Program-made: the position numbers and the translations under genes | The notes under the pieces: model-generated | The model's input: only the letters and a program-made list of their open reading frames with translations | Database searches by the model: none | Told to the model about the DNA's origin: nothing | Shown: one piece after another, positions 1 through 64,000 of the stretch | Layout: the number at the start of each line of letters is the position of its first letter | Position numbering within the stretch: the first letter of the stretch is position 1 | From: Polychytrium aggregatum | Lineage: Eukaryota > Chytridiomycota > Chytridiomycetes > Polychytriales | Reading direction: 5' to 3' | Assembly (NCBI RefSeq): GCF_025602895.1 | Contig: NW_026516210.1 | Span: forward strand, 186,001 to 250,000 | Length of the DNA: 64,000 bases

Positions 1-234
1 CCCTCCAACTCGGGCTCTGCAGTGACTTCTCGGTCATCTTCTCAGGTGCTCAGTCCGCAGAAGGGCCGATCGATGGCGTCGCTCGGCAGCAGCGTCTCCG
101 ATGCGATCTCGTCGCAGAGCCAGTCACCATCGTCCTCGGTCGCGACCAGCAAGGAAGATTTGCTCAAGAAGCGCATGGGATTTCGACCGCCTGCTCTCAA
201 GCGGCCCCAGCAGCAGCTTGCCCGGAGCCGATAG
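1..234 (+). CDS. C-terminal end of a serine-rich protein (partial, 5' end outside window)
   Basis: An open frame enters at base 1 (first codon CCC) and runs to a TAG at 232-234, giving 77 residues. The tail is very rich in Ser and Gln and contains SPQKGR and a basic end (KKRMGFRPPALKRPQQQLAR). No recognisable domain lies in this fragment, which looks like a disordered C-terminus. The rest of the gene lies upstream of the window, so no function can be given. Coding status is supported by an open frame reaching the window edge and by residue composition like other Ser-rich fungal tails; it could also be only the last exon. Confidence 0.5.
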   Translation, partial: PSNSGSAVTSRSSSQVLSPQKGRSMASLGSSVSDAISSQSQSPSSSVATSKEDLLKKRMGFRPPALKRPQQQLARSR

Positions 235-843
235 CGCCCGTCGCCGCTGCTGCTGATGCTGGAAAGAGGGCGGGAGGAAACCGATGCATGTGTGGGATCG
301 TGGGCCTTGGGACCGCAAACTCGATAGACAGATCCGGCCGACCGGCTCAATAGACAGAGAAGATGCATCCTTGGCCGCCGATGCGGCGTGCGACGACTCT
401 CGCGAGACGGGCTGGTCCTGGGTGGCAGCAGGGCGGCTCACTCCCCCCGCATCGCACCTCGTTCATGCCCAGGCGTTCCCATGAGCCCACGCCTTTGCTC
501 ATGGGCGACGATCCGAGTGGGTATCCCGAAAAGGAAACGGTGGCAGCACAAGAGGTGCTCTCGCCGAGAGCAGCAGCGCCTCGCTGCACAGAGAACAGTC
601 TAAATGACAAGCTGCCATGCTCTCGCCGCACCTCGCCGCGTCTCGCTCTGTGCGCGCACAGAACTGGCCGTCGTTTTTCGGCCGTCGATGATCGCCAAAG
701 TTCTGCGTTTTGAGGCATCGACCGGCGCATCGTCCTGCTTGACCCCCTCTGTCTCGCTCACACCCCAGGGGCCATCCTCCCACTCGCCTCTTCTTCCCGC
801 TACCCTCCCCCCAAGATCCTCTTGCCGTGTCCGCCTCATCGCT
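235..843. other. Intergenic region: 3' flank of the Ser-rich gene and BFR1 upstream region
   Basis: About 600 bases with no convincing coding exon. It contains several GCTCTCG-type motifs (for example near 556 and 618) and pyrimidine-rich stretches just before the BFR1 start, as expected of a 5' UTR. No TATA box is obvious. Confidence 0.4.
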
Positions 844-3306
844 ATGCCTGCCACCGACGTCGATGCCGCCTCGGCCTCCCGCTCCAGAGTCCCGAAGCCC
901 GATCAGGATGCCCACAATGCTGTACGGCCCTTCTCCTTTCTGCTTCTGCTCGCTCACTCGCTCGCTCGACTCGTTGTGGCTGCTGTGGCCGGCTCGATGC
1001 CAAGCGTCTGTCCTCGCTGGAGGGCCTGTCTTTGTACCTCTCTGCTGCTGCGTTTCGGAATCGGGCTCTTCTGCTCTGTCGTCCGAATCGAGCGATCTCG
1101 TCTCGGATCTCTGGCACCCGATCCGCGATCGCATTTTGTCGCTCTGGTCTCGTCTGGTCTGGTCTGGTCTCTCATCCCGCTGCTCCTGTCTCATCTAGGA
1201 AATCGCTGTCATCAACGCCAATATTGAAGCCTACAAGAAGCAATTAGTGAGTCGTTCGTCTGCTGGCTGAGTCTGGGTGGTCTTGCCGCTCGATCTCCTG
1301 ATTCGTCCTTGATTGCGTCGGCTGCATCGGTCGCATCGGCCGCGTCGGCTGCCTTGGTTGTACTGCATTCTACCAGCTGCACATCTTCAGCGTGCCTATT
1401 GTCGTCCGTCCTCTGAGGCATGCGGCTAGCTGTCCTTGAGCTGATTGCACGATCTCAGGGTCACCCAACTCTGTGTTCTTGGCGTGGGACTCGTGGTCAA
1501 GTCTACCGCGGCAGAACTCTAACTCCATCCGCCCGTGTTCATGGAACAGAATCAAGCATCTGAGGCCCTGAACGGCAAAGGTGAAAAGGGATCCGCCTCG
1601 GAGCGCACAAAGGAGCTCCGTGCCAAACTGGACGAGCTGACTGCCCAGCGCAACGAACTGAACGCCGAACGCACCAAGATCCTGGACGAGCTCAAGAAGC
1701 TCCAGGCCAGCATCCGCAAGAAGGTACGTAGCGGGCGAGTGACTTGTGTGGCCATACGTGGGCGCGTTCGCATCGAGCTTGAAGGCGCTCACCGAGAGCA
1801 GGCGACGGCTTTCGACAGTGGCTGAGAGTATAACCCGGTGTCGATCTGTACACGCCTTGCCGTCGATGGTCAATCTAATCTGGCTGTTCGCGCTCTCGTT
1901 GTGGTTTCCGTGCAACTGTGGCAATCTAAAACGACCTTGCTCTTGGCTGTCGGATATCAATGCCCACAGACTGACGAAGTCAAGGCTTCCAAGAACAAGC
2001 TCGGCTTCAAGAGCGCCGCTGACATTGATGCCCAGATTGCGTGCGTATCCAACCTCAACAGCGCAGTGCGTGCTTCGGGATGTTGATTCAGACACTTGGA
2101 TGAGTCCGAGTCCGGTTCATTGGACCAGAGGCAGTTTTGGTGTCTGCGCGATCGTCGTCCCAGCTCCCCAAAGTCTGCGTCCTCCCTTTCTCACAGTCCG
2201 ACTTCCGGCACCCCTGTGCCCTCCCCTCAAACATGGTCTCTTCCATCTGCAGCGATCTCGAGAAGCAGCTCCAGGCCGGACGCTTCTCTCTTAACGAGGA
2301 GAAGAAGGTCGTCTCTGATATCTCGCAGCTGAAGAAGAGCAAGAAGGTCTTTGAGGGATTCGACTCCCAGCAGACCTCTGTTGACCAGGACCAACAGACC
2401 ATCGACCAGCTCCGAAAGCGCCTTGATGAGCTGGACCCCAAGCGCACGTCCGTCAACGACGCCTACACCGTCACTCGCTCCGAGCTCAACGCCCTCAACT
2501 CCGAGAAGCAAAAGGAGTGGGACAACCGCAACTCCCTGTTCGAGGCCAAGAAAGAGGCCAAGGCCAAGCTGGACGCCGAATTCAACAAACTGCGCGAGGT
2601 CAAGGCTGCCTTCAAGCAGCAGCGAGATGTCTTCTACACTCAGCAGCGCGAGGACCACGCTCGCCGCCAGGCCAAGTACAAGGAGGAGCAGGAGCAGCAC
2701 CGCCAGGAGAAGCTTCGAATCGAGGCCGACAAGGAGCGCGAAAACGCCGAGATCCCCGCCTTCTCGGAGGAAATCAACCAGATCAACGCCCTGGTCCAGG
2801 TCCTGCAGGTTCTGAAGGACGGCCCCAAGGCCGGTCCTGCCAAGGCCGTCGCATCCGCCAACGTCTCGAACCGCGAGGTCGACACCTCTCTGCCCGAAGG
2901 TGCCCAGGTTCTCACCAAGAAGTCTGATCGCGACGACGACTACCTCGTCATGAAGAAGGACCGCAAGGGCAAGAAGGCCGCCAACGCCGCCCCCAAGGCC
3001 GAGGCCCCCAAGCCCCTCAAGTTCGATATCGTCACGGTCGAGCAGTTCTTCCAGTTCAACGTCCAGGTGCCCACTTCTCTCCAGGAGATCGACTCGACCA
3101 TCGCCAACCTCGAGGAGAAGAAGCAGAGCTTCATCGACCGCCAGCCCGAGCAGACCAAGCGCAACATTGCTGCCGCCGAAGCCAAGATCGCTGCCCTTGC
3201 CGCCAAGGTTGCCCGTGGCGAGTCAATCGAATCGATCGAGTCTGTCGAGTCTGTCGAGTCTGTTGAGGAGGCTCCGTCGAGCTCTGTCGAGGAGGTCTCT
3301 GCCTGA
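844..3306 (+). CDS. BFR1: BFR1-like nuclear segregation / polysome-associated coiled-coil protein
   Basis: Five exons join in frame (844-921, 1199-1246, 1550-1723, 1970-2040, 2253-3306) to give 474 residues, close to the 470 of yeast Bfr1. The protein is almost entirely charged coiled coil. The family signature in the long last exon includes SDISQLKKSKKVFEGF, an acidic-basic middle with long heptads, and a C-terminal ladder of SIESIESVESVE repeats. Bfr1 homologues bind mRNA and ribosomes at the ER, affect secretion (brefeldin A resistance) and nuclear segregation. The start at 844 is chosen because it opens a 26-codon exon that splices in phase to the next. Donors are GTACGG, GTGAGT, GTACGT and GTGCGT. 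The gene converges on LTV1. The family call rests on remembered similarity; exon 1 is the least certain part. Confidence 0.85.
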
Positions 3307-3846
3307 GCGCATCCTGTGACGGTGCCGCCACCTTCCCCCCCCCTGCCGCCGCCGTTCCTGTAATTGATGCAACCCAAGGGAGGCGACTGGCTCGTAGCGA
3401 GGCTTTACCCCTGGGTCCGACCGTTGATGTCCCCCCCCCTCATTCTGCAGAGGGACAGCCATATCTCCATCATTCTACCAATACAGCGTCGAATGCACAC
3501 CCGCTCTATCTGCAGGCTCCATGTCCATGAGTGCGCTCGATCTGAGCGAGAGCGGTGTCGGTGGCTGGACCATCAGCACAGCCATATGCCTGTCGCTCCC
3601 TGAGCACCGTTTCCTTTGCGCACGGCCCAACACAGTCATACTCGATTTTGGAATGCCAACCCACGAGGCAGGATAACACCAAGCCGCTGCGGGTGGTCGA
3701 TGAGCTTCAGTTTGTTGCAGGACAGGACAGTCGCGTGTTTCATGAAAGACTTGGTTACATACAAATGGCAATTACGATGCCACAAAGGGGGGAGGGGTGC
3801 GGTCGTGAACGAGGAGTCAAGGTGCAGGCTAAGGTTTGCCGAGTCG
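3307..3846. other. Convergent intergenic region between BFR1 and LTV1
   Basis: About 540 bases between two stop codons facing each other. It holds C-runs after the BFR1 stop and no supported exon, so it should contain both 3' UTRs and polyadenylation signals. Confidence 0.4.
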
Positions 3847-6800
3847 CTAGAGGGGAATGAACTTGCCCGCCTTCTCGCGAGTGATCGCAACGGCTTCCTG
3901 TCGCTGCTTCTCCTCCTTGAAGGCCGTCTTGGTCGACTTTTTCTCCATCCTCCGGTTCTGTGTCCGCAAGCGACAACGGGTCAGCGACTCACGCACGCAA
4001 CTCTCCCTTGGGGCCTGGATGCCATGACATACCTGCTTCTCAGCCTTGACCTGCTCCTTTCGTCGTCGCTTCTCTTCGGCGGTCTCCTTCTTGTCTCGCT
4101 TAGCACCCTTGTTGATACGCGCTGCAGTTGCAGATGGGAACCGATGAGCACAAAGATACACAGTTAGCATCGCCGGCCTGAAGCACCAGGTCGGTGGGGG
4201 CATCGAGATGAGCCAGAGCCATTCGACAGCAACCATCGCCTGCCCATGGTGCATTGTCGCGGTCATGCATGAGCGGCCGCAGCTGGAACAGAGCGAGGGC
4301 ACTGGGCTTGGCCATATTGCGGCAATATCAATGACTACCAAGCACGCCGTCCGGGCATGCAGTGCATCGCTCACCCTCAGCATCATCTTCTTGTTCGCTG
4401 TCCTGTTCAAACGCCGTCTGGGGTTGCTGTTCCGAGCCGGCCGTGTCATTGAGAGACATGTCCTGCAGCTCTTCGTGGATTGCCACAGGGAAGCCCTTCT
4501 TCATTCGGATCTTGACCCTGCCGTCCTTGATGAGGTGCGGTCGGTTGTAGACGTTCGAGTAGGTCGTCAGGATGGTTTCAGCGTCCCATCCGTCGTTGAC
4601 CTCTTCCTTCTCGGTCCGCAGCCATTCGATATCATCATCGTTGTCTTCGCGGCTTTCGTCCTCTTGAATGACTCGCTCGACATCCTTGCGAATATCGACT
4701 TCGTCGGTGAGACCCTTGCGGATGTCGTCCATGAGTGGGGCACCGCCGGGGATCTTGACGATGCGTCGCTTGCCCACCATCTCGGTCGAGTCCAAAAACT
4801 CATCCATCAGATCGTTCAGTCGCTGGTCCGAGATCGAGACCGTGCCAATAACATCGGGGTGCTCCTCATCCAGCTCGCCAATCTCGTTGTCTGAGTATTC
4901 CTCCATGACCTTATCGAATCGGTCGTCGAGCAGCGTCAGATGCTTGTTGCGGAACATGACCGAGGATGTCATCGAAAAGTTGGTCAGGGCAGTCTTGCGG
5001 TCAGAGGGCCCACCGCGCGCTGTGCCCGAGTCGTCGCTGTATTGTCCATCTTCGCCGTCGTCAGAGAGGTTCCTCTGTGCCTTTTTGAATCTGACATGAC
5101 ATGGATGGGTCAATTAGGGGCGGTGGATCAATTCAAGGCATACGCACTCTGCCACGGTGGCGATTATAAGATCCAGGCGATCCCAAGCACGGAAGAGATG
5201 GATCTGCAGAATGCATCTGCATAGCTCGGTGAGGGGATAACCATCCACCAAGGTGTACGGACCGCCTTTGAGCAGATGCATGCCACAACAGGGGAGGGGC
5301 TTACTTTTGGAACTCTCTGAACCAGTCGCCACTCGAGGCTTCCTGCTCGTCGCCTTCATGGTATCGCTCGGCTCCGCTGCCATCGTAATCGTCATCTTCA
5401 TACTCATCGTCATAGTCGTCGTCTTCCTCATCCAGCTCGCCCCGTTTCTCGAGTTCCGTGCGAACCTCGTCGGGGAGCTCCTCGGCATTCAGCAGGTCGA
5501 AAAAGTCGTCAATGTCGTCTTCGACATACGCATCGTCGTCCAGGGCATACATGGCGTCTCGCACAATCGGGTCAAGCTCGATCATCGGCACGGCGGCCTC
5601 GGTGTTAAGCATGCCCACGGCATTCTCATAGCGCGAGGGCAGGACATCCTGCGGCAGAGCAAAGTTGACCTTTCGCTTGGAGCCCCTCGCTGTCGAGGCG
5701 ATCTCACTGGCGGCATCCTCGTCCTGGGAATGGGAAGTGTATCGGAGGATTAGGCCGATTAGGATGGGGTCATGGATCGGGATGTTTGAGGGCGACACAC
5801 CGGCCGGTTGGTTGGTTGGATGACCCTCACGGCCACCAAACTGGCGCCAGCACATCTGCAGGGAGATTGGGGTGTGAACTTGTGGATATCCGCATATGCA
5901 TGCCCTACCACAAACTGAATGCCGCTCTTCTTCTGGGGCTTCTTGGACGACTTGGCCTCGATGTACACGGCACTGGGATCCTCGCCCATGGGCTTGAGAT
6001 GCTGCAGATAATCGTAGGAGCCCATGTCCGAAAAGGTGATGCCGTACATGGCGGCATCCTCGCTGGCCGCAGTGCCACTGCAGATGGAGGGGACTGATTA
6101 GCGGAACGGACATTTCTGGCTGCAGCACCTGAGCGTGAGCAAAACCCCGTCAGGGCTTGCAGAAGTCGCAGGGGCATCTGTTGGGCCCTGACCGCATTCC
6201 AATTCATGGCTCCGCTCGTTCCTCCGCTGACAGCTACATTCCGCTGCTTACTCTGTAAGTTTGGACTGGGACTTGGCTGCTCGTGCGGTAGGAGCAGCAT
6301 AGGCTTTCACAGACTTTTTCTCAGACTTTTTGGCAGCCGCTGGCTCTGAATCGGCCGTCGGCTCGCTGGTATTGGCAACGCCGGTCTCTCTATCCTGCTC
6401 CACATCGTCGTCTTCGGCAGCGTGCTCAGCGTCGTCGTCCAGGTCGTCTTGCTCGTCATCATCATAGTCGCCGTCGCCATAATCGTCGTCGTCGTCAAAC
6501 TTGAGCTCCTCCTCGTCGCTATCGTAGTCAGAGGCCTCAAAGTCGTAGTAGATTCCCTCGCCGTGTTCCGAGGCGAGGTCGTTTGCGATGGCTTTGGGGT
6601 CATATCGTCCTTTCTGGGATCATCATGGCCGGACATGACCGGGTTGGGGCACCATGAGAGGAGCAGCGAGCGTTACTGTCGCTGGCTTGAATACAGCTGC
6701 GTCTCTGAGCATCCATTCTTCCCGAGGCCCTCTCTGCGCTGGTCAATGGCTTGCGTTGGCGCACCCACCTTCACGACGTTCATCGAAGGCGCAACGGGCT

Positions 6801-6915
6801 TCAGGACCATCTTGGAGGCATCTTCGTCGGCCAGCTTGGGATCACGCTGGGACCGGTGCACGACCTGGAAGTGCACGGCCTTGGACTTGTCGATGAATGC
6901 CTTCTTCTTTCCCAT
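3847..6915 (-). CDS. LTV1: LTV1, 40S ribosomal subunit biogenesis/export factor
   Basis: Seven exons on the minus strand (6915-6769, 6613-6252, 6077-5909, 5723-5305, 5090-4375, 4121-4033, 3957-3847) splice in phase into 670 residues. Hallmarks of LTV1 appear in order: an N-terminus with KKKAFIDKSKAV and VVHRSQRDP, the SYDYLQHLKPMG block, FSMTSSVMFRNKHLTLLD, TYSNVYNRPHLIKDG, and a basic C-terminal tail (EKKSTKTAFKEEKQRQ). LTV1 accompanies pre-40S particles and is removed by casein kinase before final maturation. At 670 residues the protein is longer than yeast or human LTV1 (roughly 460-475), mainly through a very acidic second exon inserted between the N-terminal motif and the DYLQHLK block. 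It is divergently transcribed from the NDUFB3 gene. Confidence in family is high; single splice sites could be off by a few bases. Confidence 0.92.
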
Positions 6916-7411
6916 CTTGCAGCGGAGCCGTAGGTGCGTGCGGGTGCGGGTGCGGGCGGTGCCGTGGGTGTATGGGCCTGGGAGATGCCGGGCCGCTTGC
7001 AGGTCGCTTGCAGGTCGCTTGCAGGTCGCTTGCAGGTCGCTTGCAGGTCGCTTGCGGGCTGTGGGAATCGGAGCCGCCACTCGGCTGGGTTCTGTGGCGG
7101 AGAAGCAACAAAAAAGCGCCTGTGCAAATGAATTAATTTCATTCGCCGGCTCGAGCCGGCCCGATAAGGCAGGTGCTCTCGGCGCGCTCTCGGTGTGCTC
7201 TCGGCCGCTCTCGGCTCTCGCCCGGCCCGTTTGCGCTTTTTCTTTTCGGCTTTGTCGGTTCGATGATCGACTTTTGTCTCTGGAGACCTGTCCTGCGATC
7301 GTCGCTGCTCCAGCAAGCAAGCCAGCCAGCAAGCAAGCCGGCCCTCTGCGCAACCCCGTCCCCGATCGATCGCCCGCTGCTCCAGGATCCGGCCTCGCCT
7401 GCACATCGAAA
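6916..7411. promoter_or_regulatory. Divergent promoter between LTV1 and NDUFB3
   Basis: About 500 bases separate two head-to-head start codons. The region contains five copies of an 11-bp repeat and, nearer NDUFB3, a run of GCTCTCGG motifs (about 7176-7222). No clear TATA box is seen. The two genes likely share this promoter. Confidence 0.5.
6995..7056 (+). repeat. 11-bp tandem repeat (GCTTGCAGGTC x5)
   Basis: Five perfect copies of GCTTGCAGGTC followed by a degenerate partial copy (GCTTGCGGGC). It sits about 80 bp upstream of the LTV1 start codon in the shared promoter. Confidence 0.9.
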
Positions 7412-7738
7412 ATGACCTTCCCGAAGCCCGAGTTTGCCCTCTTCCCCAACGCCCTGTGGCGTGTCAACCCGCCCATCCTGAACCGCTCGCTGCCCAAGGG
7501 CTTTGTCGACCCCTGGGCCCGCCGCGATGCCTGGCGATACCACTCGTTCTTCTCATTAAAGAACCGCGTCCGTGCCCTGTTCCCCGGCTTTGGTCTGGGT
7601 GCCTCGGCCTTTGCCGTCTACCTGTGCTACGACTACTGGTATCAGAACGAAGGCCCCGGACGAGAGGAGCGTCAAAAGTGGCAGAAATGGATGCACGAAC
7701 GTGAGGAGCGTCTCAAGCACGAAGAGCCCCACCATTAA
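7412..7738 (+). CDS. NDUFB3: NADH dehydrogenase (ubiquinone) 1 beta subcomplex subunit 3, complex I B12 subunit
   Basis: An uninterrupted 108-codon frame, the only intronless complete gene in the window. It carries the B12-family core: FVDPWARRDAWRYHSFF, matching the DPWxRxEAWRY motif, followed by one membrane segment (about residues 59-76, FGLGASAFAVYLCYDYW) and a short charged tail ending in HH. Accessory complex I subunits of this family are small single-pass inner-membrane proteins on the membrane arm. The N-terminal 35 residues are fungal-type, with a Phe/Pro-rich start and no clear presequence, as usual for this subunit. The ATG at 7412 is the first one preceding the conserved core. It is divergent from LTV1, with only intergenic sequence downstream. 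Confidence 0.88.
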   Translation: MTFPKPEFALFPNALWRVNPPILNRSLPKGFVDPWARRDAWRYHSFFSLKNRVRALFPGFGLGASAFAVYLCYDYWYQNEGPGREERQKWQKWMHEREERLKHEEPHH

Positions 7739-8668
7739 TCGATCTGTCCACGTTTCGTTGACCCCATCCCCGGCGTTGTCCGTGCCTCTCCCCTCCCCTC
7801 CCGTCCTATCTCTCCCTCCTACGCTCTCCCTGGCACTTGTACCTGCGCGTTGGCAGCACGATGCTGGCCAGGCTATATCGGCTATCTTGCGGGCACATTC
7901 CCCGACTCTCTCGTCCTCTGCCTCGAGGATCGAGGTCCAAGATGTGTCTTGATGGGAATGTCTTGTTCCCCATCCCCTTCCCCGTCCCCCATCCCCATCC
8001 CCCGAGCATTCCCTGCTGCCGCAGTAGAGAAACAGCACAATATACAATGTTCGCATATTCGGCTGCTTCTCTTTTTCCTCCGCATCTGCTCATCTCTCGC
8101 CTTCGCTCTTGACATCGGCAGCTCTCCGACAGCCTCGGCACTCGACGACTCGGACTTGGACTCGAACTCGGACGACCGACTGCGACGGATTCACAAGCTG
8201 CAGCCAATCACCCACAACAGGACCAGAACTGCAGAGTCTCCCAGCCTTATGGATCCGGATCACCACAGTCAAACTGTCCGAGTCCTCCGTCGCAATCTGT
8301 CCTTCAAGGGCTCATCCGTATCGTGGAGCTCAAAGTTGCAGCGGCGGCTGGATGCATCCCGATTAACGTCAATCCGGAAACCTCACTGGATCGAGCAGGA
8401 GTGGCACTGGACCGACATTGCGGCATCGGCTGGTGTTGAGTTTCGGACAAAGGACGGCTGGGCCATTGGGACAACCCCCACCCGCTCATGGATGATGGAG
8501 CAATTGAGGCATCCTGTCGCGCGGGCGTCGCAAGCAGTCTGATCGAGATGCACCTCGATCCAGCGTGTTGGATTGCAGCTCTGTTCAGTCTCCCAGCCCG
8601 CCATCATGCCCGTTGCATCCGCAATGTCGCACCAAGTCGACATCGCTATGCAGCCCCAAGCACGCGGC
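7739..8668. other. Convergent intergenic region without a supported gene
   Basis: About 930 bases between the NDUFB3 and OCRL-type stop codons. A 230-codon open frame exists here (7850-8542 +) but has no recognisable domain, and its start lies within probable UTR sequence. Nothing else convincing is seen. Confidence 0.35.
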
Positions 8669-11600
8669 TCACAATGGGTTTTCGTCGTGCAGGAAGTGGC
8701 TCAAGAAGATCGTTGCCTTGGTCGTGAAAGAGTCCTTCTCGCCTCTTCCCAGGGACGGCTGGGTCGCCGCCACCCCTGCCTCGACTGCGAGAGCGTTCTT
8801 TGCAGGGCTGACGGTGGCCGCACCCACTCCCGCCGAGCCGTAGAACAGCGATGCAGCCACCGAGAAGATCCCCGATGACCGAGCTGCGGCTTTCCGTGTT
8901 GGGGAGAGGTTCGGCGATGCACCGAGAGCGAATTTCTTGGATCCAGCATCGGCTTCGGCCGCAGGCTTGAACAGCACCGGGACAAAGACTTGCCCTTGAA
9001 GCGAGGCATTAACATGTGCGTGAGCATCGCATACGTCAGCGGAGACTGTCGGGTGGGATGCCAAATTTGCCATTTTCTCGGCGTCCGTCCTTTCCCGACC
9101 GACACTTTTCCGCGGGATGTGCACTCCGGGTTCCGGAAGCATCGGTCGCAACAGAGCATGGATGAATACATACCAAGCTTATCGATCGTAATGGTCCCTG
9201 CCGGGCTCTGCTCCTTCAGCAACAGCCGCAGCAGCTTGACAAGCTCAACAAAGGCCAGCGCATGGACCTTGGGGAGGTACTTTCCCACAGCTTCCTTGGA
9301 GCTGCGGAAGGCGGCATAGTTTTCGAGGACTTGTCCGACCAACGGGGATGGGATCACTGGGACAGCCAGCGAGTCCAGGAATGTCACCAGTGTCTCGGCC
9401 ATCGAGTGCACGGCGATATCCTTGCCTTTGCGGAAGATGTCTCGGGAGTCTGTCTCGGCGCTGGCAACAAACGGCTGGCCCGTTTCCAGACACAGTCGGA
9501 TAAAATTGCTGACCTCCGAGTCGCCAAAGGACGTAAAGACATTTTCCTGCAGACACAGGCAGAGGTTAGCGCCAGCTGCACTTCCTCGGTGATGCACGAG
9601 AGCCATCGGGATTAGGCTTACCACTCCAAGTGCGTGCTCGGACAGAAACCCGATCATCCGCGTAAAAACCAGAGGGAGCGCAACCGCCTCGTCCGCCGAC
9701 GCCTCGATTTGCTCGATTTCGCCCTCGGAATCGATCTTGCTCATGAGGATCTTGCAGTCTTGGCTGTTGAGCTCGCGGATGGGGCGGCTTTCGATCCGCG
9801 AGAGAAGCCGCAGATCAGATCCAAAGCAGCTGGCGTGCCAGGTGCCCGTCACGTTGAGAAAAGTGTCCTTGCCATTGACCGTGTGCAGGATCAGAATATC
9901 ATCGAGCGAGTCCTTGCCAAAGTTCAGTTCCTCGGCGATCTTCTTGTTGACAATCACAGTGATGTTGACTTTGATCTGATTTCCAGGCAGGAGCATGCTC
10001 GAGGATGGGCTGATGAAGCACCAGGGCTTCGACGGCGCCGAGCTGGGAATCTTGGGGGCAAAGCTGTACTTGGCGATGACCTGCATGGATCCACCCGCAG
10101 CTGATCAGTCCCGCGGGTTTGTGTACTAGCAACCAACGGCTCTCCAGCATCCTGCGCTTCGGGCCAAGCGCAGATCCGCTTTGCGCAGTATGTCCGTCGC
10201 CTGTACTAACCTGTCCGCGGTTCTCGATCACAATGGATTTGGCTTGGGGCACCAGGAATCGAACGTTGTCAAACACAATCTCGTTGGTGCTGACGTGTAG
10301 ATCCGGTATCGATTCGTTCTCCAGCTTGTCGAGCTCGTGGATCAGCGCAGTGCGCGTTTTGACGAGTTTTTCGTTGACGATAGACCGGATCTAAACGGTC
10401 GGCCCGCCGAGAACACATCAGCACACCATATTCCATACCAGAATCGATTATACCGGCCGCAGCCTTACCTTGGCCTGGAAGAGCGCCATGACGGGCTTGT
10501 GGTCGCTGAGCGTCAGCGCCATGCACGATTTGTACCAGAGCAACGAAAGCCACTCGGCGTCGTCTCGGTGCAGTGGATTGCTGTGCCAGAGGATCCGATC
10601 GCACCACGATGGTATGCGCTTCTTTTCACTCGAGTCAAAGTTGGATGTTCCAATGTCGTACTTGTATGACGGCGGAAACTTGATCGAGCCCTCTTGGAAG
10701 GTTCGGAACACCTTACCGGCAGCCATTTGCATGCGGAGCTGGGCAAGAGGCGAGGATTGGAGCAAGTTAGCTGAGGCGTCGACGGGAAGAGCAAGACAGC
10801 GCTGCAAGGCGTCTGCTTGAAGAGTGCAAAAGCAGATTCATGGAAGGCACTGCATCGAGCACCGCCTTGACGCCCTACCTGGTCGTAGATGAGCAGCTCT
10901 TCGTACTCTTCGCTATCCAGCAACTTGCGCGCGACAATGTCGCCAACGCCGATGCGATAGTTCAGGTCACCGACCCAGAACAGATGGCTAAGCACGCAGT
11001 CCGAGGTCAAGAGATGACAATTGGTAAGCGGTGGTGGTTGCGTCCATATGATCGCGCCATTGTGCAAAGCACTCCATCCCTGGCATGCCATTGCTGGAAG
11101 CAGTGCTGCATCCCGGGAGCTGCATCTGGTACATCCAGAAGTCGGGAAGCGCTCAAGCATCCAGCTCAGCTGATCGTGCACATCGTGCACATCGTGCATC
11201 GGATAGACTCACTCGCAGTCGAATACTGTGGCGCCGGTTGTTGATGTGATGGGGCTTGCAACAAATCCACTCGTTGGCGACGTTACCACCTCGAGATCGT
11301 CCGCAGAGTCGCTGTAGCCAGCAACCCACGGATTGGAATGCATGTAGTTGTAGTAGGTGCTGTACTTTGATTCAGCCCCTTGTGCAAACAGAAACAGCAT
11401 CCGTTTACAGATCTCGGCGTAGTCTTGGTTTCGGCGCGCCACCTGGTTCGTGTCGGCGGCAAGGTGGCAGTTGACGAAGCAGAGATAGGAGTCGTAGAAA
11501 CGGAAACGCACACCGACGCCGCCTTTGTTTCCCTGTCCCGAGAGATTACGCCCATCGTTAGCACCAGTCCCGTGACAAACGCATGCCCGCGATGCCATCA

Positions 11601-13745
11601 TTCTCACTCGCCCTTTCAGGACTGCCTCGCCACCCATCAGAGAACGCTGTACGGTACCATTAAACCGAGGATGCCCGTTCCCACGACTTCGGTGCTGATC
11701 TCTGAGATATAGTCCAGGTGCTCGGCCTTGACAAAGACAGCAATCAGCAGCGTGACCAGCTGCTTACAGGCAATCTGCCAGGTTTGATCAGGATTGAGTG
11801 TGAGTGTACGTGGTACATCAGTGGACTTGGTACATCAGTGGGCTTGGAGTATAGGACCGATCTTCGATGAAACCGAGTTGGGCGGCCAGCAGATGCGTTA
11901 CCTGCACATAGAGTCCCTTCCCGATTGTCTGTAAGATGGCATTTGACCACATATCGCTCTTGGACGAGTCTGCGACAATGTAAGCCTCGGTGCTCAGATC
12001 GAGCTCTTGCAGCCTGTCAATGATGGCGTGTCGTTGTCAGAACTGGATCCAGTGTGGCACGACTGTCTTGATGCTGCGAGCCGTAGTCGCTCAAGCGAGC
12101 TTATGCAGAATATCTCCATCAAGCCGGTGAAGCAGAATTTGGGTTGCAGAGAGTTACCCAATCACGTAAATATCAGGTTGCTCATCGTCGCTGGTCTGAA
12201 GCCACTCCAAGAGAGAACTCGACGGATCCTTGCCGTTGATGTTCCATGTGCCCATGAAGATCCTGGGTTGATTCAGCGTCCACACGGCCACAGACAATTG
12301 ATATCGAATGAACGAGTGTAGCTTTCAAATGCACGACACATAGATAGCCACCGGCGCCGGGCGTCCTCGCGACCATCAGACAGCGTTCCATGCACACATA
12401 CCTGGCATTGGTATACTCCGAAAACACATTCTCTTTCTCTCTCAAGCGTTGCGAGAGCCAGGCATCCTTCAGGTGCTTGAGGTTGCCCGTAAAGGCGTCG
12501 TCGCTGGTCAGGAACGGGTTGGTTCGTCTCTCTGCAGCGGCGGATATGAGACTATCAGCTGTGCTGTCACATTATCGTCGGAATTGAAGCTCGGCCCGTA
12601 AGCAGTGGACACACATCCAACATACGTGCGTCCGGGACCTTCTCTGTCTCGCCTGCAAGGTGGATTGTCGAAATCTGGTCAGTACTGGCGTTGAGAGGGA
12701 CACGCTCCGAGGGCTTGATGCCGAGCCATCCGAAGCCAGCCCGCACCAGACTCCCGCTTGGAGATTAGGTGAACCCTACCTTGGACATATTTTCCCTCCG
12801 CAATGTTCTTTGCATATACTTCGTGCCAGGCGTGCGACGCTCCTCCGCGGCAGTAGTTGTTTTGCCCTTTGAGAATGCAAGCAACAACGAATGAGGACCC
12901 GGGCCAGGCACGCCAAGATCACGACGGATGGTTTCGCTGGGTGATGCGTGAGGCGAACGTACTGCAGGTTGACACGACGCTCTGGAGCTCTTGTACAAAA
13001 GTCTGGACGGCATCGGTGTTCTCGGAGGCCATAATGTACGGCTTGTCGCTCCCGCTCTGGAAAGTGAGCTCGTATTCTCCTGAAGGGGGTCATCATCGGG
13101 AAAACATTAGCGAAACCAGCCATAGGGACTGTGCAGAGACTCGGTGGGCCAATCCAATGTGATGACGGGCGTCCGCTTGCTCGCTGCGGCCCACGAATGG
13201 CTTGAATTGCGCTTCTCGGTTGCAAGGCGGCGGCCGCATCGTCCAGCAGACGACAGATCGCAAGACCGTGGACAAGCTGGGCTTACCGATTGAGAATTGA
13301 AAGTCGGTGAGGACAGGAAGCGAGGCTTCAAGCTCCCATTGTTGGACCTCCCGCGCTGCAGGAGCCGAATTGTCGTTGTCGGACCATTCGAATGCCTGGT
13401 GCTTGCGTGCCGACAGAACAAAGAGACTGCATATCGGCGCATGAGCCGAACGGCCGCTCCGGTTAGCTCGGCAGTGCTGGTCTCAGCGTCGTCCTGCCGC
13501 AGACCGTTGACAGAGATTTACTCGCAGAGACGAGCACGATGGCAGCAGAACGAGCCGGGCGCTTGTTGCGGCATCCGGTGTCGACAACGCTCCTACCAGG
13601 ACTCATCGCCGCCGCTGTCGTTAGTGATGATGGCCACCAAAACGCTGCCTGATGGCTCTCGGGTCGTAGGTGACGAGAGGATCCGAAGCTGGACTGCCGC
13701 CCGGCAGAACTCCGTGGGCAGGAGTATGGGCGCTATTGCCTCCAT
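8669..13745 (-). CDS. OCRL: OCRL/INPP5B-type inositol polyphosphate 5-phosphatase (PH - 5-phosphatase - ASH - RhoGAP)
   Basis: Sixteen minus-strand exons (13745-13597, 13426-13287, 13079-12963, 12866-12780, 12652-12626, 12531-12402, 12262-12158, 12013-11902, 11774-11658, 11532-11213, 10987-10879, 10738-10469, 10390-10211, 10080-9622, 9546-9174, 8994-8669) join in phase to 1006 residues. A PH-like domain spans about 1-135. The phosphatase starts near 217 with [11 protein letters not shown], then [29 protein letters not shown] (435-446), PSWCDRIL (514-521) and the catalytic SDHKPV (549-554). An ASH/immunoglobulin-like domain (about 562-720) and a RhoGAP-like domain (about 730-930) complete the OCRL order. 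Such enzymes remove the 5-phosphate from PI(4,5)P2 on Golgi, endosome and cilium-base membranes and bind Rab and Rho GTPases. Intron phases agree at all 15 junctions. It is the closest paralogue of the gene at 16787-21002. Confidence 0.93.
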
Positions 13746-14310
13746 CGTTCCTTGGCGAAGCGAAAGCGTTGGTGTGTGCGTGCAGAGACCGTCAGTGGGC
13801 TTTGTCGGACGCAGCCGCCTCGATCTGCTCCACTGGAGCAGCAGCAGCAGCGGCGGTGGCGGCGGCGGAGAATCTCAGGGATCGGGTCGGCGGGGTCGGC
13901 CCGGTCGGTCGGTGCAGGCTATTGTTCGCATACCTCAGATCGCAGTTTTCGATGATGGACGACGAAGACGGATCGAGGGCGAATCGAAGCACTGCTGTCC
14001 TTTGTTGCTGCGCGCATTGTCGGTGCCGAGCCGGCCTGTGCGACACCCGCCCGGGGCGTGGTGAGGAGTGGACGCTGACTGCATTCCTGCGATCTCAGGA
14101 CAATCTGCATCTATTCTGCGCCGACACGGACAGCATGGATAATCTCAGATATAGCAGCGACTGCCCCCACCCTCGCTCTTTGCACACAAGTCATCGGGTA
14201 ACGGCCCAACAGCATCATTCGAGCTCATCGGAAGACGAGGGATGTGGGCGAGACTGGGATGCATACGAAAGTTTTGGGTGCCGTCGCACTCAGGGCGGCA
14301 CTCGTATGCT
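13746..14310. other. Upstream region of the OCRL-type gene
   Basis: About 565 bases between the OCRL-type start and the stop of the voltage-sensor gene. There are short open frames on both strands but none with family features or matching splice phase. CAG/GCG-rich stretches occur around 13840-13870. Confidence 0.35.
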
Positions 14311-16090
14311 CTACTTGATCGAGCGGATGCTACGGGTCTGTCTGGTGTTGTCCATGGTCTCCTTGAGGGCTTCGAGGCGGAGGGTCAGCTCGACCTTCTC
14401 CTTCTCGAGCTCCTTGATGTACTGCTGGAAGTTCTCCTCGACGGTGTCGCCGAGACGGGCAAAGATACGGATGACTCGCCAGATACGCAAGATAATGATG
14501 AGCGCGACAATGTCGTCGGCAATGCCAGAGCCGCGCAGCACCAGCTGAAGGAAGAAGGAAGTCACGATGATAAAGGCTGGAGAGCAGGGACGGGAATGGC
14601 ATCAGTATCAGATACAGCCTGTGGCGGATGTAGCTCGGTTCGGCTGGTCACGCAGCCACACCGAACTGATTGCAACGAGCTGATTGCAATGGCGACGTTG
14701 CTCTGGATCACACATGAGCATCCTCCAAGGATAGCAGGCGCTAACAGGACTGCAACGCAACGACAGAGCAGTGGTGGCGTCGTCCAGAGTATGCAGGACT
14801 GCTTACCGTCAAAGGCCTCAAGCCAGTCGTCATAGTAACGGCTGACACCGTAGGCGACATACTTCAGGTACACTTCGACGACGAAGAGGCCCAGGATACC
14901 GATGGAAGCCCACTCGAGCCAGACAAACAGGGGATGGAACACATGCTTTGGATCCGTATCGGCTTCGGTGAGGAGCGAAATGAACAGCTCGAGGATGACT
15001 ACGAGGATGTCAAAGACAATGAGGGATATGATGATCTGCTGGCTCTGCTTGCTTTCGAAAAAGTCAATCAGCCTGGAGCGCTGGACCGACCAGAAGCCGA
15101 GCGAAACGTCCTGCTCCTCGACGTGGATGACCACAGAGGCTTGCTTGGCAGAGATGTGCGCCTCGATGATGGCCTCAAAGTCCATGTCAGGGTTGTTGGT
15201 GGCGATCTCGAGCTGCTTCTCGACATCGCTGATCTGGGCCTTGAGCTCCTTGTTCTCCTCCTCAAGCGTCTCGATGGTGGAGTCGAATTGGGACTGCACG
15301 GCATCGATGACGGCCTGGGTAAAGTCGACGATTCTCCACACACGGAGCGCAATCAGAAGGACGGCAGCGTCGCCGAGGATGCCACGCAGGACGACAGCGA
15401 GGGTGAACGAGACCACGGTGACGAAGCCTGGTGCAGGATGGGACGGAAAAGGTGTGAGGACATGTCGTTGGGCAAGGTCGGCGGCAACGGCAACAACCCA
15501 ACCCATGCATGGGCGACTCGGCGGGCTGATTGCCACTGGACCAGCAGCATCGTTTCGCTCCGGCTCGTCGCCAAGTCGGCAGCGATTGCAATGGCAGGAG
15601 TTGGGCAGGGAGGTGCCCAGGGCCAAAGCGAGCCCCTGCTACGATGGCAGCCACCGAGCCCATGCAACAGGTACTTACCATCAAAGAATATCAAAAAGTC
15701 GGTGAAATAGTACTGCGGACCACAGGCCACCACACGGGCGCAGAATTCACCGAGAAGGAGCCACATGGCTGCATCTGAGATAAACTCCATGACAATGAAC
15801 GCAGGGTGGTCGATAGCGTCCTGCTCTTCCTCCTGGTACAGCATCGAGAGCATGAGCTCGATCGTGACCGAGACCATGCTGACGACGACCAGAATCATGA
15901 CCGCCAGTCGAACCCGCGGGCTGTCGAGGAACTCGGCAAGCTGGGTCCGCCACGAGCTTTTTGTGCTTGCGGGTGCTGGAGGCTTGTCAGCGCTGTTCTC
16001 GGGCAGCAGAGGGGTGTCTTCGTTGACGACATCGGCGCCGGCCGCCAAGACAGTCTCGTTGGGATCTGGGCGGGTGTCAGCTTGGGCCAT
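14311..16090 (-). CDS. Tandem voltage-sensor-domain protein: two Hv1 (HVCN1)-type proton-channel domains in one chain
   Basis: Three minus-strand exons (16090-15679, 15427-14807, 14576-14311) give 432 residues. After a Pro/Asp-rich cytoplasmic N-terminus (1-58), repeat 1 has S1 about 60-84, S2 about 102-124, S3 about 139-152 and S4 about 160-174 (ALRVWRIVDF), then a coiled coil at about 180-212. Repeat 2 has S1 about 268-290 (LIVFDILVVILEL), S2 about 309-330, S3 about 345-359 and S4 about 368-384 (ILRIWRVIRIF), then a second coiled coil at about 388-420. The RxWRxxR S4 and the coiled coil after S4 are Hv1 features; known Hv1 has one such unit and dimerises through its coiled coil. Repeat 2 keeps the selectivity Asp (D277) and three S4 arginines (R375, R378, R381). 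Repeat 1 has Ser71 and Asp172 instead. There is no pore domain or phosphatase. Proton conduction by repeat 2 is inferred. Confidence 0.85.
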
Positions 16091-16786
16091 TGTGGGCGGA
16101 AACGGGCGGGGGCAGACTCTGGAGAGCGAGAAGCGGACAGCTGGCTCGGCCTCGGCGCTGGCGAGGGACAGCAAGCGGAAAGCGCAGGTGGGAGAGGTGA
16201 CTTTTGGCCTGTGGTGGATGTCGCCGCGCTGAAATGCGTCGGGCAGGCGCGCTTGGCGGGGGAGACCCGGCTGTGGCGACATCGAGGGTGGGCTGCCCTG
16301 CCAAGGGCGCTGGCAGACAGACTTGCCTGGCTGACTCGCCGTCGCCGGCTGGGGGGTTACGGCAGCAGATGGCGGCAGATGGCAGCAGATGCCAGCTGCA
16401 CTCGGTGCGGATGCGAGTGCCGGGAGACATCGGCAAGCAGAGCTCAAAGCACATGAGGCATGTTACAGGCGATCCAGTAAAAAACGGTGCACCCTTGATT
16501 TTGACCATTGCTCAAATAGTTTGTTACCCAATACCATCGCGCTGAGCATGACCATTCAGTGCTTTGAATCAAGGACGCCTCTGTGGGTATTGCCGCCAGC
16601 CCAAAATGCGCTGCAATAAATTCGCCATGTGTTCGATAGAGACATGCTGGACAAACAGCTGTACTCCGGCCTGACCCGGCGCTGATGCCAGAGAGGGGCT
16701 GTCCCGTTTCTTTCTGGACAAACTGTATTCAGGACCCGCCTCAAAATCGCCGGGATTGGGCCGCGCCCGCTGGAACAGGGGAGACA
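16091..16786. other. Upstream region of the tandem voltage-sensor gene
   Basis: About 700 bases between the voltage-sensor start codon and the stop of the second 5-phosphatase. A GGCAGCAGATGGCAGCAGAT-like direct duplication lies near 16360-16395. No exon is supported. Confidence 0.35.
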
Positions 16787-19700
16787 TCACCGTATCGAGT
16801 TCCGAATGTCCTGCGAGAACTGCTGCACCTTCTTGGCCATCATCTGGGATTTGAAACAAGGAGTGTTCGCAGCCATGTTAGCTCCGCAGATACACGACCT
16901 GGTGTGGCATGGGCATGGGCATGGGCATGGGCACTGCGCCGTGTTCCCGACTCACCTTGAGCGTCTTCTTGCGACCGATGGTGCCGTCTCCATCGTTCAG
17001 ATGCTGCGTCCGCAGGTCGTCTTCTATGCGCCGCAGCAACTGCTCGTTGAGGCTGCGCACTTTGATGTCAAACAGCGCCATGACGGGCTTGTGGTCGCTC
17101 AGGGACAGGTCCATGCACGATTTGTACCAGATCGACCTGAGCCAGGGGTCACCACTCTCGTCGTATTCCGCCGAGTGGAGCGGATTGCGGAACCACAGGA
17201 TGCGGTCACACCACGCCGGCGACCTCTTCTTCTCGCTGGCAACGGTTGGAAGGGCATTGCTATGTCAGGTAGCAGTCGCACACAAACAGGAGCCAATGTC
17301 CCAAAGCGTTCGTTCGGCGCACACATTTACCTGGTATCGTATCGCGATGTGCCAATGTCAAACTTGTATGTCGGCTGGAACACGATCGGGGCCTCGTCAA
17401 AGTCGTGGAAGACTCGGCGACTCGTTCTCTCGTGCGTCAGCTGGAGATCAGACGAACATGTATCGTTAGCCGCGTCCTGAGAGGCGCTCATGGCCCAGAA
17501 GCCAGCCAAAATGTGACGCTGCAGATGTTACTGCCGCCGCTTTGTCGCATAGTCGCATAGTCGCATAGTCGCATAGTCGGAGTGGCATCTACGCAGACGC
17601 TCCTTGACATCCTGCCACACGTTGCCGGTCTGTCAATACCTGGTCTCTGCAGAGAATCATCTGAAAGTCGTTGCTCTCGATCATTTGCTTGATCTCTTGG
17701 TCGTCGAGCTCGATGCGATAGTTCAGATCGCCCATCCAAAATAAGTGGCTGATGTGAAAGTGCAGGTTGTAAATCAAAGCACTCAGTAAGCATGGATCGC
17801 CCACGAACAGTAAGCCAGCCCACATGCGAAGCGATGTAGACTTGTGCTAGGCTGTGTCAACAGCCGCGATGAGATGGCTTACTCGCAGTCAAAAATAGTA
17901 AAGATGGACTCTTGCACTTTCATGTTAAGCGAAGGTGCAGGCTTGGGGTTTGTTTTCATTGTATCGTTGTGCGAGTCCGACAGGCGCTGCCGCGACCGCC
18001 GTCGCTCCATACTCTTGGTCGGGCTGATGACTGGGCTGTCCTGGGACACCGCGGCATCCTCACCAGCACTATCCTGCGGTATTGGGGGGTAGGTGTATCT
18101 TGGATCGAGCGGAACCAGGCCCTCTTGGCTCCTGCTGATCCGAAGCGAGCTTGGAGGCACATTCGGGTTGATTTTGTCATCTTCAAAGTACTCGTCCTCG
18201 TCCTCGACTTCATCCTCGTCCTCTTCGTCCTCTTCATCAAGGTCGTCAAAGTCAAAGTCAAAGTTGTAGACCAAATCATCGTCGTCATCGTCGCTTTTGC
18301 CAAGGCTCGTGACGAGTTCATGCTCGCCCAGAATCGGGCTGCCCTGGATGCTCCCGGCGTCGTCGCTGTCATGCTCCTCTTCTTCTTGCAGATTAGACAG
18401 GCTTGTGTTTCGTTCTCGTGGGGGTGAGCGGATCACTGGGTTCTCGATCCATCCAAATCTGGCACTGGCTTGGAGAGACGAGCTCCGAGCGGGCGCGATG
18501 GGCTCCTGGCGCACCGACGACACCGACGACACGCGGATGGGAGGCATTTCGGAGCCATATACTCCAGGATCGTTGGCAAAATGGTCCAGATCCTTTGGTC
18601 CTCCGGCACCCAGCTTGACGTCGTGCAGGTTGCAGACCCAGGGTCCGAATCCCCCGGCACTGTAGTCACTCCGGCTCGGCGGAACCGGGTTGAGAAAAGT
18701 CAGCCGCTTGCATATTTTCTTGTAGTCGATCTTGCGTGCGTGCATCTGCGAGAGGTCCGAGGCAAGATGGCAACTGACGAAGCAAAAGTACGAGTCCTGG
18801 AACCGAAATCGGAGGGCGACGGCGCCCTTGTTGCCGAGCACGCTGAGGACACCCGTGCCAATGCCGTCGGAGCCCACTTCGCTGATAAGAGGGCGCAAGT
18901 CCACCCGGATGTAGCAGACGATGAAGAGACCAACGAGCTGCTTGGAATCGACCTGCATCAATGGGAACGGAGTGAATTAGTTCCCAACTGCCCAGTACCC
19001 GATCGCCAAGCACACAATTGCCAAGTACCCGATCGCCAAGAACACAATTGCCAAGCACACGACTGGGTCACTGGCGTTCCGCTGATACAGCCGATAACAC
19101 CGGCTAAATGCTACGACGTCGTGAACAGAGGCAGGCAAGACCCACCCGTGAGTAGCCGGTCCCAAGCACCCGTTCGATGGCATCAAGCCACTCGTTTGTG
19201 CGCTTTGAATCGACCCGGTAGAAGGCTTCCTTGGCAAGATCCATTTCTTGGAATCTGTAGGCAAAAGTTGGTCCGCCGTCAGTCGCACCGGCGGACAGTC
19301 GCACCGTCGATCGCTGCGCATGTGCCGGTTCACATGCAACCGCAGTTGCTCTGTGTGGGGAACAGGCTTGTATGCAACCGCTGTGGCTGGCACTGTGCTC
19401 GATTCCTCGTCAAAGCGCCCCAGGACCTACCCGAGTACATATATATCAGGTTGATCCGCTGCAGCGGTCCTGAGCCACGCCTCCAGCGGCTCCGAGGCGG
19501 CCCTGCCGTTAACATTCCACGTGCCGACAAAGAGTCTGGATGCGATTCGAGTGGTGTGACGGATACGTCAATGTGAGGTACTGGGTGAGTTAGTCCAGAA
19601 TGTGCTGCTGGCCGTCGCCTTGCGTTGTTATCAGCCACGTTCCTGTGGACCCGACATAGAACTCACTTTCGCCGATAAAACGTCGAGAACTCGCGCTCTC

Positions 19701-21002
19701 GCTGCCGAAGTTCTTTCGCAATAGCTGTGATGGTGCGATATCGGTTAGAATGTCTCCGGGGCACACACAGTGCACCGGCCAATGAGAGGCGGGAGACTGG
19801 TAATCACCGACAGCGACCAACGACAACTGATGACGACTGGCGATGGCTCACCCGAGTTGGACAGCTGCCTCTTGCTATGCGGCAGAAACCGGATATAAGA
19901 CCCGGCCCAGAGGTGAGTGTCGCCGAGGTCCGACTGGCTCTCTAAGGCCAAGGACGCAATACCGTGGAGCAGCAGGAGTCAGCTGAATGATGCGAGACAG
20001 ACGCCAAGCCAAGCAGGCCGTCGCTCATGAATGGGTGCATGGCCATTGCAGCGGCGGTATGCTCGTCTATATCCCTGAGAGTCGCTCCCGGCACGCCCGT
20101 ACTTGCGGTGTTTTGGAAGATCCTGAGCTCTGTCATGAAGCTGGTGGACTCATTGCTGCTGGTGAACTCAAACTTGATTTTCTGGCCCTGGCTGACAAAC
20201 GTAACTTGCTCTATCATTGGAGGAAAAGTCAGCACCATAGTCCAGAGCATGCAAGAAGCAAGGGCGTCCGGCCGATCACACAGGCCTTGGAGGAATACCC
20301 ACCAACCGACCGGTTCAGCGGATGCACAGAATCTGTGATGGAAATACGCGGATCGAAGGGATGAGTAATGACGACAGATGATATGCAGGCTTCACTGGCC
20401 TGGAGGCGTGCGTCCAACAAACCATGCGGCAGACGCACTTTTGACCCTGAGGGACGAGGTTATGGGGATAACGGCCTTGAGTCGAAACTGGCGCTCGGCG
20501 CTCTTGGGGTTTCTAAAGTAGAAGATGCTGACCAGAGCAAATCGGTTAGCGGCCAGTGGGTCAGGTCAGCGGCCAGCGAGCGATCTGGACAGAGTCCAAA
20601 ATGATGTCGATATGCGGATAGTTCGGTTTCGACGGAGCCACCGATAGACTCGAAGGCGATGGCGGACAAGCAGGTCGTCGACGACTTTGGAGCGAGCGAC
20701 CGGCCACAGCCTCTGGGCACAGGAAGGACGACTGAGCACAGGAAGGACGACTGGGGACGACTGGGAACTCACCAAGCCTCGGCCTGGGCCATGTTTCCGA
20801 CAATGGCCAGGGCGCCCCGCTTCGGAAGACCGGACCGGCGCACCTTATTGGCAAAGATACATGCATGGCATTTCTCTGACTCTCTCAGGAACGACGTGAC
20901 ATGTGTTTCGAGAGCCGGCGGGGTGGTCGGTTTAGGCGCTGGCGGCGACTGTGCAGTGAATGTCGGTGACCGGGCGTTCGAGACGGTTTTGCGTCGCAGC
21001 AT
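16787..21002 (-). CDS. Second inositol polyphosphate 5-phosphatase (PH-like - 5-phosphatase, without ASH/RhoGAP)
   Basis: Thirteen minus-strand exons (21002-20773, 20527-20439, 20332-20303, 20210-20103, 19941-19852, 19724-19667, 19535-19431, 19254-19146, 18952-17883, 17748-17640, 17440-17331, 17235-16956, 16843-16787) give 814 residues in one frame. An N-terminal PH-like region runs to about 150. The catalytic domain begins near 202 with LFVGTWNVNG, then GFQEMDLA, GNKGAVALRFRF, HLFWMGDLNYR (631-641), SPAWCDRILW (708-717) and LSLSDHKPV (746-754). A roughly 255-residue low-complexity insert (about 363-618) splits the catalytic fold. It is Ser/Pro-rich with an Asp/Glu run encoded near 18180-18290. 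The protein ends about 60 residues after the catalytic motif, so it lacks the ASH and RhoGAP domains of its neighbour. Several intron positions match the paralogue. Substrate is presumably PI(4,5)P2 or PI(3,4,5)P3. The small exon at 20332-20303 is the least certain. Confidence 0.88.
16908..16933 (+). repeat. 6-bp tandem repeat (GCATGG)n in an intron
   Basis: About four copies of GCATGG lie in the last intron of the second 5-phosphatase gene, next to the donor site of exon 12. Confidence 0.8.
17544..17577 (+). repeat. 8-bp tandem repeat (TCGCATAG x4) in an intron
   Basis: Four perfect copies of TCGCATAG inside the intron between exons 10 and 11 of the second 5-phosphatase gene. Confidence 0.9.
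18986..19066 (+). repeat. About 30-bp imperfect tandem repeat in an intron
   Basis: Roughly two and a half copies of a 30-bp unit containing AGTACCCGATCGCCAAG and ACACAATTGCCAAG. They lie in the intron between exons 8 and 9 of the second 5-phosphatase gene. The ACCCGAT core resembles the 7-bp unit of the 61.5-kb array. Confidence 0.8.
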
Positions 21003-21728
21003 CACAGCGAGAACGGCGGGCTAGTGCGGACGACGGCGGGGGTGACGGGCTGGGCCGAGTCTTGGGCGGTCGACGACCGAGCGGGAGGGCTGGATGTGGT
21101 CCTGGGCAGAACGGACTCTGAGGCCTTGGTGCTGGCCTGCGGCTATGCGGGATGTCTGGCGTGCGTCCGGGGGAGGGTCGTTCGATGTGCAAGCGACGAA
21201 CATGAAACCGGCAGAACGATGGAACGGGCAAGCGGGGCGGTTTTGGGGGGCGAGCTGGGTCGGGGCTTGTTCGCTGCGCCAACGGGCACACCAACAAAAC
21301 GGGCGTCGTGGGACGCACAAACGCACCCAGCCCCGAAAATACAACGCCGGATGAACGATCGGCCGCCTGGTTGCATGAGGGCGATCGACGCTTGCGCGGC
21401 TGTGAGGGACTCGGCCGATGGTTGATGTGACGCTCGGCCCGTTCGGTTCATCGCTTGGTCTGTGCCTCGGCTCTGTCGCTGCTGTCCATGCAGCCGCCAT
21501 GCGGTTCCCACGACCGAGGAGCCACACAACATCACATACAGGCCACACCAAACCAAAGCGCGCACGCTCGCCGCTCGGCAGTCATGGTGAGTGTACGGGT
21601 GTGTATTCAGAACCCAATGAATATTACAGTCGCCTCTGTCATCAGTCAGCCTGGGTTGGGTGGAGAAGCTGGGAGACTTTGTCGGCATTTCAGCGGACGC
21701 CGACGTCGCAATCGATGCAAGACGCTGT
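21003..21728. other. Upstream region of the second 5-phosphatase gene
   Basis: About 725 bases with only shadow-like frames. No exon fits a neighbouring gene in phase. It presumably contains the promoter of the 5-phosphatase gene and the 3' UTR of the nucleotidase gene. Confidence 0.35.
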
Positions 21729-23184
21729 TCAGTCCAGCAAACAGCTCAGGAAGTTGATCGCAAACTCCATGGACTCGTCTTCGGTCACAACGATATCGAA
21801 GCTCGACAGATACTGGTCCATGAGCACCTCGCGATCGTGGTTGAGGAAGCCAATGGCGATTTGGTTCTCGTGTGTCAGGCCTTCGGACATGCGCAAATCA
21901 CCGAGCGAGTCGCCCATCAAGATCTGCGAGCAGAGCATCCGCACTCCGAGTCAGCCTCCAATCCCTCGAGATAAGCGATACCTATACAGCGATGGTTTAT
22001 GGGGCCGAAACCTGCCGCCTGCACCATGGATGCCGCCTCGCACGATCGACGATCCACGCTCACCATACCACATTAACTCGCTGCTCAATGACATTTCCGT
22101 ATGACGATCCCTTGACAGAGCCTTCGTTTTTGTTGAAGGTGTGGATCAGAGGCGTCTTGAAGCCCACACAAACGTCGCGCTCGTCAAAGATCATGGTGTT
22201 GGAAACAACGTGCATGTTGGAGCTATAGAGCTCCTGCTGCCTAAAGACCTCCTTGATGACGTCTGGTAGTCGAGGTTGGATAAGGCCGAGGTTAGATAAG
22301 GCCGAGGTTGGATAAGGCCGAGGTTGGATGGGCGTCCAGCATTGCATCAGCTTGTGCGCCTCGGCCCATCAAAGCCGCATCGGCTGCAGGCTTGGCCGAT
22401 GCATCTCACAGAAGCGCATACGAACCTCCGATACCAGCTGAAAAGATCAGAAATGGGATTTCCAGGGTTTTGCAGAGCATCAGCAGCTCATCGGTTCGCC
22501 GGCGCAGCGGAATCTCGGCATCCTTGACCATCACAGCAATGTCGGCCCTTGCCAGCTTCAGCTGGACAACATCTTCATGAGCCGCTGTCCACCACTCGAT
22601 CATTGCGGGCACCTTCTCGGCCATTGGCACGGTCGGCGACATCTCGATGGGATAGTACTTGTTGTAGAGCATCTCGGATCGCTTGCGGAACGACTCGGGG
22701 ATCAGCGGCGATCGTGAGATGATTGAATGCGACGACTTGTTCCGCTGGCCGTTCACCCAGTAACAGGTGAGGGTCATGTCAAAGTCTTGAATGCCGACGC
22801 CGCCGGGGGGACCGAACGCCAGCGACAGGAAACACATACATTTCAAGGATCACCGCGTGAGTAGAATCAATGCCATGCATACTGGCATCGGATGCAGGCA
22901 TGGTGTGTCTCCAATGCGATTTCAGCCGCCTGTGGACCGTGGCGATGCCATATCCGATGCAGATGCGCCCGAATGCCGATGAATCTCTCGGCAAGAGGCG
23001 CCGAAGCTCTGAACCCGTTGCGGCTGGACGACTCACCCGAGATGACATGCAGCTTGGTCGAGCCATCGCGGACCACTTTCGAGAGCTTGGCGGCAGTGGC
23101 ATCCCACGCGCGGATGTGGATGGATGGGTGGGCTCTGGCCCAGCTCAGGAACTGGGCGAGCTTTTGCTCCGAGGGAACGGCCAT
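21729..23184 (-). CDS. NT5C3: Pyrimidine 5'-nucleotidase (cytosolic 5'-nucleotidase III, UMPH-1 type, HAD superfamily)
   Basis: Four exons (23184-23037, 22785-22426, 22262-22069, 21923-21729) give 298 residues, equal to the usual family length. HAD motif I reads ISDFDMTLT and is formed across the first splice junction. Other family blocks are YYPIEMSPTVP, MIEWWTAAH, motif II with IFSAGIGD (split by the second intron), VVSNTMIFDE, LIHTFNKNEGSV, motif III/IV LMGDSLGDLRM and the end block VTEDESMEFAINFL. The enzyme dephosphorylates UMP and CMP to nucleosides in the cytosol using Mg2+ and an aspartyl-phosphate intermediate. The intron upstream of exon 3 carries a 16-bp tandem repeat. It is divergent from the protein disulfide isomerase gene, separated by 444 bases. 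Confidence 0.93.
22271..22329 (+). repeat. 16-bp tandem repeat (CGAGGTTGGATAAGGC) in an intron
   Basis: Nearly four copies of CGAGGTTGGATAAGGC, one with a G-to-A change. They start only about 8 bp from the acceptor of nucleotidase exon 3. Confidence 0.9.
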
Positions 23185-23190
23185 GGCGAC

Positions 23191-23239
23191 TGGGTGCTGG
23201 GTGCTGGGTGCTGGGTGCTGGGTGCTGGGTGCTGGGTGC
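23191..23239 (+). repeat. 7-bp tandem repeat (TGGGTGC x7)
   Basis: Seven perfect copies of TGGGTGC immediately upstream of the nucleotidase start codon, in its probable 5' UTR or core promoter. Confidence 0.92.
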
Positions 23240-23544
23240 TGCAGAGGCGATCAGGGCAGTGTGGATCAGCGTCCGGCGCAGCCCTGGCGACCGATGCAAC
23301 GAGGCGGAGTCGGGCAGCGGCTGGGGCGTGGCTGGCTGGTTGGCTGGCTGGACTGCGGATCCATCCGGCTCGAGCCGCGCGCAGCAGCCCAGCTTTGTCA
23401 TCACCCACGTGACTTGGACGCAGCCAACCAGCGTGCGCCGCGCGCCGGCCAATCAGCGCATCGCACCTCCATTTCGTGGCCATCTGACCCGCCTCCCGGG
23501 GGGCGCTGGGCCAGCTGACGTGTCGATCGCCCCGCAGCTCTGGC

Positions 23545-23550
23545 TATAAA
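23545..23550 (+). promoter_or_regulatory. TATA box of the PDI gene
   Basis: TATAAA in the context GGCTATAAAGATAG, 79 bases before the ATG and followed by the pyrimidine-rich leader. It is the clearest TATA element seen in the window. Confidence 0.7.
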
Positions 23551-23628
23551 GATAGCCCCGCCAGCTCGCCGCTTTCCGCTTCGTCTCGCCCCAACCTCCC
23601 CCCCTCATATCCCCCCCCATCTCGCACC

Positions 23629-25539
23629 ATGAAGTTCCTGTCTGCCGCCGTCAGCTTCCTCGCCGCCAGCGCCGCCCTCGTTGCTGCCAAGGATCAGCCC
23701 CAGGAGGACGCCTCCGATGTCGTCACCTTGGACAAGGGTATGGGTTCATCTCTGACTTGCTTGCACTGCTCGATGAGCATGCCTCTGCCGCGCCGTTGGC
23801 TCCGTCGCTGTGCGAGTATCTACCGACGTCTCGACGGTGCTGCCATGCGCTTTGGCGGTAGTCTGTGCTGGATCATCCTTGCGCTAACCCCGGCCGATCT
23901 CGTCTCCGCCAGATACCTTTGCCTCCTTCCTGAAGACTGAGCCTCTCTCCCTCGTCGAATTCTATGCCCCCTGGTGTGGCCACTGGTAAGTCTGGCAGCC
24001 TGTGATCGTGATCAGCTCATGCCAGCCGGCCGCTGCAGGCTCGCAGACTCATCGCCCCTTCTCTGTGCTCCTACAGCAAGGCTCTGGCCCCCGAGTACGA
24101 GGTCGCTGCCACCACTCTGAAGGAGCAGAACATCAAGCTGGCCAAGGTCGACTGCACCACCGAGGCCGACATCTGCGAGGAGCAGAAGGTCCAGGGCTAC
24201 CCCACTCTCAAGGTCTTCCGCCACGCCGACTCGATCCCCTACAAGGGCCCTCGCAAGTCCGATGGCATCGTCAGCTTCATGAAGAAGTAAGTGATCGGCA
24301 GCTCCGCGCTTCCCGATATGCAATGTGCGATGTGCGATATGCGATGTGTAATGTGCCTGCTCTGTCAGATCGTCGCTCGGGTGCTTGCACCGTATGGCGG
24401 CGCGCTTTCCCCACCGTACAGTCGAGCTGACCTTTTCGCTCTTTCCTGTTCTCAGGCAGGCCCTCCCTGCCCTCTCCGTCCTTGAGGCTGACGGCGTCAA
24501 GGAGTTTGCTGCCTCGGACCGCATTGTCCTCGTCGCCAACTTCAAGAGCAAGACCTCGGATGCCTACAAGGCCTACGAGGCCGTTGCCGAGGCCCACCGC
24601 AACGAGTACCTCTTTGGTGTCACCATCGATGCCAAGGGAGAGGACTCGCTGACCCTCTACAAGACCTTTGATGAGGGCAAGGACGAGTTTGACGGCAAGT
24701 TCACCTCTGAGGATATCCTGTCCTTTGTCAAGGCCAACTCCATCCCTCTGATGGACGAGATCTCGCCCGAGAACTATGCCTCCTATGTGGAGAGCGGTGT
24801 CCCTCTGGGCTACCTCTTCTACGGCTCCAAGGAGCAGCGCGAGGAATTCGGCCCCGCTGTCGAGAAGCTGGCCAAGAAGCACAAGGGCAAGGTCAGCTTT
24901 GTCTACTGCGATGGCGCCAAGTTTGGCGGCCACGCCAAAAACCTCAACCTCAAGGGCGAGTGGCCCGGATTCGTCATCCAGAACACCCAGGACCACACCA
25001 AGTATCCCTTCGACGAGAGCCTCACCATTGGCGGCGACGAGTTTGCCAAGTACCTCGACGACTTTGTCTCTGGCACGCTGGAGCCCTCGCTCAAGTCCCA
25101 GGAGATCCCCGAGACTAACGACGAGCCCGTCAAGGTTGTTGTCGGCAAGAACTACCAGGACATTGTTCTGAACGAGGCCAACGACGTCCTGATCGAGTTC
25201 TATGCCCCCTGGTGCGGCCACTGCAAGAAGCTTGCCCCCATCTACGACGAGCTCGCCGAGAAGCTCAAGGACGTCAAGGGCATTGTCATTGCCAAGATGG
25301 ACGCCACCGAGAACGACATTCCTCCCGGTGCTGGCTTCACCATCGAGGCCTTCCCCACCATCAAGCTCGTCAAGGCCAAGGACAACACCGTTGTTCCCTA
25401 TGAGGGCTCCCGCACCCTCGACTCGTTCCTGGAGTTCCTGCACCAGAGCGCCGTCCACGGCTCCAGCGTTCCTCTCGAGCCCGAGGAGGAGGAGGAGGAC
25501 GATGCCAAGACCGACTCCAAGGAGCACGACGAACTGTAA
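23629..25539 (+). CDS. PDI1: Protein disulfide isomerase (ER, a-b-b'-a' type, HDEL)
   Basis: Four exons (23629-23737, 23913-23985, 24077-24286, 24456-25539) give 491 residues. A signal peptide (MKFLSAAVSFLAASAALVAA) is followed by thioredoxin-like domain a with CGHC at 58-61, two inactive middle domains, domain a' with CGHC at 384-387, an acidic tail and a C-terminal HDEL retention signal. The enzyme oxidises and isomerises disulfides of secretory proteins in the ER lumen. The second intron splits the codon of the second active-site Cys (C61, TG|C). Codon use is strongly biased to C-ending codons, as in highly expressed fungal genes, and the promoter has a TATA box with UPR-like elements. There are no truncations or odd residues. 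Confidence 0.97.
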
Positions 25540-26282
25540 ATTTGCCACTGTGCTCCCCGTTTGTCTGTCTGTCTGCCTGTCTTGTTTGTTTGCTGCGTTT
25601 GTTACCGCGCATGGCTTGCGCCCTCTTCGTTGCCGAGTAATTTTGTTCCAATCCATAGCCGGACCTGCCTCTGTGCGCCGTGCCTTGCCGTCCTGGTGGT
25701 GGCGTGGTTCTTGAACCCAAACCGATGCAGCAGAGCGCGTGGCAGGCGGGCGATGGTGATGTGTGCGCTGGTGGCGATAACGAGTCGTGCGGCTTGGGAT
25801 GCACGAGGTTGGATGACGGAGCCGGGCATGGGTTTTGAATCCGGGGCCATGAGCCAGGAGATGCTTCGCGCCGATGCACAGTCCAGCCGCAATGCGGACT
25901 GGTCCCAGAGTCTCGTTCACCAGCCGCAAGCAGCTCCTTGGCGTCCTGGGTATCCGGCAGATCTCGATCTGGCACTCGCAAGCAAGATCCAGCATCGGCG
26001 CTCCTCTGGCCCAGTCCGCAAGCAAGCAACCAAGGCGGTGCGCTGCGGCCGCCTGCGAACAGGCCAAGAGCCAAAGCTCGCAGGCGCGTGTCGGCTGTGC
26101 CTGGGGCCGCCCTTGTTGCTGGCAGCGCATTGGCAGGCCGCTCAAATACATCCATCGCATTCATCGACCCCGTCCATCGCACCTATCCACCATCTGGCCC
26201 TGTGCAAGCACGCAGCAGCCGCCAGCACACGCAGCCGCCCACCGCTCGTCCTGCAGCCCTCCTCGATCGCATCGCCTCTCAA
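25540..26282. other. Intergenic region between PDI and NDE genes
   Basis: About 740 bases. The first part is the PDI 3' UTR with TGTCTGTCTGCC runs. The remainder includes long open frames on both strands but no conserved exon. It probably contains the NDE promoter. Confidence 0.35.
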
Positions 26283-29200
26283 ATGAACCGCTCGCCGCCG
26301 AAACCCGTCCTCGCCCTGGCTGCAAGCATCCTGCCCCAACGCATACTCAGGCGAGCCCTGGCATCCCAGGCGGCCAAGCGAGGTATCGCTGTCGTGATGT
26401 CGAGAGCAAAAGTATCACGGCCGACGCCGCTGATCATGCAGGATGCGCCCATATCTCTGATTGCTCCCTGTTTCTCTCCTCGACCAGAACGCCTCGTTAT
26501 TCTCGGTAATAGCCGATGGCCAGCCACACCCATCTCCACTCCGCACATTGCCTCTTCCTCTGCTCGAGTTTGCTCGAGTCTGCGATATTGCCCGACGAAG
26601 CAGCTGCAGGATCATAAGCGCCACAGCCTAGCACAGCTAAAGCTTATCTCTCCCCCAATTTCTTCCAATCTGCTGTCTCACTCACTGCAAAGGCTCTGGA
26701 TGGGCTGGTAAGCAAACTCGGCTGCAAGTACCACACCAGAACCGAACCAGGCCGACACCAGCTCCGTCCGCACACACCGTCACCGGCGACTGCTTCCGCC
26801 CCATGGCTGAATCTAGATCGCAGCTTAATCTTCCATTCTCTGGTGATTCCTCGCCTGAATCGCAACCACCAGGCTTCAAGCTCATCAACGAGGTCAACAC
26901 CAAGGACTACGACGTTGTCGTCATCTCGCCAAGGGTATGTGTCCACAACCCAAGCCGTGCGATGGATCGTTTCTGCCCACATTGCTCTCTGTGGATTTCC
27001 ACACATATTGTGCATTTCTCGCCTCAGCTTGCATATCTGTCATCCCACTCGGAACGTCCCCAACTCACCGCGGCTCTCTGATCGACTTTCTCCTCCACAG
27101 AACCACTTTGTATTCACCCCACTACTTGCCAGCACAGCTGTGGGCACTCTCGAATACAGAGCCATCACCGAGGTACTTTCTTGAATCACCACCAGTCCTG
27201 CAGATGAACAGCATACACGGCATTTACTCACTCCGCCTACGGATGTGCTTGGCTGCTCGCCACCTCTAGCCCGTCCGCACGTATGGAAGAGGCATCAGCT
27301 TTCACCAAGCCACTTGCGACCAGATCGACTTTGAGAAGAAGGAAATCACTTGCCGGCCTGCATTCGAAAGCCAAGACGCCCCGTTTGCGATAGCATTCGA
27401 CAAGGTGTGTGCTCGGGCAAAGGTCCCCACGTCCACCCAACGATGGCATGGTGCCCGTCAGCGCCGCAACTCGGCTCTGTCTTTGGATTCTGCATTCCGA
27501 CAATGGTGTCCTCTGGGAGCCCGTTATTCGACTGACCTTGAGCTCTCTCCTGAAAGCTCGTTCTGGCTGTCGGTGCCAAGTCCAACACAGTACGTCCTGA
27601 TCTGTCCGTGGTGACTTTTATGTGCCTCGAGCCAATGCTCCCGCTGAAAGCCGAGTTTGGCGACTGACTCGCTCACGGCTGGCATTTGTCTTCTTCAGTT
27701 CGGCATCCCCGGGGTTGCCGAGAACGCATTCTTCCTCAAGGAAGTGGACCATGCGCGTAAGATCCGAGCCCGGATTATCGAATGTAAGTCAGCCAGAATC
27801 GACCTGCCACCTTGCTCGCCCAAACGACCGCAGCTTGCACGATGCTACACTGGCTCTGCGTACCGGGATCGGCCCTGATGCCCATGCCGCTGCCTCCGCC
27901 TTCGCAGGCTTCGAGCAAGCATCCGAGCCAAACACGACCGAGGAACAGCAGCGAAACCTCGTAAGAACACCATCACATGCAGCATCGGCGCATGAGAACG
28001 GTGGCCCAACGGAGTGCCCTGATAGTTCCGCACCTTTGGCGAGAGCCTCATCTGATTGTCATCATACATTGCTCTGCCAACGGCTGCCTTTGCTCAATTC
28101 CTCTGCCTGCGTTTGACCAGCTTCATGTAAGTCCCGGCTCGAACACAACCATCGACGCTTGCTGCCACCGGCTCTGATACCGTTCTACTCACTACCCTAT
28201 GTCTACTTCTAGTTTGCTGTCGTTGGAGGCGGACCAACTGGCATAGGTTCGTATCTTCATCAGCCGGGCGGGCTTTGCGGTGAACTGGCAGCCGGTCGTT
28301 AGCAGCGAACTGACCTGTATTTCCTCATTCCCACAGAATTTTCTGCGGAATGTAAGAATCCGTGAGCGCATCTTTCTGCTGGCACAACGGCCCGGACGTA
28401 GCACCGACTTGGATGCTGACCTTCACCCATATGGCGCCTCAGTGCATGACTTTTGCGTGGAGGATCTCTCAAAACTTTATCCTCAGCTCAAGAACAAAGG
28501 TGAGCTTCCACACGCATGGCACGACCCCGCCGCAATCAATTGTGGTGGTAGTGGACGCTGTTAGCTCCCAAACAGGTCGAGTCTCGGCGAGCACCACGAC
28601 GCGAGCGCCCATCTCATTGTTCATTGCTTCCCACTTGATGCTACATCCTCATCCTTATTCCTGCAGTTCGCATATCGGTATGACGAACTTGCATGGCCCT
28701 GCCATGTTGATGCAATGCACTCACGAGATATCGTTGGCTCCACGAGTTTGCTTGGGCATATGGAACTTATCTGACCTGCCCGACGGCTCCATCCACGGCC
28801 AGGTTTACGACGTTGCCGAGAAGATTCTCGGCGGATTCCAAGCTGAGCTTGCCGAATGTACTGAGTCAGACTGCGCGATTGCCACTCCGCCGATATGACA
28901 GCACTTCAGCGCTGCGACAGAACTGCGCTCGTTTCTCATGCTGAACGCTGACACTGGCCATGCCACTACCTCTGGTACAGATGCGTCTGAAAAGTTCCGA
29001 CGTGAGGGCATTCAAATCAAGACCAAGGTAAAGCGAGAGCACACTCTTGGTCCACCCTCGCCCTGTCTTTGGAATCGAGTTGCTACGAGCCCTCTCGCTC
29101 TGCTCAGTATTCATCTCTGTCGTGCTCGATGTGATGCACACAGTATGCACACTTGGCATGTGCTTACACGCATGGCTGCTTTCTCTGCTCAGACATTCAT

Positions 29201-30590
29201 CAAGGAAGTCAAAAAGAACCTCATGGGTGAGCTGCAGGCTCGAGGATGCGTTGTCGGCCAATGCCAGATTGCTGCATCGCTGTGATGAGTGTATTGATTC
29301 ATCGACTGACAGCTCCGCCTCCTCCTATGCATCTGTTGTGTTCAGTGCTGAAGGATGATACCCAGATTCGTAAGTTGGGCAGTCTACTCGGGCACGCGAC
29401 GTCGTGGCTGGCCTTTTCAGTAATGCCATGACTCTTACTTGGCCACACTCATGGATTTGGCCGATCCGGCATAATGCTGAATGAGGCGGCTGACATTACG
29501 TTGATAATGACTGGTCCAACGCAGCGTTCGGCGCACTAATCTGGGCCACGGGAATCACATCCACACCCCTGGGCGAGAGTCTCGGCGGCGTCATGAAGGA
29601 AGAGCGCTCAAACCGAGTGATCACGAACGAGGTAACCGCGAAACATCCATCGTAGTCGGCACTCATATCGGCGGCAGCCTGACTGCAGAGACCCTTGACT
29701 CGGCTCTTAACTCTTGGCTTGGCATCTATCCAACTGCTCTCGCGACACGACGCTCGCTGGTTTAGTACCTGACCATCTTGGACAAGAACGGCCAGGCGCT
29801 GGATGGCATGTAAGTACCAATAATAGCAGCCCGAAGACCCAAAGAGGCCAAGCATCGAATCGATCCGTTCGAAGACGCTCGCTCGGCTGAGATGCCATCC
29901 TTTGCACAGATACGCCATCGGCGATTGCGCCGTCATCAAGGACAAGAACCTGCCGGCAACGGCTCAGGTGGCTGACCAGAAGGGACGCTGGCTCACTTAC
30001 CACCTGAATCGGCAGGTGGCTGGAAAGCCGACGCTGAAGGTAGGACGGGCCAGCCTGGAGACGATCATGGCAGGGAATCCAGGATTCCCCCCACTAGCAG
30101 CCATCTAACGCCCGCGGCGATGGTCCCTGCAGCCCTTTACCTACAACCACATCGCCAGCATGGTCTACACTGGCGCCTGGAGTGCCCTCATCGACTTTAG
30201 CTCCAAAGGCAATCTCAAGGGTCGCCTCGCTTGGATCTGTAAGTCACTGGCGCAGGCCTCTATCGTAATTCGGTGGCCAAAGCCCAAGCGAGGACGGTTG
30301 CAGATGCGACAACGACAACCTCCCTCACGGACCGTGCTAACCAAGCGTTGTTTTGGTCGCAGTCTGGAGAAGCGCATATCTAACCAAGAGTGTTTCGGTC
30401 AAGAACAAAATCCTCATTCCGATGTACTGGTACGGCACAGCGCATGTATTCCAGACGCAGACATGGGCACATCTGGTGTGGTTGCTGGGAGACCAGCAGG
30501 ACTGTCTCGTGGGGCTGCAGTTGACCCTGGATGGACATGGCTTGCAGGTTCTTGTCGTGGGCTTTCGGCCGAGACATCAGCCGCTTCTAG
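26283..30590 (+). CDS. NDE1: Alternative (type II) NADH:ubiquinone oxidoreductase, mitochondrial, NDE-type
   Basis: Twenty-four exons splice in phase to 450 residues: 26283-26382, 26488-26505, 26694-26708, 26873-26934, 27101-27172, 27270-27404, 27557-27589, 27699-27783, 27908-27960, 28121-28126, 28213-28246, 28337-28351, 28443-28499, 28667-28677, 28803-28857, 28981-29027, 29193-29226, 29346-29369, 29525-29631, 29766-29809, 29910-30039, 30133-30238, 30363-30429, 30548-30590. An Arg/Ala-rich presequence precedes the FAD-binding GSGWAG (40-45) and ISPRNHFVFTPLL. The NADH-binding GGGPTG (198-203) and the YAIGDCAV motif follow, and the C-terminus reads AFGRDISRF. The enzyme moves electrons from NADH to ubiquinone without pumping protons. 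No EF-hand insert is seen. External versus internal orientation cannot be read from sequence. Exons of 6, 11, 15, 15 and 18 bases were placed from family conservation. Confidence 0.92.
28121..28126 (+). other. 6-nt microexon of the NDE gene
   Basis: CTTCAT encodes Leu-His between GTTTGACCAG and GTAAGTCC. Including it restores the family sequence RNLLHFAVVGGGPTG across exons 9 to 11; skipping it would delete two conserved residues but keep the frame. Confidence 0.75.
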
Positions 30591-31082
30591 AATCGGCGGT
30601 CGAATATGATGCAACCGCAGCATATCTGCACGGCCGTCATGCTCCTGCCCGGCTGCGACACCGAGACTTCTTTCAGCATACGAACCTCATTCGGCATTCA
30701 CAAAGTGAAACGGAACAGCTTGGTTCCGAAGGCAGCAGCCGCTCTCCCCCCCTCCAATCCCGAATATACATAGCGTCATTCAGAATACTCACCGCCATCG
30801 CCCAGAGCAGCCATCGGCCAGCGGCTCCGATATACGCCGTGCGCACGCCGATAGGCTGCGATCATGTGAAAAGCTCCAGGCCCGCTGTTACCCTTTTGCC
30901 CGGCAAATGCCGAGCATCCCGCCTCTCGGATCAGCGTCTCTCCCGCCTGCTGCCCTCGGTCGTTGGCTTGGCTGGCCTCACTCCCACCCTTCGTCCAGCC
31001 TTTCGGTTTCGAGCCCATCTCGCCCCGATCTGCCCGTCGGCCTCTGCCACTCGCTTGCATCCATTCATCTATCCATTCATCC
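30591..31082. other. Intergenic region between NDE and GUT2
   Basis: About 490 bases between two co-oriented genes. It has no supported exon and presumably holds the GUT2 promoter. Two ATCCATTCATC-type direct copies lie just before the GUT2 start. Confidence 0.4.
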
Positions 31083-34000
31083 ATGTGGAAGCGACTCGCG
31101 GCAAAGACCCTTGCCGTCTCGGCCTCGACGTGCGGCCTGGCTTATGGAATCGCAGTCTATCTGCGGCCTCAGCCGCTTGCGACAGACGGATACTTTATCC
31201 ACAGCAACGGTGCCCAAGACTCGATGCCGCACTCGCTATGGACGCCGCCATCGAGAGCCGAGATGATCAGCCGTCTCAAGGGCCAGCATCCTGCAAGCGC
31301 GGCACCTTCAGATAGCCAAGCGGCGACTGACGCTGTGACCGGAGGCGATCCCGAGCCGTTTGATCTGCTGATTATCGGCGGAGGTGCAACCGGCGCTGGA
31401 TGCGCACTGGTAATGTCGCCGGGCTGTGTATCGAAACATGGCGGGCGAGACAGCGGCTCCTGGAGGCTGATCGTGCGCGAGGCAGCCTTATCGACTCGGG
31501 CCATGTCCTCTCATCTGCTCGATTACTACTCTTTCTTGCGCAGGACGCCGTTACTCGTGGACTCAGGGTCGCCCTTGTCGAGCGAGACGACTTTGCCTCA
31601 GGTACAGTATCGCCCGCCGTCGTCGCTCCGGCCTGTGGATATATGGGTCCCCCCCCCCACTCGTCATGACAGAGTTCTTCATCTCCGTTCCTCATCACCC
31701 TCGCCCTGTCTGCGCATCTCTCACGGCCAGGCACCTCATCGCGCAGCACCAAGCTCGTTCATGGCGGTGTGCGCTATCTGGAGAAGGCTTTCCTGGAGAT
31801 GGACTATGAGCAATACAAGCTCGTCTCCGAGGCGCTGCATGAGCGAGGAGTCTTCCTCAAGATTGCCCCGTATCTCGCCTACCAGTTGCCCATTATGCTC
31901 CCGATCTACACGTACGTATCCCTCTGTCGCTTGTACCTGCGCCGTTCACGGGGGGACTGAGGCAGCAAGTCGGGGAGACTGGTCGAGGCGGCATTCGTCG
32001 CCATCAGAACCCTTCAGTTACTAACACGGGGGTGCCCTCGGGTGTTCTGCCGTGCTGTTCCAATCCAAGGTGGTGGAAGATCCCGTACTACTGGGCCGGG
32101 GCAAAGGCATACGACGCTCTGGCCAAAGCCCGGGGCGACCACATGCCAATCTCGTATTTCTTGAGCAAGAAGCGTGCGCTGGAGGTCTTCCCGATGCTCA
32201 AGACAGACAGACTCAAGGGTGCGATCGTCTACTACGACGGTATGGGCAGCCTGCATAACCTGTCCTGTGGCATTGCTCGACAACACCTGTGGGATTATCC
32301 AGAGTGATCGAGAGCAGAGCGCGGGCATGGCCATTCGTTAATATCCTGGACAACGGCCGATATTAGGTGCCCACAACGACTCTCGCATGAATACGGCCGT
32401 CATCCTCACCGCTGTTGCCCATGGCGCGACCGTCGCCAACCACGTCGAAGTCGTTGAGCTCGTCAAGAGGAAGCGGCAGAGTGCCCGAACGCTGCTCGGC
32501 CGGCCTCTCGGCGAAGAAGAGATCTGCGGCGCCGTTGTCAGAGATACGCTCACTGGAGAAAGCTGGACTGTTCGTGCAAAGGTAAGTAACGGGAGTACAT
32601 GTCGGCCATCCATCAGTATCTCCCACCAGTGCACCATCGCATGCCATCAGTCCGTCGCCGGGCTCAGTTCACAGAGCAGTGCGCCAATATCACTTTCGCG
32701 GCTTCAAATAGGGAGTGGTCAACGCAACGGGCCCGTTCACCGACGGCATCCGCAAAATGGATGAGCCCCAGCTTGCCGGCATTGTCTCGCCAAGCGCTGG
32801 AGTCCACATCATCCTGCCAAACTACTACAGTCCCAAGCATATGGGTCTCATCGACCCTGCCACCAGCGACGGTCGGGTCATATTCTTCCTTCCCTGGGCA
32901 GGCAATGTCGTTGCCGGCACCACAGGTTAGTTCGCCGGGCAACCGTATGTACTTGTTAGCACCCAGGGCAGCTGCTGACGTCCAGGCGATCGCTTGCAGA
33001 TAGTCCGACGAATGTGACCAGCAACCCCGTCCCAACCGAGAAGGATATCAATTGGATCCTCAAGGAAGTCGAGAACTACCTCTCTCCAGGTGCGGCTGCC
33101 AAGCGTGTGGCTTACTGTGACCCTGGATGGACTCTAGTCAATGTAGCAATGCCGCTGTCGCTATCAATGTCGGCGCCGATGGCCTAACCGGTCTTGCCAA
33201 CCATCAAATCGTCATAGAGATCAAAGTTCGTCGAGGAGATGTTCTCGCTGCGTGGTCGGGGATCCGTCCGCTTGTGAGAGACCCTGCGGCCAAGAACACT
33301 GCGGCCCTCGTCCGCAACCACATGATCCATGTCTCCGACAGCGGCTTATTGACGATTGCGGGCGGAAAGTGGACAACGTATCGCGCCATGGCACAGGAAA
33401 CAATCGACAAGGCCATTGAGGTGTTTGGTAGGTGGTGTCTCGGCTTGCTATCGAGTCGCTGCTGCAGATTGGCAGCCGTTCCTCTGGACTCGGCACTTTG
33501 CCGTGATCGGCCTTGTCGCTAACGGATTTGATTTGGCTGGAAAGATTTGAAGCCCACAGGCCCCTGCGTCACCGAGCGCACGCTGCTCATCGGCTCGCAC
33601 AGCTGGTCCAAGACCATGTTCATCAAACTCATCCAGCACTTTGGCTTGGAAACAGAGGTGGGTCCTGGACGGCGATCAGGCGTGGGTGGTCTCGTTGCAG
33701 CTGCTGCAAGGCATCGATACTTATGCGGCGCATCAACACATGCCTATAGGTTGCCCAGCACCTGGCCGACAGCTATGGAGACCGCGCCTGGGGTGTTGCG
33801 TCACTGGCCTCTCTGACCGGCAAGAGGTGGCCGGTTTACGGAAAGCGACTGTCGGACCACTACCCCTATATCGAAGCCGAGATTCGGTTTGCCGTACAGA
33901 GAGAGTACGCCTGCACTGCAGTGGTGAGTGTCGATGGCAGATCGGTCTCGCCGAGGCAGCCCATGTCAGCCCAGTACTTCGCCGTGCGCTAACAGACGCT

Positions 34001-34680
34001 CGTGCATCTGGCCAGGACGTGATTGCCCGACGGATCCGCTTGGCCTTCCTGAACGCCCAAGCTGCAAACCAGTGCCTTCCCAGGGTGATCGAGATCATGA
34101 GCGAGGAGCTTGGATGGAACCAGGAGCGGAGCGCTCTTGAGTTCCAGAGGGCCCAGAAGTTCCTGACGACGATGGGCCTGCCAGCTGGCACCAAGCTCTT
34201 CCTCGGTGCAACCACGGCTTCCCACGCCGACAGATCAAGCGAGGAGGACTTTGAGGTCACAGACTACACCCGGCACTCGTTCCATCCCTCCGAGCTGGCT
34301 CGATACCGTTACGAGTTTGGAAAGAAGGACGCCTTGGGCGACGGCCATATTCCCCGGCGCGACCTGGATGGGGTGCTGAAGAAGCTCGACATGGCAACCG
34401 ACACACGCAAGATTCGCAAGATACTGGAGCATATTGAAGTCCACGAGGCTGACACGATCGAGTTTAACGAGTTTCTCGAGGTATACGAAAGCCGTGCGCG
34501 GAGCACCCTCGGCTAATGCTGTGCTGACGGCGTGCTGATGAAACTTGTCGCTTTGCTTCCCAGGTTCTGGCTGCCATCAAGGACAGCCGCACTCAGTCCA
34601 AGTTTGCCAAGCTGCTCGGGTCCGGCCAGAGCCAAGAACAGCGACCGATCCAGGCCGAGCGGAGCGGCGGTGGTGTCTAG
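31083..34680 (+). CDS. GUT2: Mitochondrial FAD-dependent glycerol-3-phosphate dehydrogenase
   Basis: Twelve exons (31083-31409, 31544-31601, 31731-31911, 32070-32239, 32367-32581, 32712-32925, 33000-33089, 33218-33427, 33545-33657, 33750-33923, 34016-34480, 34564-34680) give 777 residues. A presequence/membrane anchor (WKRLAAKTLAVSAST) precedes the FAD motif IIGGGATGAG (97-106). Family blocks follow: SSRSTKLVHGGVRYLEKAF, WWKIPYYWAGAKAYD, VVNATGPFTD, GGKWTTYRAMAQETID and CVTERTLLIGSHSW. The C-terminus has the extended domain of animal GPD2 with two EF-hand-like segments (first loop DALGDGHIPRRD). The loops are degenerate, so Ca2+ binding is doubtful. The enzyme oxidises glycerol-3-phosphate and passes electrons to ubiquinone, completing the glycerol-phosphate shuttle. 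The neighbouring NDE gene feeds the same quinone pool. Confidence 0.94.
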
Positions 34681-34886
34681 GATGCCATGATCTACGTCGC
34701 CGGACCGTTTGGTGCTCTGCACACCGACTTTGTGTCGATTTCAGATTCGTGGCGGTCTGGGCCACACCTGTTTTAGTCTTTCTCTTTTCTTCTTATATTA
34801 TCTCTGGATGCGAGCGATGTGAGCAGCGGGCTCTTGGTTAGTCGGCTTACTGCCGGTGGTGCCTTTGGACAGGGCCAGCAAGCTCC

Positions 34887-34932
34887 TGAGCCGGCTGGTC
34901 CTGAGCCGGCTGGTCCTGAGCCGGCTGGTCTT
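34887..34932 (+). repeat. 15-bp tandem repeat (CTGAGCCGGCTGGTC x3)
   Basis: Three perfect copies of CTGAGCCGGCTGGTC, with a diverged flank, downstream of GUT2. Confidence 0.85.
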
Positions 34933-35157
34933 GGACTGGCATTCAATCCGGTCGTCCATCGCAGATGGGGTGCTCTGGCTGGACATGCACATACCAGAAA
35001 ACAAACTTCCGGCTGGATACATCTTCGGCGAGCCCTTCGTTGGAGCAGTCCGCCCATCCACCACCGGCGTGTTCGGTGGCACCGGGCTGCGGGTGGAGCA
35101 AAGCCAGAAAAATGCGAGCGGCGCCCGTCCTTGGCATCGCCAGCTCTCTTGTCCCTG

Positions 35158-35204
35158 GTCAACCCTTTGGTCAACTCTTTGGTCAACCCTTTGGCCAAGT
35201 CTTC
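35158..35204 (+). repeat. 12-bp imperfect tandem repeat (TGGTCAACCCTT)
   Basis: About four imperfect copies (TGGTCAACCCTT, TGGTCAACTCTT, TGGTCAACCCTT, TGGCCAAGTCTT) just upstream of the start codon at 35217. Confidence 0.85.
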
Positions 35205-35216
35205 CTGATTGCCAGC

Positions 35217-36615
35217 ATGCCCTCGCTCCTGGACCCGAACGACAGTCGCGATGGCGGCCAGTCCCTCTCGATCGCCACCTCCGCAAAGAAGCTGGGCACG
35301 TCGCTGGGCCGCTCCTTCGGATTCCTCGATCCCGGATCAGCCTCTGAGACCTCCCCGCTGCTCAGCCCTTCGCTGGGCCCGGGATCGGCGGGCTCGAGTG
35401 TGCGTATCCGTCTGCTTCTGCCGCCCGGGCGCTACGTTGCCGACCCCCGATATCCGCCCGTCCGTCTGTCTCGGCTCACCGGCCGTCTCTCTTCCCACCT
35501 GCTTGTTCGCATGCCATCGGTGCTGCCCATGTCGCTGCCCTGGCTGGATCCCAACGCATCACAATCTTCCAAAAGTCGTATACCCATCGCCGCCGACCAT
35601 CGCGCATGATCACGCCCGAGGGAACCACCATCATGATCTTCCCCGAGGTCTCGACAACCTTCAAGAGCGCCCCGGTGTTTTCGCTCGACCTCCCGCCGTC
35701 GCTGGCAGACCATGTCCCTTCGCCCCTGCATCGCTCGCATGCCTCTGAGCTGAACTCGCTCCTGGCGATGGCCCACGCCAAGAAGAAGAACATCGAGGTC
35801 GTCCAGCTGGGCGTTGGCTCGCTTCTGGCCTTTGTGTTTATTCTGCTGGCGGGATATCTGGCCTACGATGGTCGCCTCTGGACTGCTGCGGCTGCCATCG
35901 CCGCCCTGGCGCTGCTGCTGCTGATCCAGCCCTGGATCGGGCGTCTGTGGCTTTCCAAGTTTGTGGATGACTTTGAGGTAGGGCTGCACAACACCCTGCT
36001 GCCGTGCCCATCGGTCGCATGTCCTTGGCCGATATTTTGCGTTTGCAGAGCGACGGCCCGATGGTGGCGCCTTCCCGGTACCCATGCCGGGTCATGCCGG
36101 GTCATGTCGGGTCATGGTCCATGTCTGTGTGGCTGTTGCTCTCCACCGATTGCTAACACAGCCATCTTCTCGTCGTGGATCCGACCGTCGTCCTGGCTCT
36201 GCCCATCGCTGCCGTGCTCATCTTCCAGCTGCAAATCCTGCACATGGTCACCGAGTGGAACGGCCGAGCACCTTCCAACGTGCGCTTCCGAGTGATCCAT
36301 GCCAGCAACGTCGCCAAGCTTTCATATCTGCCGCTGTTCTGGACCGAAAATGCCGCACAGGAGCCGGTAGGTCCATGTTGTGGAGTTCTCTCCGCCTCTT
36401 TGTTGTTGCCAAGCATGGGAAGCGAGAGCACTGCGTCTCACTGCCGTTTGTCCGCTCATTCTGTCGCTTATGCGCGCCCATCTCAATGCGGTTCTCGACC
36501 GCCGCAGCAAATCCATGTGTCGATCCTCGACATTCCAGAGCCGGCCCAGGCCGAGCAGGTCGTGGTGGCACCCGACCGAAACGGCTTGATGCTTACTGTC
36601 AAGGTTCTGCATTGA
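35217..36615 (+). CDS. Multi-pass membrane protein of unknown family
   Basis: Five exons (35217-35399, 35576-35977, 36049-36077, 36162-36366, 36508-36615) give 308 residues in one frame. The N-terminal third is polar and Ser/Pro-rich (SETSPLLSP). Then come two closely spaced hydrophobic helices (VGSLLAFVFILLAGYLAY and AAAAIAALALLLLIQPWIG), a short loop, a third hydrophobic stretch (VVLALPIAAVLIFQLQIL) and a polar C-terminal domain of about 85 residues with FRVIHASNVAKLSYLPLFW. I do not recognise the family. The pair of helices followed by a cytosolic domain recalls small ER/Golgi membrane proteins such as GPI-GlcNAc transferase subunits, but no diagnostic motif is present. The second exon acceptor (CAAAAG) is the weakest junction. 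Confidence 0.6.
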
Positions 36616-36628
36616 ATACGGAGGATGC

Positions 36629-36751
36629 TCTCCCAGCTATCTACCACTCGGCTCCCAGCTGTCTACCACTCGGCTCTCGGCTGTCTACCACTCGGCTCTC
36701 GGCTGTCTACCACTCGGCTCTCGGCTCTCGGCTGTCTACCGCCCGGCTCAA
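36629..36751 (+). repeat. 22-bp imperfect tandem repeat after the membrane-protein gene
   Basis: Four to five copies of a unit close to GGCTCTCGGCTGTCTACCAC. They begin about 15 bases after the stop codon, so the array probably lies in the 3' UTR. Confidence 0.85.
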
Positions 36752-36892
36752 CGCATCGCTGCATTGCTTGTCTTTCTTTGTCGTGTATGTATGAATAGTC
36801 CATATCGCATCATGCATTCGCCACCACCTTGAGGGCAAGGTCTTGAGATACGCACTTGCCGGCCGCCATTAGCACCCAGCGCACCCCAGGGG

Positions 36893-38690
36893 TTACATGA
36901 TGTTGGGGACCTCGATCTCCGTCGGACTTTGGTAGCCCATCTGGATCATCTTCTGCCGCTCGGCTTCGGAGTTCCATCCCGGCGGATAGATTTTGAGAAT
37001 TGCCATGACTTGCCCGTGATCGCTCTCCCGCGGAACAGGCAAGGGGCTGGGCTTGTGCCCAGCCTTCCTGCTGCTGCTGCTGGGAGTTGTGGGGCCAGAC
37101 GAGGGCGGGCTGGATGATGCCGCCGGGTCGTGCAGATCAAGAGCGTGCAGAGCGTGCAAGGCAATGTCGGGAGCATATGAATCTGCTGGGGCAAGCTTGA
37201 GAGGCAGGTCGTCGTTGTCGTCGTCCTCCATGAGCGTCGCGTCGATGAGATGGTCGTTGAAGTGCTGCAGGTACTGCACATAGCCGATGTGGTTGGGATT
37301 GGCGCGGACGAGATCGTTCGAGACCAGGATGTGGTCGAGGACATCGTATCGCCCGTTGTGGCTGGAAACGAAGGCGATGCTCCAAGTCAGCGGTTTCGCA
37401 CGGCGTTTGTGTGGAAGCAGTCTCGGCCACTGCAGCATTCGTGCTCACGAGCCCTCCCCCCCCCGCCAAACGTACATGTGAGTATAGGTGACATCCTTGT
37501 CAGAGGCCCGGATCTGGACGTCGTTGGTTGAGCTCAGCAGCGAGTGGTAGGTCATCTTGCGCTCATCGTACGATTTTTTCTTCCACGGATGCGTTCCCGA
37601 CATAATCTCGGTCGACACGCTGTGGGCCGTGTCGTTGAGGTCGCCGATCAGGATGGTCGTTCGGATGGCTTCGTCGGCATCGACGCCGGAGATATCGGAT
37701 CGGGCCGACGAAGCAGAGCGGCTGCGTGAGCGGCGAGCGGGTGCTGCGGTCTTGACCTCGAGCGTTTGCCGATGCTTGCTTCTGGATTGAGGATTGCCTC
37801 CGCGGACACATGGAGACGGGCGGCCGCGAGTTTCGTCAATGAGCAAGCATCGCAGGGCAGCCGCCTCTGCGGCCCGGATAATCAAGGACTGTGGTATCCG
37901 GAGGAGTGCAACATTAGCATTGGGCTCTTAACATGGGCTGTCGCGGACCAAGTGTTCCATCTATCGATCGCAGGATCTCTGCACTCTTCCGGGAGCGGGT
38001 GCATGCGGACTGAATCGAGGCAGTCTCACCAAAGCGCCGCCGATTGCGGTCTGTTTGAGATCGAAGCGGTCCCGCCACCGCACCAGCGGTCGCTTGGACT
38101 TCATGTGGGCCACAAAGACGGTGATGGTCCGATCGACGGGCAGCTGGATAACGGCTCGCAGCACGGGCTTCTGGAAGGTCTTCATAGGCAACTCGAGCTG
38201 GTCGTCATCCTGCTCGGCGCTCAGGTCAAAGATGCACTCGGACGGGAAATCAGTGATGGAGCACCACTCGACGATGGGGTAGACGCTGAGGAGCCCGACG
38301 CAGGGCTGGGTGCCGTCGGTGCCGGGGCAAAGCAGCGTTGTCTTGGCCATATCGTACCCGGCAAGTTCGGCAGCCTGGTGCAGCGGCTCTTCGTGGAAAA
38401 CCTCCTCAAAGCCGACGATCGAGGCATTCATGCGACGGAGCTGGTTTGCGGTCCACTCAACCTTGGCGTGGACCTGCTCGTCGGTATAGCCATGGGCAAA
38501 GTTGTAGAAGGGAGTATGGGCCTTGTTGAGGTTGCATAGATTGAACTGGCCGACTGGCGGCACGAAACCGAGCATCGGCGAGAGGAATGGAAGAGGTGAG
38601 TTGCGTGGTCCTGGAGAGCAGCTGTCTGTCCTCGCAGAGCGCGCAGAGCATACCACGCAGCTTCAGGGGCGTCATCTGCTTCGGCTTCAT
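36893..38690 (-). CDS. Endonuclease/exonuclease/phosphatase (EEP) superfamily protein
   Basis: Four minus-strand exons (38690-38654, 38553-38030, 37888-37476, 37361-36893) give 480 residues. EEP-fold landmarks appear in order: VGQFNLCNLN (N-terminal strand with the metal-site Asn), VGFEEVFHE (catalytic Glu), FVAHMKSKR (His), LIGDLNDT (GDLN), HNGRYDVLDHILVSNDL, and a C-terminal SDHGQV equivalent to the SDHxPV motif. The layout resembles secreted or cytosolic nuclease-like EEP proteins rather than inositol phosphatases, because no WCDRI motif exists. A Ser/Arg-rich insert (RRSRSRSASSARSD) lies before GDLN. Substrate (nucleic acid or phosphoester) cannot be told from sequence. No signal peptide is seen. 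Confidence 0.82.
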
Positions 38691-39297
38691 GATGCAATGA
38701 TGGGGGGTGATGCGGGGATGCGCTTGTGTGGATATGCGAGGATACGGCTATGTGATGGTGTCGAAGAGGGTTGCTGGTGGGCAAAGAACAGGCCCTGGCT
38801 TGGCCCGGCAGGTTCGGCCGGCAAGACCCACAAGGGCACCCGACGCTTGCCATGGCCGTCATCATGAGCACCAAGGCAGCAAGTCATCCCGCACGCCCGG
38901 AAGCACTCCGGCGGCTGCATCGGGTCGGCACGAAAGAGACCAAAGACGACCCCGATGATATTCAGGAGAGCGACCGGGTGTATTCAAGGAGATGCTCCCG
39001 AACCCAACAAAGCCCAAGAGATGGCCAACCGGGACTGGAAACAATCACCCGGCCTGCCTACCGAGGGCTAGGGAACTTCAACAGGCTTCAGGGCTCTGAT
39101 GCTAGAGAAGCAGCGATACTGTCACATAGCTTTCTGGAAGGACTGTATTATTGAATTGGCCGCCATCGACAACGGCAGCATTCCCTCGTCATCAAACGGT
39201 CTTCCTCAGCACAAACCTCCAGCCTCAGCTCCAGCTCCAGCTCCAGATCGGCCCACGCCTTGGTCGGCCCGATTTTCACAAAATGGAGATGACAGAC
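38691..39297. other. Intergenic region between the EEP gene and a membrane-protein gene
   Basis: About 600 bases. A run of CAGCTC units near 39222-39246 is the only notable low-complexity element. Additional 3' exons of the membrane-protein gene cannot be excluded. Confidence 0.3.
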
Positions 39298-40260
39298 TCA
39301 GGCGCTTGGCTCGGGTGGGCGAGTGGCTCGGTGGAGAGTGTCGGTCGCTCTGCGACAGCCCTGGCGATTCATGGGGCGACGAGGCAGCACCGGAGCGACA
39401 ATGGAGCATTGCCGGCAGATCCCGACAATGCCCAGGAAAAACGACACAGCAGCCGCAACGAAATGCCACACCGGATTCGCTCCTAGATCCCCGGGGCCGC
39501 TGGGGTGCCGGATGTAAGTCTCGAGCAGCTCCGTCACGCCCATCATGAGGTAGAACGGAGTCATCCAGAAGGACACCACGATGCTCTCGGCCAGGGAAAA
39601 GGCCATCAACGACATGAGATTGATGGCTAGGGCCGCGGACTGCGAGCAATAGATCTGATGTCAGTTGGCCATGTCGGGCATCAAGTCCGTCCAAGCATCC
39701 AGTCAGCGCATAGGACACGGCGAGCTTTGGAAGCGGGGCGAATCCCGCTCGCTGTTGGGGATGACTAGTCTGGCTCTGCGTCCGACTGCAGGCCCGCACC
39801 TCGGACCTGCACAATGCCTCCCGAAGCAACTCACCCACGAAACCACCGAGACCAATATGAGCAGCGGCAGCCGTAGAGACTGGTATTCGCTTCCGTGTCG
39901 CTGCATATGGAATAGAGGCTGGATGGCCCATGCGATTTGGAAGGCGCAGATGCCGCATGTCCCGAGATCGATCAAGCATGGGTCTTGCAGCGACCGAGCC
40001 GGGGACCATCCGAGAGCTTGCCGCTCCTCGAGCAGCGAATGGGACGACTCGATGCGGGTGAGGCTTTCGTACTGCTCGTAGGGAAGCAGCGGCTCTCGCA
40101 AAATAGATTCGGGTGTGGATAACGGCGGCGGTGCCCTGCCCAACAGCCGGTTCAAGATGCGGACGGATGTCGATCCAAACGGCAGCAGATACAGACATGC
40201 AACCACATAGACTGCCGGGACGAGCGAGAATATGGATATGGAGTCCTCCGAGTCGTTCAT
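39298..40260 (-). CDS. Multi-pass membrane protein of unknown family
   Basis: Two minus-strand exons (40260-39835, 39639-39298) give 255 residues. Hydrophobic segments lie at about 9-27 (LVPAVYVVACLYLLPFG), 94-115 (LGTCGICAFQIAWAIQPLF), 128-142, 143-180 (a long one containing MAFSLAESIVVSFWMTPF) and 205-225 (WHFVAAAVSFFLGIVGIC). The loop after the first helix is polar, with Leu/Glu-rich dileucine-like runs. The C-terminus is short and Arg-rich. The arrangement of about five helices with large loops could be the N-terminal membrane domain of an ABCC transporter, but no ABC cassette follows within the window, so this is only a guess. The splice GTGAGT to GCTCGCAG keeps the frame. I do not recognise the family. 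Confidence 0.5.
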
Positions 40261-40785
40261 GTCTGGCGCGGGTGGAATGGCGATGTGTCGGCGACAGGCT
40301 GCGTTGTGTGGGCGAAGAAAGGCGAGCCGGGAGGATGAATGCCAGCAGATACGGACCGAGCGGGAGAGTGTGAGGCGGATACGAGGTGAATATGAGACAA
40401 AAATGACGTGGATGCGAGGTTGATATGGGACAGCAGGATAGATGAGCGTGAGATCTGCGCGGACGGATGAGCGGGTGGACATCGAGCCAAGAGGCAAGAC
40501 GCAGCGGCTTCCACAGAGGAAGCCGAAGCTCAATCAGGCCTTCCCGGCGCTCGATACGCTGGCCGATGCATCGCTGATACGTTGCTGGTGGGAACAGCGA
40601 CTGCACTGAGAGCACCCCACATGCGGCTCGGTGCTTTCGAACACACCGGTCCAGGGAGAGCCTCGTTTGCGACGGACGGAGCTCGGTCAAGTACACTGCT
40701 GCCGGGTCCCAGCTATGATCCGTATCGACGGTGCTGGTCCTTCCCGGATCCGAGGCCATGCATCATCCTGCAAAAATACGCAGAT
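40261..40785. other. Intergenic region, minus-strand promoter of the membrane-protein gene
   Basis: About 525 bases without a supported exon. It separates the 3' end of the proline-rich gene from the membrane-protein start. Confidence 0.35.
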
Positions 40786-42716
40786 CTATTCGCTCTCGGG
40801 CGATGTGGCCCTAGTGACTGGGCCGAGTGTCCCATATGACTCGTGGAGCGGCTCGTGTGAAGGGTGAGGGGCTTGCGGTTGGATATCCCAGCCGCTGGTA
40901 ACTTCGGTCATGTCGTTGCTGAACGGAGGAGCGGCCTTGGCAAGGGTCACCATCTTCTCCGAGCCGCTGGTTCGCGGACAGGAAGCCAGAGACGCAGATA
41001 AACTTGGGATTCCGCCTCTCGGGAGACAGCTGGGTCTCACCCGGGCCATGATCTTGGAGAGGAGTTCCTGCTGATCCCTGGCGGGGTATCCGCACTGAGC
41101 CGCCTTGGTTAGCGGATGCGTACGCTGCAGCCGGAGGCCGAGATCTGTCCTTGTCCTGTGCTCCTGTGCAATTTTTGACGCCCCCAGCTTCGCCAAAGAA
41201 CGAGCTGGAACTGCCGTGCCGATGATCTCTGGTGGGTTCGAGGTGGGCTGATGGTGCTCGGACCTGGAAGCCTGGGGATGAGGCATATTTAGCTGACGGA
41301 TGGCCGGTGGTGCAGCGAGATAGGTTGAAGCGACGACGATCTGACGATTCTTGGCTGGGAGGGGTGCAAGACGACTGCCTGAAGTTGCCGGACGTTGAGA
41401 CGGGTCGGTCGGTGCTCGAGCCTCTGAGTTCCAGGGCCGAGAGGGTGGTTCGAGATCGCAAATGTCGTGCAGATCGAGGCTTGGCCCAGCAGGGTGAGAA
41501 TCCATATCCAGCGGCTTCAGGCGATGGCTCGTCAATCTTCTCTGAACCAAGAGTGAGAAGCCTGTGAGCAGGAGTGTACGATTTGCGGCAGAGTGATGGG
41601 AAGCCGAGGCGAAGGGCGGATGGAGCGACATAGTGACGTCCCGGAGAGGCTGGTTGTCAACTGCTGCTCCATTACCTGATTGTTGGTGACGGGGAACCGC
41701 GGAATGCTGCCGAAGAGGGGAACCTTTTTGGTGTATCGATGGGGCAGGAGCACGGCCAGGTGATGGCTCTCGGTGTCGAGCACCTTGACCTCGGCGTATG
41801 AGTGGAAGTAATCTGGCTGGCATGCGGACTTTGTGAGGTTGCTCTCGGAGACGCCGCCGCGCTTTGGTTTCGCTGCCATGGCAATGCGGGCGTTGCGGAC
41901 CTGGCCGAAATGGTCAAGCACATGTTCAAAATGGTCAAGCATATGGTGAAGATGGTCAAGCCCACGGCCGGGTTAGCATCGCAGCGAGTGTCAGGCTGGT
42001 GCATGTTCAGATGGAGGTTCTGGCATCACAAATGAGGGGCGTGGGAATCAAGGTGCTTGGTGAAGCAAGATGGTTCAAGAAAGGGGATACATGGTGATGT
42101 AGTCTGCTGTGCACTATGAGCGAGGTGCTGAAGGTCGCGGTGACGAAGCCCGAGTCGTTTAAATGCTGGTTGGTCTCGGCGACGATGGGCATGCGAGTAT
42201 TACCCATTCAACATCGGCAAAGGGGGCTGAGATGATCGGGATCTTGAGAGACTCGCGAGGCTTCAGGCTGCTGTAGTGCAGCGACTGGCCGAGTTCGAGC
42301 GGTGCCAGCGGCAAGCTGGCCTTGCGGGTTGAGGAGGGTGGCGGCGGCGGCGGCGACGGCGGAGGTGGTAGTGAAAGGGCAGAAGACCCGTGTGCAGAGC
42401 CAGCCGGGGCTAACATCGGCTTGGGCTTCGAGACAGGCATCTTGGGCTTCTTTGGGGTCTTGGCTGTGGACCTTGGCGGTAGCGACGACTGGGGATCGAG
42501 AGGGCATGGTATGTATCCGTATGTCTGCGGAGCCAGCGGCAGAGCAATAGTCTCGAGCCCAGGGATGTCGAAGGGGCCATCGATATTGTGGCGGCATGAC
42601 AAGCCGGGAGGCTCGGAGCCATCTGGGAGGCTCTCGATTTCCTCGGTCGAGAGCCGTAGCGATGGCCGCTCCAGGGAGTCGATGGGAGTGGATTTTGCCT
42701 TGGTTTGGGCTGTCAT
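40786..42716 (-). CDS. Proline/serine-rich protein of unknown function
   Basis: Four minus-strand exons (42716-42204, 42165-42091, 41900-41676, 41541-40786) join in phase to 522 residues. Exon 1 is disordered with a poly-Pro run (SLPPPPSPPPPPPSS) that could bind SH3, WW or EVH1 domains or profilin. Exons 2 and 3 encode a compact, less biased segment (SGFVTATFSTSLIVHSR, then FHSYAEVKVLDTESHHLAVL and PLFGSIPRFPVTNNQ) that is the likely folded part. The last exon is again Ser/Pro-rich. The poly-Pro run ends about residue 135. I do not recognise the folded segment. The C-terminal exon is uncertain: GTGAGA near 41037 could be another donor, and a parallel open frame exists there. It is divergent from the BTB gene. 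Confidence 0.5.
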
Positions 42717-43424
42717 CAAGACCTCACATGGGCAGTTATACCAGCCGAGTGATGATGGCAGGCTGGCTGGCCGGGTGAATTTGCTGATGGAGTTGGGCAG
42801 CGGTGGACAGCGACAGGGCGATGCTGCCCAAGCCCGACCCGGCGCATCTTCCGGTCGCGTGTCTGTGATTGATTGTCTCGACTGACCCGGATCGATCGGC
42901 CTGTCGACAAGACCCGCTGGATCGAAGTTTCGGACGGGGCTTGGTATCACCGCCGATTGGAAGGCAGGCAGCTCGCTGGGCTCCAACGCCGGATCTGGGG
43001 CGGGAGCCTGCATTGTCCGTCGACAGGCCAACGACATATACAGCGCATTGGAAAAACAATGGAGCACGCCGTCTCGTTCGAACAAAACAGGCGTAGCCGG
43101 CCATATCATTCAAACCACACAGGCTATACGCATGCTGAGGTGTCTGGCTGCGAAACGGGCATGCCGCAAGTCGTGCGTGCTTGTGGCGGTGCCGATGCCA
43201 AAAATAGAATGTGTGGGACAAGAGCTGTTTCCCACAGCTTGCCCGATTGCCACGCATCTCGCCCTCCTGTCTCCCGTCCTGCACCGTCGTTCTGCCCCTT
43301 CTGTTGCTTTTGTCTGGCCCTCTGCACACTTTCGTGCATCTGCTGCTCCCATTTGCAGTGCCGTCTCGGGCCCAATCTCTGTCTCCGTTCCCTGCCCGCA
43401 TCTGTCCATCGCCCGCCTCGCACC
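42717..43424. promoter_or_regulatory. Divergent promoter region between the proline-rich and BTB genes
   Basis: About 700 bases between divergent start codons. Pyrimidine-rich sequence precedes the BTB start. No TATA box or repeat stands out. Confidence 0.4.
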
Positions 43425-45474
43425 ATGAAGGACTCTCACAGCGGCTCCCTGCTCGACTTGCCGAAGCGCACCTTCATCCGGCGAACGCAGGACTACGAGT
43501 CCAACACTCTCGACCGGATGTGCCATTTTGAGCAGATGAAGCGCATGACACAGGGCATCTACAAGCGCGGGTTCTTCAATTCCAAGTTCTCGGATGTTAC
43601 GATCGAGGCCCTCGGCATGAAGTACCAGCTGCATCGCATTATCCTCGTCCAGAACTCGTTCTTTGCTGGGATGCTCGACGGCTCCTGGGCCGAGAGCGAC
43701 AAACGCACCATCAACCTGACCTTTGACGATCCTCACATCACCCTGGAGGGTGTTAATGCTGTGTTTGCCCGGTAGGTTTTCCCCCGTCCTGTCAAAGTTC
43801 GAGCTTGGCTTGCTCATGGATGTCTGGCGCCGAGGGCAATCGAATATCGGCGAAGCACCTTCTGAGTTTGCTGCGTTTCTCGGCTCTGTTCAACGCCACC
43901 TTTCTGCCGCAGAATTTACGGCCAGTTCGAGGTGCGGCTCCATCCAAAGAATGTGTTTAGCATCATGGCAGCAGCCTCCTACTTCAACGACTCGGATTTG
44001 CTTGATATCTGCACCACATACATCATCGACAGCATCACCAAGGAGACCGTCGTGGACAGCATCGGCTTTATCGTCGCCTCATACTACGGCATCAACAGCG
44101 ACGCCATCATCGAGGCCATCTTCACGTTTCTGTGTCGAGAGGGCTTTGCGGACCTGAAGGAAGTGTTCGCGCAGTTGCCGCTGTCCTGGTTTGAGCGCAT
44201 AGTTGCCTCGGACTGCTTCTGCGTACCGTCCGAATACGAGCGGTACTGCTTCATCCGCGACGTCATTGAGCTGCGCCAGAAACGTTCGGACCGGACCAAA
44301 ACTGGCCATCGGCCACTTTCCCTTGCAGACTCGGCCCTTGATCTCTCGTCCCTCTCGCTGGCATCGTCCGATTCAAGCGAAACCAGTGGCTCGACAAGCG
44401 CCAGCGATGGCAGCGAGGGCGAGAGCGAGGAAACCACCTTTCGAGACATGCTCTCGTACGGAGTGGTCTACTCGCACATGAGGTTCGACCAGCTGCTGCA
44501 GATCCGAGGCGATGGATTCGCCCCGGCCCATGTTCTTGAGAAGGCATTTTGGACGCAGCAAGAGTTTCGGTGTCTGATCGAGGGCTCAGCAGAACACATC
44601 ACAACCCTGGGCATTCAGTACGATGTGGACGTCTCGAAGGACACCAGCGACCCTAGCCCGAGCGAGGTCCTCATCCCGAGCGGCGACACCGACAAAATTG
44701 ACGAAAAGCAGGTGTCCGGAGTGCTGGAGGGCTCGATCTATGCCCACAGCCGGGTCCGATTCCCGCCGTTTCGGTTCTCGCTCGAGGCGGCCGATGAGAA
44801 CCGCATCCATCGGGGTGACCGGGTATACTCCAAGACGCAGTTTTACGCCGGGTAAGCTCGGCTCGGGAATATGCTCGCGGACGAGCCCTTCGGTGTGCAT
44901 GCACGGGAATGGTTGTTGTGGCGTCGCAACTGACACTGCCCTGCCTGTGACGTCTGTTTGGGTCTCGACCCGATGGACCCGGTACGATCACCCTCGACAA
45001 GCTCGTACTGGATTGTGTATATTCAGAAGCTTGTCGCGCAAGGATCAAGCAAGCTGGGTATCTATCTGTGAGTATCCTGCGATGTGGTCCTGCGAGTGCC
45101 GCTACAGCAATAGCGATGCTGCCGAGCGACAGAGACAGCCAATGGTACTGACCCGTTGCATGCCGCGCATAAACTCGGTGGCCGAGCACAGCCAGCGCTG
45201 GGCACAGGACGAGGAGCCCGAAATCGAAGATCCGCATGCCTCAGCTTCACATCGCGTTTCGGTCTACGTCGATCGGCGGGAGGAGGTGCAGACCTGGTTT
45301 CAGCTGTACTGCTTCATTTCCGACCAGTGCTTCATCCTGGAGAGCAAGCCCGATCTGTTCAAGAACACACAGAGCTGGGGCTGGAGGTCGAGCAAGCTGC
45401 TCAAGGTGTGGACAGACTCGGCTGCGCCAGGACCGCACACGATCAAGATCTCGGTTGTCATGGGGCATGTGTAG
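43425..45474 (+). CDS. BTB/POZ domain protein
   Basis: Four exons (43425-43771, 43913-44851, 45002-45067, 45135-45474) give 563 residues. The BTB fold starts near residue 47 with FFNSKFSDVTIEALGMKYQL, HRIILVQNSFFAGMLDGSW and FDDPHITLEGVNAVF, followed by a BACK-like helical region (ASYFNDSDLLDICTTYI, IGFIVASYYG). A Ser-rich acidic linker (SLASSDSSETSGSTSASDGS) follows. A C-terminal beta-rich part contains RVRFPPFRFSLE and VQTWFQLYCFISDQCF. The architecture resembles germ cell-less-like and fungal BTB proteins that act as substrate adaptors of CUL3 ubiquitin ligases, but no Kelch repeats or DNA-binding domain are present. Intron 1 splits an Arg codon within the BTB fold. Function beyond adaptor is inference. 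Confidence 0.82.
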
Positions 45475-46206
45475 CTGTGGTGGTGGTGCTAATATTGGTG
45501 CTGGCGGTGGTGCTAGGATTGGTGCTGTTGCGGGTCGGGAATGAACATGAACATGAATGCTGCCCGGATCACGTGCTGTCCAGTGCGACCACAAAGACAT
45601 GTCCGCCGGGCCAATCGCCTGCGGCCGTGCGCAAGCAGCGGCTGTGCAGAGTCTGTGCAGAGTCTGTGGAGCTTGGCCAATGCCTCTGTGTTGGGCAATG
45701 GCCCATGCGCTGTGCCACCGTGTCCCACATGCCGTCCGACGCCCTTCTCGGCCCCCTTCTCGCCCGCACCTCGGTGCCCCCTCGCTGCGTCTCGCGGCGC
45801 TCTCGTCCCGTGTGGCTTGGCCGCGCCATCACTTCCCGTCACCTTTTTTTTGCCCCTCTTGGTCTTCCCGATCCGTCTGATCATCCAGCCTGCCTGCGCT
45901 GCCATCTGCTGCATCGCCCATCGCCATCGCCCATCGCCCATCGCCTTCGATCGCACTATCGTCGCCGTCGCCGCCGCTGTCGCCGATTGCGAGCTTGCTC
46001 TTGCCTCTCCCACCTGCGACACCCCCCTCGGAGCTCGATCCCAAGCTCCCGTATATCCTCTGTGCCATCCAGATCCTGGAAATCCTCGCATCGGGCCCGC
46101 AGATCCGTCGATCCATCCCACCCCGTCGCTCCGTCTGCACATCGTCTCGACCTCTGGGCTCCTGACTGCTCCGTGCTGCCGTGCCGCCACTGCCTCCCGC
46201 CCAGCC
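45475..46206. other. Upstream region of the CCCH/PAM2 gene with short repeats
   Basis: About 730 bases without a supported exon. It contains GGTGCTAATATTGGTGCTGG-like duplications at 45482-45530, CATGAA triplication at 45542-45556, and CCCATCGCCCATCG repeats at 45916-45945. Confidence 0.4.
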
Positions 46207-49200
46207 ATGTTTCCCACAAATCCCACTGCCCGAGCCTTGCTGGCCCTGACAACCGCCGTCGCGGTTGCCTTGCTGATCCAGCGCATCGCATTCGCCGCAA
46301 GCAAGCCCGATAAGAAAAAGGACACCAAGAAGCGGGACTCGTCCGCCAAGCGTTCGTCTCAGACAGCCGATGCGAGTCGCTCCTCGTCCGCAACCTCAAC
46401 TCCAGCGACCACACCTCGGGGCACCCGCAGACGATCGTCCGCAAAGACCCGCGTGTCCGTCGCAGCGCGATCAGTCGATTCTGAGTCGGCCGAGCCGGCT
46501 GCTCCTGCCAATCCCTCAGTCGAGTTTGAAGAGATCGCCAAGGCCGTTGCCGACAAATCCAGGGAGATTGAGGCCGTCCTGTCCGTGTCCACCCCGGCCG
46601 CTGTCTCATCCGACAAGTCCGACACTTCCGCCAGAGGTCCGTATCCCCACCGCGTGTGTGGCTGCATTGTCTGCTCTGCGTGGCGGCTCTGTCTCGGCTC
46701 CTCGCTACATGGGGCATAGTACTGACGCCATGGTCCCGCTTCCTTGCTGCTTTGCTGTATCAGATACACCAGTCGATCTGCTGACCAAGGCTACTCCTGA
46801 GTCGACACCCATTCTGATCCCGTCAGAGGCCAGTGTCCAAACCGAGACTGTTACCGTCGAAGTCGCAACCAAAGCCCAAACGGCCCGTGCTGAGACCACC
46901 ACCAGCATCACCACCACCACCACGATCACAACCACCACCACTACCACCACCGGCGCTGAAACCACGTCCCACGTTGAGACCGCCACCCGCTCCGAAGCAG
47001 CCCATGCTGAGGCCGACCGACCGGCTCTCGCCCACCAGTCCTCGGCCATCTACGCCCAAGTCCACGAGCGCTCCTACTACGGCTATGTATCAAGCACTAG
47101 CGAGGGCGAGCACCCGTTTCTGATCTACAACAGCACCGGCGAGCTGTCCTCGCCATCGCCCAGCACCCAGACTCCCGTTGCGGATGCCGTTTCTCAGACC
47201 CCGGAGCCTCAAGTGCCTGCCTCGGTTGTATCCGAGCCACAGGCGACATTCGCGCCGCGGGCTCTGTCCGATGCGCCTACCGACTCCGCTGTACTAGCCA
47301 AGCCCGTCCTGTCCTATGCCGCTGCCGCCTCCAAGGTCCTCTCGCATCCCATGTACGCCGACATCAACGAGCGACGCACATATGGGTATGTCGCCTCCGG
47401 GGACGAACAGCCTTACCCCTACGAGATTGTGCGCCATGACTCGTACACGCTGATCGACAACGCCACGCAGCCGTCTTCGGCCAGAGCCGACATTACCGAG
47501 ATCACGGAGCGCATTGAGGAGGTCGATCTCCCCCCTCGCCCGCAGTCGCCTGTCAAGACGACAATCGCCACCCAGCTCTCGTTCGAAGACCTGACCGAGC
47601 CCGTTCTCGAGGCTGTGCCCACACCCGCGACGCCGTACATGGGCCAGACACCCGTCACCCCCGCGGTGCCGCAAGAGACTGCCGACGCTGTGACCAGCAT
47701 CAACGTCGAGTGCCTGACGGAAAGCATCCAGGTCATTGAGGTCGAAGCCCAGTCTGTTATTGTCATTGATGCGGCTGAGATCGAGGAGGATGCCCACATC
47801 GACCAGGAGCACCTGTCTTTTGTCACTCAAGAGGACATCCACAACGATTCGCGAGCGCACTCGGAGATCAGCACGTCATCGCCCGTTGCGGCTCCTCAGG
47901 TTGTCGAGAGCAATCTGATCGAACCTGAAACTGTCGAGATTATCGAGGCTGCCGCCACTATTGAGACCATCGAGCAGGCCACTGCTTTCGAAGCGACAGA
48001 AACTGCATCGGCTCTTGAGCCTGTCGAGATTGCTGAGGCTGTCGAAGCTACAAGGGAGATTGTCGAGGTCGACAGCCCCACTGCGCATATCGTGGCCGAG
48101 TCGGCTGCAGATCATGAGCCGGCTGCTGCGGAGCCTAGCCAAGAACCCGTGCAAGCACCAGAGCTTGCGCCGGAACAAGTGTCTGAACACGCGCAGTTTC
48201 AACATGGCGACGAGCATGGCTCGCTGCCAATGCTCGAGCCCGTCGACGCCGCTCCCGAGATGCTGGACTATCTTGAACCCACCGAGTTCCACCACGCTCA
48301 CTCCACACCCGAAGTCATGGACGACATGACCCAAGCGTCTGTCTACGCCAATGGGTACTACGTCGCCGACCATGCCGAAGCCGTCGTGAACGGAGGGTCC
48401 TGGAAGCCCTATGTGCCTGAGTTTGTTCCCTCCTTCAATGTGAACGCGATGGAGTTTGTGCCAGGTTGGTTCTCGCACGTTTGCAGTCTGGGTGGCCGTG
48501 GTGCGCGCTAGCGTCGCGGCAACATGCCGGGCAACACTTTCGCTTGGTTGGAGTGCCTGGCTCCCACGACCCGTATTTGCCTCCTGATTTCGCTGCTGAT
48601 TCCTTGCTGACTTGCTTCTGGTTCTTGGCGCCTTCCAGGCAGTTACGACAGCAGCCTCTACGACGAGGCCAAGCTCAAGAAGCGAAACTCGTACAACGGC
48701 CGGCCCCAGACCAAGGCCAACGGACACGTCCGCTCCAACTCATCGCAGGATGTTGCCAACCTCGCCCGCTCGAACAGTACCCGCAAGCGTGGCGCCAGCA
48801 CCGCCAAGGACGAAGACAAGTCTGCCGCACCTCCCTCTCACACCCTGTTTGAGTTCGTGACACCCGCTCTGTCGGTGCCCAAGTCCCAGAAGAAGAGACC
48901 CGTCAAGGAAATTGTGCCCGAGCCGGCCAAGGATGAGGAAGAGCCTGCGGCGGATTCCGAGGGCACCCCCGCTGAGAAGCGCACCAAGGCTGCCAAGCGA
49001 CAGGCGCGCGAGGCTCTGATGAGCAAGACCAAGTGCATTTTTGGCGACAAGTGCGCCAACAAGTCCGGCTGCGGCTATCACCACCCCACGGAGCTGTGCA
49101 AGTGAGTGTGCCGACTCGTCGTGCAGGATACTGCCTCATAGCCGCATTGCCTTCAGCACACTGACTCGGCTTATCCCTTTCGCTGCAGGTTCTATCCGGA

Positions 49201-49255
49201 TTGCAAGTACGGCAAGGACTGCATCTATATCCATCCGAGCAGCCCAAAGCCCTAA
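46207..49255 (+). CDS. Large disordered protein with N-terminal membrane anchor, PAM2 motif and two C-terminal CCCH zinc fingers
   Basis: Four exons (46207-46636, 46764-48464, 48639-49101, 49189-49255) give 886 residues. An N-terminal hydrophobic helix (about 8-30, ALLALTTAVAVALLIQRIAFA) is followed by a Lys-rich stretch, as in a signal anchor with a cytosolic C-terminus. The middle is Thr/Ser/Glu-rich and disordered, with a Thr run near residue 200. A roughly 20-residue element occurs twice, around Tyr240 and Tyr341. Residues 699-711 read PSFNVNAMEFVPG, a good match to the PAM2 consensus that binds the MLLE domain of poly(A)-binding protein. The C-terminus carries two C-x5-C-x5-C-x3-H fingers (843-859 and 864-880) of the Nab2/ZC3H14 kind that bind poly(A). 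The combination suggests an mRNA-tethering factor on an organelle membrane. No named orthologue is recognised. The third intron lies between the two fingers. Confidence 0.82.
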
Positions 49256-49850
49256 ACACCCCCGGCGAGCGCGAGGCGCTTTGTGGCTTCAGCTCTGCTG
49301 TTGGTAGTCCAAAGCATCGATCACTGATGCAGGACTATTGCTCGGCCGTGCTTCTGCCCCCCCCCCCACGTTCTTTCTACCCATGTCATTCATCCCACAT
49401 CATCTGCATGTAAAAACTAGTTTGCTGTTTGTTTCTCCCCCACCTTCTCCGCAGCTTTCCTCCCAAGACTCACGCCATCGCTGAGCCCGTCAGTCCCACC
49501 AATCCATATTCGTGCTAATTCTCTACTTCCGTCATCCTACTTCTCGTTGCGATGCATTCTCCCTCCTTTCGGAGTCTTTGTTTTCCAACTCAGACAAAAT
49601 GAACCGGGACGCCCTGCTCCAGTCCCCGACAGATTGCTCTTTATCTTCTTCTGGATTCTGAATACACGTGTGTCCATCCAATATGTCCAAAGACATTGCA
49701 CTCCGGCTCTGAGATGCACCGTGCACCAGAGCATCGACATCTGCACCAAGATGGCTGGTTGTCGTGTGGATCTGGGATGGGTGTTGGCGGAAAATGCCCG
49801 ACTCTGTGCATTCAACACCGTACCGCTCCGGCACACGGTACCGATGGCTG
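49256..49850. other. Convergent intergenic region
   Basis: About 595 bases between the stop codons of the CCCH/PAM2 gene and the At4g15545-like gene. A C-run lies near 49357-49366. No exon is supported. Confidence 0.35.
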
Positions 49851-51905
49851 TCAGCGGGTGAGCAGAAGCACAAACTCGCTGTAAAGCTCGGGATGGCGCT
49901 GCTCGATGATATCGGAGGTTGTCTCGAGCGTCTTCTGGCGGCTCTGTTCGCGGTTGTTGTAGGCCTTGACATTCATGAGCAGACCCGTGAACTGCGGAGC
50001 GGGGATGGGCTGCGGTTACTGCCAGCCATGTCTGCCCGACGAAACCTCCAAAGCAGACATGCAGTCCAAGGCTGCCATCGTGCAGATCAAAAGGTCCGTT
50101 TGCTTCAAGCCAGCCATACCTCATCATAAGACAAAGTGCCTCTGGCTTTCTTGAAGAACTCACGTCCGTCCACGAACTGTCCGCTCGGCGACATGAGCCC
50201 CGACCCCGACGAGCTCGCTGTGTCGGCCAGCATGGTCCCACTGGTTGGTGCTGGTGCCCCCAGCGACGATGCCGACATGGAGATTGCCGTCGATGGTGCC
50301 GGCTCCATAACGGATTCTTTCTGGATCATGGGACTGAAGGTCACGGACCGGTCTCGTGGTAGATTCATGGCGGGCAAGTTGGGGTTCCCGCTGCCTGCTC
50401 GGATTTGCTGCAACAGCAGCTCGTTTGTCTTGGACACTGGCGAGGCCCCGGTGCTGCTGGATGGCTGGGTGGGCTGCGTGAGTCCGGCTTTATCAAGCTC
50501 GGCCGTGGATAGCTCGGTCTTTTGCATGGATATCTGTTGTTTCAGAGGAATACCATCCTGCATGGGTTTCATGCCCATAGCTTCGATCGAGCTTCCGTAC
50601 AAAGCAGCGATGGTTTGAGGTGGCGAGAGGAGATATGAGAAGGAACATACGACGAGATCGTGATGGAATCCATGTCGGCGATAGCATGTCATGGTGGAAT
50701 GTCATGCGATGATTGAATGAGGGGTGACGATATTTAACCCCCTGAACGCAAACGGTCGGATGCGGCGACGTCAGAAAGGGTACCTGTCCATTCTGCTCAG
50801 CGGGAGATATCCCTGGTGAATCGAGCCCGCTGCTGGGTTTGTGGCGTCGCTGTCATCTGCAAGGTTTCGATTCATGCATAGAGAACAGCGTTGGAACACA
50901 GACATAAGTTCGACTGGGCAAGAGATGCATTGGTGGCAAGCGGAGAGAGGGTGGCGAATGCGACGACAGCGGAACGAACAATGTCGCTGGCACGTACATG
51001 TGGCTCGTTCGAAGACTGGCCTGGTCGGGTTCTGGAGGGGGGCCTCGTGAATGAGGAATGTAAGGAGAAGAGTAGTTGGCTCAGGCATCCAGCATTGCAC
51101 ATTGCACATTGCACATTGCACATTGCACATTGCACATTGCACATTGCACACTGCACACTGCACACTGCACGCTGCACGTCGCGCAGCGTACCTCCTGCTG
51201 TGTGATTCCAATGTTGGTGGGAACTTGGGGGATGGGTCTGACGAGCCCCGTTTGGATGAGTCCTCGAAAGTCGTCATCGTCCCCAAAGGACTGCATCACA
51301 CTCTGCTTGAATATTGTGAGCTTTTGGACCGCCCGCGACACTTCAGCCATCCGCTTCTCTGACTTTGAGAGCTGAGTCTCGAGCTGCTGGAGGCGATTCG
51401 TGAGATCCTACCGAGTCGACGGACAGCCGACCACCTCGTATCAGCATTTGCCAGCCAGAATGAGCTTCCCATCACCACCACCACCACCACCACCACCACC
51501 ACATCCTTTCCCTTGGTGCCGATGAGCGCGAGTGTGTCTGGGCGGTTCGATGCATTTCCGGTCCATACCTTGATCTCGACCTCTTTTCGGTTGAGCTCGC
51601 CCCGCATCTGAATGAGCTCGAGTTCCTTCATGCCGAGCTATCGTTTGTCGTATCCGCATTACATATCCAAGAGCCCCACGATCCATCATCGTCAGAGAAA
51701 GGTTCAATTGCTTTTGGTGCTCCCTCCCGCCCCTCCTGAGGCTGCGCCTCCTTTGGTACTTTCTGCAGCTCGGCCTCTCTGCATAGAATGTGGAGACACG
51801 CGTGCAGTCGAGCGAGCGACCGTCGCGATCGCTTACTTTCTTCGTGAAGGCCTCGCGAATGAGGCGGATGCCGGCCTCGAACTCTTGGTCAACTGGAGAC
51901 GTCAT
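49851..51905 (-). CDS. At4g15545-like coiled-coil protein
   Basis: Probable minus-strand exons are 51905-51837, 51637-51569, 51407-51192, 50557-50120 and 49991-49851, giving 310 residues. The N-terminus (EFEAGIRLIREAFTKK) leads into a coiled coil (ELELIQMRGELNRKEVEIK, LTNRLQQLETQLSKSEKRM) and the block LTIFKQSVMQSFGDDDD. A Ser/Pro-rich linker follows. The C-terminal domain reads DGREFFKKARGTLSYDEF and NNREQSRQKTLETTSDI. This order and these blocks match the plant family of uncharacterised protein At4g15545 (REFFRQARSRLSYEQF, then KQTREETLRKA). Function is unknown in plants and fungi. The acceptor of the fourth exon is uncertain (50557 preferred; other in-phase AGs nearby), and the 630-base intron before it holds a TGCACAT repeat array. 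Confidence 0.72.
51091..51176 (+). repeat. 7-bp tandem repeat (CATTGCA x ~8, then CACTGCA variants) in an intron
   Basis: Consecutive CATTGCA units grade into CACTGCA and CGCTGCA. The array lies in the longest intron of the At4g15545-like gene, about 15 bases from its donor site. Confidence 0.92.
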
Positions 51906-52540
51906 TTCGTTCGCTGGTATGCCTTGATTCTGTCTGCCTTGGTACGTGCTGGTCGCCACGATGCTCCTTGGGAGGAAGACAGGATGCGGCCGTGGGAAAG
52001 CAGGTGGCTGGTCCAAGGCGAATAGGGTGGTCTGGATGTCACGGAGAATTTGAGGCCGGCAGGACGGACCAATTCAGGAGACATTCGATGGGGCACCAGG
52101 CTGATTGGGACAGGGCGGCCGCTTGCGCTCGCTCGGAGTTGTCGGAATGGGGCATCGGGCTTGCGATCATGGCCGAACTGGAGCAGACCGCCGAGCCACT
52201 TTGGATCTCGGGCCTCTGTGGTGCTCTGCTTTGCCTCGGGGATATGCCTGATATGCTTCTGGATATCCCACCTCCCGCTCTGCAATCCCATGGTGGAAAC
52301 CCGGCGTTTCTCTCGCAAAGTAATACTATTCAGTGTATCTGCCTGTCGGACCGCTGGCCAACACAGCGACAGGCCCAAGGTGGAATCAGAATACAAGCCA
52401 CAGGCCCTGCTGTCCGGCTCCGCACAATATGTGTGCCCATCCAGTACTCAGGCTGCGCTCGTAGCGCTTGGCATGTCCAAGCCGCGGTGGTTGGCATTGC
52501 TCAGGTCTCAGGCCAAGTTCAGGCACCGCCACAAGCATCT
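51906..52540. other. Intergenic region upstream of the At4g15545-like gene
   Basis: About 635 bases. Open frames on the plus strand (for example 51968-52561) show no conserved features. It probably contains the promoter of the minus-strand gene and the TAF9 3' UTR. Confidence 0.3.
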
Positions 52541-53823
52541 TTAGAACAGCAAATCGTCTGAAGCATGCCAAGAGCATGGATTAGTGGGTGCAGGAGCGTT
52601 TCAGGCCGGCATTTCAGAAATACCTTGGACAGGCTGAGCGGCACCGCCTACCTGATCCCTCCATAGCCTTGTCGTTCGAACTGTCAATGTCCCTTGAAGC
52701 GTCATCAGTCGCATCTATGATGTTTAAATCGTCAGTATGATCACTGCTCTTGCCCAAAATGCGCGAGCCCACCGACTTGTTCGTCCTAGGCCAGGCCAGA
52801 TCCGCCCAGAGGAACCAAACAGGGCTGACCGTCTCCAAGACCAACCCAGCCTGTCCAACTTGCGGCTGGCGATATACAAGACGTATGAAATATCTGGGAC
52901 AACCAACCTTCCATATCGTAATCCTCGTCGGCATCGACCCGGCTGGCGGTGACGTCCGCTGCAGCCTGGTGCGCTGACAGAGCAAGCGTAGGGTTCTGGA
53001 TTGTCACGCTGGCAGTGGGGAGACTGGCCGTCTTTGCCAGATTTGAGGACGACTGCAACGATGCGCCTCGATTCGCAGACGACGACGACACAGATAGCAG
53101 GACTGAGGAGGGCTTGGTGACGTTCGCACCGGGCTGATCAGGCTTTGGAGGTAGCTTGTGGTGGTCGACCTGCAGCTTGGATCCAATCAGGCAATACTTT
53201 TCGGGGGGCAGACGGATGCCAAACTTTTCAGGAACAGGGGGCAGAGGGATCGAGTTTTTCTTGCGGGCGAGATCGGCAAGGAACTTTGCGGCGACCAATA
53301 TCGAAGCGTTGCGATCGAGTCCAATGCGTTTGGAGGAAGAGTATGATATTGAGGGTGTGGATCCAGTGAAGAGAGCGTCAGTAGAGCCGGCATACAGCCG
53401 CAAGCTATGGCACCACGACGATCCAGGGGGCAGCGATGGGCTTCGAGGCAGCAGACTTACGTCTCGGGAGGGCAGGTTGACGAATGAATGGGTCACCAAC
53501 CCCTGCACGGCCAGCTGGACATCGGACTTGTCAATGTCGGATCGCCGGGCATGGTCGCTGAAGACCTGTGCATCTGCCAGAATATCCAGGGTGTAGCGAT
53601 GGATGAACTCGAGCAGCTGTGTGGTGACCCGCGGATCGTAGTCGTCCAGATCCATGGCCTGGAGAAGCAGCGAGACCAGCTTGGCATCGCGAGGAGCTCG
53701 CTTGGCATCGCCCAGTTCCTGCGGGATCGCGGCAGACGAGGGGGTCTCGAGCGGCGCATGGAAGGTCGCTGGAGGTGCCGATGAAGATGTGGTCGCTGGC
53801 GGTGCCGAGGGTTGTGCTGACAT
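52541..53823 (-). CDS. TAF9: TFIID/SAGA subunit TAF9 (histone-fold TBP-associated factor)
   Basis: Four minus-strand exons (53823-53461, 53283-52908, 52714-52652, 52557-52541) give 272 residues. After a Ser/Ala/Pro-rich N-terminus, the histone fold spans about 37-115, with KLVSLLLQAMDLDDYDPRV, LLEFIHRYTLDILADAQVFS and IDKSDVQLAVQ. The TAF9-specific extension follows: FLADLARKKNSIPLPPVPEK then IRLPPEKYCL, close to the RLPPDRYCL of animal TAF9. TAF9 pairs with TAF6 in TFIID and SAGA. The C-terminus is Ser-rich then acidic and ends DDLLF from a 17-base last exon. The second intron acceptor (GCCGCAAAG) is the only one keeping both the frame and the conserved FLADLARKKN block. The last two small exons are less certain. 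Divergent from the gene at 54250. Confidence 0.9.
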
Positions 53824-54249
53824 GATGGCCGGGAGCGCTGGATGATGGAGGCCAGAGTCGAGATCGGCGACGCTCTGGGCCAAAAGCCAATCCACGCGAC
53901 CAGGGCGGATGTGCGAGCCGTCCCCGCTTCTGCTCGGAAATCGTCGGCTTCGTTGCCCTGCGTCCCGGACAGCCGCAAATCGCATCATCCTGCGCTGGTT
54001 TGCCATCGAGACGGCCATATCCCGCCGACGCCGTCCCTGATCGAGGCTGCTGCGTATCGACCTCGGCGACAAAGCCCATCGGCTGTCGCTGCTCGACGAC
54101 GGTGCCGCTTGCCTGCACCGCAACCCCTTGCCAGAGGCACCATCTGTCTGCCTCCTGCCTCCTGTTCCTGCCTCCTGCTTCTTGTTCCTGCCTCCTGTTC
54201 GTTACCACGGCGCCGCTATCTTCCTCCATTTGCTCTGCGCATCTGATCC
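53824..54249. promoter_or_regulatory. Divergent promoter between TAF9 and the Ser-rich gene
   Basis: 426 bases between head-to-head ATGs. A CCTCCTGCCTCCTGTTCCTG-like pyrimidine repeat occupies about 54147-54200 just before the plus-strand start. No TATA box is evident. Confidence 0.45.
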
Positions 54250-56869
54250 ATGTCTGGCTTCGAGGGCGCACGCTTTGCTCCATCGCAACCCCCATCGACG
54301 CCGTCCAAGCCCAGCTCCCTGGCATCTCGCCAGTTGCCAAACCCGACGGATCCAAATCCCCCGATGCCTCCGCCGGTACACCCAACTCAGTCGTGGAGAT
54401 TGTCTTCGGTCGACGACGATGACGACGACGAGTCCATGTTCGACGGCCCTGGCAACGGTCAGAGCAGCTCGCAACGATCGTCAGACGGACCCTCGCCGAG
54501 CACACCAAAGCAACCGTCGACGCATCGAGGCCCCGAGCGGCCTTCGTCTGGCGACTACACCTTCGGATCCAGAATCAGGTCGCCTGCCCGGAACGTCTCG
54601 ACGCCCCGAAGGGCCGCTCGCGGGCGACTGCGATCGGTGTCCAATTCGTCGGGCCATGTGTTGTTTCCCCCGATCAATATGTCGATGGTGGCCCAGGCTT
54701 CAGCCTTTGGCAACGGAGGCTCCATAGCGAGAGACGACGACCTTGGTCTGCCTGCAGCTGCCTCGATCGACAGCGAACCGATACCAACCACCCCTCCGAT
54801 GGCTTCTCTGCACTACATCGAGCGAGACGGTGGTCCGTCCGAAGACATGGCCGTTGACGGCTGGTGGAGTGGCCAGAGCGGCGACGAGTCATCGTTTGGC
54901 CCACCAAGGAGCAGCAACTCCCGGAAGGGACTGCGAAAGGTTCGTCGATTCCCCTTCTAGCCAGCCAGAGATTGCGTCCTTGGTGGACATGCCCGACATG
55001 CCTGGGCGTTTGGGCATTCGACAGAAAGCAGACGCGGATGCAGCTTGCTGATCCCAGAGCCTCCTTCCTCACACTATCGTCTGCGTCGTTGCCATGCTCG
55101 TCAGACGGGAATGAAGAACCTCAGTCGCATCACACAGCTGTTGGAGGTATGTACTCGACCGCTTGGTGCAGCACCCCCGGATCGCCGAGGCGACAGCAAT
55201 AACTCAGTCCCTGTGATAGGACGAGATGCGGCCGTTCGACACCGAAATCGCATACGAACGAGTTGTCACGGAGAATATCAAGACACAGGGGCAGCCGTTT
55301 CCGTCCATCACTTCCCTTGCCCACCGGCCCAGCCTCGTCAACCTCGATTCCGACGCGAGTGCGAACGACGACGGCACAGCCATGTCCGAGGTATGAGCGA
55401 GCCTGTTATGTCCGCATGCGCATGAGCATGGTCTGGTGGTCTCGCTGATGGGTCGCAGGTCGGCTCGGTTGCCACGCACATGTTGTTGGCCATCTCCCGC
55501 GGCGCTGAAACAACGTCTCCTCGATCCTTGGCCGTGCAGGAGATCTGTTTCTCTCCTCCGACGGTCTCGGTGCCTCCGCCAACGCTGTCGTCAAGCTCAT
55601 CGTTTTCATATGTGCAGCTCAAGAGCCCTTCATCGCAGCCCGTACAGCCCTCCAGACTCAATCCCGAAGCCAATGCAAGTTGCCGTCTCCTGCAGTTGCC
55701 CTCCCTGGATGCAGTCTTCGTGGTGCTCCTTCGACACTAACCACCAACTTTTCAATGCGGCTGCAGTTCATTTCAAGCACCCGAAGCGCGTTTCTGGAGG
55801 GAGTGCCCTGCTCGCCAAAGACCATGTCTCCGATTATTCCCTTTAGTGGAGTGCTGTCGCCCAAGCTCGACCGCAAGGGCAAGAGAAAGAGTAAGCAGCG
55901 GTGATCTCTCGGCATGGCCTTGATTGATGCCCCATCGCACCGATCGCACCTTTAGGTTTTGCGCAGGGCTTGGTGTGTCTGCAGCAAGTCATTCGCGCAA
56001 TGTGCCCGAATATCGACCTTTGTTCTGCTGACACCACTCGTCACGTCTGCGCGTCCTTTGCTCTCCATCGATGCGACAACGATACTGGATTTCTCCAGTG
56101 AGCTGCGGCGACGAGCCCCGGTTCGATCCCTACAAACGACATCGAGTCACTGCCTCGCCGGTTGTTCGGAACAACACGCCGTCGCCACGCCTGATTCACC
56201 AGCATCTCGGGACGCCTCCGCCGATGCTCCCGATTCCGCTCGCTGGGATTCTACCGATGGCGTTGAACGGCAACGGGCCGCTCTTCCAGCGATCCCCCTC
56301 GTGGAATGGTATGTACTTGGGAAGGCGTGAGAACGCAGCGTCCACATCATCGAATCATCCGTGGCAGTCTCTTGGTGCACTCCCGATACCGCCAATGCAT
56401 CGTCAGCCTCAGGTTGCTGTTCGGGCCTGGCTTGGTCCGGTCAGGCCTCGCTCATCAGATAGGCTTCGGATCAAGACCCGTGGGTCTCACAGCAAACCAC
56501 ACAACCAACTCTCTCGGCCTGCTCGGTCTCACAGGAACCGAATCGGCCTTCCCGTCCACGCCCACGAAAGGCTCAAGTCAGATGGGCGACGGCGACCTCA
56601 GGCTGAGCGAGTGCTCTGGCAACTCGGACGGCCGCATGTCGATCGGCAGTCAAACGTCGGGGTTTATAACTGGCGGCAACGGCGACGCTGGTTTGCAAGT
56701 TGGCTCCGACAGCATCATGGGCGGGCCCGCGAGCGCCACGCCGTCGTTGGAAAGCCAGCCACTTTACCTGCAGCCAACCGCACAGCCAACGGGGCAAGTG
56801 CAGTTTGTTCTTGGCCTCAACATCCAGGGCGCCCAAGGGGAGTTCAGCAAGATGTCCATCTCCAAATAG
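54250..56869 (+). CDS. Serine-rich, largely disordered protein of unknown function
   Basis: Seven exons (54250-54939, 55105-55146, 55220-55390, 55459-55678, 55696-55890, 56099-56308, 56445-56869) join in one frame to 650 residues. The protein is Ser/Pro/Gly-rich, with an acidic run (DDDDDDESMFDG) near residue 60 and many SP/TP dipeptides that suit proline-directed kinases. Short conserved-looking blocks are GMKNLSRITQLLEDEMRPF, AVQEICFSPPTVSVPPP and EPRFDPYKRHRVTASP, the last resembling a motif of fungal Ser-rich proteins with a basic RRAVSPS-like end. I do not recognise the family; regulatory or scaffold roles are possible. The 17-base intron implied between exons 4 and 5 (55679-55695) is implausibly short, so that junction is probably modelled wrongly. 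Confidence 0.6.
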
Positions 56870-57372
56870 CGCAGCGCCGCTGGGAATGTCTCCAGATCAA
56901 GGAGCATGGCCGGCCGATCCTGTTTCCCCACATACCCTCCCCCTCTCGCCTCGCCTCTCATCTTCACAGCTGGGCTGAGTGCACCTTCCGCGATGTGATG
57001 CCCCTGTTATCGATTGATTGTCTCTGAACACGGCTGATATCGTGCAATTCAGGACCAAAGCAGTGGCCGACATCGCGCATGGCCCGCAGATCGTGGGGAC
57101 AATACATTTGCACATGCCGGCGTCCGTCTTCCCCCAACGCCGGGTCTGTTCGGTGGCGTCCCCGAGTAGTCCCGGGTTGCCCAAGTGGGATCGGGCGACC
57201 TTGGATGGCCCCTGCTTCCATGGCCAGGGAAAACAAGCACGCGCAGGCTCGCCGATTTCGGGGCGTGTGGGGTACTGGCCAATCAGAGGCTGTGGGGTAG
57301 AGCCGTCTGGCGCCGGCCAATCAGGGCCGCCGTGCAGCACGGCTTGCGTCTTTGTGCGGTGCGGTGGCGAGA

Positions 57373-57383
57373 TCCATCACGTG
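57373..57383 (+). promoter_or_regulatory. E-box-like CACGTGAC element upstream of CBS
   Basis: ATCACGTGACA lies about 340 bases before the CBS start. TCACGTGA is the yeast Cbf1 site of methionine-pathway genes. Binding here is untested. Confidence 0.45.
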
Positions 57384-57494
57384 ACACTCAGTGCAGTGCT
57401 GCAGCACACTGTGTGTGCGCAGCGGGGGCGTGGCGGTGGGGCGTGTGTGTGTGCCGACAAGGTGTGTGCGTGTCCCCACCGCCGTCTCGCCCGC

Positions 57495-57572
57495 GCTCTC
57501 GGCCGCTCTCGGCTGCTCTCGACTGCTCTCGACTGCTCTCGGCTGCTCTCGACTGCTCTCGGCTGTTCTCGC
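57495..57572 (+). repeat. About 10-bp imperfect tandem repeat (GCTCTCGRCT) in the CBS promoter
   Basis: Eight or so copies of GCTCTCGGCT or GCTCTCGACT in succession. The same GCTCTCGG word is repeated upstream of NDUFB3. Confidence 0.85.
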
Positions 57573-57715
57573 TCCTCGCGATGCCCCATTGGCGGCAGCC
57601 GTTTTGCACAAAAGCCGCGGCGTCGCTCTTTCAGCCCCGCCATCCGTCAACCATCTCCATCTGCCTCCATCTGCCTCCATCTGCCTGCCTGCTTGATTCC
57701 TCCAACGAACGCACC

Positions 57716-60152
57716 ATGGCCCACGTCCCTGAGCACGACCGTATTTTGGATACCATCCTCGAGCACGTCGGCGGAACCCCGTGCGTCCGTCTCAACCGCA
57801 TCCCTCAGTCGCTCGGCATCGAGTGTGAAGTTGGTGAGCCTCCGATTGCACAAACCCCGCGATGAACGCCTCTTGCCCAGATCGCAGCGTCCTTGCCTTC
57901 GCCGCATCGTCGGTGCGTATGGCTGACCTGCCCCTGTCTGCTCAGTCGTCAAGTGCGAGTTCTTCAATGCTGGTGGATCCGTCAAGGACAGAATTGCCAA
58001 GCGCATGATCGAGGCTGCCGAGCAGGACGGCCGCCTCAAGCCTGGCTACACTGTCATCGAGGTCTGTTGGGTGCACTCGGTTTTCGCCGCTGCTGGCTCT
58101 GCCGCTATCGGCCAGAGCTCTGCCGTGGTCAGCTATTCTTTCTGAGCGACACTAAGGCGTCTGGCGGTCTGGCTGACCCCGAATGATCTGCTCCCCCACT
58201 CACCTGGCAACTGCCCCCAAACAGCCCACTTCCGGCAACACCGGCATCGGTCTCGCTCTGGCCGCCGCTGTCAAGGGCTACCGAGCCATCATCACTCTCC
58301 CCGAGAAAATGAGCAAGGAGAAGGTATTGCTTGCTGCCCTGCGGTCCTGCGGCCCCAATCTGTATCTCCGCCTCTCGGCTGACCACGCGGCTCCCCCTCT
58401 GGCCGATAATCATCTAGGTTGATGTCCTCAAGGCCCTTGGCGCCGAGATCATTCGAACTCCCACCGAGGCTGCTTGGGACTCCCCCGACTCCCATATTGG
58501 TAAGCACCCGTCCACTCAGCTCGATGTCTGGCAAAACCGCATCGTTTGCTTCAGCATGGATTGGCGGCTATTCCATCCGCGCGCACGTCGAGTACATCGC
58601 TGGCTTGATTGCCCGTTGCTGTGGCTAAGTCTCCTGCACTCTCCTCTGCGCATCGACTTGCAGGTGTCGCCAGACGCCTGAACAAGGAGATCCCCAACTC
58701 CCTCATTCCCGACCAGTACTCCAACGTCAACAACCCGCTTGCCCACTACGAAGGCACTGCCGAAGAGATCCTGAGACAGTGCGGTGGCAAGATCGACATG
58801 CTCGTCGCTGGTGCCGGAACTGGCGGAACCATTGCTGGTATTGCCAAGAAGCTGAAGGAGAAGGTCCCCGGCATCAAGGTCGTCGGCGTTGATCCCAACG
58901 GCTCGATCCTCGCCCTGCCTGCCGAGCTTAACAAGGAGGGCATCCACAGCTACGCCGTCGAGGGCATCGGATACGACTTTGTTCCCGAGGTGCTCAACCG
59001 CCAGTACATTGACGAATGGGTCAAGACCGACGACAAGGAGGCCTTCATCATGGCCCGCCGCCTGATTCGCGAGGAGGGCCTGCTGTGCGGTGGCTCTTCC
59101 GGCACCGCTCTGGTTGGTGCCCTCAAGGCTTGCAAGCATCTCAAGAAGGGCCAGCGTGTCGTCGTCATCCTCCCGGACTCTGTCCGCAACTACATGACCA
59201 AGTTCCTGAGGTGAGTCGGTGGCTTCTTTCGCACCGTTGGTGGCAGTGGGCGACGTATTCCATCGGGTGCGAATAGGTATTGACGGTGTTGTGCCTGATC
59301 TACAGCGACGAGTGGATGAAGGAGAACGGCTTCACCGATGCGGCCACCGAGAAGGCCGAAGCGGACAAGAAGCTGCAGTGGGGCGGTGCCAAGATCAAGG
59401 TACGCGGGCGGTGGCGGTTGTGCAGAACCTGTGCTCGAGTGTGGCTCTGTTCTTCTGCCAGTGCCGATTCGCTGACCAACTGACGAGTCGGCGAGGGGCT
59501 CACTCGACGACAATGCGATGCGCTGGTGAAGCTCGGATGGATGGGTGTGCTAACCCCGGCGCACTATTATCCATGTATCACAGGACCTCGGTCTCCAGAA
59601 GGCCATCACCGTCCCCGAATCGGTAAGCCACAGGCTGTGATTTCTTGTCTGCGGTCGTTGTGGAAGACGGGGGAGGGCGATCCAGTGCCTGCTGTGGCAC
59701 CGTCGTTCTGGTAGCCTCGCCCGCTGACACGATGCATCTTGCTCCAGACCACCAACAAGCAGGCGGTCGACATCATGCAATCCAACGGCTTCGACCAGCT
59801 CCCTGTCGTCTCCTCTTCCAACAGCAAGAAGCTCGTTGGCCTGGTGACTCTTGGAAACGTCCTGGCCAAGATCGCCTCCGGCCGCAGCTCGCTCGACTCG
59901 TCTGTTTCCGAGACGCTCTTCTCCTTTTTCAACCAGAGCGGCGCTAGCAGCAGCAGCAAGTCTCACAAGTATATCGAGATCACCCCGGAGACTCCGCTGG
60001 AGTCCCTGTCGCACTTCTTCGAGAAGCACTCCTCGGCCGTCGTCACTGAGCAGACCGGTGCCAGCGGCGACTTTGAGGTCCGACACGTTGTGACCAAGGT
60101 CGACCTGCTTGCCTATTTGGTCAAGCATCCCTCGCTCAGCACGGCTCAGTAA
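57716..60152 (+). CDS. CYS4: Cystathionine beta-synthase (PLP enzyme with C-terminal CBS domains)
   Basis: Eight exons (57716-57833, 57946-58061, 58225-58323, 58418-58499, 58664-59210, 59306-59399, 59584-59622, 59748-60152) give 499 residues. The PLP fold has the Schiff-base lysine in [10 protein letters not shown] (K53), [11 protein letters not shown], the phosphate-binding [10 protein letters not shown], and [11 protein letters not shown] and [10 protein letters not shown]. After [20 protein letters not shown] come two CBS domains (about 360-495) with [20 protein letters not shown] and [13 protein letters not shown]. It condenses serine and homocysteine to cystathionine in reverse transsulfuration. 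The N-terminal heme-binding extension of animal CBS is absent, as in yeast Cys4. Whether the C-terminal domains bind S-adenosylmethionine cannot be read. The donor after exon 2 is GTCTGT, unusual here. Confidence 0.96.
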
Positions 60153-60708
60153 GCCTCCTTTCCCACGACGGCCAGCATGGCTCCAGTTTGTACTTTTCCT
60201 AGCATTTGTGTTTGCGCCCTCTTGTGCGGATTTTCAATACAGCTCCAAGAAAAAACGGGACGCCCTGTTTGTTTGAGATATCATCGCATACATTTGAGTG
60301 ACAGACCGTCGCCGATACGCACGACCGTGATTGTCAAAATATTGGACTTGGCTCGTATCTCGTCTTGTCTCGTCCCAGAGCCGCAATCTGCACACGGTGG
60401 GCATGATATGTTGCGCCAGTCGCTATGAGGTGTCTGTGGCTACAAATTGCCGATGCGAGCACTCGTCGCCCTGACATCGTGCTCCCAAACGGACACCATG
60501 ATATCTTGTTACAGGGCCGCTGGCTTTCACAGGCGACGGCATCAGCCTCGAATGCGGACTTACCTTCTTCGAGGCATCGAGCTCCAGTTCGGTTGCCCTC
60601 TTGTCACGCAGCAGTTGGCCAACCTCGACCTGCGAGTCAAGGGCGCCCGCCGATTATCAATCTGAACAGACCAAGTTTGCAGCGACCGGAGCCGTCCATC
60701 ACCCGGCA
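60153..60708. other. Convergent intergenic region after CBS
   Basis: About 555 bases between the CBS and coiled-coil gene stop codons. No supported exon or repeat. Confidence 0.4.
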
Positions 60709-63666
60709 TCAGACAGGCCCGCGTGCGTTTGGCGGCGCTGAGCTGATCTTGTTCCTGACCTGCAGCTCGACCTTTTCGCCACGTAGTTGATCGATTTGCT
60801 GGTGGAGCCGCATCCGCTCGCTTTCGTAGTTTTCCCGGATCTCCTTCATCTTGTCGTTGGACCTGCATCAGCTGCTCATGTGAGTCGGCGCCGGTATCTC
60901 CCTGGATAGTCCTCCGCCCTCATCTCACCGATGCAACTTACTGCTTTATGATACCAGACATCTCGCCGTCTCGCTGTGTGAGCGCGTGCTTGAGTTTCTC
61001 GGAGAGTTCCAGCGTCTCTTTTGTGGCCGATTCAGCCCTCTGCACAGCTGCATCCCGCTCATCTCGGGTTCGCTCCATCTTGGATCGAGGACGATGTTAC
61101 GGCAGGAAATCAGCACACCATGCAAATGGCCAGCCCATGGATTTGAACGGGTTCTGCAGACCGATCGTCGCTGAGCTGGTGCACAAGCCCCAGCGATCTC
61201 TCAGGGCCAGTATTCCGGGATGCGGATTGCAAGCGCCTGTCCCTTTACTGCACTTCATCTGCGAAACATACCGTTTGGATCATGCCCTTCAGGTGCGACT
61301 TGCCCACCTCCAGGAGCGTGTCCTTTTCGTCGACATCGTGCATGTACTTGCGCAGGAACTGGTTGTACGAGCTCTCGAGCTTGAAGCTTCTCTTGTCTTG
61401 ACTCTCGAGCTGCCGCCTCAAATCTGAGCAGCCCACGCCGATCCGTCAGCGGACACGATTCGGTGTAGATCAGCCATGGCGACATTGTGCTGGGGTCTGT
61501 CGACTCTGATCCACTCGATATCAGGGACTGCACCCCGATACCCGATACCCGATACCCGATACCCGATACCCGATACCCGATACCCGATACCCGATACCCG
61601 ATACCCGATACCCGATACCCGATACCCGATGCTCGACACCCGATACCCGATAATGTCGCGTAGACATGGGCTGTTTCTCCAATGCGGAGCACTTGCCCAT
61701 GAACACGACTGCCCACCTTCGATGTTTCGATACAGTCGCTTGATGTGGGCTTTCAGAAGACCTCGGAACAACGGCCGGTCCTCATCGAGAGCCTTGTTTG
61801 TGTCGGTGACGAGGCCCTTGCCAATCTCGAATTCCTCTATGCAGCTTGATATCATAATGAGCGAGTGATTTCAGCTTGCCAGTCTCTCCATCTTTGGTTG
61901 GCTCGTGTATTCTCCGTCGGCTGCAACGAACCCGCTTGCTTCTCACCACCCACCTCTTGTACTCCTCCACGATCCCTTCGTTTTCCTTGATCCATTTCTT
62001 CCTGCGGTCAAGCTCGCGCCGATAGTCAAGCAATTTGTTCTCCATTTCGCCAAACATCTTCTCAAGAGCAATCGACCGCGACAGCAGCTGCTTGTTCGAG
62101 CTTACTGCCCGAGAGAGCTTGCCGCTGCATTCGTTGTACTCGGTCTCCCATTTGAGTGCCTGGTCAGTCAGAGTCTGGATCGATTCGGACTGGCTTGCAA
62201 CCATGTTTTGCAGCGAAGTCAGGTGGCTTGTCAGGGTCAGGGCTTGTTTCTGAAGATCAGAGGCTGTCGGCGTGGGCCGTTACGTCACATCCAGCAGCGC
62301 ATTCCAGTGTGAGTCCCTTCATCGGCTCGACAGAGCTCCATTTGATATTGGTCTCACACGAATGTGGCTTTGCCTTCAGCTGGTGCTGGTGCTGGTGCAT
62401 TTACCCGGAGGAGATTCCCTTGGCCTGGAGTTCCGCCCCTGGCAGTCTCCCACCATCAGCACAAGCACCCACCTCGAGTCACAATCGGCTCATTGCGCTT
62501 GATTTCTGCTGTGAGCTGCAGAACCTCGTCCTTCAACAAATCGATTTGACTCTGGTGCTCTCGGCAGTCATGACACGTTCTCTCATTCAGCTCCTTGATC
62601 CTATCGGATGACCCGCCAATGTCAGCGCCGCTGATCATTTGGACACTCGGCAATCGGCCAAACGATATATGGCACAGCGACGGTGCCGCCTGATACCCTC
62701 TCGGCCGGGATGCCTCACCGCCTGTGCAGCTCGTCGCTCTGGCTCTTGAGGATGGCGTTCTCCTTTCGTACGCTCTCGCAGGTCGACTGATAGTCCAGTA
62801 TCTCCCTGTGGTTGGCCTTGCTGGCTGCCTCCATGTCGCCAAGTTTCTCGTCATAGGATCGGAACGCTGTTCGAGCGACCTCGAAGATCAGCTCGTAGCG
62901 GAACGGGTCATGGCGGCGCTTCACTTCCAGCTCCAGCTCGAGGGTAGTGAGCGGCACGAGCTCCGAGGGGTTGTGCTGGGGGTACTTTTCATGATACCAA
63001 CGCAGTAGATTGCTCTGGCGCCAAACTTGTGCCAGGGAGGCAGAGTGCACGAATGCAGGGCACCAGCGCAACCCGAGACCGGAGTAGCGTTAGAGATACT
63101 GATCAAGTCCACGACGAATGCATCGCTGGGCGGCCCGTGTTGTGTTCCGACCGTCACATCTCGTCGCTGCCTTCTCTGGAGTGGTGCTTGGTGATCCAAT
63201 GCACATCCTTACCGAGCTCCCGGAGTTCTTGTAGCTCATGGTCGGTCTGGGTGTCGATCGCAGCGTCGACGAAGACCGCCTTTGGCGACTGAATCGGCGG
63301 TGGGGGGCTGCATGCCACGGACGGTGGATTACCCGTATGCAGCGACGATACTGTTATATTTGGAGACTCGACGGATCTGAGCGACGACGGGGGTCGGGCC
63401 TGTGGTGGCGGCGGCGTCGACAGCAGCGAGACCCGGGCAGTTGTCCTGAGCACCGTCGGGAGCGCGGGGTCGATCGAGGTGCGGGAGGAGGGAGTGACCA
63501 GATCGGACTCCTTGCGCACCTCGGCGAGATGCTCTTCTTTTCGCAGGGGAATGGTGTCAATGTGTAGCTGGATCGGCTTTTTCGCCTTGCGGTCGTGCTC
63601 GGTGTGGTTCTCGGGGACGGGTGATCTGGCACCGTCCATGTTGGCATGGAAAGGTGACTGGGCCAT
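60709..63666 (-). CDS. Long coiled-coil protein of unknown family
   Basis: Eight minus-strand exons (63666-63213, 63025-62719, 62600-62473, 62263-61947, 61834-61717, 61423-61272, 61078-60942, 60862-60709) join in phase to 588 residues. The first 150 residues are Ser/Pro-rich with a poly-Pro patch (STPPPPQARPPSS). From there almost everything is predicted coiled coil, beginning with a Trp-rich start (LVWRQSNLLRWYHEKYP). A CxxC pair (ERTCHDCREH) lies near residue 260. Later segments include YLDYRRELDRRKK-like and ESSYNQFLRKYMHD heptads. No motor, CAP-Gly or membrane segment is visible. Such proteins are typical of centrosome, basal-body or spindle scaffolds; this is inference. Intron 5 contains the 7-bp CCCGATA array. 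Confidence 0.68.
61532..61652 (+). repeat. 7-bp tandem repeat (CCCGATA x ~15) in an intron
   Basis: About fifteen near-perfect copies of CCCGATA with one short interruption (GCTCGACA). It is the longest simple array in the window and lies wholly within intron 5 of the coiled-coil gene. No other telomere-like context is present. Confidence 0.95.
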
Positions 63667-64000
63667 GCCGGCTGCGTCGACATATACCGATGAAACTGCT
63701 GAGCGATAAACTGGGACGCTATGCGAGCGGATGCGCACCCGATTGCGGCCTCAGTCGACCACGGCTTGTGCTTGGGAGGGGAATGTTCTCACGAAGGCGA
63801 TATCAAGGCGCGTCGCCGCTCCCACGGATCAATCGAGTCCGAATGAATTGGCGGGCAAAGGCGTCTGCCCGGCGGGGGCATTTGGAGCCAACAGGGTCCA
63901 GCGGGGCTCAACAGCCGCTTGGCGGCTGCGAGCGGAGCCACAATTGGCCCAAGTCTTGCGGGCGGTTGCCCTGTCGAGGTCACCACGATCGGCCTTGAAT
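63667..64000. other. Upstream region of the coiled-coil gene to the window edge
   Basis: About 330 bases without a supported exon. It presumably holds the promoter of the minus-strand coiled-coil gene. A gene entering from the right cannot be ruled out. Confidence 0.3.

Follow-up and report, generated by a model that had tools for sequence, protein, structure and literature searches.

Within the window, that is, the whole stretch of 64,000 nucleotides that was analysed and whose positions serve as coordinates here, the minus strand from 16090 to 14311 holds a three-exon gene model whose product of 432 residues carries two Hv1-type voltage-sensor units in a single polypeptide. Hv1 is a coiled-coil dimer with a separate pathway in each protomer. 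We tentatively favour the reading of this gene as a natural tandem Hv, a covalent pseudo-heterodimer in which unit 2 would form a voltage-gated proton pathway and the degenerate unit 1 would probably be its regulatory partner. Hv1 channels have one unit per polypeptide, and two units are found here in one frame; because they share one polypeptide, we regard the protein as an Hv1 variant and not as an ordinary member.

The gene model was built from candidate splice positions. Of the twelve combinations tried, two kept the product in frame, its only stop being the terminal one. One of these two (16090-15679 / 15427-14807 / 14576-14311) has canonical GT-AG borders at both introns and encodes exactly 432 residues, which bears out the three-exon model put forward in the first-pass annotation and is the form that we infer to be spliced in vivo. 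The start ATG stands in the context ACAATGG. Neither intron length (251 and 230 nt) is a multiple of three, so that retaining either intron would shift the frame, and the introns sit at homologous places of S3, where they split codons 138 and 345 behind the first base (adjoining Asp137 and Asp344, respectively). The features of the gene are listed in the table.

Table. Features of the tandem Hv gene and of its predicted product, in the order of transcription (window positions).
Feature	Positions	Strand	Content	Basis
Exon 1	15679..16090	-	Residues 1-137, with base 1 of codon 138; N-terminal tail and, of unit 1, S1, S2 and first part of S3	Splice model, translation
Unit 1 voltage-sensor core	15309..15952	-	Residues 47-177; spans intron 1	Pfam Ion_trans 3.7e-07; PDB Hv1 2.3e-13; alignments
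Intron 1	15428..15678	-	251 nt, GTAAGT...CACCAG, phase 1, in codon 138, S3 of unit 1	
Exon 2	14807..15427	-	Unit 1: remainder of S3, then S4 and coil; linker; unit 2: S1, S2 and first part of S3; one frame	
Coil 1	15192..15308	-	Residues 178-216; core heptads F-I-L-N-L-I-V-L	Heptad shuffle test
Linker	15081..15191	-	Residues 217-253, from coil 1 to S1 of unit 2	Open frame, codon score
Unit 2 voltage-sensor core	14449..15080	-	Residues 254-387; spans intron 2	Pfam Ion_trans 2.7e-09; PDB Hv1 2.3e-14; alignments
Intron 2	14577..14806	-	230 nt, GTAAGC...CTCCAG, phase 1, in codon 345, S3 of unit 2	
Exon 3	14311..14576	-	Unit 2: remainder of S3, then S4 and coil; stop TAG 14313-14311	
Coil 2 and C terminus	14314..14448	-	Residues 388-432; core heptads F-I-L-K-L-L-L-M, in register with coil 1	

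Exon 2 physically joins both units: between S3/S4 of unit 1 and S3 of unit 2 its frame stays open. Codon use was followed along the gene with a score trained on 10 other channel segments of the genome (1118 codons) and compared with 3000 random reads. In frame, the score lies between 0.32 and 0.51 over unit 1, coil 1, the 37-residue linker, unit 2 and coil 2, values reached by 2, 1, 16, 2 and 4 of the 3000 random reads, respectively, the linker itself scoring 0.34. The score is negative in all three frames of intron 1 and of intron 2, and it gives no support to the N-terminal 46 residues, whose value is reached by 612 of the 3000 random reads.

The hydropathy peaks of each unit are consistent with S1-S4, and the two units, each with an S4 that carries RxWR, were found as first described (R166-V-W-R169 and R375-I-W-R378). 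In a search of PDB sequences, unit 1 matched 3wkv (mouse Hv1 chimera) at 2.3e-13 and 5oqk (human Hv1) at 1e-4, the next non-Hv match standing at 0.079; the whole protein, through its unit 2, matched 3wkv at 2.3e-14 and 5oqk at 1.5e-9. Because the 3wkv chimera includes non-Hv parts, among them a foreign coil, the 5oqk values are the safer evidence for Hv1. The top calcium channel reached a total of 3.7e-8 in the whole-protein search, a value made up of several weak stretches of which the best single one stands at 0.024. Pfam Ion_trans, searched on the separate halves, was detected at 3.7e-07 in unit 1 and 2.7e-09 in unit 2, with only 6-107 and 8-106 of its 241 positions covered, and a scan of the protein against NCBIfam gave no match above cut-offs. 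The S5-S6 pore domain is absent: each S4 is followed by a coil, the protein ends at residue 432 and no hydrophobic pair lies between the units.

A larger known channel class containing both units, which the first-pass annotation had named as one of the cases that would overturn its reading, was considered and rejected on the grounds that no S5-S6 is found between or after the units and that, in the calcium-channel match of unit 2, each single stretch shown is weak. As for the multi-repeat channels (Cav, Nav and two-pore channels), these have S5-S6 after each sensor, where a coil and a linker are found here. The best PDB match of each unit to Hv1, the missing S5-S6, the Hv tryptophan in S4 and the coil that follows it support, at the level of sequence, the earlier assignment of both units to the Hv1 type. 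The two cores share 43 of 130 residues (33%), with z = 24.0 against 200 shuffles, and the halves match each other by BLASTP with E = 4e-25. This identity, together with the shared place of the S3 introns, suggests an internal duplication, probably of a one-unit gene that already had its S3 intron.

The two units differ in the residues they keep, as judged from alignments with the human Hv1 row, whose numbering is used for comparison. Unit 2 is the more conserved unit, since 44 of its 125 aligned residues are identical to those of human Hv1 and 33 of 125 in unit 1. At the place of Asp112 in S1, unit 2 has Asp277 and unit 1 has Ser71; residues 60-84 of unit 1 include Glu78 as their sole acid, so that its S1 holds no Asp and no other mid-S1 acid. 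The place of Phe150 in S2 is occupied by Phe319 in unit 2 and by Leu112 in unit 1. At two other S2 positions, Glu153 and Lys157 in human numbering, the first is kept in both units (Glu322 in unit 2, Glu115 in unit 1) and the second is Lys326 in unit 2 and Arg119 in unit 1. In S3, Asp174 is kept in both (Asp344 in unit 2, Asp137 in unit 1), and the second Asp (human Asp185, or D185) is lost in both (Gln355 and Ala148, respectively). S4 of unit 2 reads R-I-W-R-V-I-R (Arg375, Trp377, Arg378, Arg381) and so contains RxWRxxR, whereas that of unit 1 reads R-V-W-R-I-V-D (Arg166, Trp168, Arg169, Asp172) and does not; Ala384 of unit 2 stands at the place of the mammalian Asn. The initial description of both units as complete thus holds for unit 1 as far as its four segments go, and fails for its residues, as the S1 Asp, the S2 Phe and the third S4 Arg are missing. 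We also observed, at the codon of Asp172 (window 15324-15326), that unit 1 has gained an acid in S4 at the place of the third Arg and has lost one in S1 (Ser71), which may reflect a moved acid or plain decay.

A coiled coil lies after each S4, as had been proposed: in a simple heptad test, 1 of 5000 shuffles scored as well as coil 1 (residues 178-216) and 5 of 5000 as well as coil 2 (residues 392-430). In a simple g-e' charge count over 30 residues of each coil, the homotypic pair of coil 1 scores +2 and that of coil 2 scores -2, while the mixed pair of the two coils scores +2. At the same core a position, coil 2 has Lys and coil 1 has Asn. Homodimers of coil 2 look disfavoured because of this Lys and of the score of -2; the homodimer of coil 1 scores the same as the heterodimer, so that pairing between molecules can also be envisaged. 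Pairing of coil 1 with coil 2 within one molecule would therefore be the economical reading of the heptads, without being forced by them.

The same gene is present on a second contig of the assembly (C414), and window 10812-19780 is near-identical to C414:113000-122000. Over 9,001 aligned columns, the two differ by 10 substitutions and one 32-base indel; a single substitution is coding, and it is synonymous. The 32-base insertion, at 17560, consists of four 8-base units. We consider that C414 probably represents the other, uncollapsed haplotype. Several other channel matches are likewise paired, with equal scores on two contigs. No other Hv1-like locus was detected by a six-frame, exon-by-exon search of the 64.7-Mb, 418-contig assembly: the 432-residue model had 6 matches (E <= 1), as did the mouse Hv1 chimera row (E <= 10), and each of these 12 falls at the tandem locus on its two contigs. 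A diverged second Hv gene could be missed by this search, because the mouse query finds the tandem gene itself weakly (8.2e-6 at best). A search of the assembly with PF00520 gave 29 matches. Inspection by eye in six frames of 20 of these loci, several of which are pairs on two contigs, found RxWR in an S4-like context in none; two of the other nine are exon 2 of the tandem gene on its two contigs. RSWR occurs elsewhere in a sensor-like frame at two PF00520 loci (L008 and L009). No relatives were confirmed in viral contigs or in prokaryote genome contigs.

Regarding the host, the assembly has 11 matches to the fungal transcription factor domain PF04082 and 8 to the radial-spoke family PF04712, each of them found in 0 of 14 prokaryote control genomes, and these matches point to what is probably a fungus with flagellated cells. 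In the window, the tandem Hv gene lies between two inositol polyphosphate 5-phosphatase-like genes (8704-11763 and 16881-18976), all three on the minus strand. The downstream neighbour is OCRL-like, with Exo_endo_phos2 pieces and an ASH domain, and the upstream neighbour has Exo_endo_phos2 pieces. Farther away, an open frame on the minus strand (52789-54201) matches the TFIID 31-kDa subunit at 2e-38.

In the explanation that we prefer, one intron-bearing gene would have been duplicated internally, giving two Hv1-type units in one polypeptide. Upon depolarisation, S4 of unit 2 (R375, R378 and R381) would move outward past Phe319, and one of its arginines would pair with Asp277, leading to the opening of a proton-selective route. 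No Asp-Arg filter of this kind would be possible in unit 1; this degenerate partner would be held to unit 2 by parallel coil 1/coil 2 pairing and by the 37-residue linker, and it would serve as a built-in second sensor or as a brake in an obligate pseudo-heterodimer. All that concerns the folding of the protein, the passage of protons through unit 2 and a regulatory part for unit 1 is predicted here from the sequence. Conduction of protons by unit 2 is likely, although not certain, since the second S3 Asp of Hv1 is missing; its absence from both units would count as a point against simple function. Under one definition, cooperative gating means that neither Hv1 protomer conducts until both have moved (PMC5938591). 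The covalently linked dimer proposed in the first-pass annotation seems a good structural reading, based on the coil heptads and on engineered precedents: its Hv1-type units are indeed fused in one frame, but an equal status of the two is not supported, as unit 1 is without the S1 Asp and the third S4 Arg.

Other explanations concern either the architecture of the protein or its conduction. That the model wrongly merges two distinct genes or mRNAs, each for an ordinary Hv channel of its own, is extremely improbable. Translation from Met219 in the linker might in principle yield a product limited to unit 2, but exon 2 is free of stops between the units, with coding-like codon use through the linker, no in-frame stop codon follows coil 1 to end a protein limited to unit 1, and the second contig has the same arrangement; we rejected a mistaken joining of two genes on the basis of the open exon 2, its codon use and the second contig. 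It is likewise conceivable that the tandem protein dimerises again through its coils and brings four voltage sensors together, for instance by a coil 1 homodimer between two molecules. Both coils are strong and the coil 1 homodimer, at +2, equals the heterodimer; on the other hand, the coil 2 homodimer, at -2, would place Lys against Lys in the core, and the tether should raise the local concentration for pairing within the molecule, so that we judge an assembly of four sensors to be unlikely.

As for conduction, a voltage sensor without a permeation pathway has a precedent in HVRP1/TMEM266, which has an Hv-like S4 and a coiled coil and gives no measurable current (PMC4148356), and neither unit would conduct if the tandem protein were of this kind. 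In favour of such a sensor, the S1 Asp and Asp185 are held to be selectively conserved in Hv1, their stabilisation of the activated state being predicted as necessary for channel activity (PMC5065317), and the second of them is missing in both units (Gln355 and Ala148). However, HVRP1 has Val at the place of the S1 Asp (PMC4148356) where unit 2 has Asp277 together with RxWRxxR; Asp185 mutants still conduct, with an opening threshold shifted strongly towards positive voltages and an unaltered proton selectivity (PMC5065317); and the assembly yielded no further Hv candidate. A protein in which neither unit conducts is unlikely. The opposite case, a covalently fixed and functionally symmetrical Hv dimer in which both units conduct protons, appears quite improbable to us. 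Unit 1 does retain R166, W168, R169, Glu115 and Asp137, and a water-wire mechanism in which the S1 Asp is not required for proton transfer itself is described as equally compatible with the data (PMC5065317). Moreover, by analogy, the loss of the S2 Phe need not stop conduction in unit 1 and would not alone make it dead, because the F150A subunit still carries current in a linked human Hv1 dimer (PMC4568520). Nevertheless, proton selectivity is lost in S1 Asp mutants (PMC4429351, PMC5065317), and conduction through both units is less likely because unit 1 has Ser at this place with no other mid-S1 acid and an Asp for the third S4 Arg. Channels with another residue in place of the S1 Asp let anions through, except with Glu, which is wild-type-like, and Val, which is non-functional (PMC5065317; see also PMC4429351). 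Since the Ser of unit 1 is a change of the type that makes human Hv1 anion-permeable, we also considered two voltage-gated pathways in one polypeptide, with protons passing through unit 2 and anions through unit 1, an arrangement that we find very improbable; if it were true, a depolarised cell could release acid and counter-ion through one protein.

Hv1 dimers gate cooperatively, and the influence of one sensor on the other has been probed in linked dimers that were built by hand and bear different mutations. A natural tandem in which one unit is better kept and the other degenerate, as in our preferred explanation, would be the evolved counterpart of this experiment and would show whether a sensor incapable of proton conduction can persist as a regulatory partner. 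It would also offer structural work a fixed 1:1 arrangement of units, and would extend the diversity of fungal Hv proteins past those of one-unit length, in a lineage that probably has swimming cells.

Known Hv proteins of fungi include that of Spizellomyces punctatus, a chytrid. The 25 fungal Hv proteins compiled in PMC7910559 are 183-309 aa long, 227 aa in S. punctatus, which, judged by length alone, would correspond to one unit. Fungi are described as having one Hv per species, with the S4 motif RxWRxxK (PMC10377628), and the section of that source on atypical Hv proteins describes no two-unit protein. The terms 'tandem' and 'two VSD' have 0 occurrences in the main texts of PMC10377628 and PMC7910559, and 'tandem' in PMC5298346 refers to mass spectrometry and to a cited gene-array paper. 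No natural two-unit Hv was found in the open-licence PMC literature among the matches listed (titles and abstract starts), and an unnamed two-unit entry may well exist in protein databases. SlHv1 and AoHv1 (PMC7910559) resemble the tandem protein in their fungal host, in the R.WR of S4 and in their C-terminal coil; the third S4 charge is Lys in these two, whereas it is Arg in unit 2 and replaced by Asp in unit 1.

Animal Hv1/VSOP (HVCN1) shares with the tandem protein an S1-S4 without a pore domain and a coil directly after S4, as well as RxWRxxR and the S1 Asp in the case of unit 2. Unlike animal Hv1, the protein described here has two units per polypeptide, of which unit 1 is without the S1 Asp, the S2 Phe and the third S4 Arg and both are without the second S3 Asp. 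HVRP1/TMEM266 is a one-unit protein. It resembles unit 1 in combining an Hv-like sensor and a coil with the lack of the S1 Asp, but it has Val at this place and keeps its S4 arginines, whereas unit 1 has Ser and has lost the third Arg (PMC4148356). The closest parallel in architecture is that of the engineered linked Hv1 dimers, in which the C terminus of one subunit is tied to the N terminus of the next, wild-type and mutant units can be paired in one chain, and human Hv1 subunits linked by 17 residues give proton current in oocytes (PMC4568520). Those dimers are man-made, with a 17-residue Gly-Ser linker between copies of the same parent unit (PMC4568520), whereas the present tandem is natural and joins, through a linker of 37 residues, two units with a core identity of 33%.
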